This document shows positions 1 to 64,000 of a stretch of 64,000 nucleotides of DNA, piece after piece; within the stretch, counting starts at the first letter, position 1, and every line of letters starts with the position of its first letter. The position numbers and the translations under genes are program-made. The notes beneath the pieces were generated by a model. It ran no database searches. It was not told where the DNA came from and worked only from the letters and a program-made list of their open reading frames with translations. The DNA comes from Phycisphaeraceae bacterium (GTDB lineage Bacteria > Planctomycetota > Phycisphaerae > Phycisphaerales > Phycisphaeraceae): positions 1 to 64,000 of the forward strand of contig JADZCR010000006.1 of NCBI GenBank assembly GCA_020851465.1, given 5' to 3'.

Positions 1-5
1 AAAAG

Positions 6-79
<74 letters not shown>

Positions 80-93
80 ATCTGGAGTTCCTA

Positions 94-121
94 ACTTTAA
101 CGAAACTTTCTCAGAGGTCAA
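94..121 (-). promoter_or_regulatory. Probable promoter of the initiator tRNA
   Basis: On the minus strand TTGACC (116-121) lies 16 bases from TAAAGT (94-99), placing a transcription start about 8 bases before the mature tRNA 5' end. The -35 has 5 of 6 consensus bases and the -10 has 4 of 6. This is a pattern call only. Confidence 0.45.
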
Positions 122-665
122 ACATACACACACTATGTTGACATCCATCTCGCAAGATCACATTGAAAACTTATCCGCATCAGCAGACTCAATCGACAAA
201 GTTTTCTAGTGAAAGCCCAATTCTCAATCGAGCGCAGTTGCTTACTGCGTGCAGTTTGTTGAACTGCGTCTTTGTCTTATCACTTCTTCACCCGCCTAGT
301 CGTGGATGCCCCATCTTGTTTATGGATGGTCTGGTTGGTTCTCAGACACCAAATCATTCGGATGAGTTGCACCCATATCAGAAGGCCGCGTCAGTTGGAG
401 CGTTGCGAATGTCCTGTCAGGGTGGCAGGGCGGTTGGCGTTTCCTTCCGTGGCTGTCAGGCTGGCATGAGTCCCACAACGTGAAGCTCCACACTATGAAT
501 GCGCGTCAACCTAATTTAAATACAAGAGTTAGAGATGATTATTTCCCATCTTGGCTTATCCTTAAATAAGGTACTCCCATTGCACTATCATGTCGGCCCG
601 GCTCGTTCCTCATACGTTGGGTGCTGTCGGGTGGGTCAGGGTCGCAACAACGACGAACTAACAGC
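122..665. other. Non-coding region upstream of groEL1
   Basis: About 540 bases without a convincing gene. Short open frames exist (for example 163-483) but have no ribosome site and no recognisable sequence. At 560-571 is the inverted repeat CCTTAAATAAGG, about 110 bases before the groEL1 start, which could be an operator or part of a heat-shock promoter. I looked for the CIRCE/HrcA element (TTAGCACTC-N9-GAGTGCTAA) and do not see it, so control of the chaperone block is unlikely to be by classical HrcA binding here. Confidence 0.5.
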
Positions 666-677
666 GGAGACGATTTC

Positions 678-2375
678 ATGGCGGCGAAAGAACTGGCATT
701 TGAAGCTGACGCACGGAAGGGGCTGCTCGCGGGTGTCGAAAAACTCGCAGCGGCGGTGAAAAGCACTCTTGGCCCTCGCGGCCGGAATGCGGTACTCGAC
801 AAGTCTTGGGGTGGTCCGACGGTGACCAAAGACGGCGTGTCGGTCGCCGAGGAAATCGAGCTTGGTGACAAAGCTGAAAACATGGGCGCACAGCTCGTGA
901 AGGAAGCGGCAAGCAAGACTTCCGACAAGGCCGGTGACGGCACCACCACTTCAACCGTTCTCGCCGAAGCCCTCTTCAAGGAAGGGCTTCGTCAGATCAC
1001 CGCGGGTGTTGATGCGAACGCTCTGGTTCGCGGCATGCGCAAAGCGGTCGATGCGGTAGTGGATAGCATCCACAAGCAGTCGAAGCCTATCGATGTTTCC
1101 AAGAAAGATGAGATCGCCTCAGTCGCGGCCATCAGTGCAAACAACGATCGCGAGATCGGCAACATTATGGCCGACGCATTCATGAAGGTCGGCAAGGATG
1201 GCGTCATCACGGTCGAAGAAGGCAAGAGCCTTGAGACCTATGTCGATGTCGTCGAGGGCATGCAGTTTGATCGCGGGTTCCTCTCTCCGAATTTTGTCAC
1301 CAACACAGATGATCTGCTCGTCGAGTTTGATCGCTGTCTGGTTCTCGTGTTTGAAGACAAGATTTCCAGCATTCAGAAACTCGTTCCTCTGCTGGAAAAA
1401 GTTCAACAGGCCAAGAAGCCGCTGCTGATCATCGCGGAAGATGTCGAGGGTGAAGCACTGGCGACCCTGGTGGTGAACAAACTCCGTGGCGTACTCAACG
1501 TGGCGGCTGTCAAAGCCCCCGGCTACGGCGATCGGCGCAAGGCGATGCTTGAAGACATCGCGATTCTCACCGGCGCGACAGCCATCATGAAAGACCTGAG
1601 TATCGAGCTGGACAAAGTCGAACTGGACCAGTTGGGTCTGGCGAAGAAGGTAACGATCGACTCGGAAAACACCACGATTATCGAAGGTGCGGGCAGCTCG
1701 AAGGACATCCAGGGCCGCATCGTACAGATTCGCCGTGAAATCGAGATCACGACGAGCGACTACGACCGCGAGAAACTCCAGGAGCGTCTGGCGAAGCTCG
1801 CCGGCGGCGTTGCGCAGGTGAATGTCGGCGCAGCCAGTGAGGCTGAGCTTAAAGAGAAAAAAGCACGTGTTGAGGACGCTCTGCACGCGACCCGTGCAGC
1901 CGTTGAAGAGGGCATCGTGCCCGGCGGCGGCGTGAGCTTTATCCGTGCGTTACCTTCCCTGAAGAATGTGCAGACCTGCTGCAGCGATGAAGCTGCGGGT
2001 GTGGAAGTCGTGCGCCGGGCTTTGCTCGTGCCGCTCCAGACCATCGCAGACAACGCGGGCGAGCGAGGCACAGTGGTTGTGCGAAAAGTTCAGGATGGCA
2101 AGGGCAATTTTGGATTCGACGCTCTGGCGTTGGAATACGGCGACATGGTCGCCAAAGGCATTATTACGCCGAGCAAGGTTGATCGCACTGCGCTTCAGAA
2201 CGCAGCGAGCGTCGCCACGCTTCTGTTGACCACCGATTGCGTCGTTACCGAGGCCCCCAAGGATAAGGACGACCACGCCGGCCACGGTCATAGTCACGGC
2301 GGCCCTCCAGGCATGGGCGGTATGGGTGGCATGGGAGGAATGGGCGGCATGGGTGGCATGCCGGGCATGATGTAA
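678..2375 (+). CDS. groEL1: Chaperonin GroEL, paralogue 1, with His-rich plus GGM tail
   Basis: Sixty-kDa chaperonin of 565 residues, the cytoplasmic double-ring ATPase that folds proteins together with GroES. The N-terminus carries the family sequence [10 protein letters not shown] and the ATP-site motif GDGTTT near residue 87. The start at 678 is chosen because MAAKELAF matches family N-termini and GGAG lies 8 bases upstream; an in-frame start at 621 only adds an unrelated leader. The C-terminus is unusual: a histidine-rich stretch ([10 protein letters not shown]) is followed by about six GGM repeats ending in GMPGMM. It is followed by groES and a second groEL. The GGM tail indicates a canonical folding chamber; the histidines may bind metal (inference). 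Confidence 0.96.
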
Positions 2376-2478
2376 AAAATTTGACGGCCCTGAATGCCGC
2401 CATCAATGCGTAACGTGGTTCTGACAAATAAATCGGTGGGTATTTCCACCCAACAAGGATCAAACGGAGCAACGAAAC

Positions 2479-2802
2479 ATGGCAACCGCGACTGCTGAAC
2501 CAAAAACGAAGATCAACGTCCGTCCTCTTGATGATCGTCTGATCGTTAAGCCGCACGAGGCGGAAGAAAAAACCAAGACCGGCATCTATCTGCCCGAAGG
2601 CGCAAAAGAAAAGCCGATGATGGGGCGCGTGCTCGCAGCCGGTCCCGGCAAGCTCGACGATGAGGGTCGTCGGACACCGCTGTCGGTTAAGCCGGGCGAT
2701 ACGGTCGTTTACGGCAAGTATGCGGGCACCGAGATCGAGCTAAATGGGGACAAGTGCATGATCGTCCGCGAGAGTGAATTGCTCGGCGTGGTCGAGAAGT
2801 AA
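2479..2802 (+). CDS. groES: Co-chaperonin GroES
   Basis: Ten-kDa co-chaperonin, 107 residues, the heptameric lid of GroEL. The family core is clear: RPLDDRLIVKP at residues 15-25, a mobile loop around KTKTGIYLPEGAKEKP, the GDTVVYGKYAGTEI strand and the end MIVRESELLGVV. It has about ten extra residues at the N-terminus compared with E. coli GroES. It sits between two groEL genes, 103 bases after groEL1 and 30 bases before groEL2. The leader contains a short hairpin (GGTGG 2435-2439 with CCACC 2446-2450) and GGAG about 10 bases before the ATG. Probably transcribed with both groEL genes and shared by them. Confidence 0.97.
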   Translation: MATATAEPKTKINVRPLDDRLIVKPHEAEEKTKTGIYLPEGAKEKPMMGRVLAAGPGKLDDEGRRTPLSVKPGDTVVYGKYAGTEIELNGDKCMIVRESELLGVVEK

Positions 2803-2832
2803 GTTCAAACGAAACCTATTCAGGATTGAAAC

Positions 2833-4446
2833 ATGGCCAAGAAACAACTCATATTCGGTAACGAGGCGGCAGTCGAGCTTCGCAAGGGGCTTGAGCAACT
2901 TGCAGCCGCGGTCAAGAGCACCCTCGGTCCCGCCGGTCGCAACGTCGTGCTCCAGAAGAGCTACGGCAGTCCGGCTGTCACCAAGGACGGCGTCTCGGTC
3001 GCCAAAGAGATCGAACTCGCCGAACCGTTTCAGAACATGGGCGCGAAAATGGTTGTCGAGGTCGCCAAGAAGACCTCTGACAAAGCCGGTGACGGCACCA
3101 CCACTGCGACCGTGCTCGCCGAGGCGATTTATTTGGAAGGAATCAAGCACGTGACGTCGGGATTGAATCCCGTGTCCTTGCAGCGCGGCATTCTCGCCGC
3201 CGCCGATGCCGCCAGTGAAGCCATCAAGGAAATGGCGATCAAGACCAAAGGCAAGGATGACTACCAGAAGGTTGCGACCATTTCCGCCAACGGTGACAGC
3301 CAGATCGGCGCGCTCATCGCAGAAGCGATTGAAAAGGTCGGCAAGGATGGCGTCGTCGAGATCGAAGAAGGCAAAACGGCTGACACGTCACTCGAATATG
3401 TCGAGGGTATGTCGTTCGACAAGGGTTACCTGTCGCCTTATTTCATGACTGATCCAGGCACTCAGGAATGTGTGCTCGAGGATGCGTTGATCCTCATCAA
3501 CGAAAAGAAAATCAGCAACCTTCCCGACCTGCTCCCGCTGCTCAACAAAGTGGCGATGGCGCAGAAGCCGCTGCTGATTATTGCGGAGGAAGTGGAAAAC
3601 GAAGCGCTGGCGGCACTGGTCGTCAATCGTCTCCGCGGCGTGTTGAAGGTTTGTGCGGTCAAAGCACCGGGCTTCGGCGACCGCCGCAAGGCCATGCTCG
3701 GCGATATCGCCGTACTCACCGGCGGCACTTTCCTGAGCGAAGACCTGGGGCAGACGCTCGAAAATCTTGAGCTTGATGCTCTGGGTAAGGCCGCGAAGAT
3801 CGTCATCGACAAAGACAACACCACGATCATCCAGGGTGCTGGCAAGAAGAAAGACATCGAGGGCCGTATCGAGCAGATTCGCGGACAGATCGAAAAGACC
3901 ACCAGTGACTACGACCGTGAAAAACTTCAGGAGCGACTCGCTAAGCTCACCGGCGGCGTGGCGATCCTGCATGTGGGCGGCGCGACTGAGACAGCGATGA
4001 AAGAGCGAAAGGATCGCGTGGACGATGCGCTTCACGCGACCAAGGCCGCAGCGCAGGAGGGCTACGTGCCCGGTGGCGGCGTCGCTTTCCTACGTGCGAT
4101 TCCCGCTGTCGAGGCCGCCAAGAGCAAGGCCAAGGGCGATGAGAAGAATGGCTTCGACATCGTTATCGCTGCACTGGAGGCCCCGCTGCGCCAGATCGTC
4201 ACCAACTCAGGTGAGGATGGCTATCTGGTCGTCGAAAACGTACTCGAAAAGAAGGGCAGTGCGGGCTACGACGCGGCGACCGGTCAATATGTGGATATGG
4301 TCAAGGCTGGCATCATTGACCCAGCCCTGGTTGCCCGTACCGCATTGTTGAATGGGGCCTCGGTTGCGGGCCTGATGCTGACGACCAACGTCCTTGTCAG
4401 CGAACTCAAGGAAGACAAGGACGCGGTTGTCGGCGCGGTGTCGTAA
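2833..4446 (+). CDS. groEL2: Chaperonin GroEL, paralogue 2, without GGM tail
   Basis: Second 60-kDa chaperonin, 537 residues, with the same core motifs ([30 protein letters not shown]) and start MAKKQLIFG preceded by AGGA. It ends at VVGAVS directly after the last conserved beta-strand, so the flexible Gly-Gly-Met tail that lines the folding cavity in most GroELs is absent. The sequence differs from groEL1 at many positions, so this is an old duplication and not a recent copy. It lies 30 bases after groES. Which of the two copies is the main chaperonin cannot be told from sequence; the pairing of one tailed and one tail-less copy suggests divided roles. Confidence 0.96.
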
Positions 4447-4470
4447 TACTTTCTCTGTCAAACTAATCGG

Positions 4471-4504
4471 GGCCCGGAGACCAGAAGGTCTTCGGGCCTT
4501 TTTT
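4471..4504 (+). terminator. Strong intrinsic terminator after groEL2, abutting dnaJ
   Basis: A 12-bp stem (4471-4482 with 4487-4498, one G-U wobble) closed by the loop AGAA is followed by six Ts (4499-4504). The dnaJ ATG begins only 8 bases after the T-run, which leaves almost no leader for a separate promoter or a ribosome site. Confidence 0.92.
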
Positions 4505-4511
4505 GAAAACA

Positions 4512-5657
4512 ATGGCCACTCAGCGCGACTACTACGAGATTTTGAATGTCGAACGAACCGCTGATGGTGAAACCATCAAGCGGTCGTATCGCAAGCTCGC
4601 GCTTAAATATCATCCTGATCGCAACCCCGGCGATACGGAATGTGAAGCACGGTTCAAGGAATGTGCCGAGGCATACGAGGTGCTGTCGGATACCGACAAG
4701 CGATCCCGTTACGATCGCTTTGGTCACGAAGGACTGCGGGGAACCAGCGGTCACAACTTCCGCCACATGGATCCCAACGACATCTTCTCGATGTTCGAGG
4801 ACATCTTTGGTGACATGGGCGGATTCGGAGGCTCCGGGGGACGGGGACGACGCGGCGGCGGGCGGCAGCGCGGACAGCCCGGTTACGACCTCGAAACGCA
4901 AGTTGAGATCACGCTTGAAGAGGTCGATAGCGGTGCTGAACACGAAGTGGAGTTCACACGGCAAGATCTCTGTACGACCTGCGGCGGTAACGGAGCCAAA
5001 CCTGGTACCCAGCCGATCGCGTGTGTGACCTGCGGCGGTGTGGGGCAGGTTCAGCAGGCGGGATTCGGCGGGATGTTCCGCATGGTCACCACCTGCCCGG
5101 CCTGTCAAGGCGCTGGTAAGGTTTATAAAGATAAATGTGCCGACTGCCGTGGATCAGGACGAAAACCGAAAAAGCGCAAGCTGAGCGTGAAAGTACCGCC
5201 TGGTATTCACGACGGGCAGGCGATTCGTGTCACGGGTGAGGGCGAGCCGGGAATCGGCGGCGGACCGCAGGGCGATCTGCATGTAGTGATTCACGTGCAG
5301 GAGCACAAGCTTTTCACCCGCGAGGATGACCATCTGGTTCTCAAGATGCCGGTGAGTTTCACGCAGGCAGCACTCGGCGCAACTGTGAAGGTGCCGACCC
5401 TCAACGATGAAACGGAGCTGACCATCAAGCCCGGTACTCAGCACGGCGAGCTTTTCCGGCTTCAGGGCAAAGGCTTACCCAACCTGCGGAGCGGGCGGAA
5501 AGGTGATCTGGCGGTTGTGCTGCTGGTGGAGATACCTAAGAAACTTTCGGATCGACAGGAACAACTGCTGCGCGAGTTCGCGGAAACGGAAAACGCGGAG
5601 GTATTGCCGCACAGTAAAAAATTCTGGGACAAGATCAAAGACTCTCTGAAATCATGA
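4512..5657 (+). CDS. dnaJ: Chaperone DnaJ (type I Hsp40)
   Basis: Co-chaperone of DnaK, 381 residues. It has the J domain (about 5-70) with the HPD tripeptide that stimulates DnaK ATPase, a Gly/Phe and Gly/Arg-rich linker (about 80-125), four CxxCxGxG-type zinc repeats ([32 protein letters not shown]) and the two C-terminal substrate-binding domains: a complete type I protein. Start MATQRDYYE is by homology; an in-frame TTG at 4503 lies inside the preceding terminator's T-run. There is no Shine-Dalgarno sequence, so translation may depend on readthrough of the terminator or initiate on a near-leaderless transcript. grpE follows; no dnaK is in the window. Confidence 0.95.
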
Positions 5658-5715
5658 GACAAAACATGATGGCGCGGACCAGCAGGAATCGCGCTATGAT
5701 GTACGGAGGTGCGCG

Positions 5716-6282
5716 ATGAAATTCAACCCAGTGGACATGGGAACGGACAGCTCGGATGACGCTTCGCAGCCCGGCACCCCCGGACCATCCGCAAAGCCCG
5801 GTTCATCGGCCGAGGCTGCGCCAAAGGCGTCCGATGCCCATGCAGCTTTGCAGAATGAGATCACGGACTTGAAAGCTCAGCTTCTGCGCGCCGCAGCCGA
5901 CTATCAAAACTTCGCCCGTCGATCACAGCAGAGCATCAACGACGCCCGTGAGCAGCAGCTCATGGATGTCGCGCGGGCACTCCTTTCCGTACTCGACACG
6001 TTTGATCTGGCGTTGGCGGTGGACACGTCGAAAGCCTCAGCCGAGACGCTGCTTAAGGGTGTCGGCATGGTGCGTGACGAATTGCTGAAGGTGCTCAACA
6101 GGTTTGATATTCAACGTATCGATGTTAAACCGGGTGAGGAATTCGATCCGCGGCGGCACGAGGCCATGATGCGACAGTCGGTACAGGGTATCGCCAGTCA
6201 GCACATCGCGGCTCAGCTTTCACCCGGTTATGCCATTGGTGATAAGACGCTTCGCCCCGTCAAGGTGAGCGTGGCGGAATAA
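5716..6282 (+). CDS. grpE: Nucleotide exchange factor GrpE
   Basis: Exchange factor that releases ADP from DnaK, 188 residues. The first 45 residues are Ser/Pro/Ala-rich and disordered. A long coiled coil then begins at ALQNEITDLKAQLLRAAADYQNFARR, followed by the beta-wing region with FDPRRHEAMM and the end KTLRPVKVSVAE, all typical of GrpE. A very good ribosome site, GGAGGT at 5705-5710, precedes the ATG. It follows dnaJ by 58 bases, giving a dnaJ-grpE pair cotranscribed with the small zinc-ribbon gene downstream. Confidence 0.95.
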   Translation: MKFNPVDMGTDSSDDASQPGTPGPSAKPGSSAEAAPKASDAHAALQNEITDLKAQLLRAAADYQNFARRSQQSINDAREQQLMDVARALLSVLDTFDLALAVDTSKASAETLLKGVGMVRDELLKVLNRFDIQRIDVKPGEEFDPRRHEAMMRQSVQGIASQHIAAQLSPGYAIGDKTLRPVKVSVAE

Positions 6283-6306
6283 GTTCATCCCTGACTTTGG
6301 ATAACT

Positions 6307-6678
6307 ATGCCTACTTATGACTATCGATGTTCCGGCTGCGGTCACGAATTCGAGGAGTTCCAGTCGATCACAGCCGCACCCCTGAAGAAGTGCCCTAAGT
6401 GCGGAAAGGCAAAGCTGGTTCGACTGATCGGAACCGGTGCGGGTGTCATTTTCAAGGGGTCTGGTTTCTACGAGACAGACTATCGCTCCGAGGGTTATAA
6501 AAAGGCAGCGAAAGAAGCCGAAGGTAAGTCCGAGTCGAAATCGGACACCAAGTCTGACTCGACCACAAAGAGCGACTCCGCAGCGAAACCGGATGCCAAG
6601 CCAGCAAAGACGGAACCCGCTTCAAGCTCAACCAAAGCATCGGAATCCAAGGGTTCCAAAAAAGCAGAAGCTAAATAG
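6307..6678 (+). CDS. FmdB-family zinc-ribbon protein with charged tail
   Basis: Small protein of 123 residues. Residues 1-62 are a typical FmdB/CxxC_CxxC_SSSS regulatory domain: MPTYDYRCSGCG at the start, a second CPKC knuckle near residue 34, and the conserved GSGFYETDY motif. The rest is low-complexity Lys/Ser/Asp/Ala (repeated KSDSK-like units), probably disordered. FmdB proteins were first linked to formamidase control in Methylophilus, but most have no proven function and often sit beside translation or chaperone genes, as here, 24 bases after grpE. Likely the last gene of the dnaJ-grpE transcript. Confidence 0.88.
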   Translation: MPTYDYRCSGCGHEFEEFQSITAAPLKKCPKCGKAKLVRLIGTGAGVIFKGSGFYETDYRSEGYKKAAKEAEGKSESKSDTKSDSTTKSDSAAKPDAKPAKTEPASSSTKASESKGSKKAEAK

Positions 6679-7083
6679 ATTTCGTCGAGGACTTGGCTAA
6701 ACGCGAGACCTCGTATAGGACACGATAAACCGATAAAATCGATTGAAATTTGCCGCTTTACTCCTTGACCTGGTGTCTTTGTTCTGCCTATTCTGTCCGA
6801 TCGTCGTCGAGCTCTTTCGGGAAGATGCTCAGGGGGAGCAGAATTCCGGGGTAAACCAAAGTGCGGCCGTGACGCCGTTTTTGGTTTAATTTTTTTATTC
6901 TGAATTGTTCAAGCTGTTGATCGATGCCTCACTGATTCGCATCGACTTGATGCTGTGTAAACCCAGATCGATGTTGTCCGCGGAGTGTGCATGGCTGGTC
7001 AAGGCGAGCGGAGAGGATGATGAGTTTGATCCGTTGACGTTAATGAGAGAACGATCTATTGTCTGCGATCTAACGAGCGATTC
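6679..7083. other. Intergenic region between chaperone block and RND pump
   Basis: About 400 bases. A T-rich stretch near 6885-6900 could hold a promoter for the RND pump but no -35/-10 pair stands out. A 60-codon open frame (6905-7087) overlaps the pump start and shows no protein-like features. I see no clear hairpin with a T-run ending the chaperone transcript. Confidence 0.4.
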
Positions 7084-8289
7084 ATGACCTCCCACCTGAT
7101 GTGCCCTCAATCAAGACGGTTCCACCTGTTGACGATCCTTTTCACGGTGTCGTGCTGGGCGATGCTGTCCGGCTGCGAAAAGAAGCAGCCCGCTCCAGCC
7201 GTCTCCCACGAGCGTCCCCCCGCGCTGGTGACTGCCGCAGCGGTGGTGACGCGGGACATCCCGGTCTATCTGGATGAAATCGGTCGATGTGTCGCGCGTG
7301 AGGTCGTGTCGATCAAGCCGCAGGTCGAAGGCCGGATCACACAGATCCACTTCCAGGACGGCGCAATGATTAAAAAAGGGGAGATGCTTTTCACCATTGA
7401 CCCCCGGCCTTATGAGGCGGAACTGGCTCAGCGGGTAGCTGCGGTTGAGGAAGCCAAAGCCGGTCTGGAGCTGAAAAAGACCGAGTTCGCCCGCATCGCT
7501 GGGATGCTCAATGTTCATGCCGCTTCGCAGGCGGAGTATGACGTCAGCAAAAGCGAAATGGCGGTGGCGGAGGCACGCATTCAATCTGCGCTGGCGGCCG
7601 TTGAGGTCTCGAAGCTCAACCTGAATTACTGCTACATCAAGTCGCCGATGGATGGCCGCGCCGGTCAACGTCTCGTCGATGTGGGTAACGTCATCAAGTC
7701 CGACGGCAACACGTCTCTGCTGGTGATCCAGGACCTTGATCCAATTTATGCCGACTTCACGGTTACCGAGGGCGAGCTTCCGCGGGTCCGTCAGATGATG
7801 ACTAAAGGGGTGCTGACTGCGCATGTAGCCTTGCCCAGCGATACCGAACCGCGTGATGGTGAGTTGACGTTTCTCGACAATGCTGTGCAGGACGCTACGG
7901 GAACCGTGCGGCTGCGTGCCACGATTCCCAATTCGGATTACCACTTCTGGCCGGGACAGTTTGTTCGTGTCCGTCTGGTACTCAACATCATCAAGGGTGC
8001 CACACTGGTGCCCGGTCAATCCGTTCAGATCGGGCAGCAGGGACCGTTTGTTTACGTCATTAAGCCCGACACCACCGCGGAATTGAGACTGGTGAAAACC
8101 GGTCAGCGGCAGGGCGATCTGGTTACCGTGACAGAAGGACTGCATGAGGGTGAAGTGGTTGTCCTCAGCGGACACATGGGAGTCATGCCCGGCGGACACG
8201 TCCGGGTACAGCAGGCCGCGACGGCCTCCGCACCGTCGGAACACTCCACAGCAGGAGAGCCGGCGTCACAGCCCGGTGAGGCGCGATGA
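7084..8289 (+). CDS. RND efflux periplasmic adaptor (membrane fusion) lipoprotein
   Basis: Adaptor subunit of a tripartite multidrug-type efflux pump, 401 residues. A signal peptide ends in the lipobox LSGC (Cys about residue 31), so it is lipid-anchored on the periplasmic side. The AcrA/MexA pattern follows: a barrel-sandwich half motif (VSIKPQVEGRITQIHFQDGAMIKKGEMLFTID split by the hairpin), a coiled-coil hairpin around residues 115-185, the return half motif near SPMDGRAGQRLVDVGN, then the beta-barrel and membrane-proximal domains. A second ATG five codons later is an alternative start. The stop overlaps the pump start by 4 bases (ATGA), so the two are translationally coupled. Confidence 0.93.
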   Translation: MTSHLMCPQSRRFHLLTILFTVSCWAMLSGCEKKQPAPAVSHERPPALVTAAAVVTRDIPVYLDEIGRCVAREVVSIKPQVEGRITQIHFQDGAMIKKGEMLFTIDPRPYEAELAQRVAAVEEAKAGLELKKTEFARIAGMLNVHAASQAEYDVSKSEMAVAEARIQSALAAVEVSKLNLNYCYIKSPMDGRAGQRLVDVGNVIKSDGNTSLLVIQDLDPIYADFTVTEGELPRVRQMMTKGVLTAHVALPSDTEPRDGELTFLDNAVQDATGTVRLRATIPNSDYHFWPGQFVRVRLVLNIIKGATLVPGQSVQIGQQGPFVYVIKPDTTAELRLVKTGQRQGDLVTVTEGLHEGEVVVLSGHMGVMPGGHVRVQQAATASAPSEHSTAGEPASQPGEAR

Positions 8290-11200
8290 ATCTTTCTCAG
8301 CCGTTCATTCAACGCCCGGTCATGACCGCGCTGCTGACGCTCTCGTCGATTCTGTTCGGCGTGCTGGCGTACACGCAGTTACCCGTTAACGACCTGCCCG
8401 TGGTGGACTACCCCGTCATTCAGGTGAGCGTCGGTTATCCCGGCGCGACCCCTGAGACCATGGCGAACACCGTCGCCACACCGCTCGAACGTCAGTTCAT
8501 GCAGATTCCCGGCCTTGAGCTGGTGACTTCAACTAGCCGTCAGGGATTCACCAGCTTCACGCTTCAATTTGCATTGTCCAAGAGCATCGACGCTGCCGCG
8601 ACGGACGTACAGACCGCCATCAGTCAGGCGACTGGAAAGCTGCCCGCCGACCTGCCCAGCCCGCCGACCTTCAGCAAGACCAATCCGAACGATCAGCCGA
8701 TCATGTACATCGGTCTGACCAGCGACTCGGTGACGCGCGGACAGCTCTACGACTACGCGAGCACGCAGGCTGGACAGCGCATCAGCATCCTGCCGGGTGT
8801 GAGCCGTGTGCAGGTTTACGGCACACAATCCGCAATGAGGATCAAGGCTGACCCGTCTGCGATGGCGGCACGCGGCATCACGATTGACGATCTGCACAAT
8901 GCGGTTCAGCGCGGCACGAGCTACTCCGGTGCCGGCCAGATCGACGGCCCGCATAAGAGCTTCCTCATTCAACCGCAGGGCCAGCTCGACACCGCGGAGA
9001 GCTACAACGATCTGATCGTCGGCACTCATGGCGGCTCGCCGGTCTATCTCAAGGATGTGGCCACCGCGGTGGAAACCGTACAGGACGAACGCATCGACAT
9101 GCGTTTCTGGGTTCGCGGGAAGACGGTTCCCAAAGCCACGGTCGTGATTGCGGTTTTCCGTCAGGCCGGTGCCAACGCGGTAGAAGTCGCCGACTCGATC
9201 CGGGCACTGGTTCCGATCGTTTCCGCGCAGCTTCCCAGCTCGGTGTCGATCGTGCCGATTTACGATCGGTCGCGGTCCATCGTCAACAGCATCAAGGATG
9301 TGGAAGAAACATTGGTCATCGCGTTCATCCTCGTGGTGGCGGTGATCTTCATCTTTCTGGGACGCGCGACGGACACCGTGATCCCCGCCGTGGCACTGCC
9401 TCTGTCACTGCTGCTGACGTTCATCGTCATGCGCATGCTGGACTACAGCCTCGACAACTTATCGCTGATGGCCTTGACGCTGGCGATCGGCTTCCTGGTG
9501 GACGACGCGATCGTATTTCTTGAAAACGCGGTGCGCCGCATGGAGAAGTTCAACGAAACACCGCTGGTTGCCGCCGTCAACGGCGCGCGGGAAATCAGCT
9601 TCACGATTTTGTCCATGACCATCTCGCTGGCGGCGGTGTTCATCCCGCTGGTGTTCATGACGGGACTCGTTGGCCGCATCTTCCGAGAGTTCGCCGTCAC
9701 CATCATCGTGGCGATCATGGCGTCAGGCGTGGTGTCGCTGACGCTGACACCGCTGATGTGTGCCCGCCTGCTCAGCCAGCGCGGACACGGCATGAAGAAA
9801 TCGCTGGTGGAGCGTGTGATCGATCCCATCGAGCACTTCATCCTCCGGGGCTACGGCGGATCGCTCTGGTTTTTTCTCCGCCATCGTTGGGTGTCGATGC
9901 TGATCTGGATCGCCTGTCTGGGCGGCACGTTCTGGTTTTACGTCCAGGTGCCCAAGTCCTTTCTTCCCGCCGGTGACAGCTCGTTTATCCGTGGCGTCAT
10001 GATCGCAGAGGAAAGCGCATCGCCCGAGCAGATGCACACGTATCAGGGCATGGCCGAGCAGCAGATGCAGGCAAACCCGTCAGTCAAGATGACGTTTTCG
10101 ATGAGCGGCAACGGCCAGTTCATCGGATCGAACATGGGTTTCCTGCTGGCGTTCCTCGATGATCCCAAGGATCGCCCGCCGCTGAAGACCTTCGACGGCA
10201 CGACGGTTGAGCATCCGCCGATTCAGCTCGTCGCAGCGGATCTCATGGGCCGGATCGCCTCGAACGTCCCCGGTATTTTTCCTGCTCTGCAACCAGACCC
10301 CGTACTTCAGATCAGCACCGGCGCATCATCCACGCAACAGGGAAAGTTTTCCTATGCGGTTTCGGGTATCGACCCCGCAGAGGTTTACGCCACCGCGCAT
10401 AAGCTGATGAATCGCATGTACGCGGAGCTGGGGCCTGGCAAGATGTTCCAGACGGTGCTCTCAGACCTTTACACCAACACGCCGAATCTCAAAGTGACCC
10501 TCAACCGTGAGCAGGCCAAGATGAACGGCGTGTCCGAGTCGCGTATCCTCGCGCTGTTGCGAAACGCCTACTCACAGAACTACGTTTATCTGATTAAGCG
10601 CCCCAACGACCAGTACCAGGTAATCCTCGAAGTCGCCGACAATATGCGCAAGGATCCTGCGGATCTTTCGCTGCTCTACATCAAGAGCGACGACGGGAAA
10701 CGGATCGTGCCTCTCAAGGCCGTCGCCGATTGGGAACCGGGCGTCGGACCGCAAGCGGTCAACCACATCAACCAGTTCACGAGCGTTTCGATTGCCTTCA
10801 ATCTCAACCCCGGCGTGCCTATCGGTAACGCGACCAGTTTCATCGAAGCGCAGGCCAAGGAAGTCGTCCCTTCCTACATCCGCGGCGATCTTCAGGGTGA
10901 GGCTCTGACTTTCCGTAACACCGTCCGCGATCTGGCGATTCTGGGGCTGGTCGCTGTCTTTGTGATGTATGTCATCCTCGGCATTCTTTACGAGAGCTAC
11001 CTGCACCCGATCACGGTGCTCTCATCCCTGCCAGTCGCGCTGGTCGGCGGACTGCTGACGCTCTGGATTTTCGGCGAGGAAATGTCACTTTACGGCTGGG
11101 TCGGCGTCTTCATGCTCATGGGCATCGTCAAGAAAAACGGCATCATGATCGTGGACTTCGCCAATCAGCGGGTAGCGGAGGGTCAGGCCGACGACGTGGC

Positions 11201-11516
11201 CATCCACGAAGCCAGCGTTGACCGTTTCCGACCGATCATCATGACCACGCTTGCCGCACTGATGGGCGCGGTTCCGATCGCGCTGGGTCTCGGTGCCGAC
11301 GGTGCGTCGCGCCGACCGCTGGGGCTGGTCATCATCGGCGGGTTGATCGTGTCGCAGTTCATCACGCTCTTCATCACGCCGGCGATTTATCTATACCTCG
11401 AAGATTTCCAGGAACACGTACTCAATCGCTTCTCCTTCTTCCGCTCCACGCATGTGCGCAAGCCGCACTTCCCGGTGCCCGATGCGCAGGCAGCATCGAC
11501 GACATCGCATACCTGA
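8286..11516 (+). CDS. RND efflux pump, AcrB/MdtB-like (HAE1 family)
   Basis: Inner-membrane proton-driven transporter, 1076 residues, close to the usual 1030-1060 of the HAE1 family. It begins NLSQPFIQRPVMTALL with the typical first membrane helix. It has two large periplasmic loops and two blocks of helices at about 335-560 and 875-1045. The helix-4 region (LSLMALTLAIGFLVDDAIVFLEN) holds the paired Asp residues of the proton relay. Sequence resembles MdtB/MdtC and heavy-metal-independent drug pumps more than CusA. No TolC-type outer-membrane partner is encoded here, so that subunit must lie elsewhere. Substrate unknown. Confidence 0.94.
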   Translation: MNLSQPFIQRPVMTALLTLSSILFGVLAYTQLPVNDLPVVDYPVIQVSVGYPGATPETMANTVATPLERQFMQIPGLELVTSTSRQGFTSFTLQFALSKSIDAAATDVQTAISQATGKLPADLPSPPTFSKTNPNDQPIMYIGLTSDSVTRGQLYDYASTQAGQRISILPGVSRVQVYGTQSAMRIKADPSAMAARGITIDDLHNAVQRGTSYSGAGQIDGPHKSFLIQPQGQLDTAESYNDLIVGTHGGSPVYLKDVATAVETVQDERIDMRFWVRGKTVPKATVVIAVFRQAGANAVEVADSIRALVPIVSAQLPSSVSIVPIYDRSRSIVNSIKDVEETLVIAFILVVAVIFIFLGRATDTVIPAVALPLSLLLTFIVMRMLDYSLDNLSLMALTLAIGFLVDDAIVFLENAVRRMEKFNETPLVAAVNGAREISFTILSMTISLAAVFIPLVFMTGLVGRIFREFAVTIIVAIMASGVVSLTLTPLMCARLLSQRGHGMKKSLVERVIDPIEHFILRGYGGSLWFFLRHRWVSMLIWIACLGGTFWFYVQVPKSFLPAGDSSFIRGVMIAEESASPEQMHTYQGMAEQQMQANPSVKMTFSMSGNGQFIGSNMGFLLAFLDDPKDRPPLKTFDGTTVEHPPIQLVAADLMGRIASNVPGIFPALQPDPVLQISTGASSTQQGKFSYAVSGIDPAEVYATAHKLMNRMYAELGPGKMFQTVLSDLYTNTPNLKVTLNREQAKMNGVSESRILALLRNAYSQNYVYLIKRPNDQYQVILEVADNMRKDPADLSLLYIKSDDGKRIVPLKAVADWEPGVGPQAVNHINQFTSVSIAFNLNPGVPIGNATSFIEAQAKEVVPSYIRGDLQGEALTFRNTVRDLAILGLVAVFVMYVILGILYESYLHPITVLSSLPVALVGGLLTLWIFGEEMSLYGWVGVFMLMGIVKKNGIMIVDFANQRVAEGQADDVAIHEASVDRFRPIIMTTLAALMGAVPIALGLGADGASRRPLGLVIIGGLIVSQFITLFITPAIYLYLEDFQEHVLNRFSFFRSTHVRKPHFPVPDAQAASTTSHT

Positions 11517-11582
11517 ACTCTGCCTCAGGTGATGCAGTCCGACTGTTGTGATGAAATCGTGGCGGCTTTACCGCCGTCGTTG

Positions 11583-12665
11583 CTAGGAATTGCGCTGTCG
11601 GAGTTCAGCGAGTGAATACGTCGGGCATGATTTCCCTTCAAGCATCCGCTCGATAGAGGGTGAATCCTTGAAGCCCGAACCGGTAACGAGGCAGACAATC
11701 TGTGCGTCGCGGTTGATCCGACCGTCCGAGACAGCACGCAACGCGCCAGCCAGCGCGGCGGCACCTGCCGGCTCGCAGAAAATTCCTTCCTCCAGAGCAA
11801 GTCGTTTTTGCGCGGCCCATACCTCGTGATCGCTGACGGTGTGTCCGGTGCCGCCGGTTGCTCGACATGCCGCGATGACGTGATTTCCGTCGATCACCGA
11901 GGGCACCTGCAGCCCGCTGATACCGCTTGTGCAGGACACCTCTTGTGCAGTAGCTGCGCCTTGGCGTAAAGGCGAGGCAATCGTGTCATTGCCTTCCGGT
12001 TGGACACATTCGATGCACGGGCTGCGTGGAAGTCGGCGGTCTGCGACTAGGCCTTCAAATCCACGTGCAATAGCGAGTGTAAGCCCGCCGCCACCCGCCG
12101 GCACAAAAACATGATCCAGCGACGCCGAGACCTGCTGAGCCAACTCATAGCTGATGGTTTGCACACCCGCCATGCCGACCGGGCTATACGCAAAAGCGCT
12201 GATCTGCAATGCCGCACCGGGTCTTGCTGCTCGGTCTTTGATGCAGGTGAAACACTCCAGGGTGATCGCGGTATCAAGCCCGAAGCCGCGGATTTTATAA
12301 ATGTCCGCGCCGTAGATCATCATCTGGCTCAGCTTGCCGATGGGCGCGGATTCGACGATGGCGATTTCACACTTGATGTCCGCTGCGGCGCAGTATGCCG
12401 CCAGTGCTGACCCGGTATTGCCGCTCGATGTGGCGACGCAGTGTGACTGCCCCTGTTCGAGCATGGCGGCGATGGCGGCGGCGGCAAAGCGATCTTTGTA
12501 CGAACCCGTCGGGTTGGCTGTTTCCAACTTGAAATGGAGATTCTGCAGGCCGGCCGCCGGGCCGATACGCTTCGATCGCACCAGCGGCGTATTCCCTTCA
12601 CCCAGAGTGATGCGGAATCGCTCCGGCGTGTTGGAAAAAAGATCAGCCCAACGCCAGATGCTCAT
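11583..12665 (-). CDS. Threonine synthase-fold PLP enzyme
   Basis: Fold-type II PLP enzyme of 360 residues resembling threonine synthase. Visible features: LGEGNTPLVRSKRI near the N-terminus, the PLP-binding lysine in NPTGSYKDR (about residue 58), the Ser/Asn loop ATSSGNTGSALAAY, and the phosphate-binding PAGGGG loop near 192. The length suits class II threonine synthases or threonine dehydratase-like homologues. It starts inside the stop codon of the SDR gene upstream (TGATG overlap) and is last in a three-gene operon with an M14-type deacylase. That context suggests catabolism or modification of an acylated amino acid rather than threonine synthesis; this is inference. Confidence 0.85.
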   Translation of the reverse strand: MSIWRWADLFSNTPERFRITLGEGNTPLVRSKRIGPAAGLQNLHFKLETANPTGSYKDRFAAAAIAAMLEQGQSHCVATSSGNTGSALAAYCAAADIKCEIAIVESAPIGKLSQMMIYGADIYKIRGFGLDTAITLECFTCIKDRAARPGAALQISAFAYSPVGMAGVQTISYELAQQVSASLDHVFVPAGGGGLTLAIARGFEGLVADRRLPRSPCIECVQPEGNDTIASPLRQGAATAQEVSCTSGISGLQVPSVIDGNHVIAACRATGGTGHTVSDHEVWAAQKRLALEEGIFCEPAGAAALAGALRAVSDGRINRDAQIVCLVTGSGFKDSPSIERMLEGKSCPTYSLAELRQRNS

Positions 12666-13510
12666 CAGGAGTCCTTTGCAGTTTTCGAAGGAATGTCCGG
12701 CGGGTAGTCGCGCGGATGATTCAAACCGCGCAGACTGTAGGGCATCAGTGTGGTCTTGAGGCCACCATCTGCCAGGATCGTCGTGCCGGTGATGTAGGAG
12801 GCATCGTCACTCGCCAGCCATACGATCGTTCTGGCGATCTCGGCGGCAGTACCCCAGCGTCGGAGCGGAATCAAATCCTCGGTATAGCCGCGAACCGTAG
12901 CTGCGTTGCGGACGTTTTCATCCGAGGGATAGTCGTTGCTCATTTCCGTGTCGATCGCGCCGGGGTTGAGCGCGACGACTCGTATGCCGCGGGCACCGTA
13001 GGTGGCTGCCAGATCGTAGGTCAGCGCGTCGAGTGCGCCCTTGGCAGCGATATAAGCCGGTGCCATGCCTGATACACGCTCGGACTGCACGCTGGAGATG
13101 TTAATGACGACGCCCTTACGGCGTGGTTCCATGTGTTCCGCAGCCCATCGTGTCATGAAGGCCGGTGCTGTGACGCAGATACGCAGCGTCTTTTCCCATG
13201 ATTCGAGAGTGATTCGACGCATCGTGTCGAGGTCACGCCACGCAGCGTTGTTGACCAGTACGTCGATGCGGCCCCATTTCTGCGCGGTATGGCTGATGAT
13301 CCGCTGAGCGTAATCGAGATCGAAAAGATCACCCGCGATGGTCAGTGATTCGCCGCCGTTCTCCTGTATTCGTGCGGCAGTGTGTTTTAGCGCATCGGTT
13401 CCGCGTGCCGCGATTGCGACGCGATAACCTCGCCGGGCGAATTCCACAGCCGCTTCCGCCCCGATCCCGCGTGAGGCTCCCGTCACGATGGCCACTGGTT
13501 TATCGCTCAC
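12665..13510 (-). CDS. Short-chain dehydrogenase/reductase (SDR)
   Basis: Classical SDR oxidoreductase, 281 residues, using NAD(P). It shows the cofactor motif TGASRGIGAEA at residues 11-21, NNAAW, the active-site Ser in NISSVQS, the catalytic YIAAK (Tyr-x3-Lys), and the C-terminal ITGTTILADGG. The extra 30 residues at the end (proline-rich) are not part of the core. It overlaps the deacylase gene by 4 bases upstream and the PLP-enzyme gene by one base downstream, so all three should be made in fixed ratio. Substrate unknown. Confidence 0.9.
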   Translation of the reverse strand: MSDKPVAIVTGASRGIGAEAAVEFARRGYRVAIAARGTDALKHTAARIQENGGESLTIAGDLFDLDYAQRIISHTAQKWGRIDVLVNNAAWRDLDTMRRITLESWEKTLRICVTAPAFMTRWAAEHMEPRRKGVVINISSVQSERVSGMAPAYIAAKGALDALTYDLAATYGARGIRVVALNPGAIDTEMSNDYPSDENVRNAATVRGYTEDLIPLRRWGTAAEIARTIVWLASDDASYITGTTILADGGLKTTLMPYSLRGLNHPRDYPPDIPSKTAKDS

Positions 13511-14451
13511 GAGAGAACCTCCGCCTGATCGAGTTCGATGATGACAGCCAGCGTTTCATTTTCCTTGACCATGGGAAATGTTCGAAGAAGAATGACCAGC
13601 CCGTCAACAGGTGAGGGCATGTCGATCACTTGATCGCCGAGGATGTCGCTGACGGTTCCGTAGATCTGCCCCTTCTTGACGACATCGCCGAGTTTGACTC
13701 TGGGGATAAAACATCCCGACATCGGCGAGGGATTGTTGACTTGCAGGTGACCCGCCTGGTCGCGGTTGTCCTCGATGACATGCTTCACGCGATTACGCGG
13801 CAGGGTACGGTCGATCATTCCCAGCACAGCCATCACGTTGAGACAACCTTCGATATATCCGGTGACGGCATCGTCGAGACAGGTGGCGGCGCCGCCCCAT
13901 TCGGAGTAGATGGCGGGGATGTTGGCGTCACTCGCAGCCGAGAGAGAGCGGCCCGGATGAAGCGTCGTCCCCCAGACCAGCGGGAGGTTGAACGCCCTCG
14001 CCATGCGGCGTTGTGCTTCGAGCGTTTTGGGGTCGGACACCAATCCGTAACCAGCGAGGGGCCATAGTGCCATCGTCGTCCCGCCGGTGTGAAGATCGAT
14101 GAAGTAGTCCGCGCTGCGGATAAATGCCGTGGCTGCGTGCGCGGTGCGCTGTGTGATGGAGCCGTCCGGCCTGCCGGGGAAGGTTCGCGCCAGATCGAGG
14201 CCGTCCTCAGCCGTGCGGTGCCCGCGCCAAAAAGCACTTTCATTGACGACCGGGATAAGCGTGAGCCGACCGCGAAGCTGTGCCGGCTTGATCTCACGGA
14301 TCAGGCGGCGAACTGTGACCATCGGCTCAAATTCGTCACCGTGTACGCCTCCGACGATCAGCAGATGCGGGCCGGATCGGTCGCCGGTGATGACACGGGA
14401 TTGCAGATTGATCGAGGACATGTGGGGCGAGTATATCGAAGAGTCGCTCAA
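13507..14451 (-). CDS. Succinylglutamate desuccinylase/aspartoacylase family deacylase
   Basis: Zinc-dependent amidohydrolase of the M14 carboxypeptidase superfamily, 314 residues. The zinc ligands are visible as GGVHGDE (His and Glu, about residues 34-40) and the later His in FIDLHTGG; the likely catalytic Glu is in IYSEWGG. The C-terminal 80 residues form a lipoyl-like beta barrel (SPMSGCFIPRVKLGDVVKKGQ). Related enzymes remove acyl groups from N-acyl amino acids, including DoeB/EutE of ectoine breakdown. First gene of the operon with the SDR and PLP enzyme. A second start 10 codons later (MSSINLQS) is possible. The exact substrate is open. Confidence 0.85.
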   Translation of the reverse strand: MSDSSIYSPHMSSINLQSRVITGDRSGPHLLIVGGVHGDEFEPMVTVRRLIREIKPAQLRGRLTLIPVVNESAFWRGHRTAEDGLDLARTFPGRPDGSITQRTAHAATAFIRSADYFIDLHTGGTTMALWPLAGYGLVSDPKTLEAQRRMARAFNLPLVWGTTLHPGRSLSAASDANIPAIYSEWGGAATCLDDAVTGYIEGCLNVMAVLGMIDRTLPRNRVKHVIEDNRDQAGHLQVNNPSPMSGCFIPRVKLGDVVKKGQIYGTVSDILGDQVIDMPSPVDGLVILLRTFPMVKENETLAVIIELDQAEVLS

Positions 14452-14566
14452 ACGCAGGACATCAAGGACATCTCATCGCTTCGGTCGGAATCGCTGCTGA
14501 CAGAAAAGGCTCGCATCGTTATTCTGGTTTACCAAGGGGAAGCGATTTCAATTCAAAGGGGACATT

Positions 14567-16147
14567 ATGAAAACGATACGACTGGCAGCGGTGGGGGCGA
14601 TCTTCACTTCGTTTCTGTTTGGCTGCACGAGCTACGAAAGCTCCGGTGATTCGGCGACGCTGCGCACCGATACGCCCCAGCCTCGCTACACGACTGCGCA
14701 GCAGCCGACTCCCGTTGCTGCGTCTGTCACCTCCGACGGACGGACATCGCTCGCTTTCCCAACCGGCGACCGTGCGACGAGTGTCGTGGCAGTCGATCGC
14801 GTCGCGCCGACTGAGTGGACCGCTGGGCAGGCCTATGACTACGACCTCCACGTAACGAATCTCACTTCCGTGGCTCTCAACGAGGTCGTGCTGGTGGAGC
14901 GCACGCCGGCAAATCTGAAAATCAGCGGCTCAACCCCGGACGCCACTTCGCGGAACGATGGCGAACTCCGCTGGGCCATGGGTTCACTTGGGCCGCGGGA
15001 AACCCGGAGCGTGCGTATCCGTGCGACAGCCGCAGCTCGTGCCGAAGATCAGGCAGCAGCGACCGCTCGCGAGTGCATCTCGGTGACTTACGTGCCCTGG
15101 GCGTGCGTGCCGGTTCAGGTTGTGCAGCCCATGCTCGAACTCGTCGCTTCCGCGCCGGCGGAGGTGCTGCTCTGCGAGAGGATTCCCGTGAAATACACGG
15201 TGACCAACCGCGGCACGGGTGCTGCGCGTAACGTGGTGATCCGGCATGCGCTGCCGACCGGCGTCGCACCGCGCGGCTCCACCGCTGAGCAACTCGAAGC
15301 GCGTGTGGAATCGCTGGCTCCCGGTGAGTCGCGGTCATTCGTCGCCAACGTCAACGCCAGCAAGACCGGCAGATACACCCAGAGCATCGCGGCTGCTGCG
15401 GACGGAGGACTCAATGCCAACGCGACTGCTTCGACCGTTGTTCGTGAGCCGGTACTGAGCATCAAAAAGACGGGACCGCAGACACTCTTCCTCGGCCGCG
15501 ATTTTTCTTATGACATCGTTGTCACCAACATCGGTGATGGAGACGCCCGCGACGCCGTCGTCGAAGATACGCTGCCCGGTAACGCCCAACTCGTCAGCGC
15601 CACCGGCGGCGGCACTTCAGCTAACGGGAAAATCTCCTGGAACCTCGGCACACTCAAGCCCCGCGACGCCCGCAAGGTCACGGTTACGCTTCGTGTTGAA
15701 CAGGCGACGTCTGTCGTCAACACCGCGACCGCCCGCGCTCAGTGCGCAGCAGAGGTATCTTCGACGATCACCACTGCGGTGCGTGGTGTGCCGGCAATCC
15801 TTCTCGAAGTCGTGGATGATCCTGATCCGATTCCGGTGGGTGGGGAAGTGACCTACACGATCCGCGTTACAAACCAAGGCTCAGCTACGGGAACGAACAT
15901 CAAGATCACGGCTGGCCTCGAAGACACCATGCAGTTCGTCTCCGCGACAGGGCAGACCCCCGGCTCCGCCAGCGGGCAGAATGTTGCATTCGCAGCACTC
16001 AAGTCACTAGCCCCCAAGGCTGCGGCTGAATGGAAAGTCGTCGTTAAGGCGGTTAAGACCGGCGACGTGCGCTTCCGCGTCGAGATGAACAGCGACCAGC
16101 TCGAACGTCCCGTGACCGAGACCGAAGCATCCAACTTCTACCAGTAA
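14567..16147 (+). CDS. OmcB-like DUF11-repeat lipoprotein
   Basis: Predicted envelope lipoprotein of 526 residues: signal peptide with lipobox LFGC (Cys at about residue 20), then four DUF11-type immunoglobulin-like repeats starting near residues 88, 205, 310 and 425 (each with a YDIVVTNIGDGDARDAVVEDTLP-like pattern; key features VTN and a Gly/Asp turn). Between repeats 1 and 2 is a cysteine-bearing link (ECISVTYVPWACVPVQVVQP). By memory of the family, this order and the last 110 residues resemble the chlamydial cysteine-rich envelope protein OmcB, but with far fewer cysteines. It likely stiffens or coats the outer membrane or peptidoglycan. Monocistronic, divergent from the deacylase operon, 115 bases apart. 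Confidence 0.8.
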   Translation: MKTIRLAAVGAIFTSFLFGCTSYESSGDSATLRTDTPQPRYTTAQQPTPVAASVTSDGRTSLAFPTGDRATSVVAVDRVAPTEWTAGQAYDYDLHVTNLTSVALNEVVLVERTPANLKISGSTPDATSRNDGELRWAMGSLGPRETRSVRIRATAAARAEDQAAATARECISVTYVPWACVPVQVVQPMLELVASAPAEVLLCERIPVKYTVTNRGTGAARNVVIRHALPTGVAPRGSTAEQLEARVESLAPGESRSFVANVNASKTGRYTQSIAAAADGGLNANATASTVVREPVLSIKKTGPQTLFLGRDFSYDIVVTNIGDGDARDAVVEDTLPGNAQLVSATGGGTSANGKISWNLGTLKPRDARKVTVTLRVEQATSVVNTATARAQCAAEVSSTITTAVRGVPAILLEVVDDPDPIPVGGEVTYTIRVTNQGSATGTNIKITAGLEDTMQFVSATGQTPGSASGQNVAFAALKSLAPKAAAEWKVVVKAVKTGDVRFRVEMNSDQLERPVTETEASNFYQ

Positions 16148-16436
16148 GGAAAGGCACGTGGCGATTTGTCAACGGATCAGCACCATGCACGATCGCTACG
16201 CGATGCGCCAGCGCTGATTCTTGAACATTGGTTCCAGACGGATACTATTAAGGACGTTTCCCAGTATCTATGGGCTTTTCAGTCTCTTCGGGACATCCCG
16301 GAAGATTGAGGCATTCCTGGTGTTTCGGGAGGTTCCTGGGTTTTGTGATTCCGGGTGGCTTAGGTTTTTGGGTGTTTAGTTTTCAGAGCTTGTTTGGTCA
16401 GTCTTTCCCGCCGGGGTTGTTGTAAGGACCAGCTTC
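16148..16436 (+). other. Leader region before hpnH
   Basis: About 290 bases without a gene. The second half is T/G-rich with a short inverted repeat (CGGG-ACAT-CCCG near 16290-16301) and the word TTCCTGG repeated about 20 bases apart. It may be the 5' untranslated leader of hpnH; I recognise no riboswitch class in it and no clear promoter. Confidence 0.35.
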
Positions 16437-17555
16437 ATGGCCGTTCCGATTTCGCAGATGTACACGGTGGCGACCTACGTGCTGGGTCAGAAGCTCAAAG
16501 GCCGCAAGCGATATCCGCTGGTACTGATGCTCGAGCCGCTATTCCGTTGCAATCTCGCCTGCGCGGGCTGCGGAAAAATTCAGTACCCCGCCCACATTCT
16601 CAAAAAGAACCTCAGCCCCGACGACTGCTTCAAGGCAGTCGAGGAATGCGGCGCTCCGATGGTTTCCATCCCCGGCGGTGAACCGCTCATGCACCCGCAG
16701 ATCGGTCAGATCGTCGAGGGACTCATCGCGCGGAAAAAATACATCTACCTCTGCACCAACGCGCTGCTGCTGAAGGAAAAGCTCGAAGCTGGTCTTTTCA
16801 AGCCTTCCAAGTATCTCACCTTCAGCGTACACATGGACGGCATTGAGGAGAACCATGATTTTGCCGTCTGCCGAGAAGGAACATACAAAACCGCCACCGA
16901 AGCGATTCGCTTAGCTGTCTCGATGGGTTTTCGTGTCACGACCAACTGCACGCTCTTTCAGGGTGCGGACCCCAATGAGGTGCGACAGTTCTTCGATGAG
17001 ATGACCGCGCTGGGTGTTGAGGGCATGATGGTCAGCCCGGGCTACAGCTACTCCAAGGCCCCCGATCAGGGCAGCTTTCTGCACCGCGAAGAAACGAACA
17101 ATCTCTTTGAGATGATCCTGTCGAACCGCAAGAAGGGATGGAACTTCAACCAGAGCCCGCTGTTTCTGGAGTTCCTCATGGGTCGGCGAAATTACGAATG
17201 CACCCCCTGGGGCATGCCGACCTACAACCTCTTTGGCTGGCAGAAACCCTGCTACCTGCTTCAGGAAGGGTACGCGGAGACCTTTGACGAGTTGATGCGT
17301 GAAACGCAGTGGGATAATTACGGCCACAAGAGCGGTAACCCCAAGTGCCAGGACTGCATGGTCCACTCAGGCTATGAAGCCAGCGCGGTGAATCACACGT
17401 TTTCCAGCTTCGGCGGGATGTGGGCGACGATCAAAGCCATGATCTTCAACACCTACGCCAATCCGTCAGCAGGCAAAAAACTCAAGGATCACAAGCCGAC
17501 GCATAAGCACGGTCAGGCGGTGGTCCAACTGACGGTTCGTGCCGGTGCTGCATGA
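16437..17555 (+). CDS. hpnH: Adenosyl-hopene transferase HpnH (radical SAM)
   Basis: Radical SAM enzyme, 372 residues, that attaches the adenosyl group of SAM to diploptene, the first step in making extended C35 hopanoids. The iron-sulfur motif CNLACAGC is at about residues 38-45; GGEPLMHP follows, and a C-terminal cysteine cluster ([28 protein letters not shown]) is characteristic of HpnH with SPASM-like cysteines. The N-terminus [20 protein letters not shown] fits HpnH exactly. No other hpn gene is adjacent, although a small squalene-cyclase-repeat protein lies 11 kb away. Hopanoids strengthen the outer membrane of many planctomycetes. Confidence 0.95.
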
Positions 17556-17683
17556 AGCAGCCTCACGACTCGGTGAGTTACCCAAACGAGATTTCATCAA
17601 GACAACATGCCGCAGGTACGCGATGTCTTGCGCGAACTGGAGCATCCCCGCCTCGGCGTTCACCTCGGATTCATTTCTCATTC

Positions 17684-19105
17684 TCAACGGCGTCCGCGCA
17701 TAAGCAGCAGTCCTCCAACCGCCAGTAACGCGAGACTTGCCGGCTCAGGCACAAAGATATTGGTCAGCCTTACGCTTCCGCCGTTGGTGAGGAGTTGGTC
17801 GTAGTGGAAGGTGGCCGGCACGTTACCAAGCGTGACCGAAGGTGTCCCGCTGAGCGAGCCGTAGGTGAAAAGCACCAGGTCTTGTCCATCGACATAGCCG
17901 CCGCCTTCGATGAAGTTGAGGTCGAGGGTAAACGCATTGAGCGTAAGAGTATTGGTGACATTGACGACGCCGTCATCCGCACCGAAGCTCAACGCCAGCT
18001 TCATGTTTGGCGAACCGGTGAACGATCCTACATTCAGCGTGTTGACATCCAGATCGAGCCGCGAATTGGCCGTGACGGTAAAAGCGCCGGTGGTAGCCAG
18101 ATCCTGATCCAGTTTGATATTGCCGGTATCACTGGGAACACTGGGATTTCCGACGTAGAAATGATTGGTCAGAGTTGTACGGGCGATCGAGATGGTACGC
18201 GGCGTCACCGGCGCGCCGGTGAAATAAATGTAGCCCGTGCCGTAGCCGGCTGCGGTTGCTGCTCCGTGGTCGAGGAAGTTACCGCGCGCATAGAAGTAGC
18301 CGTCAGCATTAACATGCAGTTGCAGGTTGGCGTTGTTCGATCCGGTAGGCGCGTAGATGTTCACATCTCCCAGGGTGGTCAAGGCGTAGCCGTATTGGAA
18401 GGCGAGCTTGGCCTCTGTCGCGGCACCATCCTTCCCGATGTCGAGATGACCGAGTGTGCCTCCATAGAAAAAGGAAGATGTTCCACTGCCGGGAGCGAGA
18501 ACGAGCCGGGATGTCGGATCGAAGGTCGCATTGGGGTAGAAGGATGAGCCTGTCGAGAGTTCCACTGTGACGCCAGGGCCGATGATGCTGCCTCCGTAAT
18601 AGAGGCTGTAGAGTTTGAGAGTCCCGCCGGGGGCACTGGTCTGGTAGGAGACTTGGCCGATATTCCCGTTCACAGATGACGGTTCGTTGAGGGTGTAACC
18701 GTTGAGGTCGATGACCATGTTGGAGATCGAAGAGCTGGAGTTGTGGTAATGTCCCGGCTGATAGCCGGTAAGAGTCAGATCATTACCCAGCGTGATCTTG
18801 TTGACTGCGTTTGATGTCTGAGTGAAGTCCAGGTCGCCGATGGTGGTGGGTGTCGATGGCGTGATGATATTGCGATCTGAAGTCGTATCACCGATGAATG
18901 CCTGCTCTGAACCTGAATTAGGAATGTTGTCCGAAGTCCAGTTCCCCGCGACATCCCAATACTGATCGCCTACCCCCGGCGATCCGGAACCGGCACCCCA
19001 GTACAAGTCCGTAAAGGCCGATGCCTTCGTCGTTGGTAATAAGACGATGATGGTCAAGATTAGTGTTGTTTTGATACTTTTTGAATTGGTCATACCAAAA
19101 TGCAT
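17684..19105 (-). CDS. PEP-CTERM-anchored secreted protein
   Basis: Exported protein of 473 residues. The start at 19105 is chosen because AGGAGA lies 6-7 bases upstream; the frame stays open another 23 codons without a ribosome site. A signal peptide (TTLILTIIVLLPTTKASA) is followed by a Gly/Ser/Thr/Asn-rich beta-helix-like body beginning with DLYWGAGSGSPGVGDQYWDVAGNW, the form of autotransporter-type passenger strands. The end VPEPASLALLAVGGLLLMRGRR is a PEP-CTERM signal (Pro-Glu-Pro, hydrophobic helix, Arg-rich tail), which an exosortase would process. Probably a cell-surface or extracellular-matrix protein. Two palindromes lie upstream. Confidence 0.92.
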   Translation of the reverse strand: MHFGMTNSKSIKTTLILTIIVLLPTTKASAFTDLYWGAGSGSPGVGDQYWDVAGNWTSDNIPNSGSEQAFIGDTTSDRNIITPSTPTTIGDLDFTQTSNAVNKITLGNDLTLTGYQPGHYHNSSSSISNMVIDLNGYTLNEPSSVNGNIGQVSYQTSAPGGTLKLYSLYYGGSIIGPGVTVELSTGSSFYPNATFDPTSRLVLAPGSGTSSFFYGGTLGHLDIGKDGAATEAKLAFQYGYALTTLGDVNIYAPTGSNNANLQLHVNADGYFYARGNFLDHGAATAAGYGTGYIYFTGAPVTPRTISIARTTLTNHFYVGNPSVPSDTGNIKLDQDLATTGAFTVTANSRLDLDVNTLNVGSFTGSPNMKLALSFGADDGVVNVTNTLTLNAFTLDLNFIEGGGYVDGQDLVLFTYGSLSGTPSVTLGNVPATFHYDQLLTNGGSVRLTNIFVPEPASLALLAVGGLLLMRGRR

Positions 19106-19170
19106 GTCGGTTCTCCTGATGAGGGTAGATACCAAACAATCCGTTAAAAATCGCTGCAAATGATTACGTA

Positions 19171-19215
19171 GCAAAACCGTTTGCTATGTGCAGCGTTGTC
19201 GAGGAATCCTCGACA
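19171..19215. promoter_or_regulatory. Tandem palindromes upstream of the PEP-CTERM gene
   Basis: A perfect 19-bp palindrome (TGTCGAGGAATCCTCGACA, 19197-19215, 9-bp arms around one base) lies about 95 bases before the start of the PEP-CTERM gene. A second inverted repeat, GCAAA-ACCG-TTTGC (19171-19184), lies 12 bases closer to that gene. Neither is followed by a T-run, so they look like operators rather than terminators. The rest of the 430-base gap (19106-19533) up to the isomerase gene holds nothing else I can name. Confidence 0.5.
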
Positions 19216-19533
19216 TGAAATGACGATTACGAGTTCTTTCTCTCCTTCAAGGGTAGGGTAACTCAGGATAAGGTATAACCCGGATTCTGTGAAATGCAAA
19301 TAATATGTTTTGTTTATCAGCTTCTTGCGTGGAGTGAAGCTCGATTCCGACGGAGTTCTGTGTGGTGAATGGGCGGGGAAAAATCGCAATGCCCCGCCAT
19401 TCGGATAGTTCTCATTCGGACATCAACAGTAGGGCGACCATGCCGTAACAAATCGCGGCAGAGTTCGTCTCGCTCACACGCGCATTTTCCAGTAACCTAC
19501 CGACTCTGATTCGCTTTGGAGATTTGCCAGCCT

Positions 19534-20412
19534 ATGGCCATCAAGCTCGCATTCAGTACTGTTGCCTGCCCCGAATGGACACTCGAAGAAGTCGCCCGCA
19601 AAGCGCAGGAGATGGGTTACGCAGGCGTTGAACTCCGCACGCTCGGTGCTGGCTCAACTGCGTTGGCGTCCGATCCGGCTCTGACCAATCCAGCCAAAGC
19701 AGCGGGTATCTTCAAAGCGACAGGCATTGAACCTGTCTGCCTCAGCACCTCGATCGCACTCAATCATAAGAGTGAGTCCGACGCCCGTGCCGCAGCATGG
19801 GAAGCGCAGGAAGCGATTCAACTCGCCGCTGCGATTGGCTGCTCATTCGTGCGATTGTTCGGCTACGAAGTCAAGCCAGGCGATAGCCGTCAAAGTGCGA
19901 TGCAGACGATCGCCCATTACGTCGGCACCCTGCTCGATCAAGCCGGCCGCCTGGGTGTGCAGGTGCTTCTCGAAAACGGCGGGAGTTTCAACAAAGCCAA
20001 GGAATGGTGGTGGCTGTTCAACATCGTGGATAATCCGATGCTCGGACTCTGCTGGAACGTCGCCAACGCCGCTGCGGGTGGTGAGCCGCCGAGCGTCTCA
20101 GTCCCGACGCTCAATCAGCGCATTCGACTTGCGAAAGTAAAAGACACGCTCGTCGGCGAAGGCAGCGGCTTCGTCCCGCTTGGTGAAGGCACCGTCGGCG
20201 TGCAACACTTCGTCCGTCGGCTCATCGGCATCGGCTACGATGGCTATATCACTGTTGAATGGGATCGCCTTTGGCTGCCCAGCCTGGCACCGGCGGAGGA
20301 ATATCTGCCTGACGCCAAGAAGCGGCTTGATGACATGATCAAGCAGTTTTCCAACGCGAAGGACACGCTTCAACCCAAGCCCAATGGCCCGACGGTAGCC
20401 AAAGCGCGGTAA
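19534..20412 (+). CDS. Sugar phosphate isomerase/epimerase (xylose isomerase-like TIM barrel)
   Basis: TIM-barrel protein of 292 residues in the AP endonuclease-2/xylose-isomerase-like family (as in IolE, IolI, hydroxypyruvate isomerase). Family features are AFSTVACPEWTLEEVARKAQEMGYAGVELR at the N-terminus, the metal-site Glu in VLLENGG (about residue 149), CWNVANA where most members have a D-x-N/H-H, KVKDT, and the final VEWDRLW with a Glu. Start ATG 19534 has GGAGAT upstream; a TTG 6 codons earlier is less likely. Stand-alone gene followed by a strong terminator. Specific substrate unknown; these enzymes are abundant in planctomycetes. Confidence 0.85.
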   Translation: MAIKLAFSTVACPEWTLEEVARKAQEMGYAGVELRTLGAGSTALASDPALTNPAKAAGIFKATGIEPVCLSTSIALNHKSESDARAAAWEAQEAIQLAAAIGCSFVRLFGYEVKPGDSRQSAMQTIAHYVGTLLDQAGRLGVQVLLENGGSFNKAKEWWWLFNIVDNPMLGLCWNVANAAAGGEPPSVSVPTLNQRIRLAKVKDTLVGEGSGFVPLGEGTVGVQHFVRRLIGIGYDGYITVEWDRLWLPSLAPAEEYLPDAKKRLDDMIKQFSNAKDTLQPKPNGPTVAKAR

Positions 20413-20458
20413 CGGCTGAGTATGGGCGCGGCAGCAGGATTGCATCTCAAATAAAAAA

Positions 20459-20487
20459 CGCCGGTCGTCCTTGACCGGCGTCTCTTT
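20459..20487 (+). terminator. Intrinsic terminator between convergent genes
   Basis: Perfect 8-bp stem CGCCGGTC/GACCGGCG (20459-20466 and 20473-20480) with a 6-base loop, preceded by a run of A (ATAAAAAA) and followed by TCTCTTT. It can end transcription of the isomerase gene on the plus strand and, using the A-run as T-run, the B12-fold gene on the minus strand. Confidence 0.85.
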
Positions 20488-20586
20488 GCGACTCGTTGGG
20501 TGTCCGCCCCTGCGAACCGCGACTGATGCTGAAATTTTCAGAATCGGATGGTTACGTGCGACGGATGGCGGCGCAGCGGAGAAATC

Positions 20587-21300
20587 TCACGCTGCTTCAG
20601 TCTGCTTCATCGTTCGGCGTTTACGGCCAACCGTGCGCTGATCCTGTCCCATCCGTTGAGTGGGATTTTCACCCAGCGATTGAACCAATTCTTCGGGGTC
20701 GGTGGCCCAGAGGTCCGCGCCGATTTCTTCCGCCAGTCCGTCGGCTCGGTTGAACACGCCGCCTCCCACCGCGATCTGGAGTTTGGGGCACACGCCGATT
20801 TCATGCAGACGATCGATGAGCAGCCGCGTGAAGGGCACGGTGCTGGGAATCACGCCGAAGATGACCAATGCATCAGTCTGTGTTTCGCCGAGCTGTGCGA
20901 CGATTTCATCGTTGGCTACCGCTCCTCCGACGAAGAGCACTTCGTAGCCGTCAGCTTCGAGCAGATCGCAGGTGATCTGTGCGCCGATCTCCTCGCTCTC
21001 CTCCGGTCCGCAGACCACCATGACTTTCTTGTTGCGGCGATCTTTCTGTTCGAGGCGGATCTGCATCTGGTCCGCCAGCGAGCGGAGCAGCCGCGTCGCA
21101 TAGTGGTGCGCCAAGTCGCTGAGCTGATCGTGCTTGTAGAGAGACTGGATATGTTCGAGTGTCGGCCAGAAGAGTTTGATGAGAATCTGATCGGCTGCGC
21201 AGTCTGCCTGGAGAAGTTCATCGACAATAGCGCGGGCGGCAGGACGGTTACCAGCGATGAGGGCGGTGAAGAAACGTTCGATGAGCACGTCGCGTCGCAT
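20587..21300 (-). CDS. B12-binding-fold protein lacking the cobalamin His
   Basis: Protein of 237 residues with two parts: a four-helix domain like B12-binding_2 (about residues 1-90) and a Rossmann-like B12-binding domain (about 95-205; VMVVCGPEESEEIGAQI, EVLFVGGAVANDEIV, TDALVIFGVIPS, AVGGGVFNRADG). This is the light/B12-sensor arrangement of CarH/LitR and corrinoid proteins. However, the position of the ligand His (usual pattern E-x-H-x-x-G) is Glu here, and the helical W-x9-EH motif reads Y...AHH. It may therefore bind cobalamin differently or not at all. There is no DNA-binding MerR domain. Start 21300 has GGAG upstream. Ends in a basic tail (RTVGRKRRTMKQ). Confidence 0.8.
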   Translation of the reverse strand: MRRDVLIERFFTALIAGNRPAARAIVDELLQADCAADQILIKLFWPTLEHIQSLYKHDQLSDLAHHYATRLLRSLADQMQIRLEQKDRRNKKVMVVCGPEESEEIGAQITCDLLEADGYEVLFVGGAVANDEIVAQLGETQTDALVIFGVIPSTVPFTRLLIDRLHEIGVCPKLQIAVGGGVFNRADGLAEEIGADLWATDPEELVQSLGENPTQRMGQDQRTVGRKRRTMKQTEAA

Positions 21301-21887
21301 AGGTGGCTCCAAGAGTCCCCGCTCCGATTTTGGAGTCAGGGGCGACGCGGGTTCCGGCTTCCTTGCTAGGCCCCGCTAATTTTTAGTTGTTCGACCGGGC
21401 AAATCCGCTTCCCGATCCGGCCGACGACTTTCGCCGACTCGTACTGAACACCCAAGTCATCGAATATCAGGCTAAAAAATCTTCACTAAATAACGCAAAT
21501 TATCTAGATTAACATTTGGGAATCAAATACAAATCGTTGTAAACAACTATAAAATATACTCTTGCATTATTTAAGAAAAACATTCTCGTTAACCAAAAAT
21601 CGTGATGGATTTTGAGATATGGAGGGCTTTACTGCTCTCGACGCACTCTCGAACGCATGCGGCTGGGTGACTTTATGCACTCATGGTTTTGTCCCGTATG
21701 CAGCGGGAAATGTCTCGACTCAGGTTCGCGTTGATCGCGTCGATGACGTGGGTGAGTCACGAGCATCATGAGTGCGTTGCTCGCGTTACTCTCTTAAGGT
21801 TGTGACAATCGTGCTCAGGTCGCTGCTTCAAACTAGAATCTCGGAGACATTGAGGTCTTTGGTACGCAACAGTTGGGGGTTACATCC
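21301..21887. other. AT-rich intergenic region between divergent genes
   Basis: About 590 bases between the B12-fold gene (minus) and the M48 protease gene (plus). The part 21470-21610 is strikingly AT-rich compared with its surroundings and includes TATAAAATATAC-like words, a plausible divergent promoter region. I found no open frame with protein character and no confident -35/-10 pair. Confidence 0.4.
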
Positions 21888-22742
21888 ATGACACGCCGCA
21901 TTCTTCTTTCATTGGGTCTTGCGCTGACACTGCTGGTATCCGCCTGCACGACGAATCCAGCGACGGGCGAGAAAAACTTCAACATGCTCGGTCAGGCAGA
22001 AGAAATCCAGATGGGTAATAAGATCCAGCCGGAGTTTCTCGCCAGCTATGGCGGCGAAATCCCTTCGCCTGAAATACGAAACTATGTGAGCAGCCTGGGA
22101 CAGCGGCTGGCTGCGGTGAGTGAGCGGCCTGACCTGCCTTGGGAGTTTCACGTTGTGGACTCCTCAGTGATCAACGCGTTCGCTTTGCCGGGCGGCAAGG
22201 TGTTTATGTCACGTGCCCTGATGGAAAAAATGACCAACGAAGCACAACTGGCCGGTGTCCTTGGACACGAAGTCGGACACGTGACCGCGCAGCACATCGG
22301 CCAGCAAATGTCACAACAGACAGCACTTCAGGTTGGCCTGGCTGTACTTGGCGCAGCCGGCGGGCAAAGCGCGTACATGCAGGCGCTGGGTGTCGGCGCA
22401 CAGGCGGGAGGTTCGCTATACCTGCTGAAATTCGGACGCGATCAGGAATCACAGGCTGATGAACTCGGCGTGCGTTACATGTCCAAGTTGGGATTTAATC
22501 CCAAGGCTCAGGTCGAAGTCATGCAGATTCTCAAAGCTGCATCCGGGAAAGGCGGCAGCACGCCGGAAATGCTCTCGACGCACCCGCTGCCATCGACGCG
22601 CATCGACAGGCTTAATGCGTTGATCAAGCGGACGTATCCCGATGCCGACGCCCCCGGAAAGTACACTTATGGCGAAGCGAGCTTCCAGCCGATTCGCGCA
22701 GCCCTCTCCAAGCTGCCTCCTCCGAAACACACCGGCAAGTAA
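21888..22742 (+). CDS. M48 family metalloprotease lipoprotein
   Basis: Periplasmic zinc protease, 284 residues, of the BepA/LoiP/YcaL type that maintains outer-membrane proteins. The signal peptide ends in lipobox LVSAC (Cys near residue 20), and the TTNPATGEKNFNML segment after it is typical of this group. The zinc-binding HEVGH sits at about residue 121-125, and the third ligand Glu is in ESQADELGVRYM. The start MTRRILL at 21888 gives a proper signal peptide; a TTG five codons earlier is unlikely. No TPR domain, so closer to LoiP than BepA. Single gene. Confidence 0.93.
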   Translation: MTRRILLSLGLALTLLVSACTTNPATGEKNFNMLGQAEEIQMGNKIQPEFLASYGGEIPSPEIRNYVSSLGQRLAAVSERPDLPWEFHVVDSSVINAFALPGGKVFMSRALMEKMTNEAQLAGVLGHEVGHVTAQHIGQQMSQQTALQVGLAVLGAAGGQSAYMQALGVGAQAGGSLYLLKFGRDQESQADELGVRYMSKLGFNPKAQVEVMQILKAASGKGGSTPEMLSTHPLPSTRIDRLNALIKRTYPDADAPGKYTYGEASFQPIRAALSKLPPPKHTGK

Positions 22743-22887
22743 ACGCAGGACGACCATGATTGCCGACATCTTCCGCTGATGGTCGGCGAGGAAAATCAAT
22801 CGTATGTCGAGGTGGCCTGGCTGCTCGCAGCCGGTGAAATCGGCATGCTTCGATCATCGCTGGCCAGCCCTGTGCTACGATGCCCCG

Positions 22888-23688
22888 ATGCCCGCTTCAC
22901 CCTCCAGTCCGCGCGCCGCGTGGGACGATCAAAATCTATCCAATCCGCATCTCGTGGCGGACAAGGCGCGTCGTGTCGAGGCGATGTTTGCTGCGATCGC
23001 CCCCAGCTATGACCTGAACAATCGAGTGCATTCACTGGGGCGGGATCAGGCTTGGCGCCGAGCTGCGGTGAAACTCGCGGAACTCCAAAAGACCGATCGT
23101 GTTGTGGATGTCGCCTGCGGTACGGGAGATTTGTCGCTCGCTTTTGCATCGCGGCTGCGGCAGGAGAATCCGACCCCTGCGCCAGTGCTCGGCATTGACT
23201 TCACCTTTGCCATGCTTCCCATCGCGGTGCGGAAAGCAAGCCAGACGGATTCCACCGGCAGGGGGCCGGCCGCTGCGGCGCTCTTCGGCTGTGGTGATGC
23301 GATGTCGCTTCCGTTGTCCGATGCGTGTTGTGATGTGGTGTCGATCGCCTTTGGTATTCGTAACGTCGCTGACCCCGCGCGGGCGATGCGGGAGTTTTAT
23401 CGGGTGCTGCGTCCGGGTGGCCGGGTGATCGTTCTTGAGTTCAGTTTGCCGACGAATCCCCTGACGCGCGGCGTGTACAACTTTTATTTCAAGCACATCA
23501 TGCCGCGAACTGCGACATGGATCGCACGGGACAAGAGCGGCGCCTACCGCTACCTGCCGCAGAGCGTGAACACCTTCATCGGTCGTGAGACGATGGTGAC
23601 GCTGATGACCCAAGCCGGCTTCACCGATCCAGTGGTCAAGCCTCTGACAATGGGGATTGCGGTTATCTATCGCGGAACTAAGCCGTAA
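22888..23688 (+). CDS. menG: Demethylmenaquinone/ubiquinone methyltransferase
   Basis: Class I SAM methyltransferase of the UbiE/MenG family, 266 residues, performing the last C-methylation in menaquinone synthesis. Seen are DKARRVEAMFAAIAPSYDLNNRVHSLG (UbiE signature 1), SAM motif VVDVACGTGDLSLAF, and the second signature in FGIRNVADPARAMREFYRVLRPGGR. The frame extends upstream to 22804 but homology begins after the ATG at 22888. Because planctomycetes commonly use menaquinone, MenG is the likelier name; UbiE activity cannot be excluded. It has no other quinone genes beside it. Confidence 0.92.
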   Translation: MPASPSSPRAAWDDQNLSNPHLVADKARRVEAMFAAIAPSYDLNNRVHSLGRDQAWRRAAVKLAELQKTDRVVDVACGTGDLSLAFASRLRQENPTPAPVLGIDFTFAMLPIAVRKASQTDSTGRGPAAAALFGCGDAMSLPLSDACCDVVSIAFGIRNVADPARAMREFYRVLRPGGRVIVLEFSLPTNPLTRGVYNFYFKHIMPRTATWIARDKSGAYRYLPQSVNTFIGRETMVTLMTQAGFTDPVVKPLTMGIAVIYRGTKP

Positions 23689-23713
23689 ATCTGCCGCAGT
23701 TCTCCGTTGACGG

Positions 23714-24244
23714 TTACGAGGCTGGCTGTGTCGTGGCGGGGATGTTGTTGGTACTTGCCGGCACACCGATACCGTGCTCATACACCAGCTCACCGCCCAG
23801 GTGTCCTGTGAGGGTTACCCAGCCTGCGGCGGATAGACTCACCACGAGGGCGATGACCACAAATGTCCCGCGCCACACTGGCCGGTTGATGGCAGTCAGG
23901 CCGACCGCCAGCATCGAACCTGCGAGAAACAACCACGCTTTCTTGCCCATGTCCTCATGTTTTTCAAGAGTCGCATCGGCCTCCGCGCTCAGCGTGGTGC
24001 GCTGCGTGGAAAAATCCTCAGCGGCTTCTCCCGATCTGCCGGCCATGAATCCGCTCACGGCACCCAACAGATAAAGCACCAGTGCGATGGTGCGTAACGT
24101 GCTGGATCGGCCGCGTGTCAACGCCAACGCGACCACCAGCACAAATCCCAGCAGTGCGATGGCAATGGGCATGTGGACGATCGCTGCGTGCAGTCGTGAG
24201 GGGTTGTTCAGGGAGTCGCTGAGTGAGCAGAGTAGTACGTTCAT
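23714..24244 (-). CDS. DUF2231 membrane protein
   Basis: Integral membrane protein, 176 residues, with four likely helices (about residues 18-40, 47-66, 100-120, 125-148). The motif RLHAAIVHMPIAIALLGF near the start and the later HEDMGKKAW and GGELVYEHG segments match DUF2231, a family of small four-helix proteins whose conserved His residues suggest haem binding or electron transfer. The last 20 residues are Thr/Asn/Pro-rich. Convergent with menG, 25 bases apart. Function unproven. Confidence 0.8.
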   Translation of the reverse strand: MNVLLCSLSDSLNNPSRLHAAIVHMPIAIALLGFVLVVALALTRGRSSTLRTIALVLYLLGAVSGFMAGRSGEAAEDFSTQRTTLSAEADATLEKHEDMGKKAWLFLAGSMLAVGLTAINRPVWRGTFVVIALVVSLSAAGWVTLTGHLGGELVYEHGIGVPASTNNIPATTQPAS

Positions 24245-24327
24245 GGCGGTTTTGGATCCCTGGGTGATGAATCATGCAGTTCGATATCCCGTGACAATTC
24301 ACGGCACGTAACGTGGTAAGCCCTGCG

Positions 24328-25056
24328 CTATTCCAGCGGGTGGGCGATATTGAGAATGAAGGTGCGGCGAGGTACATCCGTGTCGTTAGGCGCGGTGTAG
24401 TGCAGCGTCTTGGGTGAGTGAATGGTGCAGCCGCCCGCCGGAATCGGACCGGCTACCGCCAGACGCGGGTCCACTTCGTCTGTTTCGAGTGTGTAGTTGT
24501 TGGGATTGTGACCGGCGGGGAAGTGCGGCCTGAGGTTGCTCAGGTGGCTGTACGGAATGAACTGCATGCAGCCGCTCTCCACGGTCGCCTTTTGCAGCGG
24601 CATCCAGAAGTTGCAGCCAAACCGCAGGATATTCGGGTCTTTGGACGTTCTCATCGGATAAGCCAGGTCTTGATGCCAAGGCGTCGCTCGGCCATTGTGC
24701 GGCGGTTTGAGAATCGCGTGATTCCACGTGTTGCGAACCCCTTCGCCCAGCAACTGCTCAGCGACGTGCATCGCGTTGCGGTAATAGAGCGTCTCCGCAA
24801 GACGCGGCTCAAGCTGGATCGGATTATTGATCTGCGGGCTGCGCAGCTTTCCCTTGTGACCAATCTCTTCACCCAGATCGACGGTGAGGTCTTTGGGTAA
24901 CTGTTCGTAGCGGTCGAACAAGCCATCGAGCAGTTCGCGGATCAACTCGACATCTTCGGGTGTGGTGATCGATTCGAGGACGAGAAATCCTTCGCGGTGA
25001 TACTTCACGATCTGCTGTGGTGTCAGGTGAACGGTCGGCTTTGTCTGCGTCATCAT
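24328..25056 (-). CDS. Phytanoyl-CoA dioxygenase (PhyH) family protein, copy A
   Basis: Fe(II)/2-oxoglutarate-dependent oxygenase fold, 242 residues. The iron facial triad is visible as WHQDLAY (His and Asp of H-x-D, about residue 129) and the distal His in KTLHYTAPN; Arg of RRTFILNI should bind 2-oxoglutarate. The start at the paired ATG codons (25056/25053) fits homology with copy B, although no good ribosome site precedes it; the frame is open far upstream without protein-like content. It is clearly a duplicate of the gene just upstream (shared GFxVxE, LLDGLF, QIN, HAIxKPP, CMQFIPxSH, TLHYTAPNxTDxPRR). Possible substrates are small alkyl or amino acid compounds. Confidence 0.88.
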   Translation of the reverse strand: MMTQTKPTVHLTPQQIVKYHREGFLVLESITTPEDVELIRELLDGLFDRYEQLPKDLTVDLGEEIGHKGKLRSPQINNPIQLEPRLAETLYYRNAMHVAEQLLGEGVRNTWNHAILKPPHNGRATPWHQDLAYPMRTSKDPNILRFGCNFWMPLQKATVESGCMQFIPYSHLSNLRPHFPAGHNPNNYTLETDEVDPRLAVAGPIPAGGCTIHSPKTLHYTAPNDTDVPRRTFILNIAHPLE

Positions 25057-25142
25057 ATTTTTCGATCCATTTGGCCGGATTTGCCGGCGTAAAAAAATTG
25101 GCGGATGGAACTTCCAGACTCGCGGGAACATCCGTGCGGGTC

Positions 25143-25913
25143 TTACCAACCGCCGGCGACTGACTTTTGCTCTGAGGTCGTCCAGGTATTTTCCACGGGC
25201 ATGGAAAAGTTGAGTATCCAGGCCCGGCGAGGTTTGTCGGTGTTGTTCGGAGCGGTGTAGTGGAGCGTCTTGCCGTGCTGGATGGTCGCTCCGCCCGGCT
25301 TGAGCGGACACACCACGACGGCGCGCGGGTCGATCGGCGGCCAGACTTCCAGTGTGTGGACCTTTGGATCGCCGCCGACCGGTCGATGCGGCAGGAGATT
25401 TCCCCAGTGGCTGAACGGGATGAACTGCATGCAGCCGTTTTCCGGAGTCGCTTCCTGTAGCGGGATCCAGAAATTGGCGTTATAGGCGATGTGATTCGGG
25501 TTGCGACCGTACGCCAGGTCCTGATGCCAAGGCACGGCTTTACCCATGCGGGGTGGTTTGTAAATCGCATGATCGAAGCTGAAAACCGCTTCCGGCCCCA
25601 GAATCTGCCGGGCAATGGCGCGAGCGTTGCGAAATACCTGCGTCTCCAGCAGACGCGGCTCGAAGCGCGTTGCGACGTTGATCTGCGGCGTCACCTGCGT
25701 CCCGTCGTGGTTCTTTTGGCCACCCAGATCAAACGCCAGGTCAGGCGGCAGATCACGGAATCGCGCAAAGAGTCCGTCGAGCAGCTCCTGTACCTGTGCC
25801 AGATCGTCGAGGGTCGCCAGCCGCTCGACCGCGATAAATCCCTGATGGAAAAAGTGCGATACCTCCGCAGCGGAAAGCACAGGCGGTTCCATGATGGTTG
25901 TGTTGGCGGTCAA
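25143..25913 (-). CDS. Phytanoyl-CoA dioxygenase (PhyH) family protein, copy B
   Basis: Second Fe(II)/2-oxoglutarate oxygenase, 256 residues, with the H-x-D in WHQDLAYGR (about residue 131), distal His in KTLHYTAPNN, and Arg in RRAWILNF. It is the first of the tandem pair and 87 bases separate it from copy A, so they may be cotranscribed. The two differ mainly in the loop after H-x-D and in the 190-210 region that normally shapes the substrate pocket, suggesting different substrates. No CoA-ligase or fatty acid genes are near, so phytanoyl-CoA is an unlikely natural substrate. Confidence 0.88.
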   Translation of the reverse strand: MTANTTIMEPPVLSAAEVSHFFHQGFIAVERLATLDDLAQVQELLDGLFARFRDLPPDLAFDLGGQKNHDGTQVTPQINVATRFEPRLLETQVFRNARAIARQILGPEAVFSFDHAIYKPPRMGKAVPWHQDLAYGRNPNHIAYNANFWIPLQEATPENGCMQFIPFSHWGNLLPHRPVGGDPKVHTLEVWPPIDPRAVVVCPLKPGGATIQHGKTLHYTAPNNTDKPRRAWILNFSMPVENTWTTSEQKSVAGGW

Positions 25914-26080
25914 GGTCTTCCTCTCATGCGAGCAAAATGATCGATTCAGACTTGTGTGATGTTATACCCGTCTGGTTTGTTTGTCTTGCATCTGGCTGAG
26001 GTCTTGCACGGCTTTGACAGCGCAGCAAACGCCCAACAGAATGGCTGGCCCTAAAGCCCTGTAACTCAGGAGGAGTCCGC

Positions 26081-27166
26081 ATGCCGTTGAAGATTCGTTC
26101 CGTCTCCGATACTCAGCTCGATCTGGTTGCCCTCGGCGAGTGCATGATTCGCCTCAGTCCGCCCGGCCATGGACGCATCGAGTTCGCCAACATGCTCGAA
26201 GTCTGGGTTGGCGGCGGCGAATACAACGTCGCTTATGCTCTTTCCCGGCTCGGTCTGCGCACCGGATGGGTCGGCGGTCTGGTGGATAATCCCGTGGGTT
26301 CGATCGTTCTCAATCACGCTCGTTCCGCGGGAGTGGATGTCGGCCACGTCGTCAACATGAAATACGATGGCGTCGGCCGCGAAGCGCGGATCGGCCTCAA
26401 CTTCACCGAAGTCGGAACGGGCGTGCGCGCATCGGTCACGATGTATGACCGGGGCCACTCGGCCACCAGCAAGATGCAGCCCGGACAGGTCGATTGGAAC
26501 AATCTGTTCAACAAGCGGGGCGTTCGCTGGTTTCACACCGGCGGAATTATGGCTTCGCTCTCGGCTTCGACGCGGCAGGTCGTGGCCGAGGCGGTCAAGG
26601 CTGCCCACGAGGCGGGCACCATCGTCTCCTACGATCTCAATTTCCGATCCAAACTCTGGTCGAGCAAGGATGCCATCGCGACTACCAAGCCGCTGATTCC
26701 CTACGTGGACTGCCTCATCGGTAACGAGGAGGATTTTCACAAGGTGCTCGGCTACGAAGCCCAGGGCGTCAATGTCGAAAAGAATGAGCTTGACACCAGG
26801 GCGTTCAAAAAAATGGTTGAACGTGTCGTCAAGGATTATCCCAATATCAAAGTCGTCGGCACGACGATCCGCGGCGTCAAGTCGGGACTCATCAACGACT
26901 GGTCGGCCATCATGTGGCATGAGGGCACGTTCTATGACGGTATCCAGTTCGACGGACTGGAGATCGAAGACCGTGTAGGCGGCGGTGACGGATTCGCCAG
27001 CGGATTCACTTACGGATTCCTCACCGGTATGACGCCGCAGGATTGCGTCAACACCGGCGTCGCCCACGGCGCGCTGCTCATGACCACACGCGGCGACACG
27101 AGCCAGATCACCTTGAGCGAGTTGAAACACGTCGCTGCGGGCGGGTCGGCAAGAATTCAACGCTAA
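26081..27166 (+). CDS. PfkB-family sugar kinase, 2-keto-3-deoxygluconate kinase-like
   Basis: Ribokinase-like carbohydrate kinase of 361 residues. The N-terminal LVALGECMIRLSPPG and VGGGEYNVAYALSRLG match KDG kinases and fructokinases. The C-terminal catalytic signature DRVGGGDGFASGF carries the base Asp (about residue 306). A very good ribosome site (AGGAGGAG) lies 5-8 bases upstream. KdgK would phosphorylate 2-keto-3-deoxy-D-gluconate at C6, feeding the Entner-Doudoroff lower branch. That fits the aldolase-rich operon at 30.7-40 kb. A small SGNH hydrolase gene follows by 33 bases. Substrate remains inferred. Confidence 0.82.
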   Translation: MPLKIRSVSDTQLDLVALGECMIRLSPPGHGRIEFANMLEVWVGGGEYNVAYALSRLGLRTGWVGGLVDNPVGSIVLNHARSAGVDVGHVVNMKYDGVGREARIGLNFTEVGTGVRASVTMYDRGHSATSKMQPGQVDWNNLFNKRGVRWFHTGGIMASLSASTRQVVAEAVKAAHEAGTIVSYDLNFRSKLWSSKDAIATTKPLIPYVDCLIGNEEDFHKVLGYEAQGVNVEKNELDTRAFKKMVERVVKDYPNIKVVGTTIRGVKSGLINDWSAIMWHEGTFYDGIQFDGLEIEDRVGGGDGFASGFTYGFLTGMTPQDCVNTGVAHGALLMTTRGDTSQITLSELKHVAAGGSARIQR

Positions 27167-27199
27167 GAAAACAACCAGACTCCATAAAGGATTTTTCAG

Positions 27200-27790
27200 A
27201 TGCCGCATCAAGTAACACTCCTGGGTGATTCGATCCGCATGGGATATACCGAGAACGTCCGTGCGGAGCTGGGTGATTTTGCCGAGGTGTTTTCGCCGAC
27301 CGCCAACGGCGGTACGAGCCGAAATGTGCTGCTGACGCTCGACTCCTGCGTATTGTCTCGTCAGCCCAAGCCTGATCTGGTCCACGTCAACTGCGGTCTG
27401 CATGACATCATGCGCTCACGCTCCGCGGGTGGAATTCTCAACGTGCCTCAGGAGGAGTATGAGCTAAACGTCCTCCAGATTTTGAACTCCATTCGCCAGC
27501 AGACAGGTGCGAAAGTGATCTGGGCGACCATCACGCCGGTGAATGAACAGCGGCACAGCCTGCGAAAGGGGTTTGAACGGTTCGAGCGGGATTTGGACGC
27601 CTATAACGAGTCGGGTCTTCGTGCGGCTCGTGCAGCCAAGGTGGAGGTCAACGATCTCTACAACGTGGTGATGCGTGCCGGACGCGACCGTCTGCTGACG
27701 GAGGACGGCGTCCACTTCCAGCCGGAAGGCTCCGCGATTCTGGGGCGAGCTGTCGCCCAGGCTGTGCGTGCCGCACTCGGCGGGGCGTGA
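27200..27790 (+). CDS. SGNH/GDSL-family hydrolase (small)
   Basis: Esterase-type hydrolase of 196 residues without signal peptide, so cytoplasmic. Block I is LLGDSIRMGY (nucleophile Ser about residue 11), block II Gly in NGGTSRN, block III VNCGLHDI (His in place of the usual Asn of GxND), and block V DGVHFQPEG with the catalytic Asp and His. The Asn-to-His change in block III alters the oxyanion hole but is seen in relatives. It lies 33 bases after the kdgK-like kinase, so it probably deacylates a carbohydrate or sugar acid in the same pathway. Ends one base before the convergent LpxR-like gene. Confidence 0.85.
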   Translation: MPHQVTLLGDSIRMGYTENVRAELGDFAEVFSPTANGGTSRNVLLTLDSCVLSRQPKPDLVHVNCGLHDIMRSRSAGGILNVPQEEYELNVLQILNSIRQQTGAKVIWATITPVNEQRHSLRKGFERFERDLDAYNESGLRAARAAKVEVNDLYNVVMRAGRDRLLTEDGVHFQPEGSAILGRAVAQAVRAALGGA

Positions 27791-28915
27791 TTAAAACGGC
27801 CAGGACATGGTCAGCATTGCTGCGCCGATGGAGTCGGTGCCGTGCTGACCGTGGAACTGCTTAGACATGTATGTCTGGGAATAGGTGGCCTCGATGACCG
27901 CCTGATTCCAGTGATATTGCACCGCGATGCCGCCTTGAACCTCGCCGGTCGCGTTGATCAGATCCACGCCGTGACTGTGGGTCCAGTTGGCACCTTCGAG
28001 AAAAATGTCGTGCTCGACGTATTTGCCGCTGACACGGGCGAATGCATACGCGCCCAGCCCGCACACTTTTCGCTTGCCCGTCATGGTCGCCAGGTCCGCC
28101 AGTCGCGCCGGGCCAAAGTCGTCGGGCAGGTTGAATCCCAGACGTACGAGCACACCGCCTTCGAGATTGCGATAGGTGGTTCCCAGCGCGACGCCGACCG
28201 CTGGAATTGCCTGGAAATTAAGCCCCTGCGGGCTGTGGCGGATTGTGCCGTCAGGCGCCTGGAGAGTGTCAATGAGCTTCCATTTTTTTCGGAGGTAGAA
28301 CTGGACCTCGAATTCATTGGCACTCTGATTTTGCCAGCCGCGTGCTTCGTCGATGTTTCGCAATTCATGCACGGCTTCCTGCGCATCCTCCGCCAGCGAT
28401 GCGCGGCCGGTCAGCCCGATTTCCGCTCGAAAATGATCGAGGGTGAAACTGTCTGCCCGCTGGAAGTACACGGAGCCAAAGAGATAGCCGCCGTAGGGCC
28501 AGTCATCCGCGATGAGATTGACCGCCTGAATATCGGTAGGGGTAAACATAAGCTGCCCGATGATTCCGCCGACTCCGTACTCCGCTCCGCCGCGCTGGGC
28601 AGCCTGCGCCGCAAACTGTTCATGAAACGGCATCCAGTCGGCGAGGTCTGACGCGAAAGCGGGTTTCCCAGCCGCACCGATCGCAACGCCGTTGGTGTAG
28701 TGGCGATCGGTTTTGTGATTAGGTTTGAAAAAAGTGCCGTCGTTCTCCCAGAAAATCTGAATCACCGGCACGTCGATCCGCGGCGAGTCGAGGTTGCAAT
28801 CAGCGAATTTCTCATCGCACGTCAGCGTAGTTTCGGATTGCGGCTGGTTTGAATTTTCCGCGCGGGCCAGACAGGTCGCCATTAACAGGACGATGATCCA
28901 CCAGTGCGTTTTCAT
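27791..28915 (-). CDS. LpxR/DUF2219-like outer-membrane protein
   Basis: Predicted outer-membrane beta-barrel of 374 residues. The signal peptide MKTHWWIIVLLMATCLARA is followed by the DUF2219 signature FWENDGTFF...TDRHYTNGV (about residues 54-75), where LpxR of Salmonella has its catalytic and calcium-binding residues. The last residues SWPF give the terminal Phe used by the barrel assembly machinery. LpxR removes a 3'-acyloxyacyl group from lipid A. Presence of such an enzyme implies an LPS-type outer membrane, though the true substrate here is not proven. Convergent with the SGNH hydrolase gene with no space between them. Confidence 0.82.
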   Translation of the reverse strand: MKTHWWIIVLLMATCLARAENSNQPQSETTLTCDEKFADCNLDSPRIDVPVIQIFWENDGTFFKPNHKTDRHYTNGVAIGAAGKPAFASDLADWMPFHEQFAAQAAQRGGAEYGVGGIIGQLMFTPTDIQAVNLIADDWPYGGYLFGSVYFQRADSFTLDHFRAEIGLTGRASLAEDAQEAVHELRNIDEARGWQNQSANEFEVQFYLRKKWKLIDTLQAPDGTIRHSPQGLNFQAIPAVGVALGTTYRNLEGGVLVRLGFNLPDDFGPARLADLATMTGKRKVCGLGAYAFARVSGKYVEHDIFLEGANWTHSHGVDLINATGEVQGGIAVQYHWNQAVIEATYSQTYMSKQFHGQHGTDSIGAAMLTMSWPF

Positions 28916-29060
28916 GGAAGTCCCTTTGAGAAGGAGGAAATGTAACAGATAGGAGGTTTGCAGCCGACGGCAAAAGGCAACGGATGCGAAGAAATGTTGA
29001 AAGCTGCCGACTCAGACGGAAAGAGATGGCACAGCAGAGGGCAGACAATCGACGAAGCGA

Positions 29061-29699
29061 TCAGGCGGCGATAGCGGCGAGGCTGGAGCTTGGCCGCGGC
29101 CTGCTGCTGGTATCCGTCCGAGCCATGAGCCATAGCCGATTGGTGTCAGCTTCGAGATCGTCCTGATTTTGCTCGAACCAGTTGAGCAGATCAGCAAACC
29201 GCACTGCATGACGGAAATCCTGATCTTCCGCAAGAAGGAAGATGATGAAGGCTGAACACAGTGCTCGCTCCTGCCGGGTACGGTCCACTCCCAGAGCCGG
29301 AGAACGAAAGAGACCATCCTCGCCCTGCATTGACGCCAGAGCAGCCAGCGCGTGGTCATAGGCCGCGTGGACGGGTTCACCAGCCGCGCCGGGCTGCTCC
29401 GCCCGAAGTCGTCCGAACGCACTAACGACCGCCGCGGTGGCGAGTGGATCCTGGCTGTACGAGCCATCGGGCTGCTGATCCTTGAGCAGGTGTGCGGTTA
29501 ACTCGCGGCTAAGACCGGTCGGGCCATAGGTCAACTCGATGACCCGGCGTAACGCCATCGCAACCGCGGAGGCATTGGCCTGTCCGAGTCGAATCCGCAA
29601 GGGCAGAGGCAATTCCAAGCCGTTGGCGGACAATGCATCGAGAAGGGAGTCGAGGTGATTGGCTTGAAAGTGACGCTGGATCAGGTTGATGCTGAGCAT
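29061..29699 (-). CDS. Small squalene-cyclase/prenyltransferase-repeat protein
   Basis: Protein of 212 residues, no signal peptide. Two repeats resemble the QW-type repeats of squalene-hopene cyclases: LLKDQQPDGSYSQDPLATAA (about 71-90) and ALASMQGEDGLFRSPALG (about 120-137), each with Gln, Asp-Gly and a following Ala-rich helix, expected to form part of an alpha/alpha barrel. It is far too short for a cyclase and lacks the DxDD acid motif, so it is probably not a catalyst. The end is Ser/Arg-rich. Ribosome site AAGGAGC (29706-29712). It has its own near-consensus promoter. Function unknown; a general toroid fold is an alternative. Confidence 0.6.
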   Translation of the reverse strand: MLSINLIQRHFQANHLDSLLDALSANGLELPLPLRIRLGQANASAVAMALRRVIELTYGPTGLSRELTAHLLKDQQPDGSYSQDPLATAAVVSAFGRLRAEQPGAAGEPVHAAYDHALAALASMQGEDGLFRSPALGVDRTRQERALCSAFIIFLLAEDQDFRHAVRFADLLNWFEQNQDDLEADTNRLWLMARTDTSSRPRPSSSLAAIAA

Positions 29700-29717
29700 G
29701 GAAAAGCTCCTTGAAAT

Positions 29718-29734
29718 CAGCCCGCATCGGGCTG
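29718..29734 (-). other. Hairpin just upstream of the ribosome site
   Basis: Perfect 7-bp inverted repeat CAGCCCG-CAT-CGGGCTG in the short leader of the squalene-repeat gene, five bases from its AAGGAGC ribosome site. No T-run follows, so it is not a terminator. It may stabilise the mRNA or tune translation. Confidence 0.5.
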
Positions 29735-29774
29735 GAAGATCAGTCCCTTGACCGGGATTAGGCTCACATACCTA

Positions 29775-29803
29775 ATTATAACCTAACATCGGATCAGAGT
29801 CAA
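29775..29803 (-). promoter_or_regulatory. Near-consensus sigma-70 promoter
   Basis: On the minus strand TTGACT (29798-29803) is spaced exactly 17 bases from a perfect TATAAT (29775-29780), 76 bases before the start codon of the squalene-repeat gene. The hexamer TTAGGT occurs on both sides of the -10 (TTAGGT-TATAA-TTAGGT), a direct repeat that could be a repressor site overlapping the promoter. This is the most consensus-like promoter I can see in the window. Confidence 0.8.
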
Positions 29804-29885
29804 CAAAATTGTTCAGATTTTGTTTGGTATCCGAGGCAAGCGTGGGCGGCGTGTTTGGTTGATTGGGAGGTGCAGGTAGAAAAAG

Positions 29886-29946
29886 GCCTCCGCCACAGGG
29901 CTCCGATCCTGTGGGCGGAGGCGCGCCACGGCTAACAAAGTTAGCC
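29886..29946 (-). terminator. Minus-strand intrinsic terminator with an upstream hairpin; possible small RNA end
   Basis: Read on the minus strand, a perfect hairpin GGCTAAC-TTT-GTTAGCC (29930-29946) is followed by a second, 14-bp hairpin with one bulged base (29886-29899 with 29908-29922), then C and TTTTT. That is the form of a Rho-independent terminator. No credible protein gene precedes it on this strand: the only open frame runs straight through it. The transcript it ends may be a small RNA starting somewhere in 29950-30190, where CATAAAATAC (near 30050) could be a -10. Confidence 0.55.
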
Positions 29947-30197
29947 AAGATCAACCGAGAATGGCATTGCGAGACACCATCGTATCGGTCTTCCTTGTCC
30001 GGTTCAACGCTGACAACAAAACATTTGTTGATTCGTGCAAACTCTTGTATTTTATGAAGTTGAATGGATAACCAGGCAGGAGTTGCCAAAAAATTTTCTA
30101 CAGATTTTGACTCGATGCCGAGACGGCTGGCTGTCACATCCAGCAACAGCGTGACTTCACGGAGATGAGGCTGTCGCCTTTGACGGAAAAGCAATCA

Positions 30198-30632
30198 ATG
30201 GCCAAGCGGGTAGATGTAGCAGTGGGAGTATTGGTCGAGCGAGGCGATGACGGCTGGCGCGTTTTTATCACTCGCCGACCGGACCACGTCGTCTATGCGG
30301 GCTATTGGGAGCTGCCCGGAGGAAAAATCGAACCCGGAGAGTCGCCCCGTGATTGTCTGCGGCGAGAGTTTCGTGAAGAAGTCGATCTGGATATCGAGGT
30401 GGGCGCTGAGCTGTCCGTGATCGAGCATCACTATCCGCACGCTCATGTTCGACTGCATCCGTTTTTCTGTCGTTGCGTTGACGGCCAGCCGCGCAATCTT
30501 CAGGTGACAGAGCATCGCTGGGTGCGGTTGGCGGAGTTGGAAAATTATCAGTTCCCCGAAGCGAACATGACTCTCATGGCCGAGGTACGCGCCGCGCTGG
30601 CGTCACCTCAGAGCGACCAGCGAGTCAGGTGA
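30198..30632 (+). CDS. MutT-like Nudix hydrolase
   Basis: Nudix pyrophosphohydrolase, 144 residues, resembling 8-oxo-dGTP diphosphatase MutT, which removes oxidised nucleotides. The complete Nudix box is visible: GGKIEPGESPRDCLRREFREEVDL, split as G-x5-E-x7-REF-x-EE at about residues 40-62. It starts KRVDVAVGVLVERGDDGWRVFITRRP as MutT does, and the end HRWVRLAELENYQFPEANMTLM is also MutT-like. Start at MAKRVD (30198); an earlier in-frame ATG at 30165 has no support. Stand-alone gene, convergent with the catabolic operon's last SDR gene. Confidence 0.92.
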   Translation: MAKRVDVAVGVLVERGDDGWRVFITRRPDHVVYAGYWELPGGKIEPGESPRDCLRREFREEVDLDIEVGAELSVIEHHYPHAHVRLHPFFCRCVDGQPRNLQVTEHRWVRLAELENYQFPEANMTLMAEVRAALASPQSDQRVR

Positions 30633-30694
30633 GCTGGGCGATCGCACCGCACGCGCGGCTTTGTTCCGCGATGTTTGCGCAAAGCCGGAATCGA

Positions 30695-31489
30695 TCACCA
30701 CGAGGTCCAGCCGCCATCGACCAGCAGATTTTGTCCCGTGACGTAGCTGCTGGCGTCGCTGGCGAAAAAGAGCAATGCCCCCTTAAGCTCGTGCGGCTCA
30801 CCCATTCGGCCCATGGGACTTTTGCCTTCGAGTCGGCGGACCATCTCCGGCGAACATTTCGGACGGTTGGGAAATGGGCCGGGGCTGAGGCAGTTCACGC
30901 GGACCTGATCTTTTGCCCAATAGACACCCAGATGCCGGGTCATGTGAACGATGCCGCCTTTGAGTGTGTGGTAAGCGACGGGACTGGCGGCACAGACTCC
31001 CGCGTAAGCATCGGGGTATGAACCGACGACGCCGTACATCGACCCGATCATGATGATGCTCGCCGGTACTTTCCGCGCGACCGCATGGTCGTGCAGCAGT
31101 CGAGCGAGTTGAAAATATCCGGTGGCGTTGACGAGTTGACGGGAAAACTCGGCGGGTGTGACGTTGGTCAAATCCTTGCCGAGTGCCTCGTGGCCGTTGT
31201 TAACCAGAATGTCGATCTTGCCTGTGGCTGCCAGCGCATCGGCGAAACCGCTGGCGGCACTCGTTTCGTCCATGTGATCCAACGACACGGAATGATGTTT
31301 CTGGCCTTTGGGTGTCGGCAGGCCGGCCGCAACTCCGCGCGATTTCTCAAGATCACGACTGCTGGTGATCACGGACGCTCCCGCCTCCGCCAGTGCCGCG
31401 CCGAACGCGCTGCCCAGATAACCCGTGGCTCCGGTGAGCAGCGCGGTCTTGCCGGTTAGATCGAAGAGTTGCTGGATGGTGGGGGGCAT
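30695..31489 (-). CDS. SDR-family oxidoreductase (last gene of the catabolic operon)
   Basis: Short-chain dehydrogenase of 264 residues: cofactor motif TGATGYLGSAFG (19-30), NNGHEAL in place of NNAG, active-site Ser in MIGSMYGV, catalytic YHTLK, and SSYVTGQNLLVDGG near the end. The extended Ser-Tyr segment between Ser and catalytic Tyr (SYPDAYAGVCAASPVAYHTLK) is longer than usual and resembles SDRs acting on sugars or sugar acids. It is the promoter-distal gene of ten consecutive minus-strand genes. Probably oxidises or reduces a keto sugar intermediate; NAD versus NADP cannot be told with confidence. Confidence 0.88.
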   Translation of the reverse strand: MPPTIQQLFDLTGKTALLTGATGYLGSAFGAALAEAGASVITSSRDLEKSRGVAAGLPTPKGQKHHSVSLDHMDETSAASGFADALAATGKIDILVNNGHEALGKDLTNVTPAEFSRQLVNATGYFQLARLLHDHAVARKVPASIIMIGSMYGVVGSYPDAYAGVCAASPVAYHTLKGGIVHMTRHLGVYWAKDQVRVNCLSPGPFPNRPKCSPEMVRRLEGKSPMGRMGEPHELKGALLFFASDASSYVTGQNLLVDGGWTSW

Positions 31490-31546
31490 GAGTGGCTCAA
31501 TTCGATATGCGGATGCGCTGCGTCATCAGCACGGGAGGAGGAAAAA

Positions 31547-32539
31547 TTAAATCGTCCGTAACGCGCCTTCGTCGCTGGACCTCAGCGCAGCAAGGTTGAC
31601 CCGGAGCGTCTGTTCACCCTCGTCGAGCGTACACGAAACATCACCCTTGCCTTCGATGGCATCAAGGAAGGCATGGGCTTGATCCACGTAGAGCGTGTCA
31701 CGTTCGAGTTGGCCGAACTCCTCGACTGTCCACGGCTCGTTGATCTGTGTCGTCCATTTCCAGCGGTTGCTGTGCGCTTCAAATCGTGCGGAGCCGCGTT
31801 CGCAATTCACCGTAATCGACACTTCGTTGTGATACTGGTACTGGTTGAAGGTGTAGCTCGCCATCACTCGACCGTGGCGGGCAATCAGGTGCACGTTGTC
31901 CTCGACGGTGACGCCGTCGAGTGCCTGATGCTCTGCGTCGCAGGCGAGTCGATCGATCGGCCCGACGATCCACTCGCAGGCGTTGATCAGATGCGTCAGC
32001 CCGTCCTGTATCCCGCCGCCACCCGTTCGGTGGTCCTTGTAGTAAATCTCCCGGTAGGCCGGCCGGAAAAACGGAAAGTGCTGGCCGGCGACGACCACGA
32101 TGTCCAACGGCTTGCCAAACTTCCCCGAAAGGATGGCATTGCGCATCGCACGCAGGGCCTTGAATGCACGGTAGGTGTAGGCCACCCCGACCTTCACACC
32201 CATTTTGGCCACCAGCGATTTAAGCTCCGCGATGCCCTCCAGACTCGTGCTCAAGGGTTTCTCGATCAACACGTGCAGTCCGCATTCGACGGCTTTGGCG
32301 GTCATCGGAATATGCAGTTGCGCCGGTGTGGCGATCAACGCGGCTGTGAAGCCTGTCGTCAACGCTTCATCGAAACTGGCAAAGGCGTGTCGAAGCTGAT
32401 AACGATCGGAGACAGTCCGACACAGGTCGGCGTTCGGCTCAACGATGCCAACCTCGCAGCGCCGTGTCGCCAGGAAGCACCGCGTGTGCCTCTCGCCGAT
32501 CGACCCGACGCCTACGATCACGACACGATGTCCAGCCAT
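31547..32539 (-). CDS. Gfo/Idh/MocA-family oxidoreductase
   Basis: NAD(P)-dependent sugar dehydrogenase family, 330 residues. N-terminal Rossmann motif VVIVGVGSIGERHTRCF, then EKPLSTSLEG, the family's cofactor-proximal EKP, at about residue 92, and the C-terminal alpha/beta substrate domain with GGGIQDGLTHLINA (the His and Asp region used in catalysis). The ATG at 32539 lies one base after the stop of the aldolase gene, with GGAGAAG upstream, so the two are translationally coupled. Likely acts on a cyclic sugar or inositol derivative of the same pathway. Confidence 0.88.
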   Translation of the reverse strand: MAGHRVVIVGVGSIGERHTRCFLATRRCEVGIVEPNADLCRTVSDRYQLRHAFASFDEALTTGFTAALIATPAQLHIPMTAKAVECGLHVLIEKPLSTSLEGIAELKSLVAKMGVKVGVAYTYRAFKALRAMRNAILSGKFGKPLDIVVVAGQHFPFFRPAYREIYYKDHRTGGGGIQDGLTHLINACEWIVGPIDRLACDAEHQALDGVTVEDNVHLIARHGRVMASYTFNQYQYHNEVSITVNCERGSARFEAHSNRWKWTTQINEPWTVEEFGQLERDTLYVDQAHAFLDAIEGKGDVSCTLDEGEQTLRVNLAALRSSDEGALRTI

Positions 32540-32540
32540 C

Positions 32541-33362
32541 TCACTTCTCCAGATAGCTCTTGGCGTGTGTATCGAACTGGTTGTTGAAGGTAAAGCCAAG
32601 CTTGGAGAAGTCAGCCTGAATCTGCTTCATGCTGTTGAGGACCCAGACGATGTCGCCGCCATGACAGATGAACTTGGCTCCCATATCCATGAGCTGCCGG
32701 GACCGCTCCGGGGTGCCGCACGGAGTGCCCCAGTATTTTTTGTGCTTTGCCGCCGCCGCACCGATCTTTTCCAGTGCTTTTTGGATTTTGATATTTCCAA
32801 AATCGCCGGGGAAGCCGCCCAGAACCGAGAAGTCCGCCTGCCCCAGCAGCAGCACGTCAACGCCGGGAACGGCTGCGATCTCCTCCACCCGTTCCAAGGC
32901 CTTGTTGTCCTCGATCTGAATGACGATCCAGTTTTCCTCGTTAGCCATCTTGACGTACTCGGGCATGGTCATGGCGAGGTAAGGGGCATCAGGATTCGCG
33001 CCGTCAAAGCCGCGCTCACCCATCGGGGCGAACTTCGCCCACCGGACAACCTCAGCCGCCTCTTCAGGCCCGCTGCAACGCGGATACATCACGCCGTGTG
33101 CGCCGGATTCAAGCATCCTGCCCATCCGCATGAACTCGCCCTTGGCGGGACGAACCATGATGTCAGTCCGACCGACACGGGACGCACGCATCAGGTTGTT
33201 CGCGGTCTCGACGGTGTAGGCGTGATGTTCCAGATCCATCCAGATGCCGTCGAATCCCATCAGCCCCGCCAGCTCAAATACCGACGGATCCAGCAGGTGC
33301 AGACAGGTGATGAGCACCGGTTCATTTTTCTTTATTTTGGCACGGACGACGGAATGACGCAT
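32541..33362 (-). CDS. HpcH/HpaI-family 2-keto acid aldolase
   Basis: Class II (metal-dependent) pyruvate aldolase family, 273 residues, TIM barrel. Seen are the metal-site and active-site features: GFDGIWMDLEHHAY (His base), MVRPAKGEF with Arg, GVMYPRCSGPEEAAEVV, IQIEDNKALERVEEIAAVPGVDVLLLGQADFS (Glu and Asp metal ligands). Members cleave 2-keto-3-deoxy sugar acids (for example rhamnonate type, YfaU) or 4-hydroxy-2-oxo acids to pyruvate and an aldehyde. The gap to the following oxidoreductase gene is one base. Together with the DHDPS-type genes it supports a 2-keto-3-deoxy acid route. Confidence 0.87.
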   Translation of the reverse strand: MRHSVVRAKIKKNEPVLITCLHLLDPSVFELAGLMGFDGIWMDLEHHAYTVETANNLMRASRVGRTDIMVRPAKGEFMRMGRMLESGAHGVMYPRCSGPEEAAEVVRWAKFAPMGERGFDGANPDAPYLAMTMPEYVKMANEENWIVIQIEDNKALERVEEIAAVPGVDVLLLGQADFSVLGGFPGDFGNIKIQKALEKIGAAAAKHKKYWGTPCGTPERSRQLMDMGAKFICHGGDIVWVLNSMKQIQADFSKLGFTFNNQFDTHAKSYLEK

Positions 33363-33410
33363 GAGAAAATCCTTAAGGTTAAGAGGGTGGTGTGCCCCGG
33401 ATATTCGTGT

Positions 33411-33878
33411 TTAGTTTTTAATCTTCAGAATCATTTCCACTTCAACGCTCACCCCCAGCGGAAGCTGGCCCATCCCCAGCGCGGTTCGGGCGTGGCGGCC
33501 CGGTTGACCGAGCACTTCACGAATGAGATTGGTCGCCCCGTTGATGACGACATGGCAATCGGTGAAAGAGGGATCCGCGTTCACATACCCGGTGATGCGC
33601 AGCACGCGGTCCACCCGGTCGAGCGTGCCGAGGTATTTACGCGCCACCCGCAGCAGGTTGGCGGCACAAAGGGCTGCGGCCTTGCTCGCATCTTCGACGC
33701 TCACTTTGGACGGCACCTTGCCGACGTACTTGAGATCCTCACCATCAAAGGGCACCTGACCGGAGAGATACATCGTGTCACCATCCACCGACAGAGGCTC
33801 GATGATGCCGCCGGGGGTGTATTTCACTTTGTCGAGCGGATATCCGAGTGATTCCAGTTTCGCATCGCGATGACTCAT
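33411..33878 (-). CDS. RidA/YjgF family enamine/imine deaminase
   Basis: Protein of 155 residues in the RidA family, trimeric enzymes that hydrolyse reactive enamine/imine intermediates to keto acids. Family landmarks: LYLSGQVPFDG (about 37-47), AALCAANLLRVARKYLGTLDRVDRVLRITGYV, and the Arg of GRHARTALGMGQLPLGVSVEVEMI, which binds the carboxylate in active RidA proteins, so it is probably catalytically competent. It has a longer N-terminus than E. coli RidA (128 residues). Its presence beside a PLP enzyme of the D-serine dehydratase type in the same operon suggests an aminoacrylate-like intermediate. Confidence 0.92.
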   Translation of the reverse strand: MSHRDAKLESLGYPLDKVKYTPGGIIEPLSVDGDTMYLSGQVPFDGEDLKYVGKVPSKVSVEDASKAAALCAANLLRVARKYLGTLDRVDRVLRITGYVNADPSFTDCHVVINGATNLIREVLGQPGRHARTALGMGQLPLGVSVEVEMILKIKN

Positions 33879-33901
33879 CGTTGATTCCTCAAGGTTAAAT
33901 G

Positions 33902-34768
33902 TTATGGCTTGGGTTGATAGCTTGTCTCGATCGGGCCGGGTTTACCGTTGATCGTATTTCGGTATCGCTTCATGAACTGCATGCGGGGTACCTGTTCCGC
34001 GAGGACGCCGCCATCCATCACGATATGCTGGCCGGTGGTGTATGACCCGGCCCCGGAAGCCAGATATACCACCGCGCCGACGCACTCTTCGACCTTGCCG
34101 AAGCGTCGCTCCAGCGGGATGTGCTCGTAGTAGTACTTCACGAAACTTTGCACATCGATCTCGAAGTCACCGCCGATCTCCGTCTCGATGATGCCCGGCG
34201 CGATCGTGTTAACTGTGATGCCATGCTCGCCCAGCTCGATGGCCAGACTCTGCGTGAGCAGTTCGAGCGCGCCCTTTGATGCGTTGTAATGCGAAAGGCC
34301 GGCTTCGGCGACCAGACCATTTTTGGAAGAGACGTTGATGACTCGGCCTTTGATCCCCGCCGCGATCATCTGTTCGCTGATTCTCTGTGTGAGAAAAAAG
34401 GGAGCTTCGAGATTGACGCTCATCACTCGGCGGAAGTGTTCGATGCTGATTTCATTGACCCGTTCGAGGTAAGCCATGCCCGCGTTGTTGACGAGGATGT
34501 CGATCTTGTCGCACGCCTTCCAGACGCGGTCAGCCAGAGCGTGAAGCTCGTCGATCTTTCCGAGGTCCTGCTGAAAAATCCAGGCCTTGCGACTCAACTG
34601 TCGGATTTGTGCGGCGATTTCTTCCGCCTGCGTCTGGGCGGAGTGATACACGATCGCCACATCCGCGCCGTGCTCCGCCAGACCCAGTGCGATGCCGCGA
34701 CCGATGCCGCGACTGCCGCCGGTAACCAGTGCCGTCTTGCCGGATAGATCAAATCGGTTGGTGCTCAT
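33902..34768 (-). CDS. SDR-family oxidoreductase (FabG-like)
   Basis: Short-chain dehydrogenase, 288 residues, classical pattern: TGGSRGIGRGIALGL (13-27), NNAGMAY, Ser in NVSSKNGL, catalytic YNASK, and YTTGQHIVMDGG. The start MSTNRFDLSGK (34768) is by homology; the frame is open 20 codons further. The C-terminal 30 residues (VPRMQFMKRYRNTINGKPG) extend beyond the FabG core. It lies 23 bases upstream of ridA and 127 bases after nagA-like, the widest gap in the operon, where an internal promoter is possible. Likely a polyol or gluconate-type dehydrogenase; substrate unknown. Confidence 0.9.
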   Translation of the reverse strand: MSTNRFDLSGKTALVTGGSRGIGRGIALGLAEHGADVAIVYHSAQTQAEEIAAQIRQLSRKAWIFQQDLGKIDELHALADRVWKACDKIDILVNNAGMAYLERVNEISIEHFRRVMSVNLEAPFFLTQRISEQMIAAGIKGRVINVSSKNGLVAEAGLSHYNASKGALELLTQSLAIELGEHGITVNTIAPGIIETEIGGDFEIDVQSFVKYYYEHIPLERRFGKVEECVGAVVYLASGAGSYTTGQHIVMDGGVLAEQVPRMQFMKRYRNTINGKPGPIETSYQPKP

Positions 34769-34895
34769 GAGAAGTAATAGCGTAGTGGATTTAACGGGGA
34801 TTCGTAAGGAGGAGGATAGTCGCGGCAAGCCGAGGAACTAAAACCAAGTACGTATAACGTGCGGGATATCCGGGCGAGATTCCTCTGGCTGGCGG

Positions 34896-36089
34896 TTAAA
34901 GCACGATCTCCGCATATGCGGAAACATCCGTGACCTCGCGGCCGCGACGCCAGACTCGCTTGATCGTGAGGTTGGCATCCCACATCACCAGGTCCGCGTC
35001 CCGACCGACCGCGATTTGGCCGATTCGATTCTCGACGCCGATTGATGCAGCAGGATTCAGCGTGACGGTACGGATCGCCTCGGCAGGCGGAAGTCCCGTG
35101 AACTTCACAAAATTACGGAAGTGGTCCGGCAGCAGCAGGGCACTGCCGGTCAGGTGGTGTTTGTCGGTTCGGCCGACACCGCCTTTTTTGTAGAACGGCC
35201 TGCCGTCGTCCCACGTGTAGGGACCATCGGGCATTCCCGCGCGAGGTACGCAATCGGTGACCAGACAGATGCCGCTCACCCCTTTGGCGCGGAGCAGTAA
35301 CCGCACGTACACCGGGTGTACGTGCGAGCCGTCGCAGATCAGGTGCATGAAGCGCACGCGGTCATCCGTCATCGCGACGTGTTCGATCGTCGGACGCTGC
35401 ACGCCCGGCTCGATCTGGCCTCCGCCGTAGTTGTTGTTGAAGGAATGCCCGCAGACCGTGGTGCCCGCCTCGATGCACGCGAGGACGCGGTCAGCCGACG
35501 CTTCCGAGTGCGCCATTGATACCGTTTTCCCGGCCTGCCTGAGCATCTTCACCGCTGCTGCGTCACCTTCCACGCCCGGTGAGACGTTGATCATCGTCAG
35601 TGGCCCACCGAGTTCCTCGATCACACGGCGAACATGGTCGGGTGTCGGCGGTAACGCATTCTCACGCAGACTCGCTCCGGTGAGATCGGGATCCTGAAAC
35701 GGCCCTTCGAGGTAATAGCCCAGCGTGGTGGCGGCGTCGTGTCCCGCGTAGGTCATCGCGCGGGTGATGTTTTCCGTGATGCGCACCATGCCCGACCAAG
35801 GAAGAGTCCCCGAACAGAACTGACAACTCGTCACACCCAGCCGCAGGTACGCTCGCGCGATGTCGAGCGGATCATCGCGCAAGATGCTCTTGTCAAATCC
35901 GCCGAGCACCATCAGGTCGATCAAGCCCGGCGAGACAGCGGAACCGTTCAGATCAATTTTCGCTGCCGGACCGGTATATCGTCCTCGGCCGACCGACGCG
36001 ATTTCTTCACCGTCGATCACGACATGACCGGCAAAGGAGGAACCGTCGCCGGTCCAGAGCAACGCATTGTCCAGGACTGAGGTCGTCAT
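34896..36089 (-). CDS. N-acetylglucosamine-6-phosphate deacetylase-like amidohydrolase
   Basis: Amidohydrolase-superfamily protein of 397 residues resembling NagA, which removes acetate from N-acetylglucosamine 6-phosphate. Visible features: SPGLIDLMVLGGFD in place of PGFIDxHxHG, YYLEGPFQDP (metal-site Glu), MAHSEAS and GHSFNNN (His ligands), ICDGSHVHP and the catalytic Asp in VTDCVPRAG, then PAASIGVENRIGQIAVGRDADLVMWD. The first His-x-His is lost (DLMVLGG), as in mononuclear NagA types. The ATG at 36089 lies two bases after the stop of the DHDPS gene. Suggests an N-acetylated amino sugar enters this pathway. Confidence 0.8.
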   Translation of the reverse strand: MTTSVLDNALLWTGDGSSFAGHVVIDGEEIASVGRGRYTGPAAKIDLNGSAVSPGLIDLMVLGGFDKSILRDDPLDIARAYLRLGVTSCQFCSGTLPWSGMVRITENITRAMTYAGHDAATTLGYYLEGPFQDPDLTGASLRENALPPTPDHVRRVIEELGGPLTMINVSPGVEGDAAAVKMLRQAGKTVSMAHSEASADRVLACIEAGTTVCGHSFNNNYGGGQIEPGVQRPTIEHVAMTDDRVRFMHLICDGSHVHPVYVRLLLRAKGVSGICLVTDCVPRAGMPDGPYTWDDGRPFYKKGGVGRTDKHHLTGSALLLPDHFRNFVKFTGLPPAEAIRTVTLNPAASIGVENRIGQIAVGRDADLVMWDANLTIKRVWRRGREVTDVSAYAEIVL

Positions 36090-36091
36090 GG

Positions 36092-37042
36092 TTACGCCAG
36101 GTGTGCGGGCAGGAGCATGGGTGTGTTTTTTCGACACCAGGCGATGACCTGACGGACGTGCTTTTCGGTGCCGCTGCGATAGGGTGACTGGCAGCGCAGG
36201 CCGACATCTCCGCCGCCGGCGACGCGCTGGATGCGGTCAATCGCCGAGTCCCAGAGTCCGTCCTTGCTCACCATCGGGACCAATGCTTCATAGAGGAAAC
36301 GGTGCATCGCATCGGCCAGAGGTTTGGCCTCTTTGAGGCGACCTGCTGCACAGAGCTGGTAAAGCTCGACAACCTTTGCCACGTTGAAACCGGTGACGGA
36401 GCAGTAGCCGCCCGTACCGCCCGCCGGGATACGCTGGAAAAAGTCCTCACCGCCAAAGACCGCCAGATCAGGCGAAAGTTTGAGAATTTTCTTGAGCGTC
36501 GGCAGATCGCATCCTGTGTCCTTGGTGCCGATCACCGTTTTCTGCTCTGCGGTGACTTCACCGAGCAGCTCAGGGGACATCTTTCTTTTTGACCGGCTGG
36601 TCAAGTACAGAATAATCGGCGTCTTACCCGCTTCGTCGGCGATCCCACGGATAAAGCTCTTGACCTCATCGTCCTTCAATTCCAGCCAGAAGGGCAGCGC
36701 GATCTGAATCGCATCAGCACCGTTGCGCAACGCGATGCGGATGCGCTGCCTTGCGACGCGGGTACTCATCGCAGTGGCGCCAATCTGCACCGGCAAGCCG
36801 ACATCGTGGCCGTGTTCGCAGGTGATTTCAGTGATGCGGGTGAAGGTGTCGTCGTCCTGCGCGTACCACTCGCCGGTGGTGCCGCCGGTGTAAATCCCGC
36901 TGACTCCCGTGCCGCCGTAGGAACGGACTTCTTTGATGTATCGCCGCGCATCGAGCTGGTCATTCTGCGTCCAGGGGACGATCAGCGCGCACCAGACGCC
37001 GCGGAGGTTTTGACGAGTGAGTTTTTTGATCGGTTTGGGCAT
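36092..37042 (-). CDS. DHDPS/N-acetylneuraminate lyase-family enzyme, copy 1
   Basis: Class I (Schiff base) aldolase/dehydratase fold of 316 residues. It has GIYTGGTTGEWYA (GTTGE motif for the substrate carboxylate, about 54), YLTS around the catalytic Tyr (about 146), and the Schiff-base Lys in VIGTKDTGCD (about 173). The Arg-rich C-terminus differs from true DapA, so lysine synthesis is unlikely; NanA-like, KDG aldolase-like or hydroxyproline-deaminase-like activity fits the neighbours. Cotranscribed and nearly overlapping with the NagA-like gene downstream (2-base gap). Confidence 0.85.
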   Translation of the reverse strand: MPKPIKKLTRQNLRGVWCALIVPWTQNDQLDARRYIKEVRSYGGTGVSGIYTGGTTGEWYAQDDDTFTRITEITCEHGHDVGLPVQIGATAMSTRVARQRIRIALRNGADAIQIALPFWLELKDDEVKSFIRGIADEAGKTPIILYLTSRSKRKMSPELLGEVTAEQKTVIGTKDTGCDLPTLKKILKLSPDLAVFGGEDFFQRIPAGGTGGYCSVTGFNVAKVVELYQLCAAGRLKEAKPLADAMHRFLYEALVPMVSKDGLWDSAIDRIQRVAGGGDVGLRCQSPYRSGTEKHVRQVIAWCRKNTPMLLPAHLA

Positions 37043-37063
37043 GTTGGGGTTTCCCGGACGGGT

Positions 37064-37915
37064 CTATTTGAGATTCAGGAGACTCATTGAGTCGCGGTAT
37101 ATCATCGCGTCGATCTGTCGGGTGTCGAGTCGCGGCAGAGCGGTTCCTTCGAGCATCTTGTTGAGGTTGTGCAGACCGTCAATGGTCGAGTTGACCGTGG
37201 TGAACGGGTAGTCAGTGCCGAAGAGTACCTTGTGCCACACGCCGTATTCCTGCACCAGCATCAGAGATTGGTAGAGCTGGAATGGCCGGTAGTGCAGCGC
37301 GCTGATGTCAGCGTAAACATTGTCGTGTTTGCGGATCGTGACGATGCACTCGCCCTCGTAAGGATGGCCCAGGTGAGCGAGGATGATTTTCACATCGGGA
37401 AAACGTGATGCGACCGCATCGAGGTGTCGCGGGAGCGTGCAGTCGAGCGGAGCCTGCGCGATGAATGTCGTTCCGGTGTGGAGCAGCACGGGCAGATTGT
37501 TTCGAGCGGCGTAACGCCAGAGCGGATCGAGCCGTGCGTCATGCGGATAGAAACCTGCGTACATCGGCAGCAGCTTGATGCCGCGCATTCCCAGCTCTTC
37601 GTGACCGTGACGCATTTCCGCCAGCCAGCCGTCCTGCGTCGGATCCACCGAGAGAAACGGTATGAGGTTCTTTGAGTCCTGCGTGCAATATCTGGCAACG
37701 AAGCGGTCATCGACCCACAAGCCGCTTAAACGAGCCTTGCCCCCGAAAACCACGGTCTTGACACCCGGCCTCGACTTGGCGCGGTAGTCGCCCAGTGAGA
37801 TGCGAAGGTCAAGTTTCACATCCGCTCTGCCTCGCACCGCCTGTTGACGAAAATCGTCCGACATGTCATCGGGAAATTGCCAGGCGTGGGAATGAACATC
37901 AAGAATGACGGGCAT
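37064..37915 (-). CDS. Amidohydrolase-2 family metal-dependent hydrolase
   Basis: TIM-barrel hydrolase of the Amidohydro_2 (ACMSD/uronate-lactonase-like) family, 283 residues. All metal-site elements are present: DVHSHAW (H-x-H, about 6-11), LLHTGTTF, ILAHLGHP and the catalytic Asp in LFGTDYPF (about 236). Family members hydrolyse lactones or decarboxylate; in sugar acid clusters they usually open a sugar lactone. It sits 21 bases upstream of one DHDPS-type gene and 50 bases after the other, so a lactonase step producing the acid for these enzymes is plausible but not shown. Confidence 0.85.
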   Translation of the reverse strand: MPVILDVHSHAWQFPDDMSDDFRQQAVRGRADVKLDLRISLGDYRAKSRPGVKTVVFGGKARLSGLWVDDRFVARYCTQDSKNLIPFLSVDPTQDGWLAEMRHGHEELGMRGIKLLPMYAGFYPHDARLDPLWRYAARNNLPVLLHTGTTFIAQAPLDCTLPRHLDAVASRFPDVKIILAHLGHPYEGECIVTIRKHDNVYADISALHYRPFQLYQSLMLVQEYGVWHKVLFGTDYPFTTVNSTIDGLHNLNKMLEGTALPRLDTRQIDAMIYRDSMSLLNLK

Positions 37916-37965
37916 TGAAGTTTCCTGCGATCCCTTACGGAAAAGATCAACTCGATGGCACGGAC

Positions 37966-38880
37966 CTACACGTTTTCCACAGCTTCGATCATCAGATCAA
38001 ACAGGCGATCGACCTCAGCACGGGTCTCCGCATCCATGTGATAGCCGACCGGCCCGCGCACGATGGTGTTCTTGAACACGCCTTGCTTCACCAGCAGGTA
38101 CTTTTCGACAGCCAGGAAAGCGTCGAGGCTTTTCTGCTGGTCCACCAGGCACGCCAGCGGTTGCCAGATCGCGTAGGCGCGATCCCACTTGCCGATTTCC
38201 AGTGCATGCCAGAGCGGGACGATGGCTCGGAGCAGATCCGCGCCGGGCATGGTGCCGACAATTCCGCGACGGTAGCTGTCCACCAGTGCGATGCCGCCGG
38301 TGCCCTCGAATACGCGGGCCTTACCCTTGGTGGCGTCACGCAACTCGGAAAGCTTCGGGCCGATCGGTGTCGCTTCCGGCTTGTATTGCACACGGGTCGG
38401 GCCGTACTCCGCGAGGAGTTTCGCCTGAAGGCCGATGGACATGGGTTTGCCGACGTAGCCGCTGGCGTCCTGCACGATGACCGGTATGCGGATGGCTTCA
38501 ATGATTCGTCGGTAATACGCCAGCAGCTCGCTTTCACCGATGCCGATCGACACAGGCGGGATCGCCATGACCGCATCGGCGCCGACAGCCTGCGCTTGTT
38601 TTGCATAGCGTTCCGCCAGCTTGCTGCTCTCCGCTCCGACGCTGATGACCACGACGCCGCGCTTGCGTCCGAATCGGCACGCCAGTTCGGCGAGCTGTTC
38701 ACGCTCCTCGCTGGAGAGCCGCAGGATTTCCGACACCATCGCCATGACGATGCCGTCAGCACCGAGGTCATAGATCCACTCGATTTCCTTTTCGAGCGTG
38801 GTCGCGTCGATCGACTCATCTTTTTTGTATGGCGTCTGAAAAACAGGCAGAACGCCCTGAAGCTCACGTTTCTTAGCCAT
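37966..38880 (-). CDS. DHDPS-family enzyme, copy 2, divergent active site
   Basis: Second DHDPS/NanA-fold protein, 304 residues. The Schiff-base Lys is retained (TRVQYKPEATP, about residue 162), but the GTTGE motif is replaced by MAMVSEILRLS (about 46-56) and the catalytic Tyr strand YNxP by VIVQDASGY. So it keeps imine chemistry with a different substrate pocket. It shares little sequence with copy 1 outside fold positions and is not a recent duplicate. Twenty bases separate it from the PLP enzyme gene upstream. Probably a dehydratase or aldolase of a keto-deoxy or hydroxy amino acid substrate. Confidence 0.82.
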   Translation of the reverse strand: MAKKRELQGVLPVFQTPYKKDESIDATTLEKEIEWIYDLGADGIVMAMVSEILRLSSEEREQLAELACRFGRKRGVVVISVGAESSKLAERYAKQAQAVGADAVMAIPPVSIGIGESELLAYYRRIIEAIRIPVIVQDASGYVGKPMSIGLQAKLLAEYGPTRVQYKPEATPIGPKLSELRDATKGKARVFEGTGGIALVDSYRRGIVGTMPGADLLRAIVPLWHALEIGKWDRAYAIWQPLACLVDQQKSLDAFLAVEKYLLVKQGVFKNTIVRGPVGYHMDAETRAEVDRLFDLMIEAVENV

Positions 38881-38900
38881 GGTTGAGTTTCACCGCAAAA

Positions 38901-40004
38901 TCAGGAAAGCAATCCGCGTGCGTCGATGGGTAGTTTTTCGAGCTTGCCGTCCTCACGGCGAAGCCACGCGGAGTTGTGAAGATTGACGCAGGGGCAGACG
39001 TGGTTGGGCACGATCTGAACACGGTCGCCGAGCTTCGGTCTCCGGGTGTAAGCGGAGAGGTCCATCTCGCCGTGCTCCTCGCTCAGACGGGTGAGCTTGG
39101 CGAGGGGGTACTCGACGACCAGACCGTGACCGCCGGTCTTTGCGTCTGTCGCGAGCGGGTCCATCGTCAAGGTCTTGTTGCCCGCATCCACGATGACTTT
39201 GTCAGGCACCGCGTCGCTCATCACGGTCGCAATGATGCGAGCGGCACAGTCATCGAGCGTACACCAGTTCCCCGCCAGACAATTCCGGTCGTAATAGATG
39301 TAGGTGCCGGGCCGTATTTCTGTCTGGGCCGGTACGTGATGCGATTCAAAGGCGGTGGGCGTCGATCCGCCGGTGACGATACGCGCTTCGAGTCCGTGCT
39401 TTTTCCAGAGGTCTATCGCGGACTGGATGAACCGGTTCACCTCGCCGAGCTTAGTCACCATGTCCGCCGGCGGTCCCCAGATGTGTCCGACGTAAAACAT
39501 GATGCCGTCGAGTCGCGCTCCCTTGAGTCGGGAAATATGCTGCGCCAGCGCGAGCGACTGCTCGATGGTCTGCACACCCGTCCGGTGCATGCCCACGTCG
39601 ATGTCCGCGAGCATGCCGACAGTGACACCGATTTTGTCGGCTGCGGATGCGATGTTGTCCGCCGCCAGGGTCGAGTCGAGACTCACGCGGACTGAGTGCG
39701 CCTTTGCCAGTTCAGCGATACGGCCCGTGCGGAAGGGGTCGAGCGCGGGATAGGCCAGCAACAGATCGCCGCCGGTCACGGCCATGACTTCAGCCTCGCC
39801 GACTTTCGCCACCGTCAGGCCGACCGCTCCGGCGTCCAGTTGCGCCTTGGCCATGCGGATTGATTTATGCGTCTTGGTATGCGGGCGGATGCCGATCAGA
39901 TGTTTGCGGCCGTAATCAGCGAGCCTCGCGATGTTGCGTTTGACGGCAACTTCGTCAATGACCAAAGCAGGAGTCGGAATGTCGTAGGGAATGGTGGCTG
40001 ACAT
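38901..40004 (-). CDS. D-serine dehydratase/D-threonine aldolase-type PLP enzyme
   Basis: Fold-type III (alanine-racemase-like) PLP enzyme of 367 residues. PLP lysine is in RPHTKTHKS (about residue 42-50). The C-terminal metal site reads NHVCPCVNL; the His-x-Cys pair matches the zinc site of eukaryotic-type D-serine dehydratase, while D-threonine aldolases have His-x-Asp. TEIRPGTYIYYDRN and VIVDAGNKTLT are further family marks. D-serine dehydratase chemistry would make an enamine that RidA, five genes downstream, can hydrolyse. First gene of the operon, start at MSATIPYD (40004); an earlier in-frame start exists at 40034. Confidence 0.83.
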   Translation of the reverse strand: MSATIPYDIPTPALVIDEVAVKRNIARLADYGRKHLIGIRPHTKTHKSIRMAKAQLDAGAVGLTVAKVGEAEVMAVTGGDLLLAYPALDPFRTGRIAELAKAHSVRVSLDSTLAADNIASAADKIGVTVGMLADIDVGMHRTGVQTIEQSLALAQHISRLKGARLDGIMFYVGHIWGPPADMVTKLGEVNRFIQSAIDLWKKHGLEARIVTGGSTPTAFESHHVPAQTEIRPGTYIYYDRNCLAGNWCTLDDCAARIIATVMSDAVPDKVIVDAGNKTLTMDPLATDAKTGGHGLVVEYPLAKLTRLSEEHGEMDLSAYTRRPKLGDRVQIVPNHVCPCVNLHNSAWLRREDGKLEKLPIDARGLLS

Positions 40005-40091
40005 AAGCTGCCCGTGGTTAAGCACGATGAGCATAGCGGTTGCGGATAGGCCGTGCCAGATTTGCGGGAGATTGAAGCTGATCGGGTAATT

Positions 40092-41399
40092 TCACCGGCT
40101 GTTGCGGCGATCGATGATCGTCGATGCCAGCAGCAGGGGGCCGTATGCACCGCCGAGCATCAGCAACATGAGGATTACTTTGCTGAACGTCGTCACCTCA
40201 GCCGTGACGCCCAGCGTCAGACTCGTCGAGGTACAGGCAGCCACGGCTTCAGTGAGCAATGATCGGAACGGATAAGGCTCGAAAAGACAGAGCATGAACA
40301 GGCCGGCGGCAACGAGCAGCGCAAACCACAGGATGACAGCCGTCGCGCAACGGATTGCTGTTTCCGAAATCAAGGAGGCCTTGCCGCGTGTGGTGCGGCA
40401 GGTGTGGGAGACGACAGCCGCGAACGCCAGCGGAGTCACTCCCGCCAGGATCATGAGCAGGATCAACGCCAGCCATGCTGCGGGTTCGAGTTGCTCCAGA
40501 GGGATCGCGGCCAGGCCGACGTTCTGGGCGGAAATGGTCAGCAGGCTGGCGTCGGCAACCGTGGCGGAGACGGCTGAAAAAGTCAGCGGTCCTGCGTGGG
40601 GCATGTTCGATGCGATGCCGAGTTTGAGTGATTGATAAAAATAAGGAGCAATCCGGGCGCTGACGATCGCCAGCGTTCCCGCCACGTAAATCAACGCTGT
40701 CACACCAATCGCTGCACGAGCGTAGCCGTCGAGTCGTTTACGATGCCGCAACGCGCAAGCGATACGGCGAAGAATCGGATAACCCAACACGCTGATGAGA
40801 ATGAGCGGAGACACGACAGCGTGCATTGCCCAGCCGTAGCGATACGCATCGAGCGAGTGATAGGAAAACCAGAACCCCGCGTGATAGACGGCATCCACCG
40901 CGAGAGTCTGACTCAACAGAATCCGCTCGACGCCTTCCACGTCACGCCACATGGGAACTATCAGCGCAGCTCCGACCAGATGGAGGATGAACAACAGCAG
41001 GGTGGTGCGCCAGGCGATCCGGCTGCGGCTGATGCGTTGCACATGATCAGCCGTCACGTCCGCTTCGTCGTTGAGGAGTTCTTCGATGATCCACGCAGCC
41101 ATGACCATCATGGACGTTCCGCCGATCATCGTTAGCACCAGCACGACCTGACAGCCCAGCGGCGTCAGGGTCGATGCAGGCTCCGCAATCGACAGACCGT
41201 TGGCGGTGAGCGCGCTCAGGGCCAGAAAGAGGGCTTCGACAACGGAAAGAGGCGGCCCCGGCTGATGACACATCGGTTGTCGCAGCAGAGCTGCGGCAAA
41301 CAGAGCGAGTATCACCAAACTGCTGCAAACCGTCTGGATCAGCGTTGGCAGCGGTGTAGCGGACTGCAAGGGTGATGGTTGGGAATCCCGACGACTCAC
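40092..41399 (-). CDS. TrkH/KtrB-like potassium transporter, divergent
   Basis: Polytopic membrane protein of 435 residues with about ten predicted helices. It resembles the ion-conducting subunit of Ktr/Trk systems: EALFLALSALTANGLSIAEP (first pore loop, Gly present), AVDAVYHAGFWFSY (second), FSAVSATVADASLLTISAQNVGL (third), and EAVAACTSTSLTLGVTAEVTTFSKVILMLLMLGGAYGPL (fourth). In pore loops 3 and 4 the selectivity-filter Gly appears replaced by Ser/Asp. No KtrA/TrkA RCK gene lies next to it. It could carry Na+ or be non-selective. Divergent from nuoB, separated by 155 bases; just upstream of the catabolic operon. Confidence 0.62.
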   Translation of the reverse strand: MSRRDSQPSPLQSATPLPTLIQTVCSSLVILALFAAALLRQPMCHQPGPPLSVVEALFLALSALTANGLSIAEPASTLTPLGCQVVLVLTMIGGTSMMVMAAWIIEELLNDEADVTADHVQRISRSRIAWRTTLLLFILHLVGAALIVPMWRDVEGVERILLSQTLAVDAVYHAGFWFSYHSLDAYRYGWAMHAVVSPLILISVLGYPILRRIACALRHRKRLDGYARAAIGVTALIYVAGTLAIVSARIAPYFYQSLKLGIASNMPHAGPLTFSAVSATVADASLLTISAQNVGLAAIPLEQLEPAAWLALILLMILAGVTPLAFAAVVSHTCRTTRGKASLISETAIRCATAVILWFALLVAAGLFMLCLFEPYPFRSLLTEAVAACTSTSLTLGVTAEVTTFSKVILMLLMLGGAYGPLLLASTIIDRRNSR

Positions 41400-41554
41400 G
41401 CTGCGATGTTAACGGGAAACGAGCATGACGGCGGATGAGAGGGCAGGTAACGCGTACAAAGAGGTTGTTGATTTTGCACGGTTCGGTCTGCTGACCCTTG
41501 GCTCCGCGGTCGATCACCGCTTATACTCATCATGTCACCCGCCAAAGGACCGCT

Positions 41555-42100
41555 ATGAGCTGGATTGAAAATCGTTTTGAAGAAGGCCTGATCATCACGA
41601 GCGTCGATTGGGCGATTAACTGGGCGCGTAAGAGCAGCCTCTGGCCGATGACTTTCGGTCTGGCGTGCTGCGCAATCGAGATGATGGCTGTCGGCGCGTC
41701 GCGATTTGATCTCGACCGGTTCGGAGCCGGTGCGTTTCGCGCCACGCCGCGACAGGCGGACCTGATGATTGTCGCGGGTACCGTCAACTACAAAATGGCT
41801 TCACGACTCCGCAGGCTCTATAACCAGATGCCCGATCCGAAGTACGTCATAGCGATGGGCGCGTGTACCGTCGGCGGCGGACCTTACTTCAAGTACGGTT
41901 ACAGCGTCGTCAAAGGTGTGGACCTCGTGGTGCCTGTCGATGTGTATGTACCCGGCTGCCCGCCTCGCCCCGAAGCTCTGATCGAAGGGCTGATGCGGTT
42001 ACAGGACAAAATCTCCAAGCAGACGATCGGCCTGCCCAGCGGGTCCAAGCGCGCTGCGCGAGTTTACGGGCTGCCCACGCCTGCCCCGGCGACGATGTAA
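41555..42100 (+). CDS. nuoB: NADH-quinone oxidoreductase subunit B (NuoB)
   Basis: Respiratory complex I subunit carrying iron-sulfur cluster N2, 181 residues. The four cluster cysteines are in [11 protein letters not shown] (two adjacent Cys), MGACTVGGG and [16 protein letters not shown]. Family start [33 protein letters not shown] identifies NuoB. Start ATG 41555 has AAAGGA upstream. It is alone: no nuoA, C, D or other subunit is within the window, so the complex is either scattered in this genome or this is an extra copy. The downstream SGNH gene is 82 bases away and unrelated. Confidence 0.95.
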
Positions 42101-42182
42101 GCATTTCATGACAGGGCGACTCCACATCGCGCCGGTCGCGTGAGACGGCGGCAGGGGTGTGTCTTGTAGTAAAATCGCAGCT

Positions 42183-43505
42183 ATGTCCGATCCCCTCGTG
42201 CGGAAGAAAGTGCTGATCGGCTATGTGGCCGCAGCGATCGTCCCCGCCTTGATCCTGCTCGATACGCTCGTTGGGTTCGCCCGCGGTTGGCGCATGGTTT
42301 ATCGCCAGGAACAGGCGATCGTGGCTGGGGTCGCTGTTTGGATGATGGCGGCGGTGCTGCTCGTCTGCGTTGCGCGAGGCAGGGCGTTTTACCTCAAACA
42401 CTGGACGCGACTCGTGGTGCTGGTGTTTTTTTCGGTGCTGGCGTTAGCTGTCGCCGAAAGCGTCGTTCGCTCTCTGCCAACCGGTGACGCGCCGTTTCAT
42501 CTCCGCACACCCGATCATCAGTGGATTTTTCGTCCCACGCCTCAGGTCATGCCGGGAATTACCGGCGACTCTCGATACACCACCAACGCTGACGGCGTGC
42601 GCGGCCCGAAGATGCCTTTGGATAAAGATTCGCTCCGAGTGCTCTGCCTCGGCGGGAGCACAACGGAATGTCTTTATCTGGATGATGACGAAACGTGGAC
42701 CCATCTCCTCACGTCGGATTTGGAGACGAGCCTGGGGCGGCCGGTCTGGACCGGAAGTGCGGGTGCGAGCGGGTTAGCGTCCGATGCGCATCTGCTGTTT
42801 GTGGAAAACAGCGACCTCATGAGCCGTGTCAGTGCGATCGTCCTGCTCGTGGGGATCAACGATTTATCCAAGGCACTGGTGTCGCCAACCCCGGATGCTG
42901 TCGGCGAACTTGCCCGGCCGGAACTCGTCGGCCGCCCGATCTGGCGGCGGTCGGTTTTGCTGATTCGCGGCGGTGTGCTGGTCAAACAACTCCTCAAAAA
43001 ACTCAAAGGCGATCAACTCAACGTCGAAGATGAGGGCGGTGCCAGCTACATCTCGCGTCGTGAGCGCAGACGCACTGCGGCAAAGACGGACGACGTGCCG
43101 AACTTCGATGCTGCCATCGAGAGCTATCGCCATCGGATTGAAAAGATCGCGGATGTCTGTGCGCGAAAAAACGTCAAGCTCATACTTGTCACGCAACCCG
43201 TGCTCTGGGATGAGTCGCTGGGTGAAAAGGAGCGAAATCTGTTGTGGTTCGGCTGGCTGGATGACGGACGATACCTTTCCATCACAGTATTACGGGCGAC
43301 AATGGACCGTTACAACAAGGTGCTGCGCGAAATCGCTGCTCGTCGCAGCATCGCGCTGGCTGACCTGGCTTCGATGAACGGCAGGAGCGAGCTTTTTATT
43401 GATGACTGCCACTTCAATGAGGCGGGTGCCCGTGAGGTGTCGCGGTTGATCGCTCCAGTGGTGGCGGGGGTGTTGTTGGAAAAGTTTCCAGGCGGCGGGA
43501 AATAA
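42183..43505 (+). CDS. Membrane-anchored SGNH hydrolase
   Basis: Protein of 440 residues with three N-terminal membrane helices (about 10-32, 42-62, 72-90) and an extracytoplasmic GDSL/SGNH domain. Catalytic blocks: CLGGSTTECLYL (nucleophile Ser, about 160), GASGLASD, LLVGINDLSK (block III with Asn), and DDCHFNEAGA (Asp and His). Such planctomycete proteins resemble O-acyl or polysaccharide-modifying enzymes working on exopolysaccharide or cell wall, but this is general. Alternative starts exist; MSDPLVRKK at 42183 fits the first helix best. It leads into a gene pair before mreB. Confidence 0.87.
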   Translation: MSDPLVRKKVLIGYVAAAIVPALILLDTLVGFARGWRMVYRQEQAIVAGVAVWMMAAVLLVCVARGRAFYLKHWTRLVVLVFFSVLALAVAESVVRSLPTGDAPFHLRTPDHQWIFRPTPQVMPGITGDSRYTTNADGVRGPKMPLDKDSLRVLCLGGSTTECLYLDDDETWTHLLTSDLETSLGRPVWTGSAGASGLASDAHLLFVENSDLMSRVSAIVLLVGINDLSKALVSPTPDAVGELARPELVGRPIWRRSVLLIRGGVLVKQLLKKLKGDQLNVEDEGGASYISRRERRRTAAKTDDVPNFDAAIESYRHRIEKIADVCARKNVKLILVTQPVLWDESLGEKERNLLWFGWLDDGRYLSITVLRATMDRYNKVLREIAARRSIALADLASMNGRSELFIDDCHFNEAGAREVSRLIAPVVAGVLLEKFPGGGK

Positions 43506-43794
43506 CGCGCCGGCGGCGATGATCGGCGGCAGCCCTCGGAGGCGGGTCAGTGAGCAGACGGGGATAACGCTTAGGTTTATGAGGTATCCGCTGAATCTGG
43601 GGTTGGCTTGCTGGCGGGAGCAGTTTTGAATGGATGGTGTAAAAACTCCCCGCCGGCCCTTGTGCAAAATAGGGGGAGGTTGACAAGACCTTTGCCCCGG
43701 TTAACTTATCATTCAGATCGGCTGGGTTGGTTGCCGGGGCCCGCAGCCGCGAATCCTCAACCGGCTTTCATGCCACCGTTAAGTGGAGGTCACC

Positions 43795-44667
43795 TTGAGC
43801 GTACTGACCAAAGTCTTCGTTGTGCTCGTGACGGTGCTCTCGATCCTGCTGGTCGCGCTGTTCGTGCCGTTCGTCGCCAAGACCGAGAACTATAAAGAAC
43901 AGGTCCGGCTGGCCAAGACGGAAGCCGAAGGCGCACGCCAGACCGCAGCGCAGCGGCAGACCGAAATCAACACGATGCAGAACAAGCAGACCGAAGCCTA
44001 TGTGCAACTTCAGAGTGCCAAGGCTCTGGTTGACCAGCAGGTTCTGGCTCTGAACGATCGCCTTGCCCAGTCTGAGAAGGAAGGGCTTGAGGCCAAGGCT
44101 GATCTCGTAAAGCGTGAGGCTGACCTTACACAGCTTTCCGCTGCGGCGAAACTCAGCACCCAGCTTCAAGAAGCGATGGAGGCTGAGCTGCGTGACCGTC
44201 GGACCGCGATGGTCAGTCAGCAGACACGCATGATCGAGCTGCAGGACCGCATCGAGGAGATCACCAGCCAGCTCCAGGCAGCGGAGCGTCAGCGCAAGCG
44301 TGACGCGGAACGCCTCGTCGATCTCGAAACACAGTTGGCGGAAACCACCAAGCGTCTCGCTCAGGGCGGCAGCGCCGTCGCGGCGAACACAGCAGGTCCG
44401 ACCGCTCCGGCTACCTTTGAGTCTTCCGTGACGATCAACGGCTCGGTCACCAAAGTCGATAAAGTCGAAGGCGACAGCTTCGCCCAGATCAACGTCGGCT
44501 CGGCTGGCGGCGTCGAGGAGAACATGAGATTCCTCGTTCACCGGGGTGATGTGTACCTCGGAACGCTCGTGATCACCGCGGTGGATACCAATGCCGCTTC
44601 GGGCCGCATGACGCTGTCCACCGGCGACATCCAGGCGGGTGACAAGGTTCTGTCAGGCGGTCAATGA
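43795..44667 (+). CDS. Coiled-coil membrane protein upstream of mreB
   Basis: Single-pass protein of 290 residues: N-terminal membrane helix (VFVVLVTVLSILLVALFVPF, about 5-27), long coiled coil (about 30-190, rich in Glu, Gln, Lys, Ala), an Ala/Thr/Pro link, then a small C-terminal domain (about 215-290, SVTINGSVTKVDKVEGDSFAQINVG...; Gly-rich beta strands) similar in feel to MreC-like or SH3-like extracytoplasmic beta domains. The start codon is TTG at 43795, chosen because GGAGGT (43785-43790) precedes it by 4 bases. I do not recognise a named family. Its place before mreBCD suggests a role in cell shape or envelope growth. Confidence 0.75.
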   Translation: MSVLTKVFVVLVTVLSILLVALFVPFVAKTENYKEQVRLAKTEAEGARQTAAQRQTEINTMQNKQTEAYVQLQSAKALVDQQVLALNDRLAQSEKEGLEAKADLVKREADLTQLSAAAKLSTQLQEAMEAELRDRRTAMVSQQTRMIELQDRIEEITSQLQAAERQRKRDAERLVDLETQLAETTKRLAQGGSAVAANTAGPTAPATFESSVTINGSVTKVDKVEGDSFAQINVGSAGGVEENMRFLVHRGDVYLGTLVITAVDTNAASGRMTLSTGDIQAGDKVLSGGQ

Positions 44668-44773
44668 TGGGTTTCCCACGGCCGCCCGTCGATGGGACGG
44701 CTTAACCCGCGTGTAATTTCTCGATTGATAATCGGTTGACGGCAAAAGCCGTTGCCCTGCGGAGATTCTGGCG

Positions 44774-44971
44774 ATGACACAAGCCCCCGGACCCGTGGTT
44801 ACTCCCACTCGCAGCGGTGCCTCCAGCAACATCTACACCGTGCTCATGCTCGTATCGCTGCTGATCCTCGTGTGCGGCGTTGGATTCATCTGGTACCGCA
44901 GCTCCCAACTCTACGGCGATAACCCCTTCGTCGCTCCCGAAATCAAGACGACCACTCCCGGCCTGCGGTGA
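44774..44971 (+). CDS. Small single-pass membrane protein
   Basis: A 65-residue protein: polar N-terminus, one membrane helix (about 20-42, YTVLMLVSLLILVCGVGFIWY) and a polar tail (SSQLYGDNPFVAPEIKTTT). Starts with ATG, GGAG about 10 bases upstream. It is 107 bases after the coiled-coil gene and 230 bases before mreB, same strand. Length and helix are consistent with a small accessory subunit; the topology suggests a short cytoplasmic N-terminus. No known family recognised; probably real because it has a ribosome site, a strong helix and conserved context. Confidence 0.7.
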   Translation: MTQAPGPVVTPTRSGASSNIYTVLMLVSLLILVCGVGFIWYRSSQLYGDNPFVAPEIKTTTPGLR

Positions 44972-45200
44972 TCCCTCGCCGGTGGTTTTCCGTGTCTCCT
45001 AAAACACAAGTCCGATAGCCTGCGACACCGATGATGGACAGCATGGGCGTGCGGAATCGGTTAACATGCCGACCACTTGAGGTAGGCGATCGTTTCTCAG
45101 TGCGACGTTCCTCCAGAGGATCACGCCTGACGCGCCGCCTGGGGTTCTCCAGCCTTGTTTGCGCCGCGCTTCGTGCCGTCGCCATGGAGGGTTCGCCTCT

Positions 45201-46262
45201 TTGATTTTTGACAATCTCCTAAGCTGGTTCAGCGTCGATATGGGTATCGACCTTGGTACGTGTAACACACTCGTGTGTGTGCGCGGCGAGGGTATCGTGC
45301 TTAATGAGCCAAGCGTCGTCGCCGTTCACAAGGGAACCAACCACGTCCTGCGCAATCCCGACGGCACGCTGGCCGTAGGCTGGGCCGCCAAGGAGATGCT
45401 CGGCAAGACACCCGGATCGATCTCCGCTATCCGCCCCATGAAAGACGGCGTGATCAGCGACTTCGACATCACCGAGGTGCTCCTCAAATACTTCATCCAG
45501 AAAGTTCAGGGTCGCAGCACGGTGATCGGCCCCAGAGTCGTCATTGCAGTGCCCAGCGGGATCACCGCTGTCGAAAAGCGCGCGGTGATCGAGTCAGCTC
45601 GACGCGCCGGTGCCCGAAGCGTGCATCTGATCGAGGAGCCGATGGCCGCGGCCGTCGGTGCCGGATTGCCCGTGCGTGAGGCGACCGCATCGATGATCGT
45701 GGACATCGGCGGCGGTACGACCGAAGTGGCCATCCTCTCACTGGCGGACATCGCCCAGTGCGAGAGCGTGCGTGTGGCGGGAGATGACTTCGACGAAGCC
45801 ATCATCAATCACATGAAGAAGGCCTACAACCTGAACATCGGTGAGCAGACCGCTGAACGTGTCAAGATCGAAATCGGCTCGGCGGCGCCGTTTGGTGAAG
45901 AAATGACCATGGATGTCCGCGGCCGTGACATGATCTCCGGCTTGCCGCGAAAAACCGTCATCACCAGCGAGGAAGTGAGGCAGTGTCTGCTTGAGCCGAT
46001 CTCGGCCATCAGCGAAACGGTCATCCGCACACTGGAACGCGCTGACCCCGAACTGGCGGCGGACCTCGTGGACAACGGCATCACCCTCGCGGGCGGCGGA
46101 GCGCTGCTCCGCGGCATCTGCAAGGTCATCGCGGATGCGACCGGCCTCGACGCTCGTCAGGCCGATGACCCGCTTACCTGCGTGGCTCGCGGCACCGCTT
46201 TCTATCTCGAACACCTTGAGGAGTGGAAGCGATACCTGCCGAGCGATTCGGACGAGGGATAA
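45201..46262 (+). CDS. mreB: Rod-shape protein MreB
   Basis: Bacterial actin homologue of 353 residues that organises cell-wall synthesis into helical or circumferential patches. ATP-binding phosphate loops are DLGTCNTLVCV (about 13-23) and DIGGGTTEVAIL (about 170-181); ALL-type C-terminus ends LEHLEEWKRYLPS. The start is TTG at 45201 with GGAGGG nine bases upstream; the family start MIF-x-x-L-x-S fits it, while the in-frame ATG at 45159 adds unrelated residues. First gene of mreB-mreC-mreD, preceded by the coiled-coil and small membrane genes. Confidence 0.95.
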   Translation: MIFDNLLSWFSVDMGIDLGTCNTLVCVRGEGIVLNEPSVVAVHKGTNHVLRNPDGTLAVGWAAKEMLGKTPGSISAIRPMKDGVISDFDITEVLLKYFIQKVQGRSTVIGPRVVIAVPSGITAVEKRAVIESARRAGARSVHLIEEPMAAAVGAGLPVREATASMIVDIGGGTTEVAILSLADIAQCESVRVAGDDFDEAIINHMKKAYNLNIGEQTAERVKIEIGSAAPFGEEMTMDVRGRDMISGLPRKTVITSEEVRQCLLEPISAISETVIRTLERADPELAADLVDNGITLAGGGALLRGICKVIADATGLDARQADDPLTCVARGTAFYLEHLEEWKRYLPSDSDEG

Positions 46263-46350
46263 ACCACCCGCCTTCCGCGATGATGCGCGGAGACAGATTC
46301 CGATTTCCTCTCTCTCAGGCAAGAGGGGTCTAGCGCAAGGCGTTTGTGCC

Positions 46351-47277
46351 ATGCTCCGCTTTTTCACTTATCACCGGGTTCTGGCTGGGATCGTGTTCCT
46401 GCTGCTCGTCGGCTGCTTCCTTAAAGCGTCGGTAGCAACCGCTATTGCGCGCGGGCCGGCGGAGATTCTGCGATTCGCACTCTCGCCGTTTACCCACAAG
46501 CTGACGACGATGAGTAACGCCGTGCGCGGCCGCGCCGACCTGCCCGCGCCGATCACCACAGCCAACGATCTCCAGCAGCGGGTCTGGGCACTCGAAAGGC
46601 TCAATGAGCAACTGCTTCACGATCTGGAGGCGTCACGGGCCCAGCTTGTTGACATCAGTGCGTTACGCCGCATTTTCAAGCCGATCGTCGGAACGCCGCT
46701 GCCCGTGGATGTCGTCGCCGCTCCCGGCGGGTCTGCGCGGGGGCTGCTCACCATCAATCACGGCGCGAGGTCCGGCATCGTCGAAGGGGCGGTGGTCGTC
46801 TCCGGCGAGTTCCTCGTCGGTCGCGTTGCCGAGGTCGGCGAGTTTACCTCGGTGGTCCGGTTGCTCAGCGCGCCGATGCCTCGATCGATGCCTTTCGAGG
46901 TTCGCATCATTGATCCAAACGGCGTCGTACGGCAAAACGGCGCGGCGACCGCTTCACCTGACGGCAAGGAGTTCTGGATCGAAACGGCCGTCAACGCGAC
47001 ACAGATCGGCGATGTGGTCCGCATGGCGGAGCAGGCTTGGCCGAGCGAATCGCGCGGATTCATCGTCGGCAAGGTGACGCGCCGCGAAAAGCTGCCCAAC
47101 GACCCATTCCTGCGCGAGCGTGTGATTGTCGAGCCGATCCGTGAACTGGATACGCTCGACCATGTGCAGGTACTGCTGACCAGGACGACCCCCGGCGCGG
47201 CACCGGGACCGGTGGGTTGGTTCGATGCCTCATCCGAATCATCGACCCCGCATCGTCTCATGGAGAAACGCGGCTGA
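46351..47277 (+). CDS. mreC: Rod-shape-determining protein MreC
   Basis: Extracytoplasmic scaffold that links MreB to the wall enzymes, 308 residues. One N-terminal membrane helix (about 8-28), a short coiled coil with ERLNEQLLHDLEASRAQL (about 80-100), and the paired beta-barrel MreC domain (VDVVAAPGGSARGLLTINHGARSGIVEGAVVVSGEFLVGRVAEVGE...). The last 35 residues are Pro/Ser-rich and extra. Start ATG 46351 is by homology; the frame is open upstream within mreB. The stop overlaps the mreD start (TGATG). Confidence 0.88.
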   Translation: MLRFFTYHRVLAGIVFLLLVGCFLKASVATAIARGPAEILRFALSPFTHKLTTMSNAVRGRADLPAPITTANDLQQRVWALERLNEQLLHDLEASRAQLVDISALRRIFKPIVGTPLPVDVVAAPGGSARGLLTINHGARSGIVEGAVVVSGEFLVGRVAEVGEFTSVVRLLSAPMPRSMPFEVRIIDPNGVVRQNGAATASPDGKEFWIETAVNATQIGDVVRMAEQAWPSESRGFIVGKVTRREKLPNDPFLRERVIVEPIRELDTLDHVQVLLTRTTPGAAPGPVGWFDASSESSTPHRLMEKRG

Positions 47278-47855
47278 TGCGCTGGTACGTGTTTTTTATT
47301 TTCACCTTTGTGCTGCTGGTGCTGGAGACCGGGTTGCGTTCGCTGCTGCGCATCAATACTTCAGCCGGTGAAATTTGTCCGAGCTTTTTGCTGGTGCTTG
47401 CGACCTTCGTCGCGTTGTGGGCACCGTCCCGTATCGTGCCCTGGGTGATGCTGACCATCGGGTTGGTGACAGACCTCCAGCCGATCCCCGTGGTCGATCC
47501 GGTGAGTGTGCCTTCCATGATCGGCCCGGCGACACTGGGTTACATGCTGGGAGGCTACGCGGTGCTCCAGGTGCGCACGTTCCTGTTTCGTCAGTCACCG
47601 TTGGCGGTCGCCATCAGCGTGGTCGTTGCCGGAGTGTTTGTGCATCTGGTGATCGTCGCGGCCCTGACGATGCGCGGCCTGCCATTGCCGGGATTTCCCG
47701 GACGGATCGACGGCTGGAGCATCGGCGATCAGCTTTATCGCCGCTTTTTCGAGATGCTTTACACCGCTGTCGCGGCGATCCCGCTGGGGTGGCTGCTGAC
47801 GCGGAGCTTGCCGGTCTGGGGATTTGAAGGAACCCGCACTCCCTGGCGCAGTTGA
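47277..47855 (+). CDS. mreD: MreD-like rod-shape membrane protein
   Basis: Integral membrane protein of 192 residues with about five helices. Overall hydrophobicity, length and position directly after mreC with a TGATG overlap identify it as MreD even though MreD is weakly conserved. It begins MRWYVFFIFTFVLLVLETGL and contains the acidic/polar loop GLVTDLQPIPVVDP. MreD partners MreC in the elongasome. Last gene of the cluster; converges with galE 58 bases away, where I see only a weak inverted repeat (GGAGAG...CTCTCC) and no T-run. Confidence 0.78.
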   Translation: MRWYVFFIFTFVLLVLETGLRSLLRINTSAGEICPSFLLVLATFVALWAPSRIVPWVMLTIGLVTDLQPIPVVDPVSVPSMIGPATLGYMLGGYAVLQVRTFLFRQSPLAVAISVVVAGVFVHLVIVAALTMRGLPLPGFPGRIDGWSIGDQLYRRFFEMLYTAVAAIPLGWLLTRSLPVWGFEGTRTPWRS

Positions 47856-47913
47856 GTTCCGGGTAACGAAACGCGCTTGCCTTTGCGGAGAGATGTGCCG
47901 CTCTCCTGCGGGA

Positions 47914-48903
47914 TCATTTCGGATAGCCGTTCGGGTGAGCCTTGAACCATCGCCACGCCGTCTCGACAATCTGACGGATATCCGTTTGTTTGGCGGACCA
48001 GCCTAGCTCGCGTTTGATTTTGTCGGCATTGGCGTAAAGTTGCGGCGGGTCACCCGGTCGGCGCGGGCCGATCTCCACCTTGAAGTCGATTCCCGTGACC
48101 TGTTTCACCGCGGCGACCACTTCCTTGACACTGTAACCCCGACCGATGCCGAGGTTGTAGAACCGCTGATCTCCCGGCTTGATCGCTTCCATCGCCACCG
48201 CGTGCGCGTCAACGAGGTCTTCGACATGGATGTAATCGCGGATGCACGTACCGTCAGCCGTGGGGTAATCGACGCCGAAAATCGTCGCGCTGGGCCGCTT
48301 GCCCAATGCGGTGTGAATGAGTACGGGAATGATGTGCGTTTCGGGTTCGTGATCCTCGCCGATCGCGCCATCGCTCGCAGCACCGGCGACATTGAAATAG
48401 CGCGGCGCGACGAATCCGAACGACTTATTGGCGGTTGCGTAATCCATCAGGATCCGCTCAACGAAGAGCTTTGACCAGCCGTAGGGATTGATCGGTCGCT
48501 GCGGCATGTCTTCGGTGATCGGCATGCGCTCCGGTTCGCCGTAGGTCGCACAGGTGGAACTGAAGACCAGCCGCTGAACCCCCGCAGCATTCATGGCGCG
48601 CAGCAGGCTGAGCGTGCCGGCGGTGTTGTTGTCGTAGTAGCGCAGCGGCTCATGGACCGATTCGCCGACATACGCCAGCGCAGCAAAGTGCATGACACAC
48701 TCGATGCGGTGTTCCTTGAGAATCCGCTCGATGGCCGGCGTGTCGCGGAGATCGATTTTCTCGAATATCGCCGGCTGGAGCACCGCCAGGGAGTGACCGC
48801 GGAACAGGTTGTCGATGACGACCACAAAGTGACCGCCCGCCAGCAGCCGCTTAACCGCGTGTGAGCCGATGTAACCGGCACCGCCGGTGACCAGAACATT
48901 CAT
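47914..48903 (-). CDS. galE: UDP-glucose 4-epimerase
   Basis: Interconverts UDP-glucose and UDP-galactose, 329 residues, extended SDR. NAD motif [15 protein letters not shown] (7-21), catalytic Ser/Thr in [10 protein letters not shown] (about 118-127), YGWSK (Tyr-x3-Lys, about 143-147), [25 protein letters not shown], typical for GalE. It may equally act on the N-acetyl forms (UDP-GlcNAc). Overlaps the dedA stop/start by 4 bases (ATGA), so the pair is translationally coupled. Supplies galactose for envelope polysaccharides; it has no gal operon partners here. Confidence 0.94.
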
Positions 48904-49574
48904 TGCGAATCACTCCTCTGCGGACTTTCTTCGGATTTCGCTCTCCTGGCCCGGAGCACTTCGATCAGGCCGGGGAGAATCGAGATCACGATGATAGCGA
49001 GGATCACCAGCGTGAAATTACGTTTGACGTATTCGAGGTTGCCGAACCAGTAACCCGCCGCCATGAACCCGACGACCCACGCGACAGCACCGATGACGTT
49101 GAACGCGATGAACTTTCCGTAACTCATCGCGCCGATACCAGCCACGAACGGGGCAAAGGTACGCACGATGGGCACGAAGCGGGCGATGATGATCGTCTTA
49201 CCGCCATGCTTTTCGAAAAAACGGTGTGTACGTTCGAGGTGCGAGCGTTTGAGAAACCAGCGGTCTTTAGCCATCGCGCGCGGGCCGACAAACTTTCCGA
49301 TGTGGTAGTTCACCGTGTCGCCGATGATCGCAGCCGCCAGCAGCAGGCCGCCCAGATAAAACACGTTGAGACCCATTTCCGGGTTGGCTGCGATAGCGCC
49401 TGCGGCAAAGAGCAGCGAATCGCCGGGGAGGAACGGCGTCACGACAAGGCCGGTTTCCGCAAAGATGATCAGAAAGAGAATCCCGTACGTCCAGACACCG
49501 TAGTTCTGCACGAGTTCCGCCAGATGTTTGTCGAGGTGGAGGAACAGGTCGATGAAATGGCGGATGGTGTCCAT
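48900..49574 (-). CDS. DedA family membrane protein
   Basis: Inner-membrane protein of 224 residues with the DedA/VTT domain; members are proposed lipid scramblases or transporters (undecaprenyl phosphate and phospholipid flippases). Family hallmarks: [23 protein letters not shown] (about 40-62), [13 protein letters not shown], and [28 protein letters not shown] with the conserved Arg, Gly and Pro. About five helices. It is the first gene of a coupled pair with galE, which hints at envelope polysaccharide or lipid carrier recycling (inference). Confidence 0.9.
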
Positions 49575-49658
49575 GAATGCTCCGGTCGTGGGGCGGCATT
49601 GTAAGCCGCGGCCAAAGCCACGGAAGCCGTGTCCGTACGGCTTCCGATGAATCCCCGA

Positions 49659-50384
49659 TCATGTGGCACCCAGATAGGCCTTCCTGATCTGATCGCTGGC
49701 TGCTAGTCGATCGGCTGTATCCGCCATGGCGATTGAGCCGACTTCGAGGACATAGGCGTAATTCGCCGCTTGCAAGGCCATGTGAACATTCTGCTCCACC
49801 AGCAGCACCGTCGTACCTCCGCCCTCATGGGCGTTGATCTGACGAATGATTTTGAAAATTAACTGGACGATCTGCGGCGCCAGACCCAGCGAAGGTTCGT
49901 CGAGCAGAAGCAGGCGAGGCTTGCCGATCAGCGCCCGTGCGATGGCGAGCATCTGCTGCTCCCCGCCTGAAAGCGTGCCGGCATTTTGAGTGAGTCGTTC
50001 GCGCAAACGAGGGAACAGATGCAGAGCCTCTTCAAGCCGGTCGGCATATTGCCTGGCTGTGAGTCGGTGCGCATGGCCGCCGATCCGCAGATTTTCCGCA
50101 ACGGTGAAGTTGGCAAAAATACCCCGCCCCTCAGGGACGTGGGCGATTCCCATCTCAACGATACGGTGGGGCTGCAGGCCGACGATGGATCGGCCATCAA
50201 AGGTGATCCGCCCGCGTGTCGGCCTGATGAGGCCGGAGATCGCGCGGAGCGTCGTGGATTTACCTGCTCCGTTAGCCCCCAACAGTGCGACGACCTGGCC
50301 TGCCTCCACCTGCAGCGTCACATCGTGCAATCCGCGGATTGCGCCGTAGTGGACATCGAGTTGATTTAGCTCAAGGAGTGCCAT
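49659..50384 (-). CDS. livF: Branched-chain amino acid ABC transporter ATPase LivF
   Basis: Cytoplasmic ATPase of 241 residues. Walker A GANGAGKSTTLRAISG (about 34-49), signature LSGGEQQMLAIARAL, Walker B LLLDEPSLGLAP, H-loop region TVLLVEQNVHMAL. LivF ends with the conserved YVLEVGSIAMADTADRLAAS...RKAYLG. It closes a five-gene transporter cluster, 86 bases after livG. Name follows sequence similarity to LivF-type subunits; true substrates could be branched-chain amino acids, urea or short amides. Confidence 0.92.
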   Translation of the reverse strand: MALLELNQLDVHYGAIRGLHDVTLQVEAGQVVALLGANGAGKSTTLRAISGLIRPTRGRITFDGRSIVGLQPHRIVEMGIAHVPEGRGIFANFTVAENLRIGGHAHRLTARQYADRLEEALHLFPRLRERLTQNAGTLSGGEQQMLAIARALIGKPRLLLLDEPSLGLAPQIVQLIFKIIRQINAHEGGGTTVLLVEQNVHMALQAANYAYVLEVGSIAMADTADRLAASDQIRKAYLGAT

Positions 50385-50470
50385 CGTGTGCCAGCATTCG
50401 GAGTCAGAGGTTCATGGATCGTCAATACTGCTTGCGGTGGAAGTTTCCGCTTGCGGAGTTCCTCACGCGG

Positions 50471-51262
50471 TCAGGGGTTTGGGTGATCGGTTGTCTTGCT
50501 GCTTTCTCCGAGGTACGCCTCGATTACTTGCGGGTCGCTCTGCACCTGACTGGCGGTGCCGCAGCAGATCACTTCTCCATGGTCGAGCACGGTGATGCGA
50601 TCGCAGATATTCATAATCAACCCCATGTCGTGATCGATCAGCAGGATTGTCAGGTTGAACTCCTGACGGATCTGGCGGATAAGCTCCGCCAGCGCGCGTT
50701 TTTCACCGGTATTCATGCCCGCTGCCGGTTCGTCCAGCAGCAGGACCGCAGGACCAGTCGCCAATGCCCGCGCGATTTCCAGGCGGCGCTGGTCGCCATA
50801 GGGCAGGTTTCTCGCGGTCTCATGTCGGCGCGAGTCGAGGTTGAACTTATGCAGCAGGTCGAGGGAATGATCGGTGACCGCGCGTTCCTCTCCGCGATGT
50901 CTTGCCGTGCGGAGCAGCGCAGCCGCGATGCCATGTCGGGCGCGGAGATGACAGGCGACCCGGACGTTATCGAGGACCGATAGATCGGGAAACAGCCGGA
51001 TGTTCTGAAATGTCCGGGCGATTCCGGCATGTGCGACACGATGCGGCCTTAATCCGTTAATCGTCCGACCGTGAAGCTCGATCCGGCCCGCCTGTGGGTG
51101 ATAGACGCCGGTCACGAGGTTGAAGATCGTCGTTTTTCCCGCACCGTTGGGTCCGATGAGGCCGTGCAAATCACCCGGAAAGAGATCGAGACAGACATCC
51201 TGAACAGCTTTGAGGCCGCCGAAGGAAAGCGATACCTGATTCAGTCGCAGGATTGGGGTCAC
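50471..51262 (-). CDS. livG: Branched-chain amino acid ABC transporter ATPase LivG
   Basis: Cytoplasmic ATPase of 263 residues. Walker A GPNGAGKTTIFNLVTG (about 37-52), the LivG-type insert HRVAHAGIARTFQNIRLFPDLSVLDNV, signature LPYGDQRRLEIARAL, Walker B LLLDEPAAGMN, and the end EVICCGTASQVQSDPQVIEAYLG. The start codon is GTG at 51262, overlapping the livM stop by four bases (GTGA), so it is translationally coupled to livM. Pairs with LivF to energise the LivHM channel. Confidence 0.93.
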   Translation of the reverse strand: MTPILRLNQVSLSFGGLKAVQDVCLDLFPGDLHGLIGPNGAGKTTIFNLVTGVYHPQAGRIELHGRTINGLRPHRVAHAGIARTFQNIRLFPDLSVLDNVRVACHLRARHGIAAALLRTARHRGEERAVTDHSLDLLHKFNLDSRRHETARNLPYGDQRRLEIARALATGPAVLLLDEPAAGMNTGEKRALAELIRQIRQEFNLTILLIDHDMGLIMNICDRITVLDHGEVICCGTASQVQSDPQVIEAYLGESSKTTDHPNP

Positions 51263-52452
51263 GGCTGTCCCCCCGGATGACGACGTGCCCGCCAGCGAGA
51301 CCAGATCGGCAGATCCCAGATTTCACGCACGCCAAAGAGTCCCTGCGGTCGAACGATCATGATGACGATGAGCATGGCCGCATAAATCACCATGCGGTAG
51401 TCGGCGAATTGCCGCAGAGCTTCGGGCAGGATCGTCAGCACTGCGGCGGCAAGGACTGCGCCGGAAATCGAACCCATCCCGCCGAGGACGACCATGATGA
51501 CGATGTCGAATGATTTCTGGAATCCAAGCTCGCCGGGGTTGAGCAGGTTGCCGACCTGATGGGCAAACAGAGCACCCGCCACTCCCGCGAAGAATGCCGC
51601 GATGACGAAGGCGCGGACCTTGTACCGTGTCGTCGGTACGCCGATTGCGGCGGCGGCGATCTCGTTTTCACGGATCGCCAGGAAAGCGCGGCCAAAGGTT
51701 GAGTTTTTGATCCGATAGGCGACCAGGAGCATGACGGTCACGGCCGTTCCCACCCAGAACAGGCTGGAATAAAACGGGAGCGTGAACCCCAGCGGCCCGC
51801 CGACATGGTTGAATAATTCGTACCAGCGAAGTGCGGTTAACTTTTGCGGCCGGTCAATGACGGGACGGGTCGATTCGATGATCACTCGCACGATTTCGCC
51901 GAAGCCGAGCGTGACGATAGCAAGATAATCGCCGCGCAGCCGCAATGACGGCAACCCCACGAGCAGCCCGAAAAAGGCTGCGACCAGACCGCCTGCAATC
52001 ATTGCGCCGACAAAGAGTAGATCACCCCAGCCGAAGTAGGGACCGACATATCGGCTCGGATCGAGCGTCAGACTGAGAAATCCGCCGTGAAAGGTATTGG
52101 GATCGCCCCAGAAATAAAACGAGCCGTAATACATGACGTAACCAGCGGCATAACCGCCCAGTGCCATGAAGCCCGCGTGACCGATGGAGAACTGTCCTGT
52201 GTACCCGTTGACGATGTTGAGCGACACCGCCAGGACGATGTTGATGCCGATATCGATGAGGATTTTCTGAGGGTACGCACCGAACCATCGCTCGGCGTAG
52301 CAATGGAGAACGAGAGCCACTGTCAGGCCAATCACCAGCGGCAGGACGCTGCGGATGAAGGCTTCGACACGAGACGGCGCAAGCTCGCGTGCCCGCTTCG
52401 ACAGGTTGGATGCCAGCGAGGGCGGTGCGAGTTTAGCGGAGCCGTCACCCAT
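51259..52452 (-). CDS. livM: Branched-chain amino acid ABC transporter permease LivM
   Basis: Inner-membrane permease of 397 residues with about nine helices. Core signature: LNIVNGYTGQFSIGHAGFMALGGYAAGYV (about 92-120) and GLVAAFFGLLVGLPSLRLRGDYLAIVTLGFGEIVR, with the later GVAGALFAHQVGNLLNPGELGF and the EAA-type loop AFLAIRENEIAAAAIGV. The N-terminal 40 residues are hydrophilic and longer than in E. coli LivM. Stop overlaps livG; start directly follows the livH stop (TGA-ATG). Confidence 0.93.
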   Translation of the reverse strand: MGDGSAKLAPPSLASNLSKRARELAPSRVEAFIRSVLPLVIGLTVALVLHCYAERWFGAYPQKILIDIGINIVLAVSLNIVNGYTGQFSIGHAGFMALGGYAAGYVMYYGSFYFWGDPNTFHGGFLSLTLDPSRYVGPYFGWGDLLFVGAMIAGGLVAAFFGLLVGLPSLRLRGDYLAIVTLGFGEIVRVIIESTRPVIDRPQKLTALRWYELFNHVGGPLGFTLPFYSSLFWVGTAVTVMLLVAYRIKNSTFGRAFLAIRENEIAAAAIGVPTTRYKVRAFVIAAFFAGVAGALFAHQVGNLLNPGELGFQKSFDIVIMVVLGGMGSISGAVLAAAVLTILPEALRQFADYRMVIYAAMLIVIMIVRPQGLFGVREIWDLPIWSRWRARRHPGGQP

Positions 52453-53379
52453 TCAGACTTTCTCCACGGTTGAGCGACCGAGCAGGCCGGTGGGTCGGAC
52501 GAGCAGGACGAGAATCAGCAGGGAGAAGACATAGACATCGCGGTACTCGCTGCTGATGTAGGCTGCTCCGAACATTTCGATCAGCCCGATGAGCAGGCCG
52601 CCGAGCATGGCCCCGCGGATGTTGCCGATCCCGCCGACGACTGCCGCAACGAAGGCCTTAAGCCCCAGCAGGATCCATGTGGGAAAAGCGGGCTGGTTGA
52701 TGTTTTCGTATTTGATCGCATAGAGAAAGCCGGCGGCGGCGGCGAGCATCGATCCGACGACAAACGTCGTGCTGACCACGCGGTTGACATTGACTCCCAT
52801 GAGCGAAGCGGTGCGCGTGTCGAACGCGACCGCCCGCATCGCCATCCCCGCCCGTGTGCGATGCACGACCCAATCCAGAGCTGCCATCAAGGCAAGCGAA
52901 AAAACGATGATGATGACGTTGATGAGCGTGATGTGAACATCGGCGACAGTGGCGAGCGTCGTCGAGGGCAGCAGGGCGGGCATGAGCTGATTCTGGGTGC
53001 CGAAAATAAATTTGAGCTGGCCGGCATTTTCCAGAAACAGCGAGACGCCGATCGCAGTGATCAGCACATTGAGTCGCGGCGCATTGCGCAGCGGACGATA
53101 GGCAAGCCGCTCGATGAGAAAGCCGAGGATGCCGCAGAGGAGCATCGCCGTCGAAAGCACGACCGCAGCGCGAAAGAGTGAGGGGTGCGCGTTTTGACCG
53201 GCCCATCCCGCACGGGTGGCGAGCCAGAAGGAAAACCACGCGCCGAGCATGAACACATCACCATGCGAGAAATTGATGAACTGAAGCACGCCATACACCA
53301 TCGTGTAGCCCAGCGCGATCAGCGCGTAGAGGCTGCCGACGGAAAGCCCATCCATGAGCGTTTGAAGTAATCGAGTCAT
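52453..53379 (-). CDS. livH: Branched-chain amino acid ABC transporter permease LivH
   Basis: Inner-membrane permease of 308 residues with about eight helices. Signature sequences are MDGLSVGSLYALIALGYTMVYGVLQFINFSHGDVFMLGA, RLNVLITAIGVSLFLENAGQ and MRAVAFDTRTASLMGVNVNRVVS (EAA-like loop), and GGIGNIRGAMLGGLLIGLIE. Start MTRLLQTLMDG at 53379 is by homology; the 24 codons upstream are not. Ends one base before livM. The first permease of the transporter, 37 bases after the binding-protein gene. Confidence 0.93.
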   Translation of the reverse strand: MTRLLQTLMDGLSVGSLYALIALGYTMVYGVLQFINFSHGDVFMLGAWFSFWLATRAGWAGQNAHPSLFRAAVVLSTAMLLCGILGFLIERLAYRPLRNAPRLNVLITAIGVSLFLENAGQLKFIFGTQNQLMPALLPSTTLATVADVHITLINVIIIVFSLALMAALDWVVHRTRAGMAMRAVAFDTRTASLMGVNVNRVVSTTFVVGSMLAAAAGFLYAIKYENINQPAFPTWILLGLKAFVAAVVGGIGNIRGAMLGGLLIGLIEMFGAAYISSEYRDVYVFSLLILVLLVRPTGLLGRSTVEKV

Positions 53380-53416
53380 TGCTGAGCGCAAATCGCGGTA
53401 TGACGACCGCGAAAGA

Positions 53417-54598
53417 TCATGGCGTGCTGTCCGGCGCGACGGTGGTTTCATAGACCGGCACGCCGCCCTTCATTTTGAGCACGACGGCCGACTTATTTGC
53501 ATTGCGATGCTTATCGAGCGTGATGACGCCGGTGACGCCTTTGTAGTCTTTGGTCTGCGCGATGGCGGCGGCGAGGTCTTTACCGTCAAGTGATTTGGCT
53601 TTTTCCATCGCGGAAAACAGGATCATCGCCGCATCGTAGCCGCACGCAGCCAGGGCACCGGGCACGCTCTTGTATTTCGCCTCGTACTTCTTCACGAACT
53701 CCTTGACTTCCGGCGTGTCCGCTTCCGGGGCGTAATGGTTGGAGAAGTAGCAACCCTCCACCGCATCGCCGGCGATCTCCGCCAGCTTGGGAGACTCCCA
53801 GCCGTCACCACCCATCAACGGGACGGTGATCCCCAGCTTGCGTGCCTGCAGTGCGATGCTCGCCACTTCGTTGTAGTAGCCGGGAATGTAGATCGCTTCC
53901 GCGCCGCTTTCGCGGATGGATGTCAGTTGAGCGTTGAAGTCGGGATCGCCGCCCTTGTACGTCTGGACGGTGGTGATCGTTCCGCCCATCGCTTTGAAAG
54001 ACTCCTCAAAGAAGTCGCGCAGGCCGGTGGAGTAAGCCTGCCCCTTGTCGTAGAGGATGGCGACCTTGGAGAGCTTCAGATTTTCATGGGCGAATTTTGC
54101 CATCACCGTTCCCTGAAACGGGTCGATGAAGCAGACACGGAAAACCATGTCGCCGATTTCCGTCACCGCCGGATTGGTGGAAGAGGGACTGATCATCGGG
54201 ACACCGAATTGCTGGGCGATTTTTCCGCCGACGAGCGATCGCGTTGAAGCGACCTCACCAAGCACCGCGACGACTTTGTCCTGCGTGATGAGCCGGGTGA
54301 CAGCCGATCCTGCTTCCTGTGCCTTGCTTTGATCGTCGTAGGTGATGATCTCGATTTTTCTGCCGTGGATACCGCCTTTGGCGTTCTGCTCCTCGAGAGC
54401 GATCATGATGCCTTCGTTTGTTGTTTGGCCGAAGGTTGCCTCAGAGCCGGTCATGGAGGCGTATTGGCCGATCAGAATGGGGCCTGTCGCTGGCGACGAA
54501 CCGGACTGCGTGCCGCCGTTCTGGTTGTCTCCGCAACCTGTCATCACTGACGCAGCTAGCGCCAGCATCATCCCGATGATCCCGCGAAACTTTGACAT
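53417..54598 (-). CDS. Branched-chain amino acid ABC transporter binding lipoprotein
   Basis: Substrate-binding protein of 393 residues, type I periplasmic fold (Peripla_BP_6). Lipobox VMTGC (Cys at about 22) predicts a lipoprotein anchored at the inner membrane outer face. Then ILIGQYASMTGSEATFGQTTNEGIMIALEEQNAKGGIHGRKIEIITYDDQSKAQEA, typical of LivJ/LivK and amide-urea binding proteins. GGAGA lies 8 bases before the ATG at 54598; the open frame continues upstream without homology. It is first in its operon and would set its substrate range; amino acids or amides such as urea are possible. Confidence 0.9.
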   Translation of the reverse strand: MSKFRGIIGMMLALAASVMTGCGDNQNGGTQSGSSPATGPILIGQYASMTGSEATFGQTTNEGIMIALEEQNAKGGIHGRKIEIITYDDQSKAQEAGSAVTRLITQDKVVAVLGEVASTRSLVGGKIAQQFGVPMISPSSTNPAVTEIGDMVFRVCFIDPFQGTVMAKFAHENLKLSKVAILYDKGQAYSTGLRDFFEESFKAMGGTITTVQTYKGGDPDFNAQLTSIRESGAEAIYIPGYYNEVASIALQARKLGITVPLMGGDGWESPKLAEIAGDAVEGCYFSNHYAPEADTPEVKEFVKKYEAKYKSVPGALAACGYDAAMILFSAMEKAKSLDGKDLAAAIAQTKDYKGVTGVITLDKHRNANKSAVVLKMKGGVPVYETTVAPDSTP

Positions 54599-54756
54599 GA
54601 AGACTCTCCAGTAGTTGACTTGATTATCGGCAGAGCGGTCAGAGACGGAAACGATTTGCATCAAGATTTCGACCGCTGAATGATCGTGCGTCGTCCGCAT
54701 GGCATCTCCATCAATCCCTCCAGCAGAGGGTGGCGACTTTAACAGGTGACCCCACG

Positions 54757-55374
54757 CTACCGCGCCATCACCAGCCGGGGATATCCAAGCCGCTCGCGGA
54801 CCAGAATATTCAGCTGCCGCACCAGATGAAGCGTCTCCGCATCATTGCGACGGGCGCTGAAGCTTCCTTCGAGCTTTGCCTGGCCGAGCAGATCGTTAAA
54901 CCTTTCGCTGCGATCGGAGAGCACGAGGTTGGCGTCCCAGACTCCCGCCTGGATTCGACTGCCGCCGATCTCCGTATCGGGAAACATAAATCCAGCACCG
55001 CTGTAAACCCCTGCCTGTTTGGTATCGCCGGTGAAGACGATGTAATGCACGGTGGCGTTGGTCGCCGAGGAATCGATGGGTGTCCGGCCGGCACGCGGTG
55101 CCCAGAACAGCCGGATCGTCACCGCCTGCGTCGGGTTGTCGATGGAACCGTCGAGCAGCACGATGGTGAGATTATTTTTATCGTCGTAACTGTACAGGCC
55201 GGTTTTGAATCCGCCCTTGAGAACGGTGTTAACCTCCGCCTGACTGCGGATCGCCAGCGATCCGCCAGCCTGGGAATTTCTCACGATGTTCTGGATGCCG
55301 CATCCGCCTGAGAGGAGGGCCGCCAGAGCCAGTGCCGTGAGCCAGCCGATTTTTCCTGAATCAAGTCGCTTCAA
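54757..55374 (-). CDS. Hypothetical lipoprotein
   Basis: Exported protein of 205 residues: signal peptide LTALALAALLSGGC with lipobox at Cys 25. The body is mostly beta strand and has no family I recognise (TGLYSYDDKNNLTIVLLDGSIDNPTQAVTIRLFWAPRAG, HYIVFTGDTKQAGVYSGAGFMFPD). The N-terminal quarter (SLAIRSQAEVNTVLKGGF) might form a strand-loop. It overlaps the downstream-strand order: its ATG lies four bases inside the end of the amidohydrolase gene, so the two are translationally coupled. Probably an envelope protein; function unknown. Confidence 0.8.
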   Translation of the reverse strand: MKRLDSGKIGWLTALALAALLSGGCGIQNIVRNSQAGGSLAIRSQAEVNTVLKGGFKTGLYSYDDKNNLTIVLLDGSIDNPTQAVTIRLFWAPRAGRTPIDSSATNATVHYIVFTGDTKQAGVYSGAGFMFPDTEIGGSRIQAGVWDANLVLSDRSERFNDLLGQAKLEGSFSARRNDAETLHLVRQLNILVRERLGYPRLVMAR

Positions 55375-56306
55375 CCGATGCCTCCGTGAATCTTCGTTGG
55401 TGGAGCCGGTGGTTCATGGGTCGGCTGCTCCTCGGTGAGCCGCGCATTATCTTCGAGTCTTGGCAGCGCAAGGCCAAGCATGCTCATCGTGTCACGCTCG
55501 ACAATTCCCCTCAATGCCTCACGAGGCACGGCAGGCATTCCGCTGCCCCGTCCCATCGTATGACAAGAATAAACATTCATGACTGCCTCAGACGGCGACA
55601 AAAAGGGAAATCCGCTGGCAAAGAGAATCTTGTCCATCACACGACGCTGGCTCGCTTCGAGCAATGCGACATAAAGTCGCTGCGGATGGTTGACCAGCCC
55701 GGAAATATCCGCGAATACATGAGTATGACGGCTGAGCATCACCAGCGTCTGGGAAATCCACGGATCACCCAGGTGACTGATGACCAGACGCAGATCGGGC
55801 AGCTTCTGCGCCAATTCATCAAACAGGTGCGGCTGCGCCAGGGTCAGGGAAGCAGCCCCATCGAGGAGCGCGTCATTTTGCACGATGACCGGCAGGCCGC
55901 GATCCCGGCAGGTCTCGAAAATCCGCATCGCCTCATCCTGCATCGGGTGGAAGGTCTGCCCTGACGGGCTGACTGTCACGCCGACGAGTCCCAACTCTTG
56001 CGCCCGGTCGAGCTGGGCGAGGGCGTCTTTCTGTGTCGGATCGATGGAGGCAAATCCGACATACTTCCCCGGCCGATGTGTCACGATCCGTGCGACCTGC
56101 TCGGAGGTGATCGACGCGCCGCGCGAAGAGCTGACGGAACCGAGTACGAAGGCACAGCGCACGGGCTGCATGGCGCGTTCAAACGCTGCGATCGAGCCGT
56201 CGATTTGGTCCCATGGCTGATCGACCAGTCGCCGTATGCCCGCCGCCGCGCCGCGGCCGAGTTGCTCAGGCGACTCCCAGACGTGAGTGTGCGCATCAAT
56301 CATCAT
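55371..56306 (-). CDS. Amidohydrolase-fold protein with eroded metal site
   Basis: Amidohydro_2-family TIM barrel, 311 residues. The N-terminal DAHTHVWE (H-x-H) and the later VISHLGDPWI are present. But the strand that usually reads LHTG is IVQNDALLD, and the catalytic Asp motif FGSDYPF reads FASGFPFLSP, so a metal ligand His and the key Asp appear lost. It may be a binding or regulatory protein or use different chemistry. The C-terminal 35 residues are Pro/Glu-rich. Start MMIDAHTH is by homology; an ATG at 56342 is possible. Coupled to the lipoprotein gene downstream; gcvH lies 32-68 bases upstream. Confidence 0.78.
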   Translation of the reverse strand: MMIDAHTHVWESPEQLGRGAAAGIRRLVDQPWDQIDGSIAAFERAMQPVRCAFVLGSVSSSRGASITSEQVARIVTHRPGKYVGFASIDPTQKDALAQLDRAQELGLVGVTVSPSGQTFHPMQDEAMRIFETCRDRGLPVIVQNDALLDGAASLTLAQPHLFDELAQKLPDLRLVISHLGDPWISQTLVMLSRHTHVFADISGLVNHPQRLYVALLEASQRRVMDKILFASGFPFLSPSEAVMNVYSCHTMGRGSGMPAVPREALRGIVERDTMSMLGLALPRLEDNARLTEEQPTHEPPAPPTKIHGGIG

Positions 56307-56374
56307 GGAAGCAGCCGGATGAAAGGCGGAAGCCGAAACCATGACGATGGCCGGCTCGTTTTCCGCCGGGTGGA

Positions 56375-56749
56375 TCAGTGTTTCTTGTCGTAATCCGCCG
56401 CGCTGAGAAGAGCGTCGAGCTGCGACGGATTGCTTGCCTTGATTTTGATCAGCCAGCCCTGGCCGTACGCATCCTGATTGATGATGGCCGGGTTGGAGAT
56501 CGCCGCCTGATTGACTTCGACGATGGTTCCGTCGATCCCGCTGTAAAGTTCGCTGGTGGCTTTGACCGACTCGATCTCGCCAAACGACTCGCCGGCTTTG
56601 ATCGGCCCGGATTTTTTCTTGATATCCAGGTAGGTAATGTCAGTCAGCTCCTCGACAGCAAACTGGCTGATGCCGAGCGTGACGATGCCAGCCTGATTCA
56701 GATGCCATTCGTGCGTGTCGAGAAAACGTCGGTCGGAAGGCGATGCCAT
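56375..56749 (-). CDS. gcvH: Glycine cleavage system H protein (lipoyl carrier)
   Basis: Lipoyl carrier protein, 124 residues, which shuttles the methylamine between P, T and L proteins of glycine decarboxylase. Family pattern: HEWHLNQAGIVTLGISQFAVEELTDITYLDIKKKSG, and the lipoylation Lys in GEIESVKATSELYSGIDG (about residue 62). End AYGQGWLIKI is typical. No gcvT, gcvP or lpd gene is nearby, so it either serves a complex encoded elsewhere or acts as a stand-alone lipoyl donor or carrier. No glycine riboswitch is visible in the 94-base upstream gap. Confidence 0.94.
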   Translation of the reverse strand: MASPSDRRFLDTHEWHLNQAGIVTLGISQFAVEELTDITYLDIKKKSGPIKAGESFGEIESVKATSELYSGIDGTIVEVNQAAISNPAIINQDAYGQGWLIKIKASNPSQLDALLSAADYDKKH

Positions 56750-56843
56750 GCGGATACTCCGTGTGAATCACAGCCCATGATAAAGGCACAGGGCGACGCC
56801 TACAAAAGGGCCGTCCTGCCGCCGCATGAGAGGTACAGGATTA

Positions 56844-57683
56844 TCACGATTCGGTCGGCTCTCGATCCGCGCCGCGTCGATATTCACGCGGACTCTGGCC
56901 GACGTACTTTTTGAAGCGTGTCGAAAAGTGGAAGGGATCAACAAAGCCGACGGCGACGGAAACCGCCTGGATCGAATCATTCGTCATGCGCAGCAGCTTC
57001 ATCGCCCGGTTCATGCGCTGCTGCTCAAGAAACTTCTGCGGCGTCATGCCCAACTGACTGCGGAACATCGGATAAAGATGGGACGATGAGACCTGACATA
57101 CCTCGGCAAGATCAGAGACCGAGATAGGTTTTTCAAGGTTCGTCGAGAGATATTCGACCGCCAGCCGGATGCGTGGGTCGAGCCGCGTCCCCGGGTTTTT
57201 CGGGTGGGCCATGTAACACCACATCAGAACTTGTTCGAGAGCGTTGAGCGTCAAGTCCTCGCGCAGAGGATTCTGGATATCAATAAGTTTCGTCGCACGA
57301 CGAAAGCTGCTTCTGACGCGGCGCAGAATTGCAGCATCCTCGATGCGCAAATGGAGCAGACCGGGAGAAACCTCCGGCCAGTTCAGCCATTCAAGCCAGT
57401 GCGGTCGAGCGTGGAAGGATGCGAACATCGCAAGCGTCGGCCCGCCGTCCTCGACGCCGTAGCGATGCGGCGTACCGGGTTCGATGGCGACGACATCACC
57501 CGGAGCCGCGAGCAGAAATCCCTGCGGGTGATGAAAGCGAAGGTATCCGTTGAGCATCAGCGCCAGGAGCCACTGATCGGAGCCGTTTTTCAGGATGACC
57601 TTGAAGCCATTGTGCGCGATGCCGACCGCAGCCATGACCGGACTAAGTTCGACTGCTCGATGCGGTGATTCGGCGGTGGTCAT
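56844..57683 (-). CDS. AraC-family transcription regulator
   Basis: Regulator of 279 residues. The N-terminal about 150 residues form a cupin-like sensor (RFHHPQGFLLAAPGDVVAIEPGTPHRYGVEDGG, a typical AraC_binding cupin), the C-terminal 100 carry two helix-turn-helix motifs (SVSDLAEVCQVSSSHLYPMFRSQLGMTPQKFL and IQAVSVAVGFVDPFHFSTRFKKYVGQSPREYRR), the second being the conserved AraC signature. Probably a sugar or small metabolite sensor. Its target is unknown; the closest downstream minus-strand genes are gcvH and the amidohydrolase, and the plus-strand side is a long gap before a PEP-CTERM gene. Confidence 0.92.
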   Translation of the reverse strand: MTTAESPHRAVELSPVMAAVGIAHNGFKVILKNGSDQWLLALMLNGYLRFHHPQGFLLAAPGDVVAIEPGTPHRYGVEDGGPTLAMFASFHARPHWLEWLNWPEVSPGLLHLRIEDAAILRRVRSSFRRATKLIDIQNPLREDLTLNALEQVLMWCYMAHPKNPGTRLDPRIRLAVEYLSTNLEKPISVSDLAEVCQVSSSHLYPMFRSQLGMTPQKFLEQQRMNRAMKLLRMTNDSIQAVSVAVGFVDPFHFSTRFKKYVGQSPREYRRGADREPTES

Positions 57684-58516
57684 AGAAAAATCCGGCTAAA
57701 TCATCATACAACTCCGTGACAATGCTCTAACGATAACGGGTCGTAAGCATCCCGCGCAGGTCCACGGATTGTTGTCGTATCGGTCAAATACTTTTAATGG
57801 ACCGTCACAAGTCGTGCAAAATTTCGAGAAGTGTCAGACGTGGTGTAGCCGGTGTTGTTGTCGGATGTCGAAGGTGCAAACTGCATTCGTCTGTGAGACT
57901 GATTCTGAGCCAACTCTAAACGGTGATGCCTGTCCATCCGGGTGATGCCAACGCAGTCGAGTAATCCGGCAGCCGCGGCGTGATGCACGGGAAATGGGCC
58001 GATCGAACGGTAACTGGGAAACGACGAGAATATCGAGGTAAGTACCTGAAAAATAGAAAATAGCATCGTTTTAGCACTAATTTTTGATCCCTGAATTTAA
58101 TAGAATTGAAAATGTATTTGGATATTTTATCGGGGGTAGGATGGATCAATACGGTAACTTTGCTTGAGATAAATGGTTTAACTCGTTTCGTCTCTCGAAG
58201 TTGGTCATGTAAAAAAACTAATTTTTTTTAGAATATTTTTATTGCATCCGGGACAGGACGGGGTTATTTTGACACAGTCCGGGTAGTTAGCAAACATCAA
58301 TGGCCAGAGGAGCGAGAGCAGATTTCTCGAAACGGGAGGAGGTGGAGCCGAGACACCGAAATGAGGTACGGCACATTGATTCTTGAGTGAAGTGGCCAAT
58401 CAATAAAGCGTTGTTTTCACGGAAATGGGATGGCGATCCTGTTTCATCATCTTCGATAATTCACATTCTCGTGAACGGTAATGGGGCCGGACCCCCAATC
58501 AAAGGGAGATGCACTC
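57684..58516. other. Long AT-richer intergenic region
   Basis: About 830 bases without a convincing gene. The part 58040-58260 is unusually AT-rich with long A and T runs around 58208-58245. A TTGACA at 58269-58274 is a good -35, but the -10 17 bases later (AAACAT, 58292-58297) is weak; it points toward the PEP-CTERM gene. Small open frames on the minus strand (for example 57794-58066) lack ribosome sites. Could contain a decayed gene or a regulatory region for AraC and PEP-CTERM. Confidence 0.4.
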
Positions 58517-59545
58517 ATGCAGAAAAAGAAGCACTTAAAGACGATCGCGAGTTTTGCCGCCGGCGCAGCGCTGGTGATGGGGAGCCAGGCCCACGCATAT
58601 ACGGCTCCCGGCGTCACTGAAGGGTTTGAGAGCGATGCTGATGGTTTCACTCCTGATGACCCCTCGTTTGTCGACACCACCTTTGGTACAGGCGGTACGA
58701 ACGGCTATCCGGGCGTGCGTCCCGGGGACTTGACTCCGGGAGCTGATGACTGGACGGACATCCGCGGCGGTACTTTTGGCACCGGTGCCGGCCTGATCGA
58801 AGAAGTTCCCAGCGGATTCAACGGCGTCACCTCTTATGCAGGCAGCAACCACGGCATCATTTACTGGGAGTATCCGAACGTCAACGGTTACTACGGTGGC
58901 CCTCTCTCACGGGCAGGTCGTAATAACACCGGCGGCGGTGTGTCAGGCGGGATGCTCGCTGCTCGTGTGGCGATCTACGCTGACAGCAATCAGAAATTCA
59001 CCAACGACGGAATCTACAACGGCCAGTGGGACTCATCCGTCAACGCTCTGGGTGGCGGATACATGACCGAAGGCCGCTGGGAATTCGAACCGCTCTATTC
59101 CGTCGATGGTGGCGGCAACTACAACGGCGTGGCCAAGGGCTATCGCTTCCACGTTGCCGGCGCCACCGGCCCCGGTATCTACGACACGGCGAACGTTGAC
59201 CAGTGGTACATCCTGGAGATGGTGTTCGACTCGACGATGGACGCCAGCAAGGTCTGGATCCACTACAACGTCATCGACGGGGTGAGCAACAATCTGCTCG
59301 CCAGCTTCACCGCCCCGGATTACGCTAACGGTGCGTACGGCACCACGATTGGTGGGCCGCGCACCGCGGGCTGGTTCTTTAACGGCAACTACAGCAACAA
59401 TGAAGCGATGACCAACCCGACCGGTATCGCCATTGACAACCTTGTCAGCGGCGTGACCCCGTTGTTCATCCCGGAGCCTGCCTCGGCTGCACTCTTTGCC
59501 GCAGGCAGTGCGTTGATGCTCCGCCGTAAGAATAAGAAGGCCTGA
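58517..59545 (+). CDS. PEP-CTERM-anchored secreted protein (second)
   Basis: Exported protein of 342 residues. Start ATG 58517 is preceded by GGGAGA; the signal peptide MQKKKHLKTIASFAAGAALVMGSQAHA is clear. The body is Gly/Asn/Asp-rich and contains repeated YDTANVDQWYILEMVFDSTMDASKVWIHY-like strands; it may be a laminin-G or concanavalin-type fold. The C-terminus PEPASAALFAAGSALMLRRKNKKA is a PEP-CTERM signal with Arg/Lys tail. Probably a surface or extracellular-matrix protein. Followed by a strong terminator. Confidence 0.92.
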   Translation: MQKKKHLKTIASFAAGAALVMGSQAHAYTAPGVTEGFESDADGFTPDDPSFVDTTFGTGGTNGYPGVRPGDLTPGADDWTDIRGGTFGTGAGLIEEVPSGFNGVTSYAGSNHGIIYWEYPNVNGYYGGPLSRAGRNNTGGGVSGGMLAARVAIYADSNQKFTNDGIYNGQWDSSVNALGGGYMTEGRWEFEPLYSVDGGGNYNGVAKGYRFHVAGATGPGIYDTANVDQWYILEMVFDSTMDASKVWIHYNVIDGVSNNLLASFTAPDYANGAYGTTIGGPRTAGWFFNGNYSNNEAMTNPTGIAIDNLVSGVTPLFIPEPASAALFAAGSALMLRRKNKKA

Positions 59546-59572
59546 GTTTCGTCTGTCTGCTTGTACCCTACA

Positions 59573-59609
59573 CTCCTCAGCCGGGAAACCGGCTGGGGAG
59601 TCTTTATTT
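59573..59609 (+). terminator. Intrinsic terminator after the second PEP-CTERM gene
   Basis: Twelve-bp stem (59573-59584 with 59589-59600, one G-T wobble) closed by the stable tetraloop GAAA and followed by TCTTTATTT. It ends transcription 28 bases after the PEP-CTERM stop. Confidence 0.9.
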
Positions 59610-59762
59610 GTGAAGCTCGCATTTTGATGTGATGTTTCGCCGGGAGTCAGTGTTGGTTGATGGTTTTGAGCAGGCATGACGTCGGGCCGATTCACCGAAA
59701 ATGCAGGCTGCTCAATCAGGATACAGGTCAGCCATTTCGCGGCGTGATTTAGGACCGCATCA

Positions 59763-60734
59763 GTGAACACCACTTCATCCGACGCCGCCTCATCGCCGCA
59801 CAGCTCGCAGGAGGTCTGGACCGCCTATTGGACGGAAGGATTTTCAACCACGCTTTCGGATCATTTGCGTGGTCCCGCAGTGAAGTTCTGGGAGGCGTTG
59901 TTCGCCGGTCATTTTGCCGCTGGCGTCAGCGTGCGGATGGTTGATCTGGGCACCGGCCGATTGTTCGTGCCAGTCCTGGCGTCGTCCATGGCGCGGAAAC
60001 TCGGCGCAGCAGCGGAAATTCACGCCGTTGACTACGCACAGATCAACCCCGCAACAATCCCCGGCGCGGAAGGAGTACGGTTCCGTCGCGCTTCATTTGA
60101 CGATACCGGCTTCCCGGACGGGTTCTTTGATGTGGTGACATCAATGTACGCGGTGGAATATGCGGAGGACTTTTCCCGTGCTGTTCGAGAGGCGGCTCGC
60201 ATCGTCAGGCCGAAGGGAGTTTTTGGATTATTGATGCACCACCCCGACTCGATACTGGCTGAGCACGCCCGCAGTTGCATCGAACAGGCCCGCTGGATGC
60301 GCGAGCATCGGTTGCTTGAAACCTTCCGAGCCTTACTGGTTTCTCCGGAGCCGGCGACGGATGAGGCGTGGAAAGCGGTGTATGCCGGGTTTGTGGCGGA
60401 ATACACACGCTGTGGTGCGCGGAAAGCCATCAGCATCGCCTTCAGTGGGGCCCATGCCTTGCTCCAGAAAACTCTGGAGATGGCGCCCCAACAGGATTTG
60501 CAGGAGGTATTGGCGTTTTATGACGCCCAGTGCGGACGGTTGCCGATCCCGTTGCGGCAATGGTCCCTGCTGGCTCAAGAAGCCTCCCGCTGGGGTGACG
60601 AGCAACAACAGGCGATGCGGGCGGAGTTTGAATCGCAGGGGTTCAAAATGGAAACCTGCGAACACCTCACTTCCGGTGAGGGTCTGCTCGGCTGGAAAGT
60701 GATTTTGCGGAAAACAGATCAGCGATCTAAATAA
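59763..60734 (+). CDS. Class I SAM-dependent methyltransferase
   Basis: Methyltransferase of 323 residues. SAM motif I is VDLGTGRLFVPVLA (about 61-74), motif II around EIHAVDYAQ, motif IV GFFDVVTSMYAVEYAEDF, then RIVRPKGVFGLLMHHPDS, as in Methyltransf_11/25. The start is GTG at 59763, no clear ribosome site; the first 20 residues are Ser/Ala-rich. The second half (from about 170) is a helical lid without known match. Substrate unknown; the neighbouring sulfotransferase suggests both may tailor a small molecule, though they are on opposite strands. Confidence 0.83.
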   Translation: MNTTSSDAASSPHSSQEVWTAYWTEGFSTTLSDHLRGPAVKFWEALFAGHFAAGVSVRMVDLGTGRLFVPVLASSMARKLGAAAEIHAVDYAQINPATIPGAEGVRFRRASFDDTGFPDGFFDVVTSMYAVEYAEDFSRAVREAARIVRPKGVFGLLMHHPDSILAEHARSCIEQARWMREHRLLETFRALLVSPEPATDEAWKAVYAGFVAEYTRCGARKAISIAFSGAHALLQKTLEMAPQQDLQEVLAFYDAQCGRLPIPLRQWSLLAQEASRWGDEQQQAMRAEFESQGFKMETCEHLTSGEGLLGWKVILRKTDQRSK

Positions 60735-60767
60735 CCTTCCAACACTTGTACGCGCATTGACTTTGAT

Positions 60768-61592
60768 TCACTTCACCTCGGGGTAAAACACCTGATAAAA
60801 CCAGGCGTTGGCTTCACGAATGTGGTTGCTGATATCGCGGCCCAGCACTTCGTTCCAGTCGGCCTTTAAGGGCTTGACCTGCTGTCGGATCTGATGGTCG
60901 CCGTAAAAGGCGAATACCGCGTCATCTTCCTGTGTCTTTTGTTCTACGTTATCGAAGTCATGTCCAAAGTGTTCTTCTTCCAGGAAGTCATAGACCTTAT
61001 CCATGGTTTCTTTGGGCTTGGTGGTCAGGTCTTCATAGCGGACAAAATGCAGGTGCTTGTTCAGGCCGGTTTGGAAAGCATCGCGGAGCCTCATCATCTG
61101 GAGACCGACCGGCGGGGTGTTGAGCCATTGCCGGACGCGGTTGTCGATGGTGATCATGTTCATCTTCGCCTGCTGGTCGAACCCGTCCTGTTGATGGCGA
61201 TTCTTGCGCCAGAGTTTCTCCATCGACGAGAGCACTGCGCGCAGATCGCGGATGCAGACGATGATTTTGGGGTTGGGCATGAATTGCTCGACCCACTCGT
61301 AATAGTGGAACCATCCTCGACACTTGTCGCAGACCACCGGTTTGTCCGTGATCGGTCGATACCAGCCATAAACGGATTCACGACACAGCCCCATGAAGGC
61401 TTTGCGCATGAGTTGCGGGTCCTGGGCCTTGAACTCCGGGACGGTTGAGTAACCGGTTCGCGCCAGCAGGAGTAACTCAAACAAGCCGCTGGTAGGGCTG
61501 CAATAAAATCTCGGATTCTGAAAAAGAATATTTTGCATCAAGGTCGAGCCGGAACGCGGCATCGAGCTGTTGAACACGAACTTTTCAGTCAT
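60768..61592 (-). CDS. PAPS-dependent sulfotransferase
   Basis: Sulfotransferase of 274 residues. The 5'-phosphosulfate-binding loop is MPRSGSTLMQN (about residues 11-21); the 3'-phosphate site is IIVCIRDLRAVLSSM (Arg and Ser, about 113-127). The rest (GWFHYYEWVEQFMPNPK, RYEDLTTKPKETMDKVYDFL) is typical of Sulfotransfer_3 proteins, which sulfate carbohydrates or proteins. Start MTEKFVFNSSMPRS at 61592 is by homology. ATP sulfurylase, which starts PAPS synthesis, lies 1.1 kb upstream on the same strand. Confidence 0.88.
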   Translation of the reverse strand: MTEKFVFNSSMPRSGSTLMQNILFQNPRFYCSPTSGLFELLLLARTGYSTVPEFKAQDPQLMRKAFMGLCRESVYGWYRPITDKPVVCDKCRGWFHYYEWVEQFMPNPKIIVCIRDLRAVLSSMEKLWRKNRHQQDGFDQQAKMNMITIDNRVRQWLNTPPVGLQMMRLRDAFQTGLNKHLHFVRYEDLTTKPKETMDKVYDFLEEEHFGHDFDNVEQKTQEDDAVFAFYGDHQIRQQVKPLKADWNEVLGRDISNHIREANAWFYQVFYPEVK

Positions 61593-61700
61593 GTGGCCTC
61601 CAGATTGAGATGTGAGGGCAGCGCATACGCCACCGGTCATGACAATTATGGCACAGCGCGTCGGCTATGTCATCCGATATTGACTGCAACGATTCTGGCT

Positions 61701-62507
61701 CTATCGCAGCGAAGACGGCTGACCGACGCCATCAGGCCTCAGCGTCTGAGCCAGCCAACCGGAAACGTGGTCGATCATCTGCTGACGCAGGGTTGGTTTG
61801 GTGAAGCTGTGATCGGCTCCGGGGACCATCTTCACTGTCAACGGCACGCCGACTCGGCGCATGGCCTGCACATATTCATCGGAGATATTCGGTGCCACCG
61901 CGCTGTCAGCCGTGCCCTGCACAAGCAGAGTCGGGCGGGCGGAGTGGCGGGTGATGTCCGCGATCGGATCAAGCTGTCGCAAATCATCGAAGAAGCGGGA
62001 GTGGAGCACCTGGGTGCCGACCGTCAATGGCTCAGAACGACTGCCTGCGGCTGGCGGAGTTTCGTAGCGGCAGAGATTTTTCACAGTGGTCGGCGCGATC
62101 AACGCCATCGCGGCAAAGCCGGCCATCCTCGCATCGGCACATGCAGCAACCAGTCCGCCCAGCGAAAACCCGATCACCCCGATGCGCGAGCGGTCCGCGA
62201 ATGGTTGGCCGCTCGTCCACTGGGTCATGTGAACAGCGTCGGCAACCTCACCTGAGACCAGTGCCCGGTCAAAAGAGCCGTCGGATTCGCCGGAGTTGAG
62301 GAAGTCGAACGTGACAGCCGCGATCCCGTGCTTTGTCAGCTCACGGGCGAGCCGAATCCACACAAACCCCGCCTCGGTACGGCTGCCGGTGAAGCCGTGG
62401 AGTAACAGCACAGTCGGCACGCGCCGGGTTGATTCGGGCAGATAGACCATGCCACGGATGGTTTGGCCGTGGTGGGAGACTTCGATGGCGTTTTGCCCTT
62501 CACGCAT
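61701..62507 (-). CDS. Alpha/beta hydrolase (feruloyl-esterase/dienelactone-like)
   Basis: Serine hydrolase of 268 residues. Strand and helix pattern RVPTVLLLHGFTGSRTE (oxyanion hole HGF), nucleophile Ser in GVIGFSLGGLVAA (GxSxG, about residue 122), Asp in LVQGTADSAV and His in VPGADHSF (about 232). It resembles S9/BAAT-like esterases such as the cinnamoyl or feruloyl esterases and other small acyl hydrolases. Start MREGQNAIEV at 62507; the 8 codons upstream are dispensable. No signal peptide, so cytoplasmic. Substrate unknown. Confidence 0.88.
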   Translation of the reverse strand: MREGQNAIEVSHHGQTIRGMVYLPESTRRVPTVLLLHGFTGSRTEAGFVWIRLARELTKHGIAAVTFDFLNSGESDGSFDRALVSGEVADAVHMTQWTSGQPFADRSRIGVIGFSLGGLVAACADARMAGFAAMALIAPTTVKNLCRYETPPAAGSRSEPLTVGTQVLHSRFFDDLRQLDPIADITRHSARPTLLVQGTADSAVAPNISDEYVQAMRRVGVPLTVKMVPGADHSFTKPTLRQQMIDHVSGWLAQTLRPDGVGQPSSLR

Positions 62508-62719
62508 GATTGAGCTTGGGCTGTCCAACACGTCTTCCCGGGCACACTATGCAGAGCGGAAAACGTGCAGCCGCTGCCGTTATCTTCAATTTCGGCTTCA
62601 TCTCCGCAAGTGAGCGGTTCACCGCACAAGCCGCAAAAAGCGCGCAAGGCGAGCTTGCCGGGCGCACAATAACTCCTGCGGTTCAGAGCGATTTTGTCGT
62701 CAGACTCGCGGAGAGAGTC

Positions 62720-63928
62720 TCAGGCTTTAGCCCACGCCGAGTGCATGAGGATGTCCGCCACTTCTGGACGGCTGAACTCCTGCGGAGGTCGCTGACCAGC
62801 CTTGAGCATCTCGCGCACCTTCGTGCCCGCGACGCTTACTTTCAGCTCCGGCCCATGCGGGCAGGTCTTGCTGCTGACGACCGCTTCGCACGCCTTGCAC
62901 CAGGCGGTGTGCTCAAACTTGTAGATTTCGATGCCGATGTCTTTGGGGTCGAAGCGATCGAAAATCTTTTGTGCGTCATAGGTGCCGTAGTAGTTCCCGA
63001 CGCCCGCGTGGTCGCGGCCGACGATGAAGTGTGAGCAGCCGTAGTTCTTGCGTACCAGCGCGTGCTGGATGGCTTCGCGCGGGCCGGCGTAGCGCATCGC
63101 CGAGGGCATGACCGTCAGCATCGTTCGCGCAGGGACGTAGTACTTGCTCACCAGAGCCTTGTAGCATTCCATGCGGACGTCCGCAGGAATATCGCCGGGC
63201 TTGGTCTCGCCGACGAGCGGGTGAATGAGCAGGCCGTCCACGATTTCCTGCGCGACCTTGGTGAGGTACTCGTGAGCGCGGTGGATGGGATTACGGGTCT
63301 GGAAAGCGATGATTGTTTTCCAGCCGCGTTTCTCAAACTCCGCACGAGTCTGCGCGGGTGTGAGTCGGTACTCGGTGAACTGCTCGCCCTTGTCCTTGTC
63401 GGGTGTCACGGTGATGACATCGATCGGGCCGGCGACGAGCCAGTTACCTTCCTCCATGACCGCTTTGGCACCGGGGTGAGCCGCGTCTTCGGTGCCGAAG
63501 ACATTGGGAATTTCGAGCTTTTTGTCATGGGCGTAAATTTCCTTGACATCAATGGTGCCCATCAACGTGCCGTCTGCGTGCTTGAGTGCAGCCTTGGAGC
63601 CGACCTTCAGCGTGCCCTTGACCTGATCGTTGACTGCGAGGGTGATCGGGATCGACCACGGCAGGCTGTCGCCGTCAAGACCACGCGCCTTGCGGGTATT
63701 GCTGAACCGAAGGTTTTTACAAATCGACTCGAAGTCCGCCTGACCGACAAAGCCCTGAAGCGGGCTGAACGCTCCGATGGCGATCATTTCCAGGTCGCAG
63801 GCCTGCTTGGCGGAGAGCGTGATGACGGGGAGAGAAGCAGCCTCCTGTCTGACCTTTGCGGCACGGTCAGCGGGAAGGATGCGATTGACGAGAGTGCCGC
63901 CATGCGGCGCGATGAGGGAACCAGCCAT
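62720..63928 (-). CDS. sat: Sulfate adenylyltransferase (ATP sulfurylase), Sat type
   Basis: Makes adenosine 5'-phosphosulfate from ATP and sulfate, 402 residues, the monomer/dimer Sat type (not CysDN). N-terminal PUA-like domain, then the catalytic motif QTRNPIHRAHE (about 196-206), GRDHAGVGNYYG and the C-terminal zinc-type cluster CKACEAVVSSKTCPHG seen in thermophilic and dissimilatory-like ATP sulfurylases. Start ATG 63928 has AGGAG 6 bases upstream; a TTG five codons earlier is unlikely. Its upstream region is cut by the window end, so partners such as APS kinase or reductase may lie outside. It can supply APS for assimilation or for the nearby sulfotransferase after APS kinase action. 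Confidence 0.94.
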   Translation of the reverse strand: MAGSLIAPHGGTLVNRILPADRAAKVRQEAASLPVITLSAKQACDLEMIAIGAFSPLQGFVGQADFESICKNLRFSNTRKARGLDGDSLPWSIPITLAVNDQVKGTLKVGSKAALKHADGTLMGTIDVKEIYAHDKKLEIPNVFGTEDAAHPGAKAVMEEGNWLVAGPIDVITVTPDKDKGEQFTEYRLTPAQTRAEFEKRGWKTIIAFQTRNPIHRAHEYLTKVAQEIVDGLLIHPLVGETKPGDIPADVRMECYKALVSKYYVPARTMLTVMPSAMRYAGPREAIQHALVRKNYGCSHFIVGRDHAGVGNYYGTYDAQKIFDRFDPKDIGIEIYKFEHTAWCKACEAVVSSKTCPHGPELKVSVAGTKVREMLKAGQRPPQEFSRPEVADILMHSAWAKA

Positions 63929-64000
63929 GTCAAACTCCTGCAAAGGGTGATGAGATCAAAATTGAGTAGGGGGGCATGGTAGGGCGATGTATTTTGCGTC

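Follow-up and report, generated by a model that had tools for sequence, protein, structure and literature searches.

A low-cysteine DUF11 lipoprotein of a Phycisphaeraceae bacterium as a probable envelope relative of chlamydial OmcB

Introduction

The chlamydial envelope has OmcB as its backbone. A gene of a Phycisphaeraceae bacterium, a planctomycete, raises the question of whether this backbone has a true relative outside the Chlamydiota and, if so, whether the cysteine-poor or the cysteine-rich form is the older one. The gene lies in a window of 64,000 nucleotides (the whole stretch of DNA that was analysed, located on contig C6; the genome comprises 3.41 Mb in 20 contigs). The first-pass annotation had described its product as a four-repeat DUF11 lipoprotein resembling OmcB by eye, a protein that cross-links the chlamydial envelope in place of much peptidoglycan, and had proposed that it may be the ancestral, non-cross-linked form of a PVC envelope layer. 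A planctomycete OmcB devoid of cysteines is an old puzzle; the present analysis turns it into a definite claim, namely that the cross-link chemistry changed within the Chlamydiota.

Gene and domain organization

According to the open reading frame list of the window, the gene occupies positions 14567-16147 of the forward strand, starts with ATG, and encodes 526 amino acids. The predicted lipoprotein signal peptide (14567..14626, +) comprises a basic, then hydrophobic, N-terminus preceding the lipobox L-F-G-C20, with C20 encoded at 14624-14626 and Thr rather than Asp as the +2 residue. The C20 column holds Cys in 31 of 35 alignment rows. Lipoboxes were assigned throughout with a pattern of our own rather than with a signal-peptide program, and this pattern over-calls, flagging 6 of the 17 Chlamydia-type OmcBs. 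The signal peptide is followed by a low-complexity tether (residues 21-55; 14627..14731, +), with pLDDT below 50 over nearly its whole length, and 3 basic and 4 acidic residues in 42. OmcB carries a basic heparin-binding stretch, and none is apparent in this tether. Heparin binding is also mentioned in PMC2811131.

The remainder of the protein consists of four domains, all on the forward strand: domain 1 (residues 60-180; 14744..15106), which lines up with OmcB's PF03504 domain, domain 2 (residues 186-293; 15122..15445), domain 3 (residues 294-405; 15446..15781), and domain 4 (residues 406-526; 15782..16144), the last being CLIPPER-like (CLIPPER is the newer name of DUF11). Pfam detects four DUF11 stretches (E 3e-44), and each domain also matches DUF11 individually (29.5-63.2 bits); the lipobox-plus-four-repeats architecture noticed initially is confirmed. 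No adhesive domain was found with Pfam and NCBIfam, and no cell-wall sorting domain with Pfam. The cysteine-bearing link is also present as described: C170 (15074-15076) and C180 (15104-15106), which together span 15074..15106 (+), and C203 (15173..15175, +) lie between repeats 1 and 2, while C393 (15743..15745, +) lies at the end of repeat 3. The C-terminus bears the signature G499-D-x-R ... P-V-x-E-T-E-x-x-x-x-Y525 (16061..16141, +), common to OmcB.

Homology to OmcB

In BLASTP, the window protein and C. trachomatis OmcB align with 183 bits and 30% identity over 457 aa, and the alignment ends at the last OmcB residue, opposite residue 525 of 526. The OmcB query, taken as the C. trachomatis sequence, is 92.5-93.8% identical to loci L142 and L141, and scores 200 bits with PF03504. 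All 32 distinct chlamydial relatives align with the window protein at 138-211 bits (25-32% identity), the alignment extending to at least residue 520 in 31 of them. The resemblance first seen by eye thus holds in alignment. Sequence searches of plasmid and phage collections returned no record covering 80% of the query, and a PDB sequence search returned nothing meaningful (best E 0.13).

A rival reading is that of an ordinary short DUF11/CLIPPER surface stalk or adhesin, of which the likeness to OmcB reflects the repeat fold only. DUF11 repeats are indeed described as stalk domains of fibrillar adhesins in PMC9210967 and PMC12617251. Profiles for the individual domains, derived from non-chlamydial rows and run against the 32 chlamydial proteins, bear on this reading in both directions. 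For domains 1-3, the chlamydial medians are 66-85 bits and the generic bests 47-67 bits, and these domains alone would, therefore, not settle kinship; domains 2 and 3 part from generic repeats only modestly (for domain 3, a chlamydial minimum of 75.2 versus a best generic score of 67.4 bits). Domain 4, however, separates cleanly: its profile recognizes every one of the 32 chlamydial proteins, with a median of 123.6 and a minimum of 82.9 bits and with the match at the extreme C-terminus in 30 of them, but reaches only 44.0 bits in one test and 27.5 in another with the best generic DUF11 proteins. Moreover, generic proteins, drawn from six verrucomicrobial loci (7 long ORFs) and from six plasmid loci (ORFs of Streptomyces, Sulfitobacter, Paenibacillus, Synechocystis, and Deinococcus), give 22-79 bits on part of the query. 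The window protein agrees with OmcB in length, domain order, and C-terminus, and Pfam reveals neither an adhesive nor a cell-wall sorting domain in it. An ordinary stalk is, thus, unlikely. Generic DUF11 proteins as closest relatives, with nothing specific to OmcB, would have refuted the view of the first-pass annotation, and this is not what the comparison shows; on these profile scores, the last domain is specific to the OmcB family, and the window protein is, as judged from its sequence, a true full-length collinear homologue of OmcB, beyond the DUF11 fold.

PF03504 was considered as proof of this kinship and rejected. It gives 18.3 bits on domain 1, below its cut-off of 34.1, and the whole-protein sum of 36.5 bits passes merely by adding weak stretches, the strongest of which is in domain 3, while the PF03504 domain of OmcB is domain 1.

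AlphaFold models of the window protein and of OmcB (mean pLDDT 90.3 and 86.1) both have a low-confidence N-terminus and a strand order that is much alike. Domain 4 of the window protein superimposes on the solved CLIPPER domain 9ifr with a Z of 15.1 (rmsd 2.2, 117 aligned residues), and that of OmcB with a Z of 16.0 (rmsd 1.9, 117 aligned). Whole-chain matches from Foldseek and VIA are generic Ig tandems (integrins, pilins), and tight structural matches are of single domains only, for example, 9ifr and TTHA1873 to domain 4.

Distribution and phylogeny

A scan of the contigs of 84,980 species with an OmcB-led alignment, in which patterns from OmcB and planctomycete sequences favour matches of that kind, yielded 349 relatives; a contig scan led by OmcB alone found no relative. 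Of the best 80 among the 349, all but 1 contig labelled Alphaproteobacteria and 9 'bacterium' contigs are named as chlamydial, verrucomicrobial, planctomycetal, or lentisphaeral. The OmcB family is, accordingly, represented in Planctomycetota, Verrucomicrobiota, Lentisphaerae, and Chlamydiota. At E 0.001, matches occur in 60 of 151 genomes of Chlamydiota, and in 116 of 292 Planctomycetota and 35 of 240 Verrucomicrobiota, the latter two counts including generic DUF11 proteins. In the window's own genome family, 4 of 8 genomes match (its own genome counted). With such a patchy occurrence in its own family and in the Planctomycetota, the protein would, therefore, not form an essential layer.

An 84-row tree, built with a quick method, with SH-aLRT support only and with a midpoint root of our choosing, places a Planctomycetota half, joined by Lentisphaerae and five Verrucomicrobiota-set rows (L143-L147), opposite Verrucomicrobiota and Chlamydiota. 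In this tree, 16 of 17 chlamydial rows group together in a single clade (support 99). Several labels have to be read with care: the Lentisphaerae row stems from a 14.1-Mb bin, which is probably mixed, L111 is labelled Alphaproteobacteria yet branches among planctomycetes, and L058 and L073, labelled Chlamydiota, are filed under 'unknown', because the L058 copies branch apart from the chlamydial clade.

Among 190 loci, 36 neighbouring pairs of OmcB-family genes stand in tandem (e.g., L181, L103, and L085). Tandem copies also occur in an anammox enrichment. In some Phycisphaerae, a lipoprotein of about 760 aa is accompanied by a second, shorter copy that at times has no lipobox, an arrangement that recalls omcA-omcB.

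Genome context

The genome holds a second OmcB-family copy on contig C3 (47% identity), and encodes five Mur ligase matches, LspA, and VKOR. The idea of a layer in place of peptidoglycan is unsupported because of these Mur ligase matches. MOMP (PF01308) has no match in the genome, and none in the control genomes either. Around the gene are found hpnH, a PLP enzyme, an SDR, an AstE-like protein, and an RND pump; nothing next to it looks like a partner gene, and no omcA-like small cysteine-rich lipoprotein occurs among the surrounding ORFs of at least 60 aa. This neighbourhood was discarded as a clue, hpnH being adjacent in just one further fetched locus, L173. The hopanoid synthesis gene hpnH adjoins the OmcB-family gene on opposite sides in the two loci (window 16437-17555; L173 12-1106). 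Elsewhere in the window, a second cpn60-family chaperonin lies upstream of GroEL (621-2375 and 2833-4446), DnaJ following, and a 496-aa ORF (17684-19174, -) has no Pfam or NCBIfam match.

Cysteine content and predicted disulfides

The window protein has 4 mature cysteines, versus 24-70 in 31 of 32 chlamydial proteins. Medians were computed over 190 distinct full-length proteins, partial or open ORFs, ORFs shorter than 470 aa, L162, and duplicates having been left out. They amount to 7 in Brocadiales, in Phycisphaerae with other planctomycetes, and in Verrucomicrobiota alike, 12 in unlabelled genomes, 4 in 12 'long-type' forms (picked by locus, L168-L179, and not a tested clade), 33 in 'Chlamydia-type' OmcB (L125-L142, a group set on genome size and sequence identity rather than on names), and 52 in other Chlamydiota.

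The positions of the cysteines are more informative than their number. In 158 of 158 non-chlamydial proteins, columns 170 and 180 hold Cys in both or in neither (both in 139), and the same is true of columns 203 and 393 (both in 87); columns 271/289 (both in 40) and 384/402 (both in 28) likewise show no singleton. On the 84-row tree, these four pairs change 4, 3, 4, and 5 times, with 0 of 67 rows discordant. By DSSP, the verrucomicrobial pairs 271/289 and 384/402 are cross-strand hairpin partners in the model, and the strand order shows the joint between domains 2 and 3 flanked by C203 on its domain 2 side and by C393 on its domain 3 side. Since the pairs never occur singly in the 158 relatives, the four mature cysteines likely form two internal disulfides, C170-C180 and C203-C393, the latter acting as a predicted staple across domains 2 and 3.

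It could be argued instead that the protein builds a disulfide-cross-linked layer just like OmcB, its four cysteines bonding between molecules. The link cysteines sit where OmcB has Cys clusters (chlamydial cysteines cluster at the same two links, mostly in other columns), Planctomycetota relatives reach 14 mature cysteines, and the encoded VKOR would fit. Two strict pairs are, however, what is expected for bonds within one chain, the window protein has no spare cysteine, and peptidoglycan genes are encoded, which makes such a layer improbable. In the column of residue 449, Cys is present in 44 of 96 non-chlamydial rows and has no strict partner, and is, thus, a candidate for intermolecular bonds; the window protein has Ala there.

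Outside the chlamydial clade, the tree rows have a median of 3-10 cysteines in every labelled group, and a Brownian estimate on the midpoint-rooted tree puts the cysteine count at about 6 for the base and at 36 for the chlamydial node. A low cysteine content is, therefore, likely, although not proven, to be the older state, and cysteine richness to be derived within the Chlamydiota. Secondary loss, in which free-living lineages shed the cysteines of a cysteine-rich OmcB of the PVC ancestor, would be compatible with a root set by midpoint only and with four planctomycete proteins without any Cys, but is quite improbable, given that high counts are restricted to one chlamydial clade and that the Chlamydiota set itself includes a 2-Cys form outside it (L192 of genome G363).

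This L192 protein has 2 mature cysteines and an LMSC lipobox, and sits on a long branch. The OmcBs of non-Chlamydiaceae chlamydiae at L189, L190, L191, L193, and L194 have W[TV]GC lipoboxes; lipid-anchored OmcB may, hence, exist within the Chlamydiota.

Isopeptide triads

Isopeptide triads of DUF11 domains are common in surface proteins generally. According to PMC12617251, DUF11 received the name CLIPPER following a crystal structure that has a bond between Lys715 and Asn806, along with Asp748. This triad is matched in the window protein by K301 (15467..15469, +), D334 (15566..15568, +), and N385 (15719..15721, +) of domain 3, D334 lying 33 residues past K301, as does Asp748 past Lys715 in 9IFR. 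A K301-N385 isopeptide bond is, thus, predicted, with D334 as the putative catalytic aspartate. In domain 2, the triad has been lost, all three positions being changed (A194/H227/Q272), and domain 4 has no triad.

Across the family, the triad is present in domains 2 and 3, respectively, in 20 and 20 of 21 Brocadiales, 43 and 48 of 63 other planctomycetes, 36 and 36 of 43 Verrucomicrobiota, 18 and 18 of 18 unlabelled proteins, 1 and 1 of 1 Lentisphaerae, and 14 and 13 of 15 other Chlamydiota. It is found in neither domain in the 17 Chlamydia-type proteins (0 and 0) and the 12 long-type forms (0 and 0). Among the 178 Lys-bearing domains 2 and 3 (113 rows), none has the lysine without its partner D/E. 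In Chlamydia-type domain 2, a Lys and an acid stand one residue off the expected places, and may make a shifted isopeptide bond; the domain 3 lysine is gone.

A simple family-wide trade of isopeptides for cysteines was rejected, because both triads occur together with as many as 70 cysteines in other Chlamydiota, and because triads and cysteine richness are alike missing from the 12 long-type forms. Cysteine richness in the absence of the triad lysines is confined to Chlamydia-type proteins. It is conceivable, if somewhat doubtful, that OmcB began as a rod with irreversible isopeptides in domains 2 and 3, for which the Chlamydiaceae swapped in reversible disulfides. If true, a fixed rod would have become a redox-switchable one, which fits the cycle of elementary and reticulate bodies.

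Proposed function

Taken together, we consider it fairly probable that this OmcB-family protein acts as a lipid-anchored rod in the envelope, internally locked and docking via domain 4, and that this low-cysteine form is the older one. After Sec export, lipidation at C20, and presumed sorting to the outer membrane, the four CLIPPER/DUF11 Ig-like domains would form a stiff rod on a floppy tether some 35 residues long. The C170-C180 disulfide would lock the end of domain 1, the C203-C393 staple would span the domain 2-3 joint, and the K301-N385 isopeptide, catalysed by D334, would lock domain 3. The conserved domain 4 could then dock to a partner or to other copies, making a structural or spacer layer beside peptidoglycan, OmcB-like but working without OmcB's intermolecular disulfide network.

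Of the 'ancestral, non-cross-linked form' proposed initially, the first half stands, low cysteine being probably ancestral. The second is doubtful inside the molecule, because the Cys pairs strictly co-occur and domain 3 has a triad, both of which predict internal cross-links. The family history suggests that fixed internal cross-links stiffened the rod at first, and that cysteine richness arose only within the Chlamydiota. A low-cysteine, lipid-anchored planctomycete relative with mapped candidate cross-links offers an expressible starting point for work on the origin of OmcB.

Comparison with known systems

OmcB itself (CT443, the chlamydial 60-kDa cysteine-rich outer membrane protein) shares with the window protein four DUF11 domains that are collinear over the full length, the specific last domain, the C-terminal signature, and the strand order of the models. 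The window protein differs in having 4 mature cysteines (OmcB has at least 24), a lipobox, no adjoining omcA, and a PF03504 score below the cut-off in domain 1; it also keeps the domain 3 triad that Chlamydia-type OmcB is devoid of. Chlamydial OmcB is described as water-soluble, and not lipid-anchored, in PMC1403754.

That same source reported, in 2006, a cysteine-free OmcB homologue of Rhodopirellula baltica, and left its meaning open. This protein, CAD72259, is likewise a planctomycete OmcB homologue, with a mainly C-terminal similarity, but has 907 aa and, as reported, zero Cys. It would belong to the long-type forms (about 500-930 aa), all 12 of which are without lipobox and without triads.

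The CLIPPER stalk domain of an Acinetobacter fibrillar adhesin (PDB 9IFR), as presented in PMC12617251, where OmcB is unmentioned, has the fold and triad spacing of domain 3. Unlike this adhesin, the window protein is a short (526 aa) lipoprotein without adhesive domain, and its domain 4 adopts the fold but has no triad. The cysteine-rich YTV-domain proteins in the cell wall of R. baltica and Gemmataceae, which PMC8567305 associates with a proteinaceous wall, are also planctomycete envelope proteins, set apart here by name and motif only.

PMC2811131 (2009) lists OmcB as a 27-protein orthologue cluster including non-chlamydial bacteria, and states that orthologues of most outer membrane proteins of chlamydiae are found in Planctomycetes, Verrucomicrobia, or Lentisphaerae. 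The homology of planctomycete proteins to OmcB is, thus, already known (2006, 2009). Literature searches on OmcB together with planctomycetes, Verrucomicrobia, and PVC, mostly at the level of titles and opening lines of abstracts, yielded no description of the cysteine pairs or the triads. What looks new, from sequence comparison, is the strict pairing of the cysteines, the domain 3 triad (with triads widespread in the family yet missing from all 17 Chlamydia-type OmcBs), and a cysteine richness that is likely derived within the Chlamydiota.
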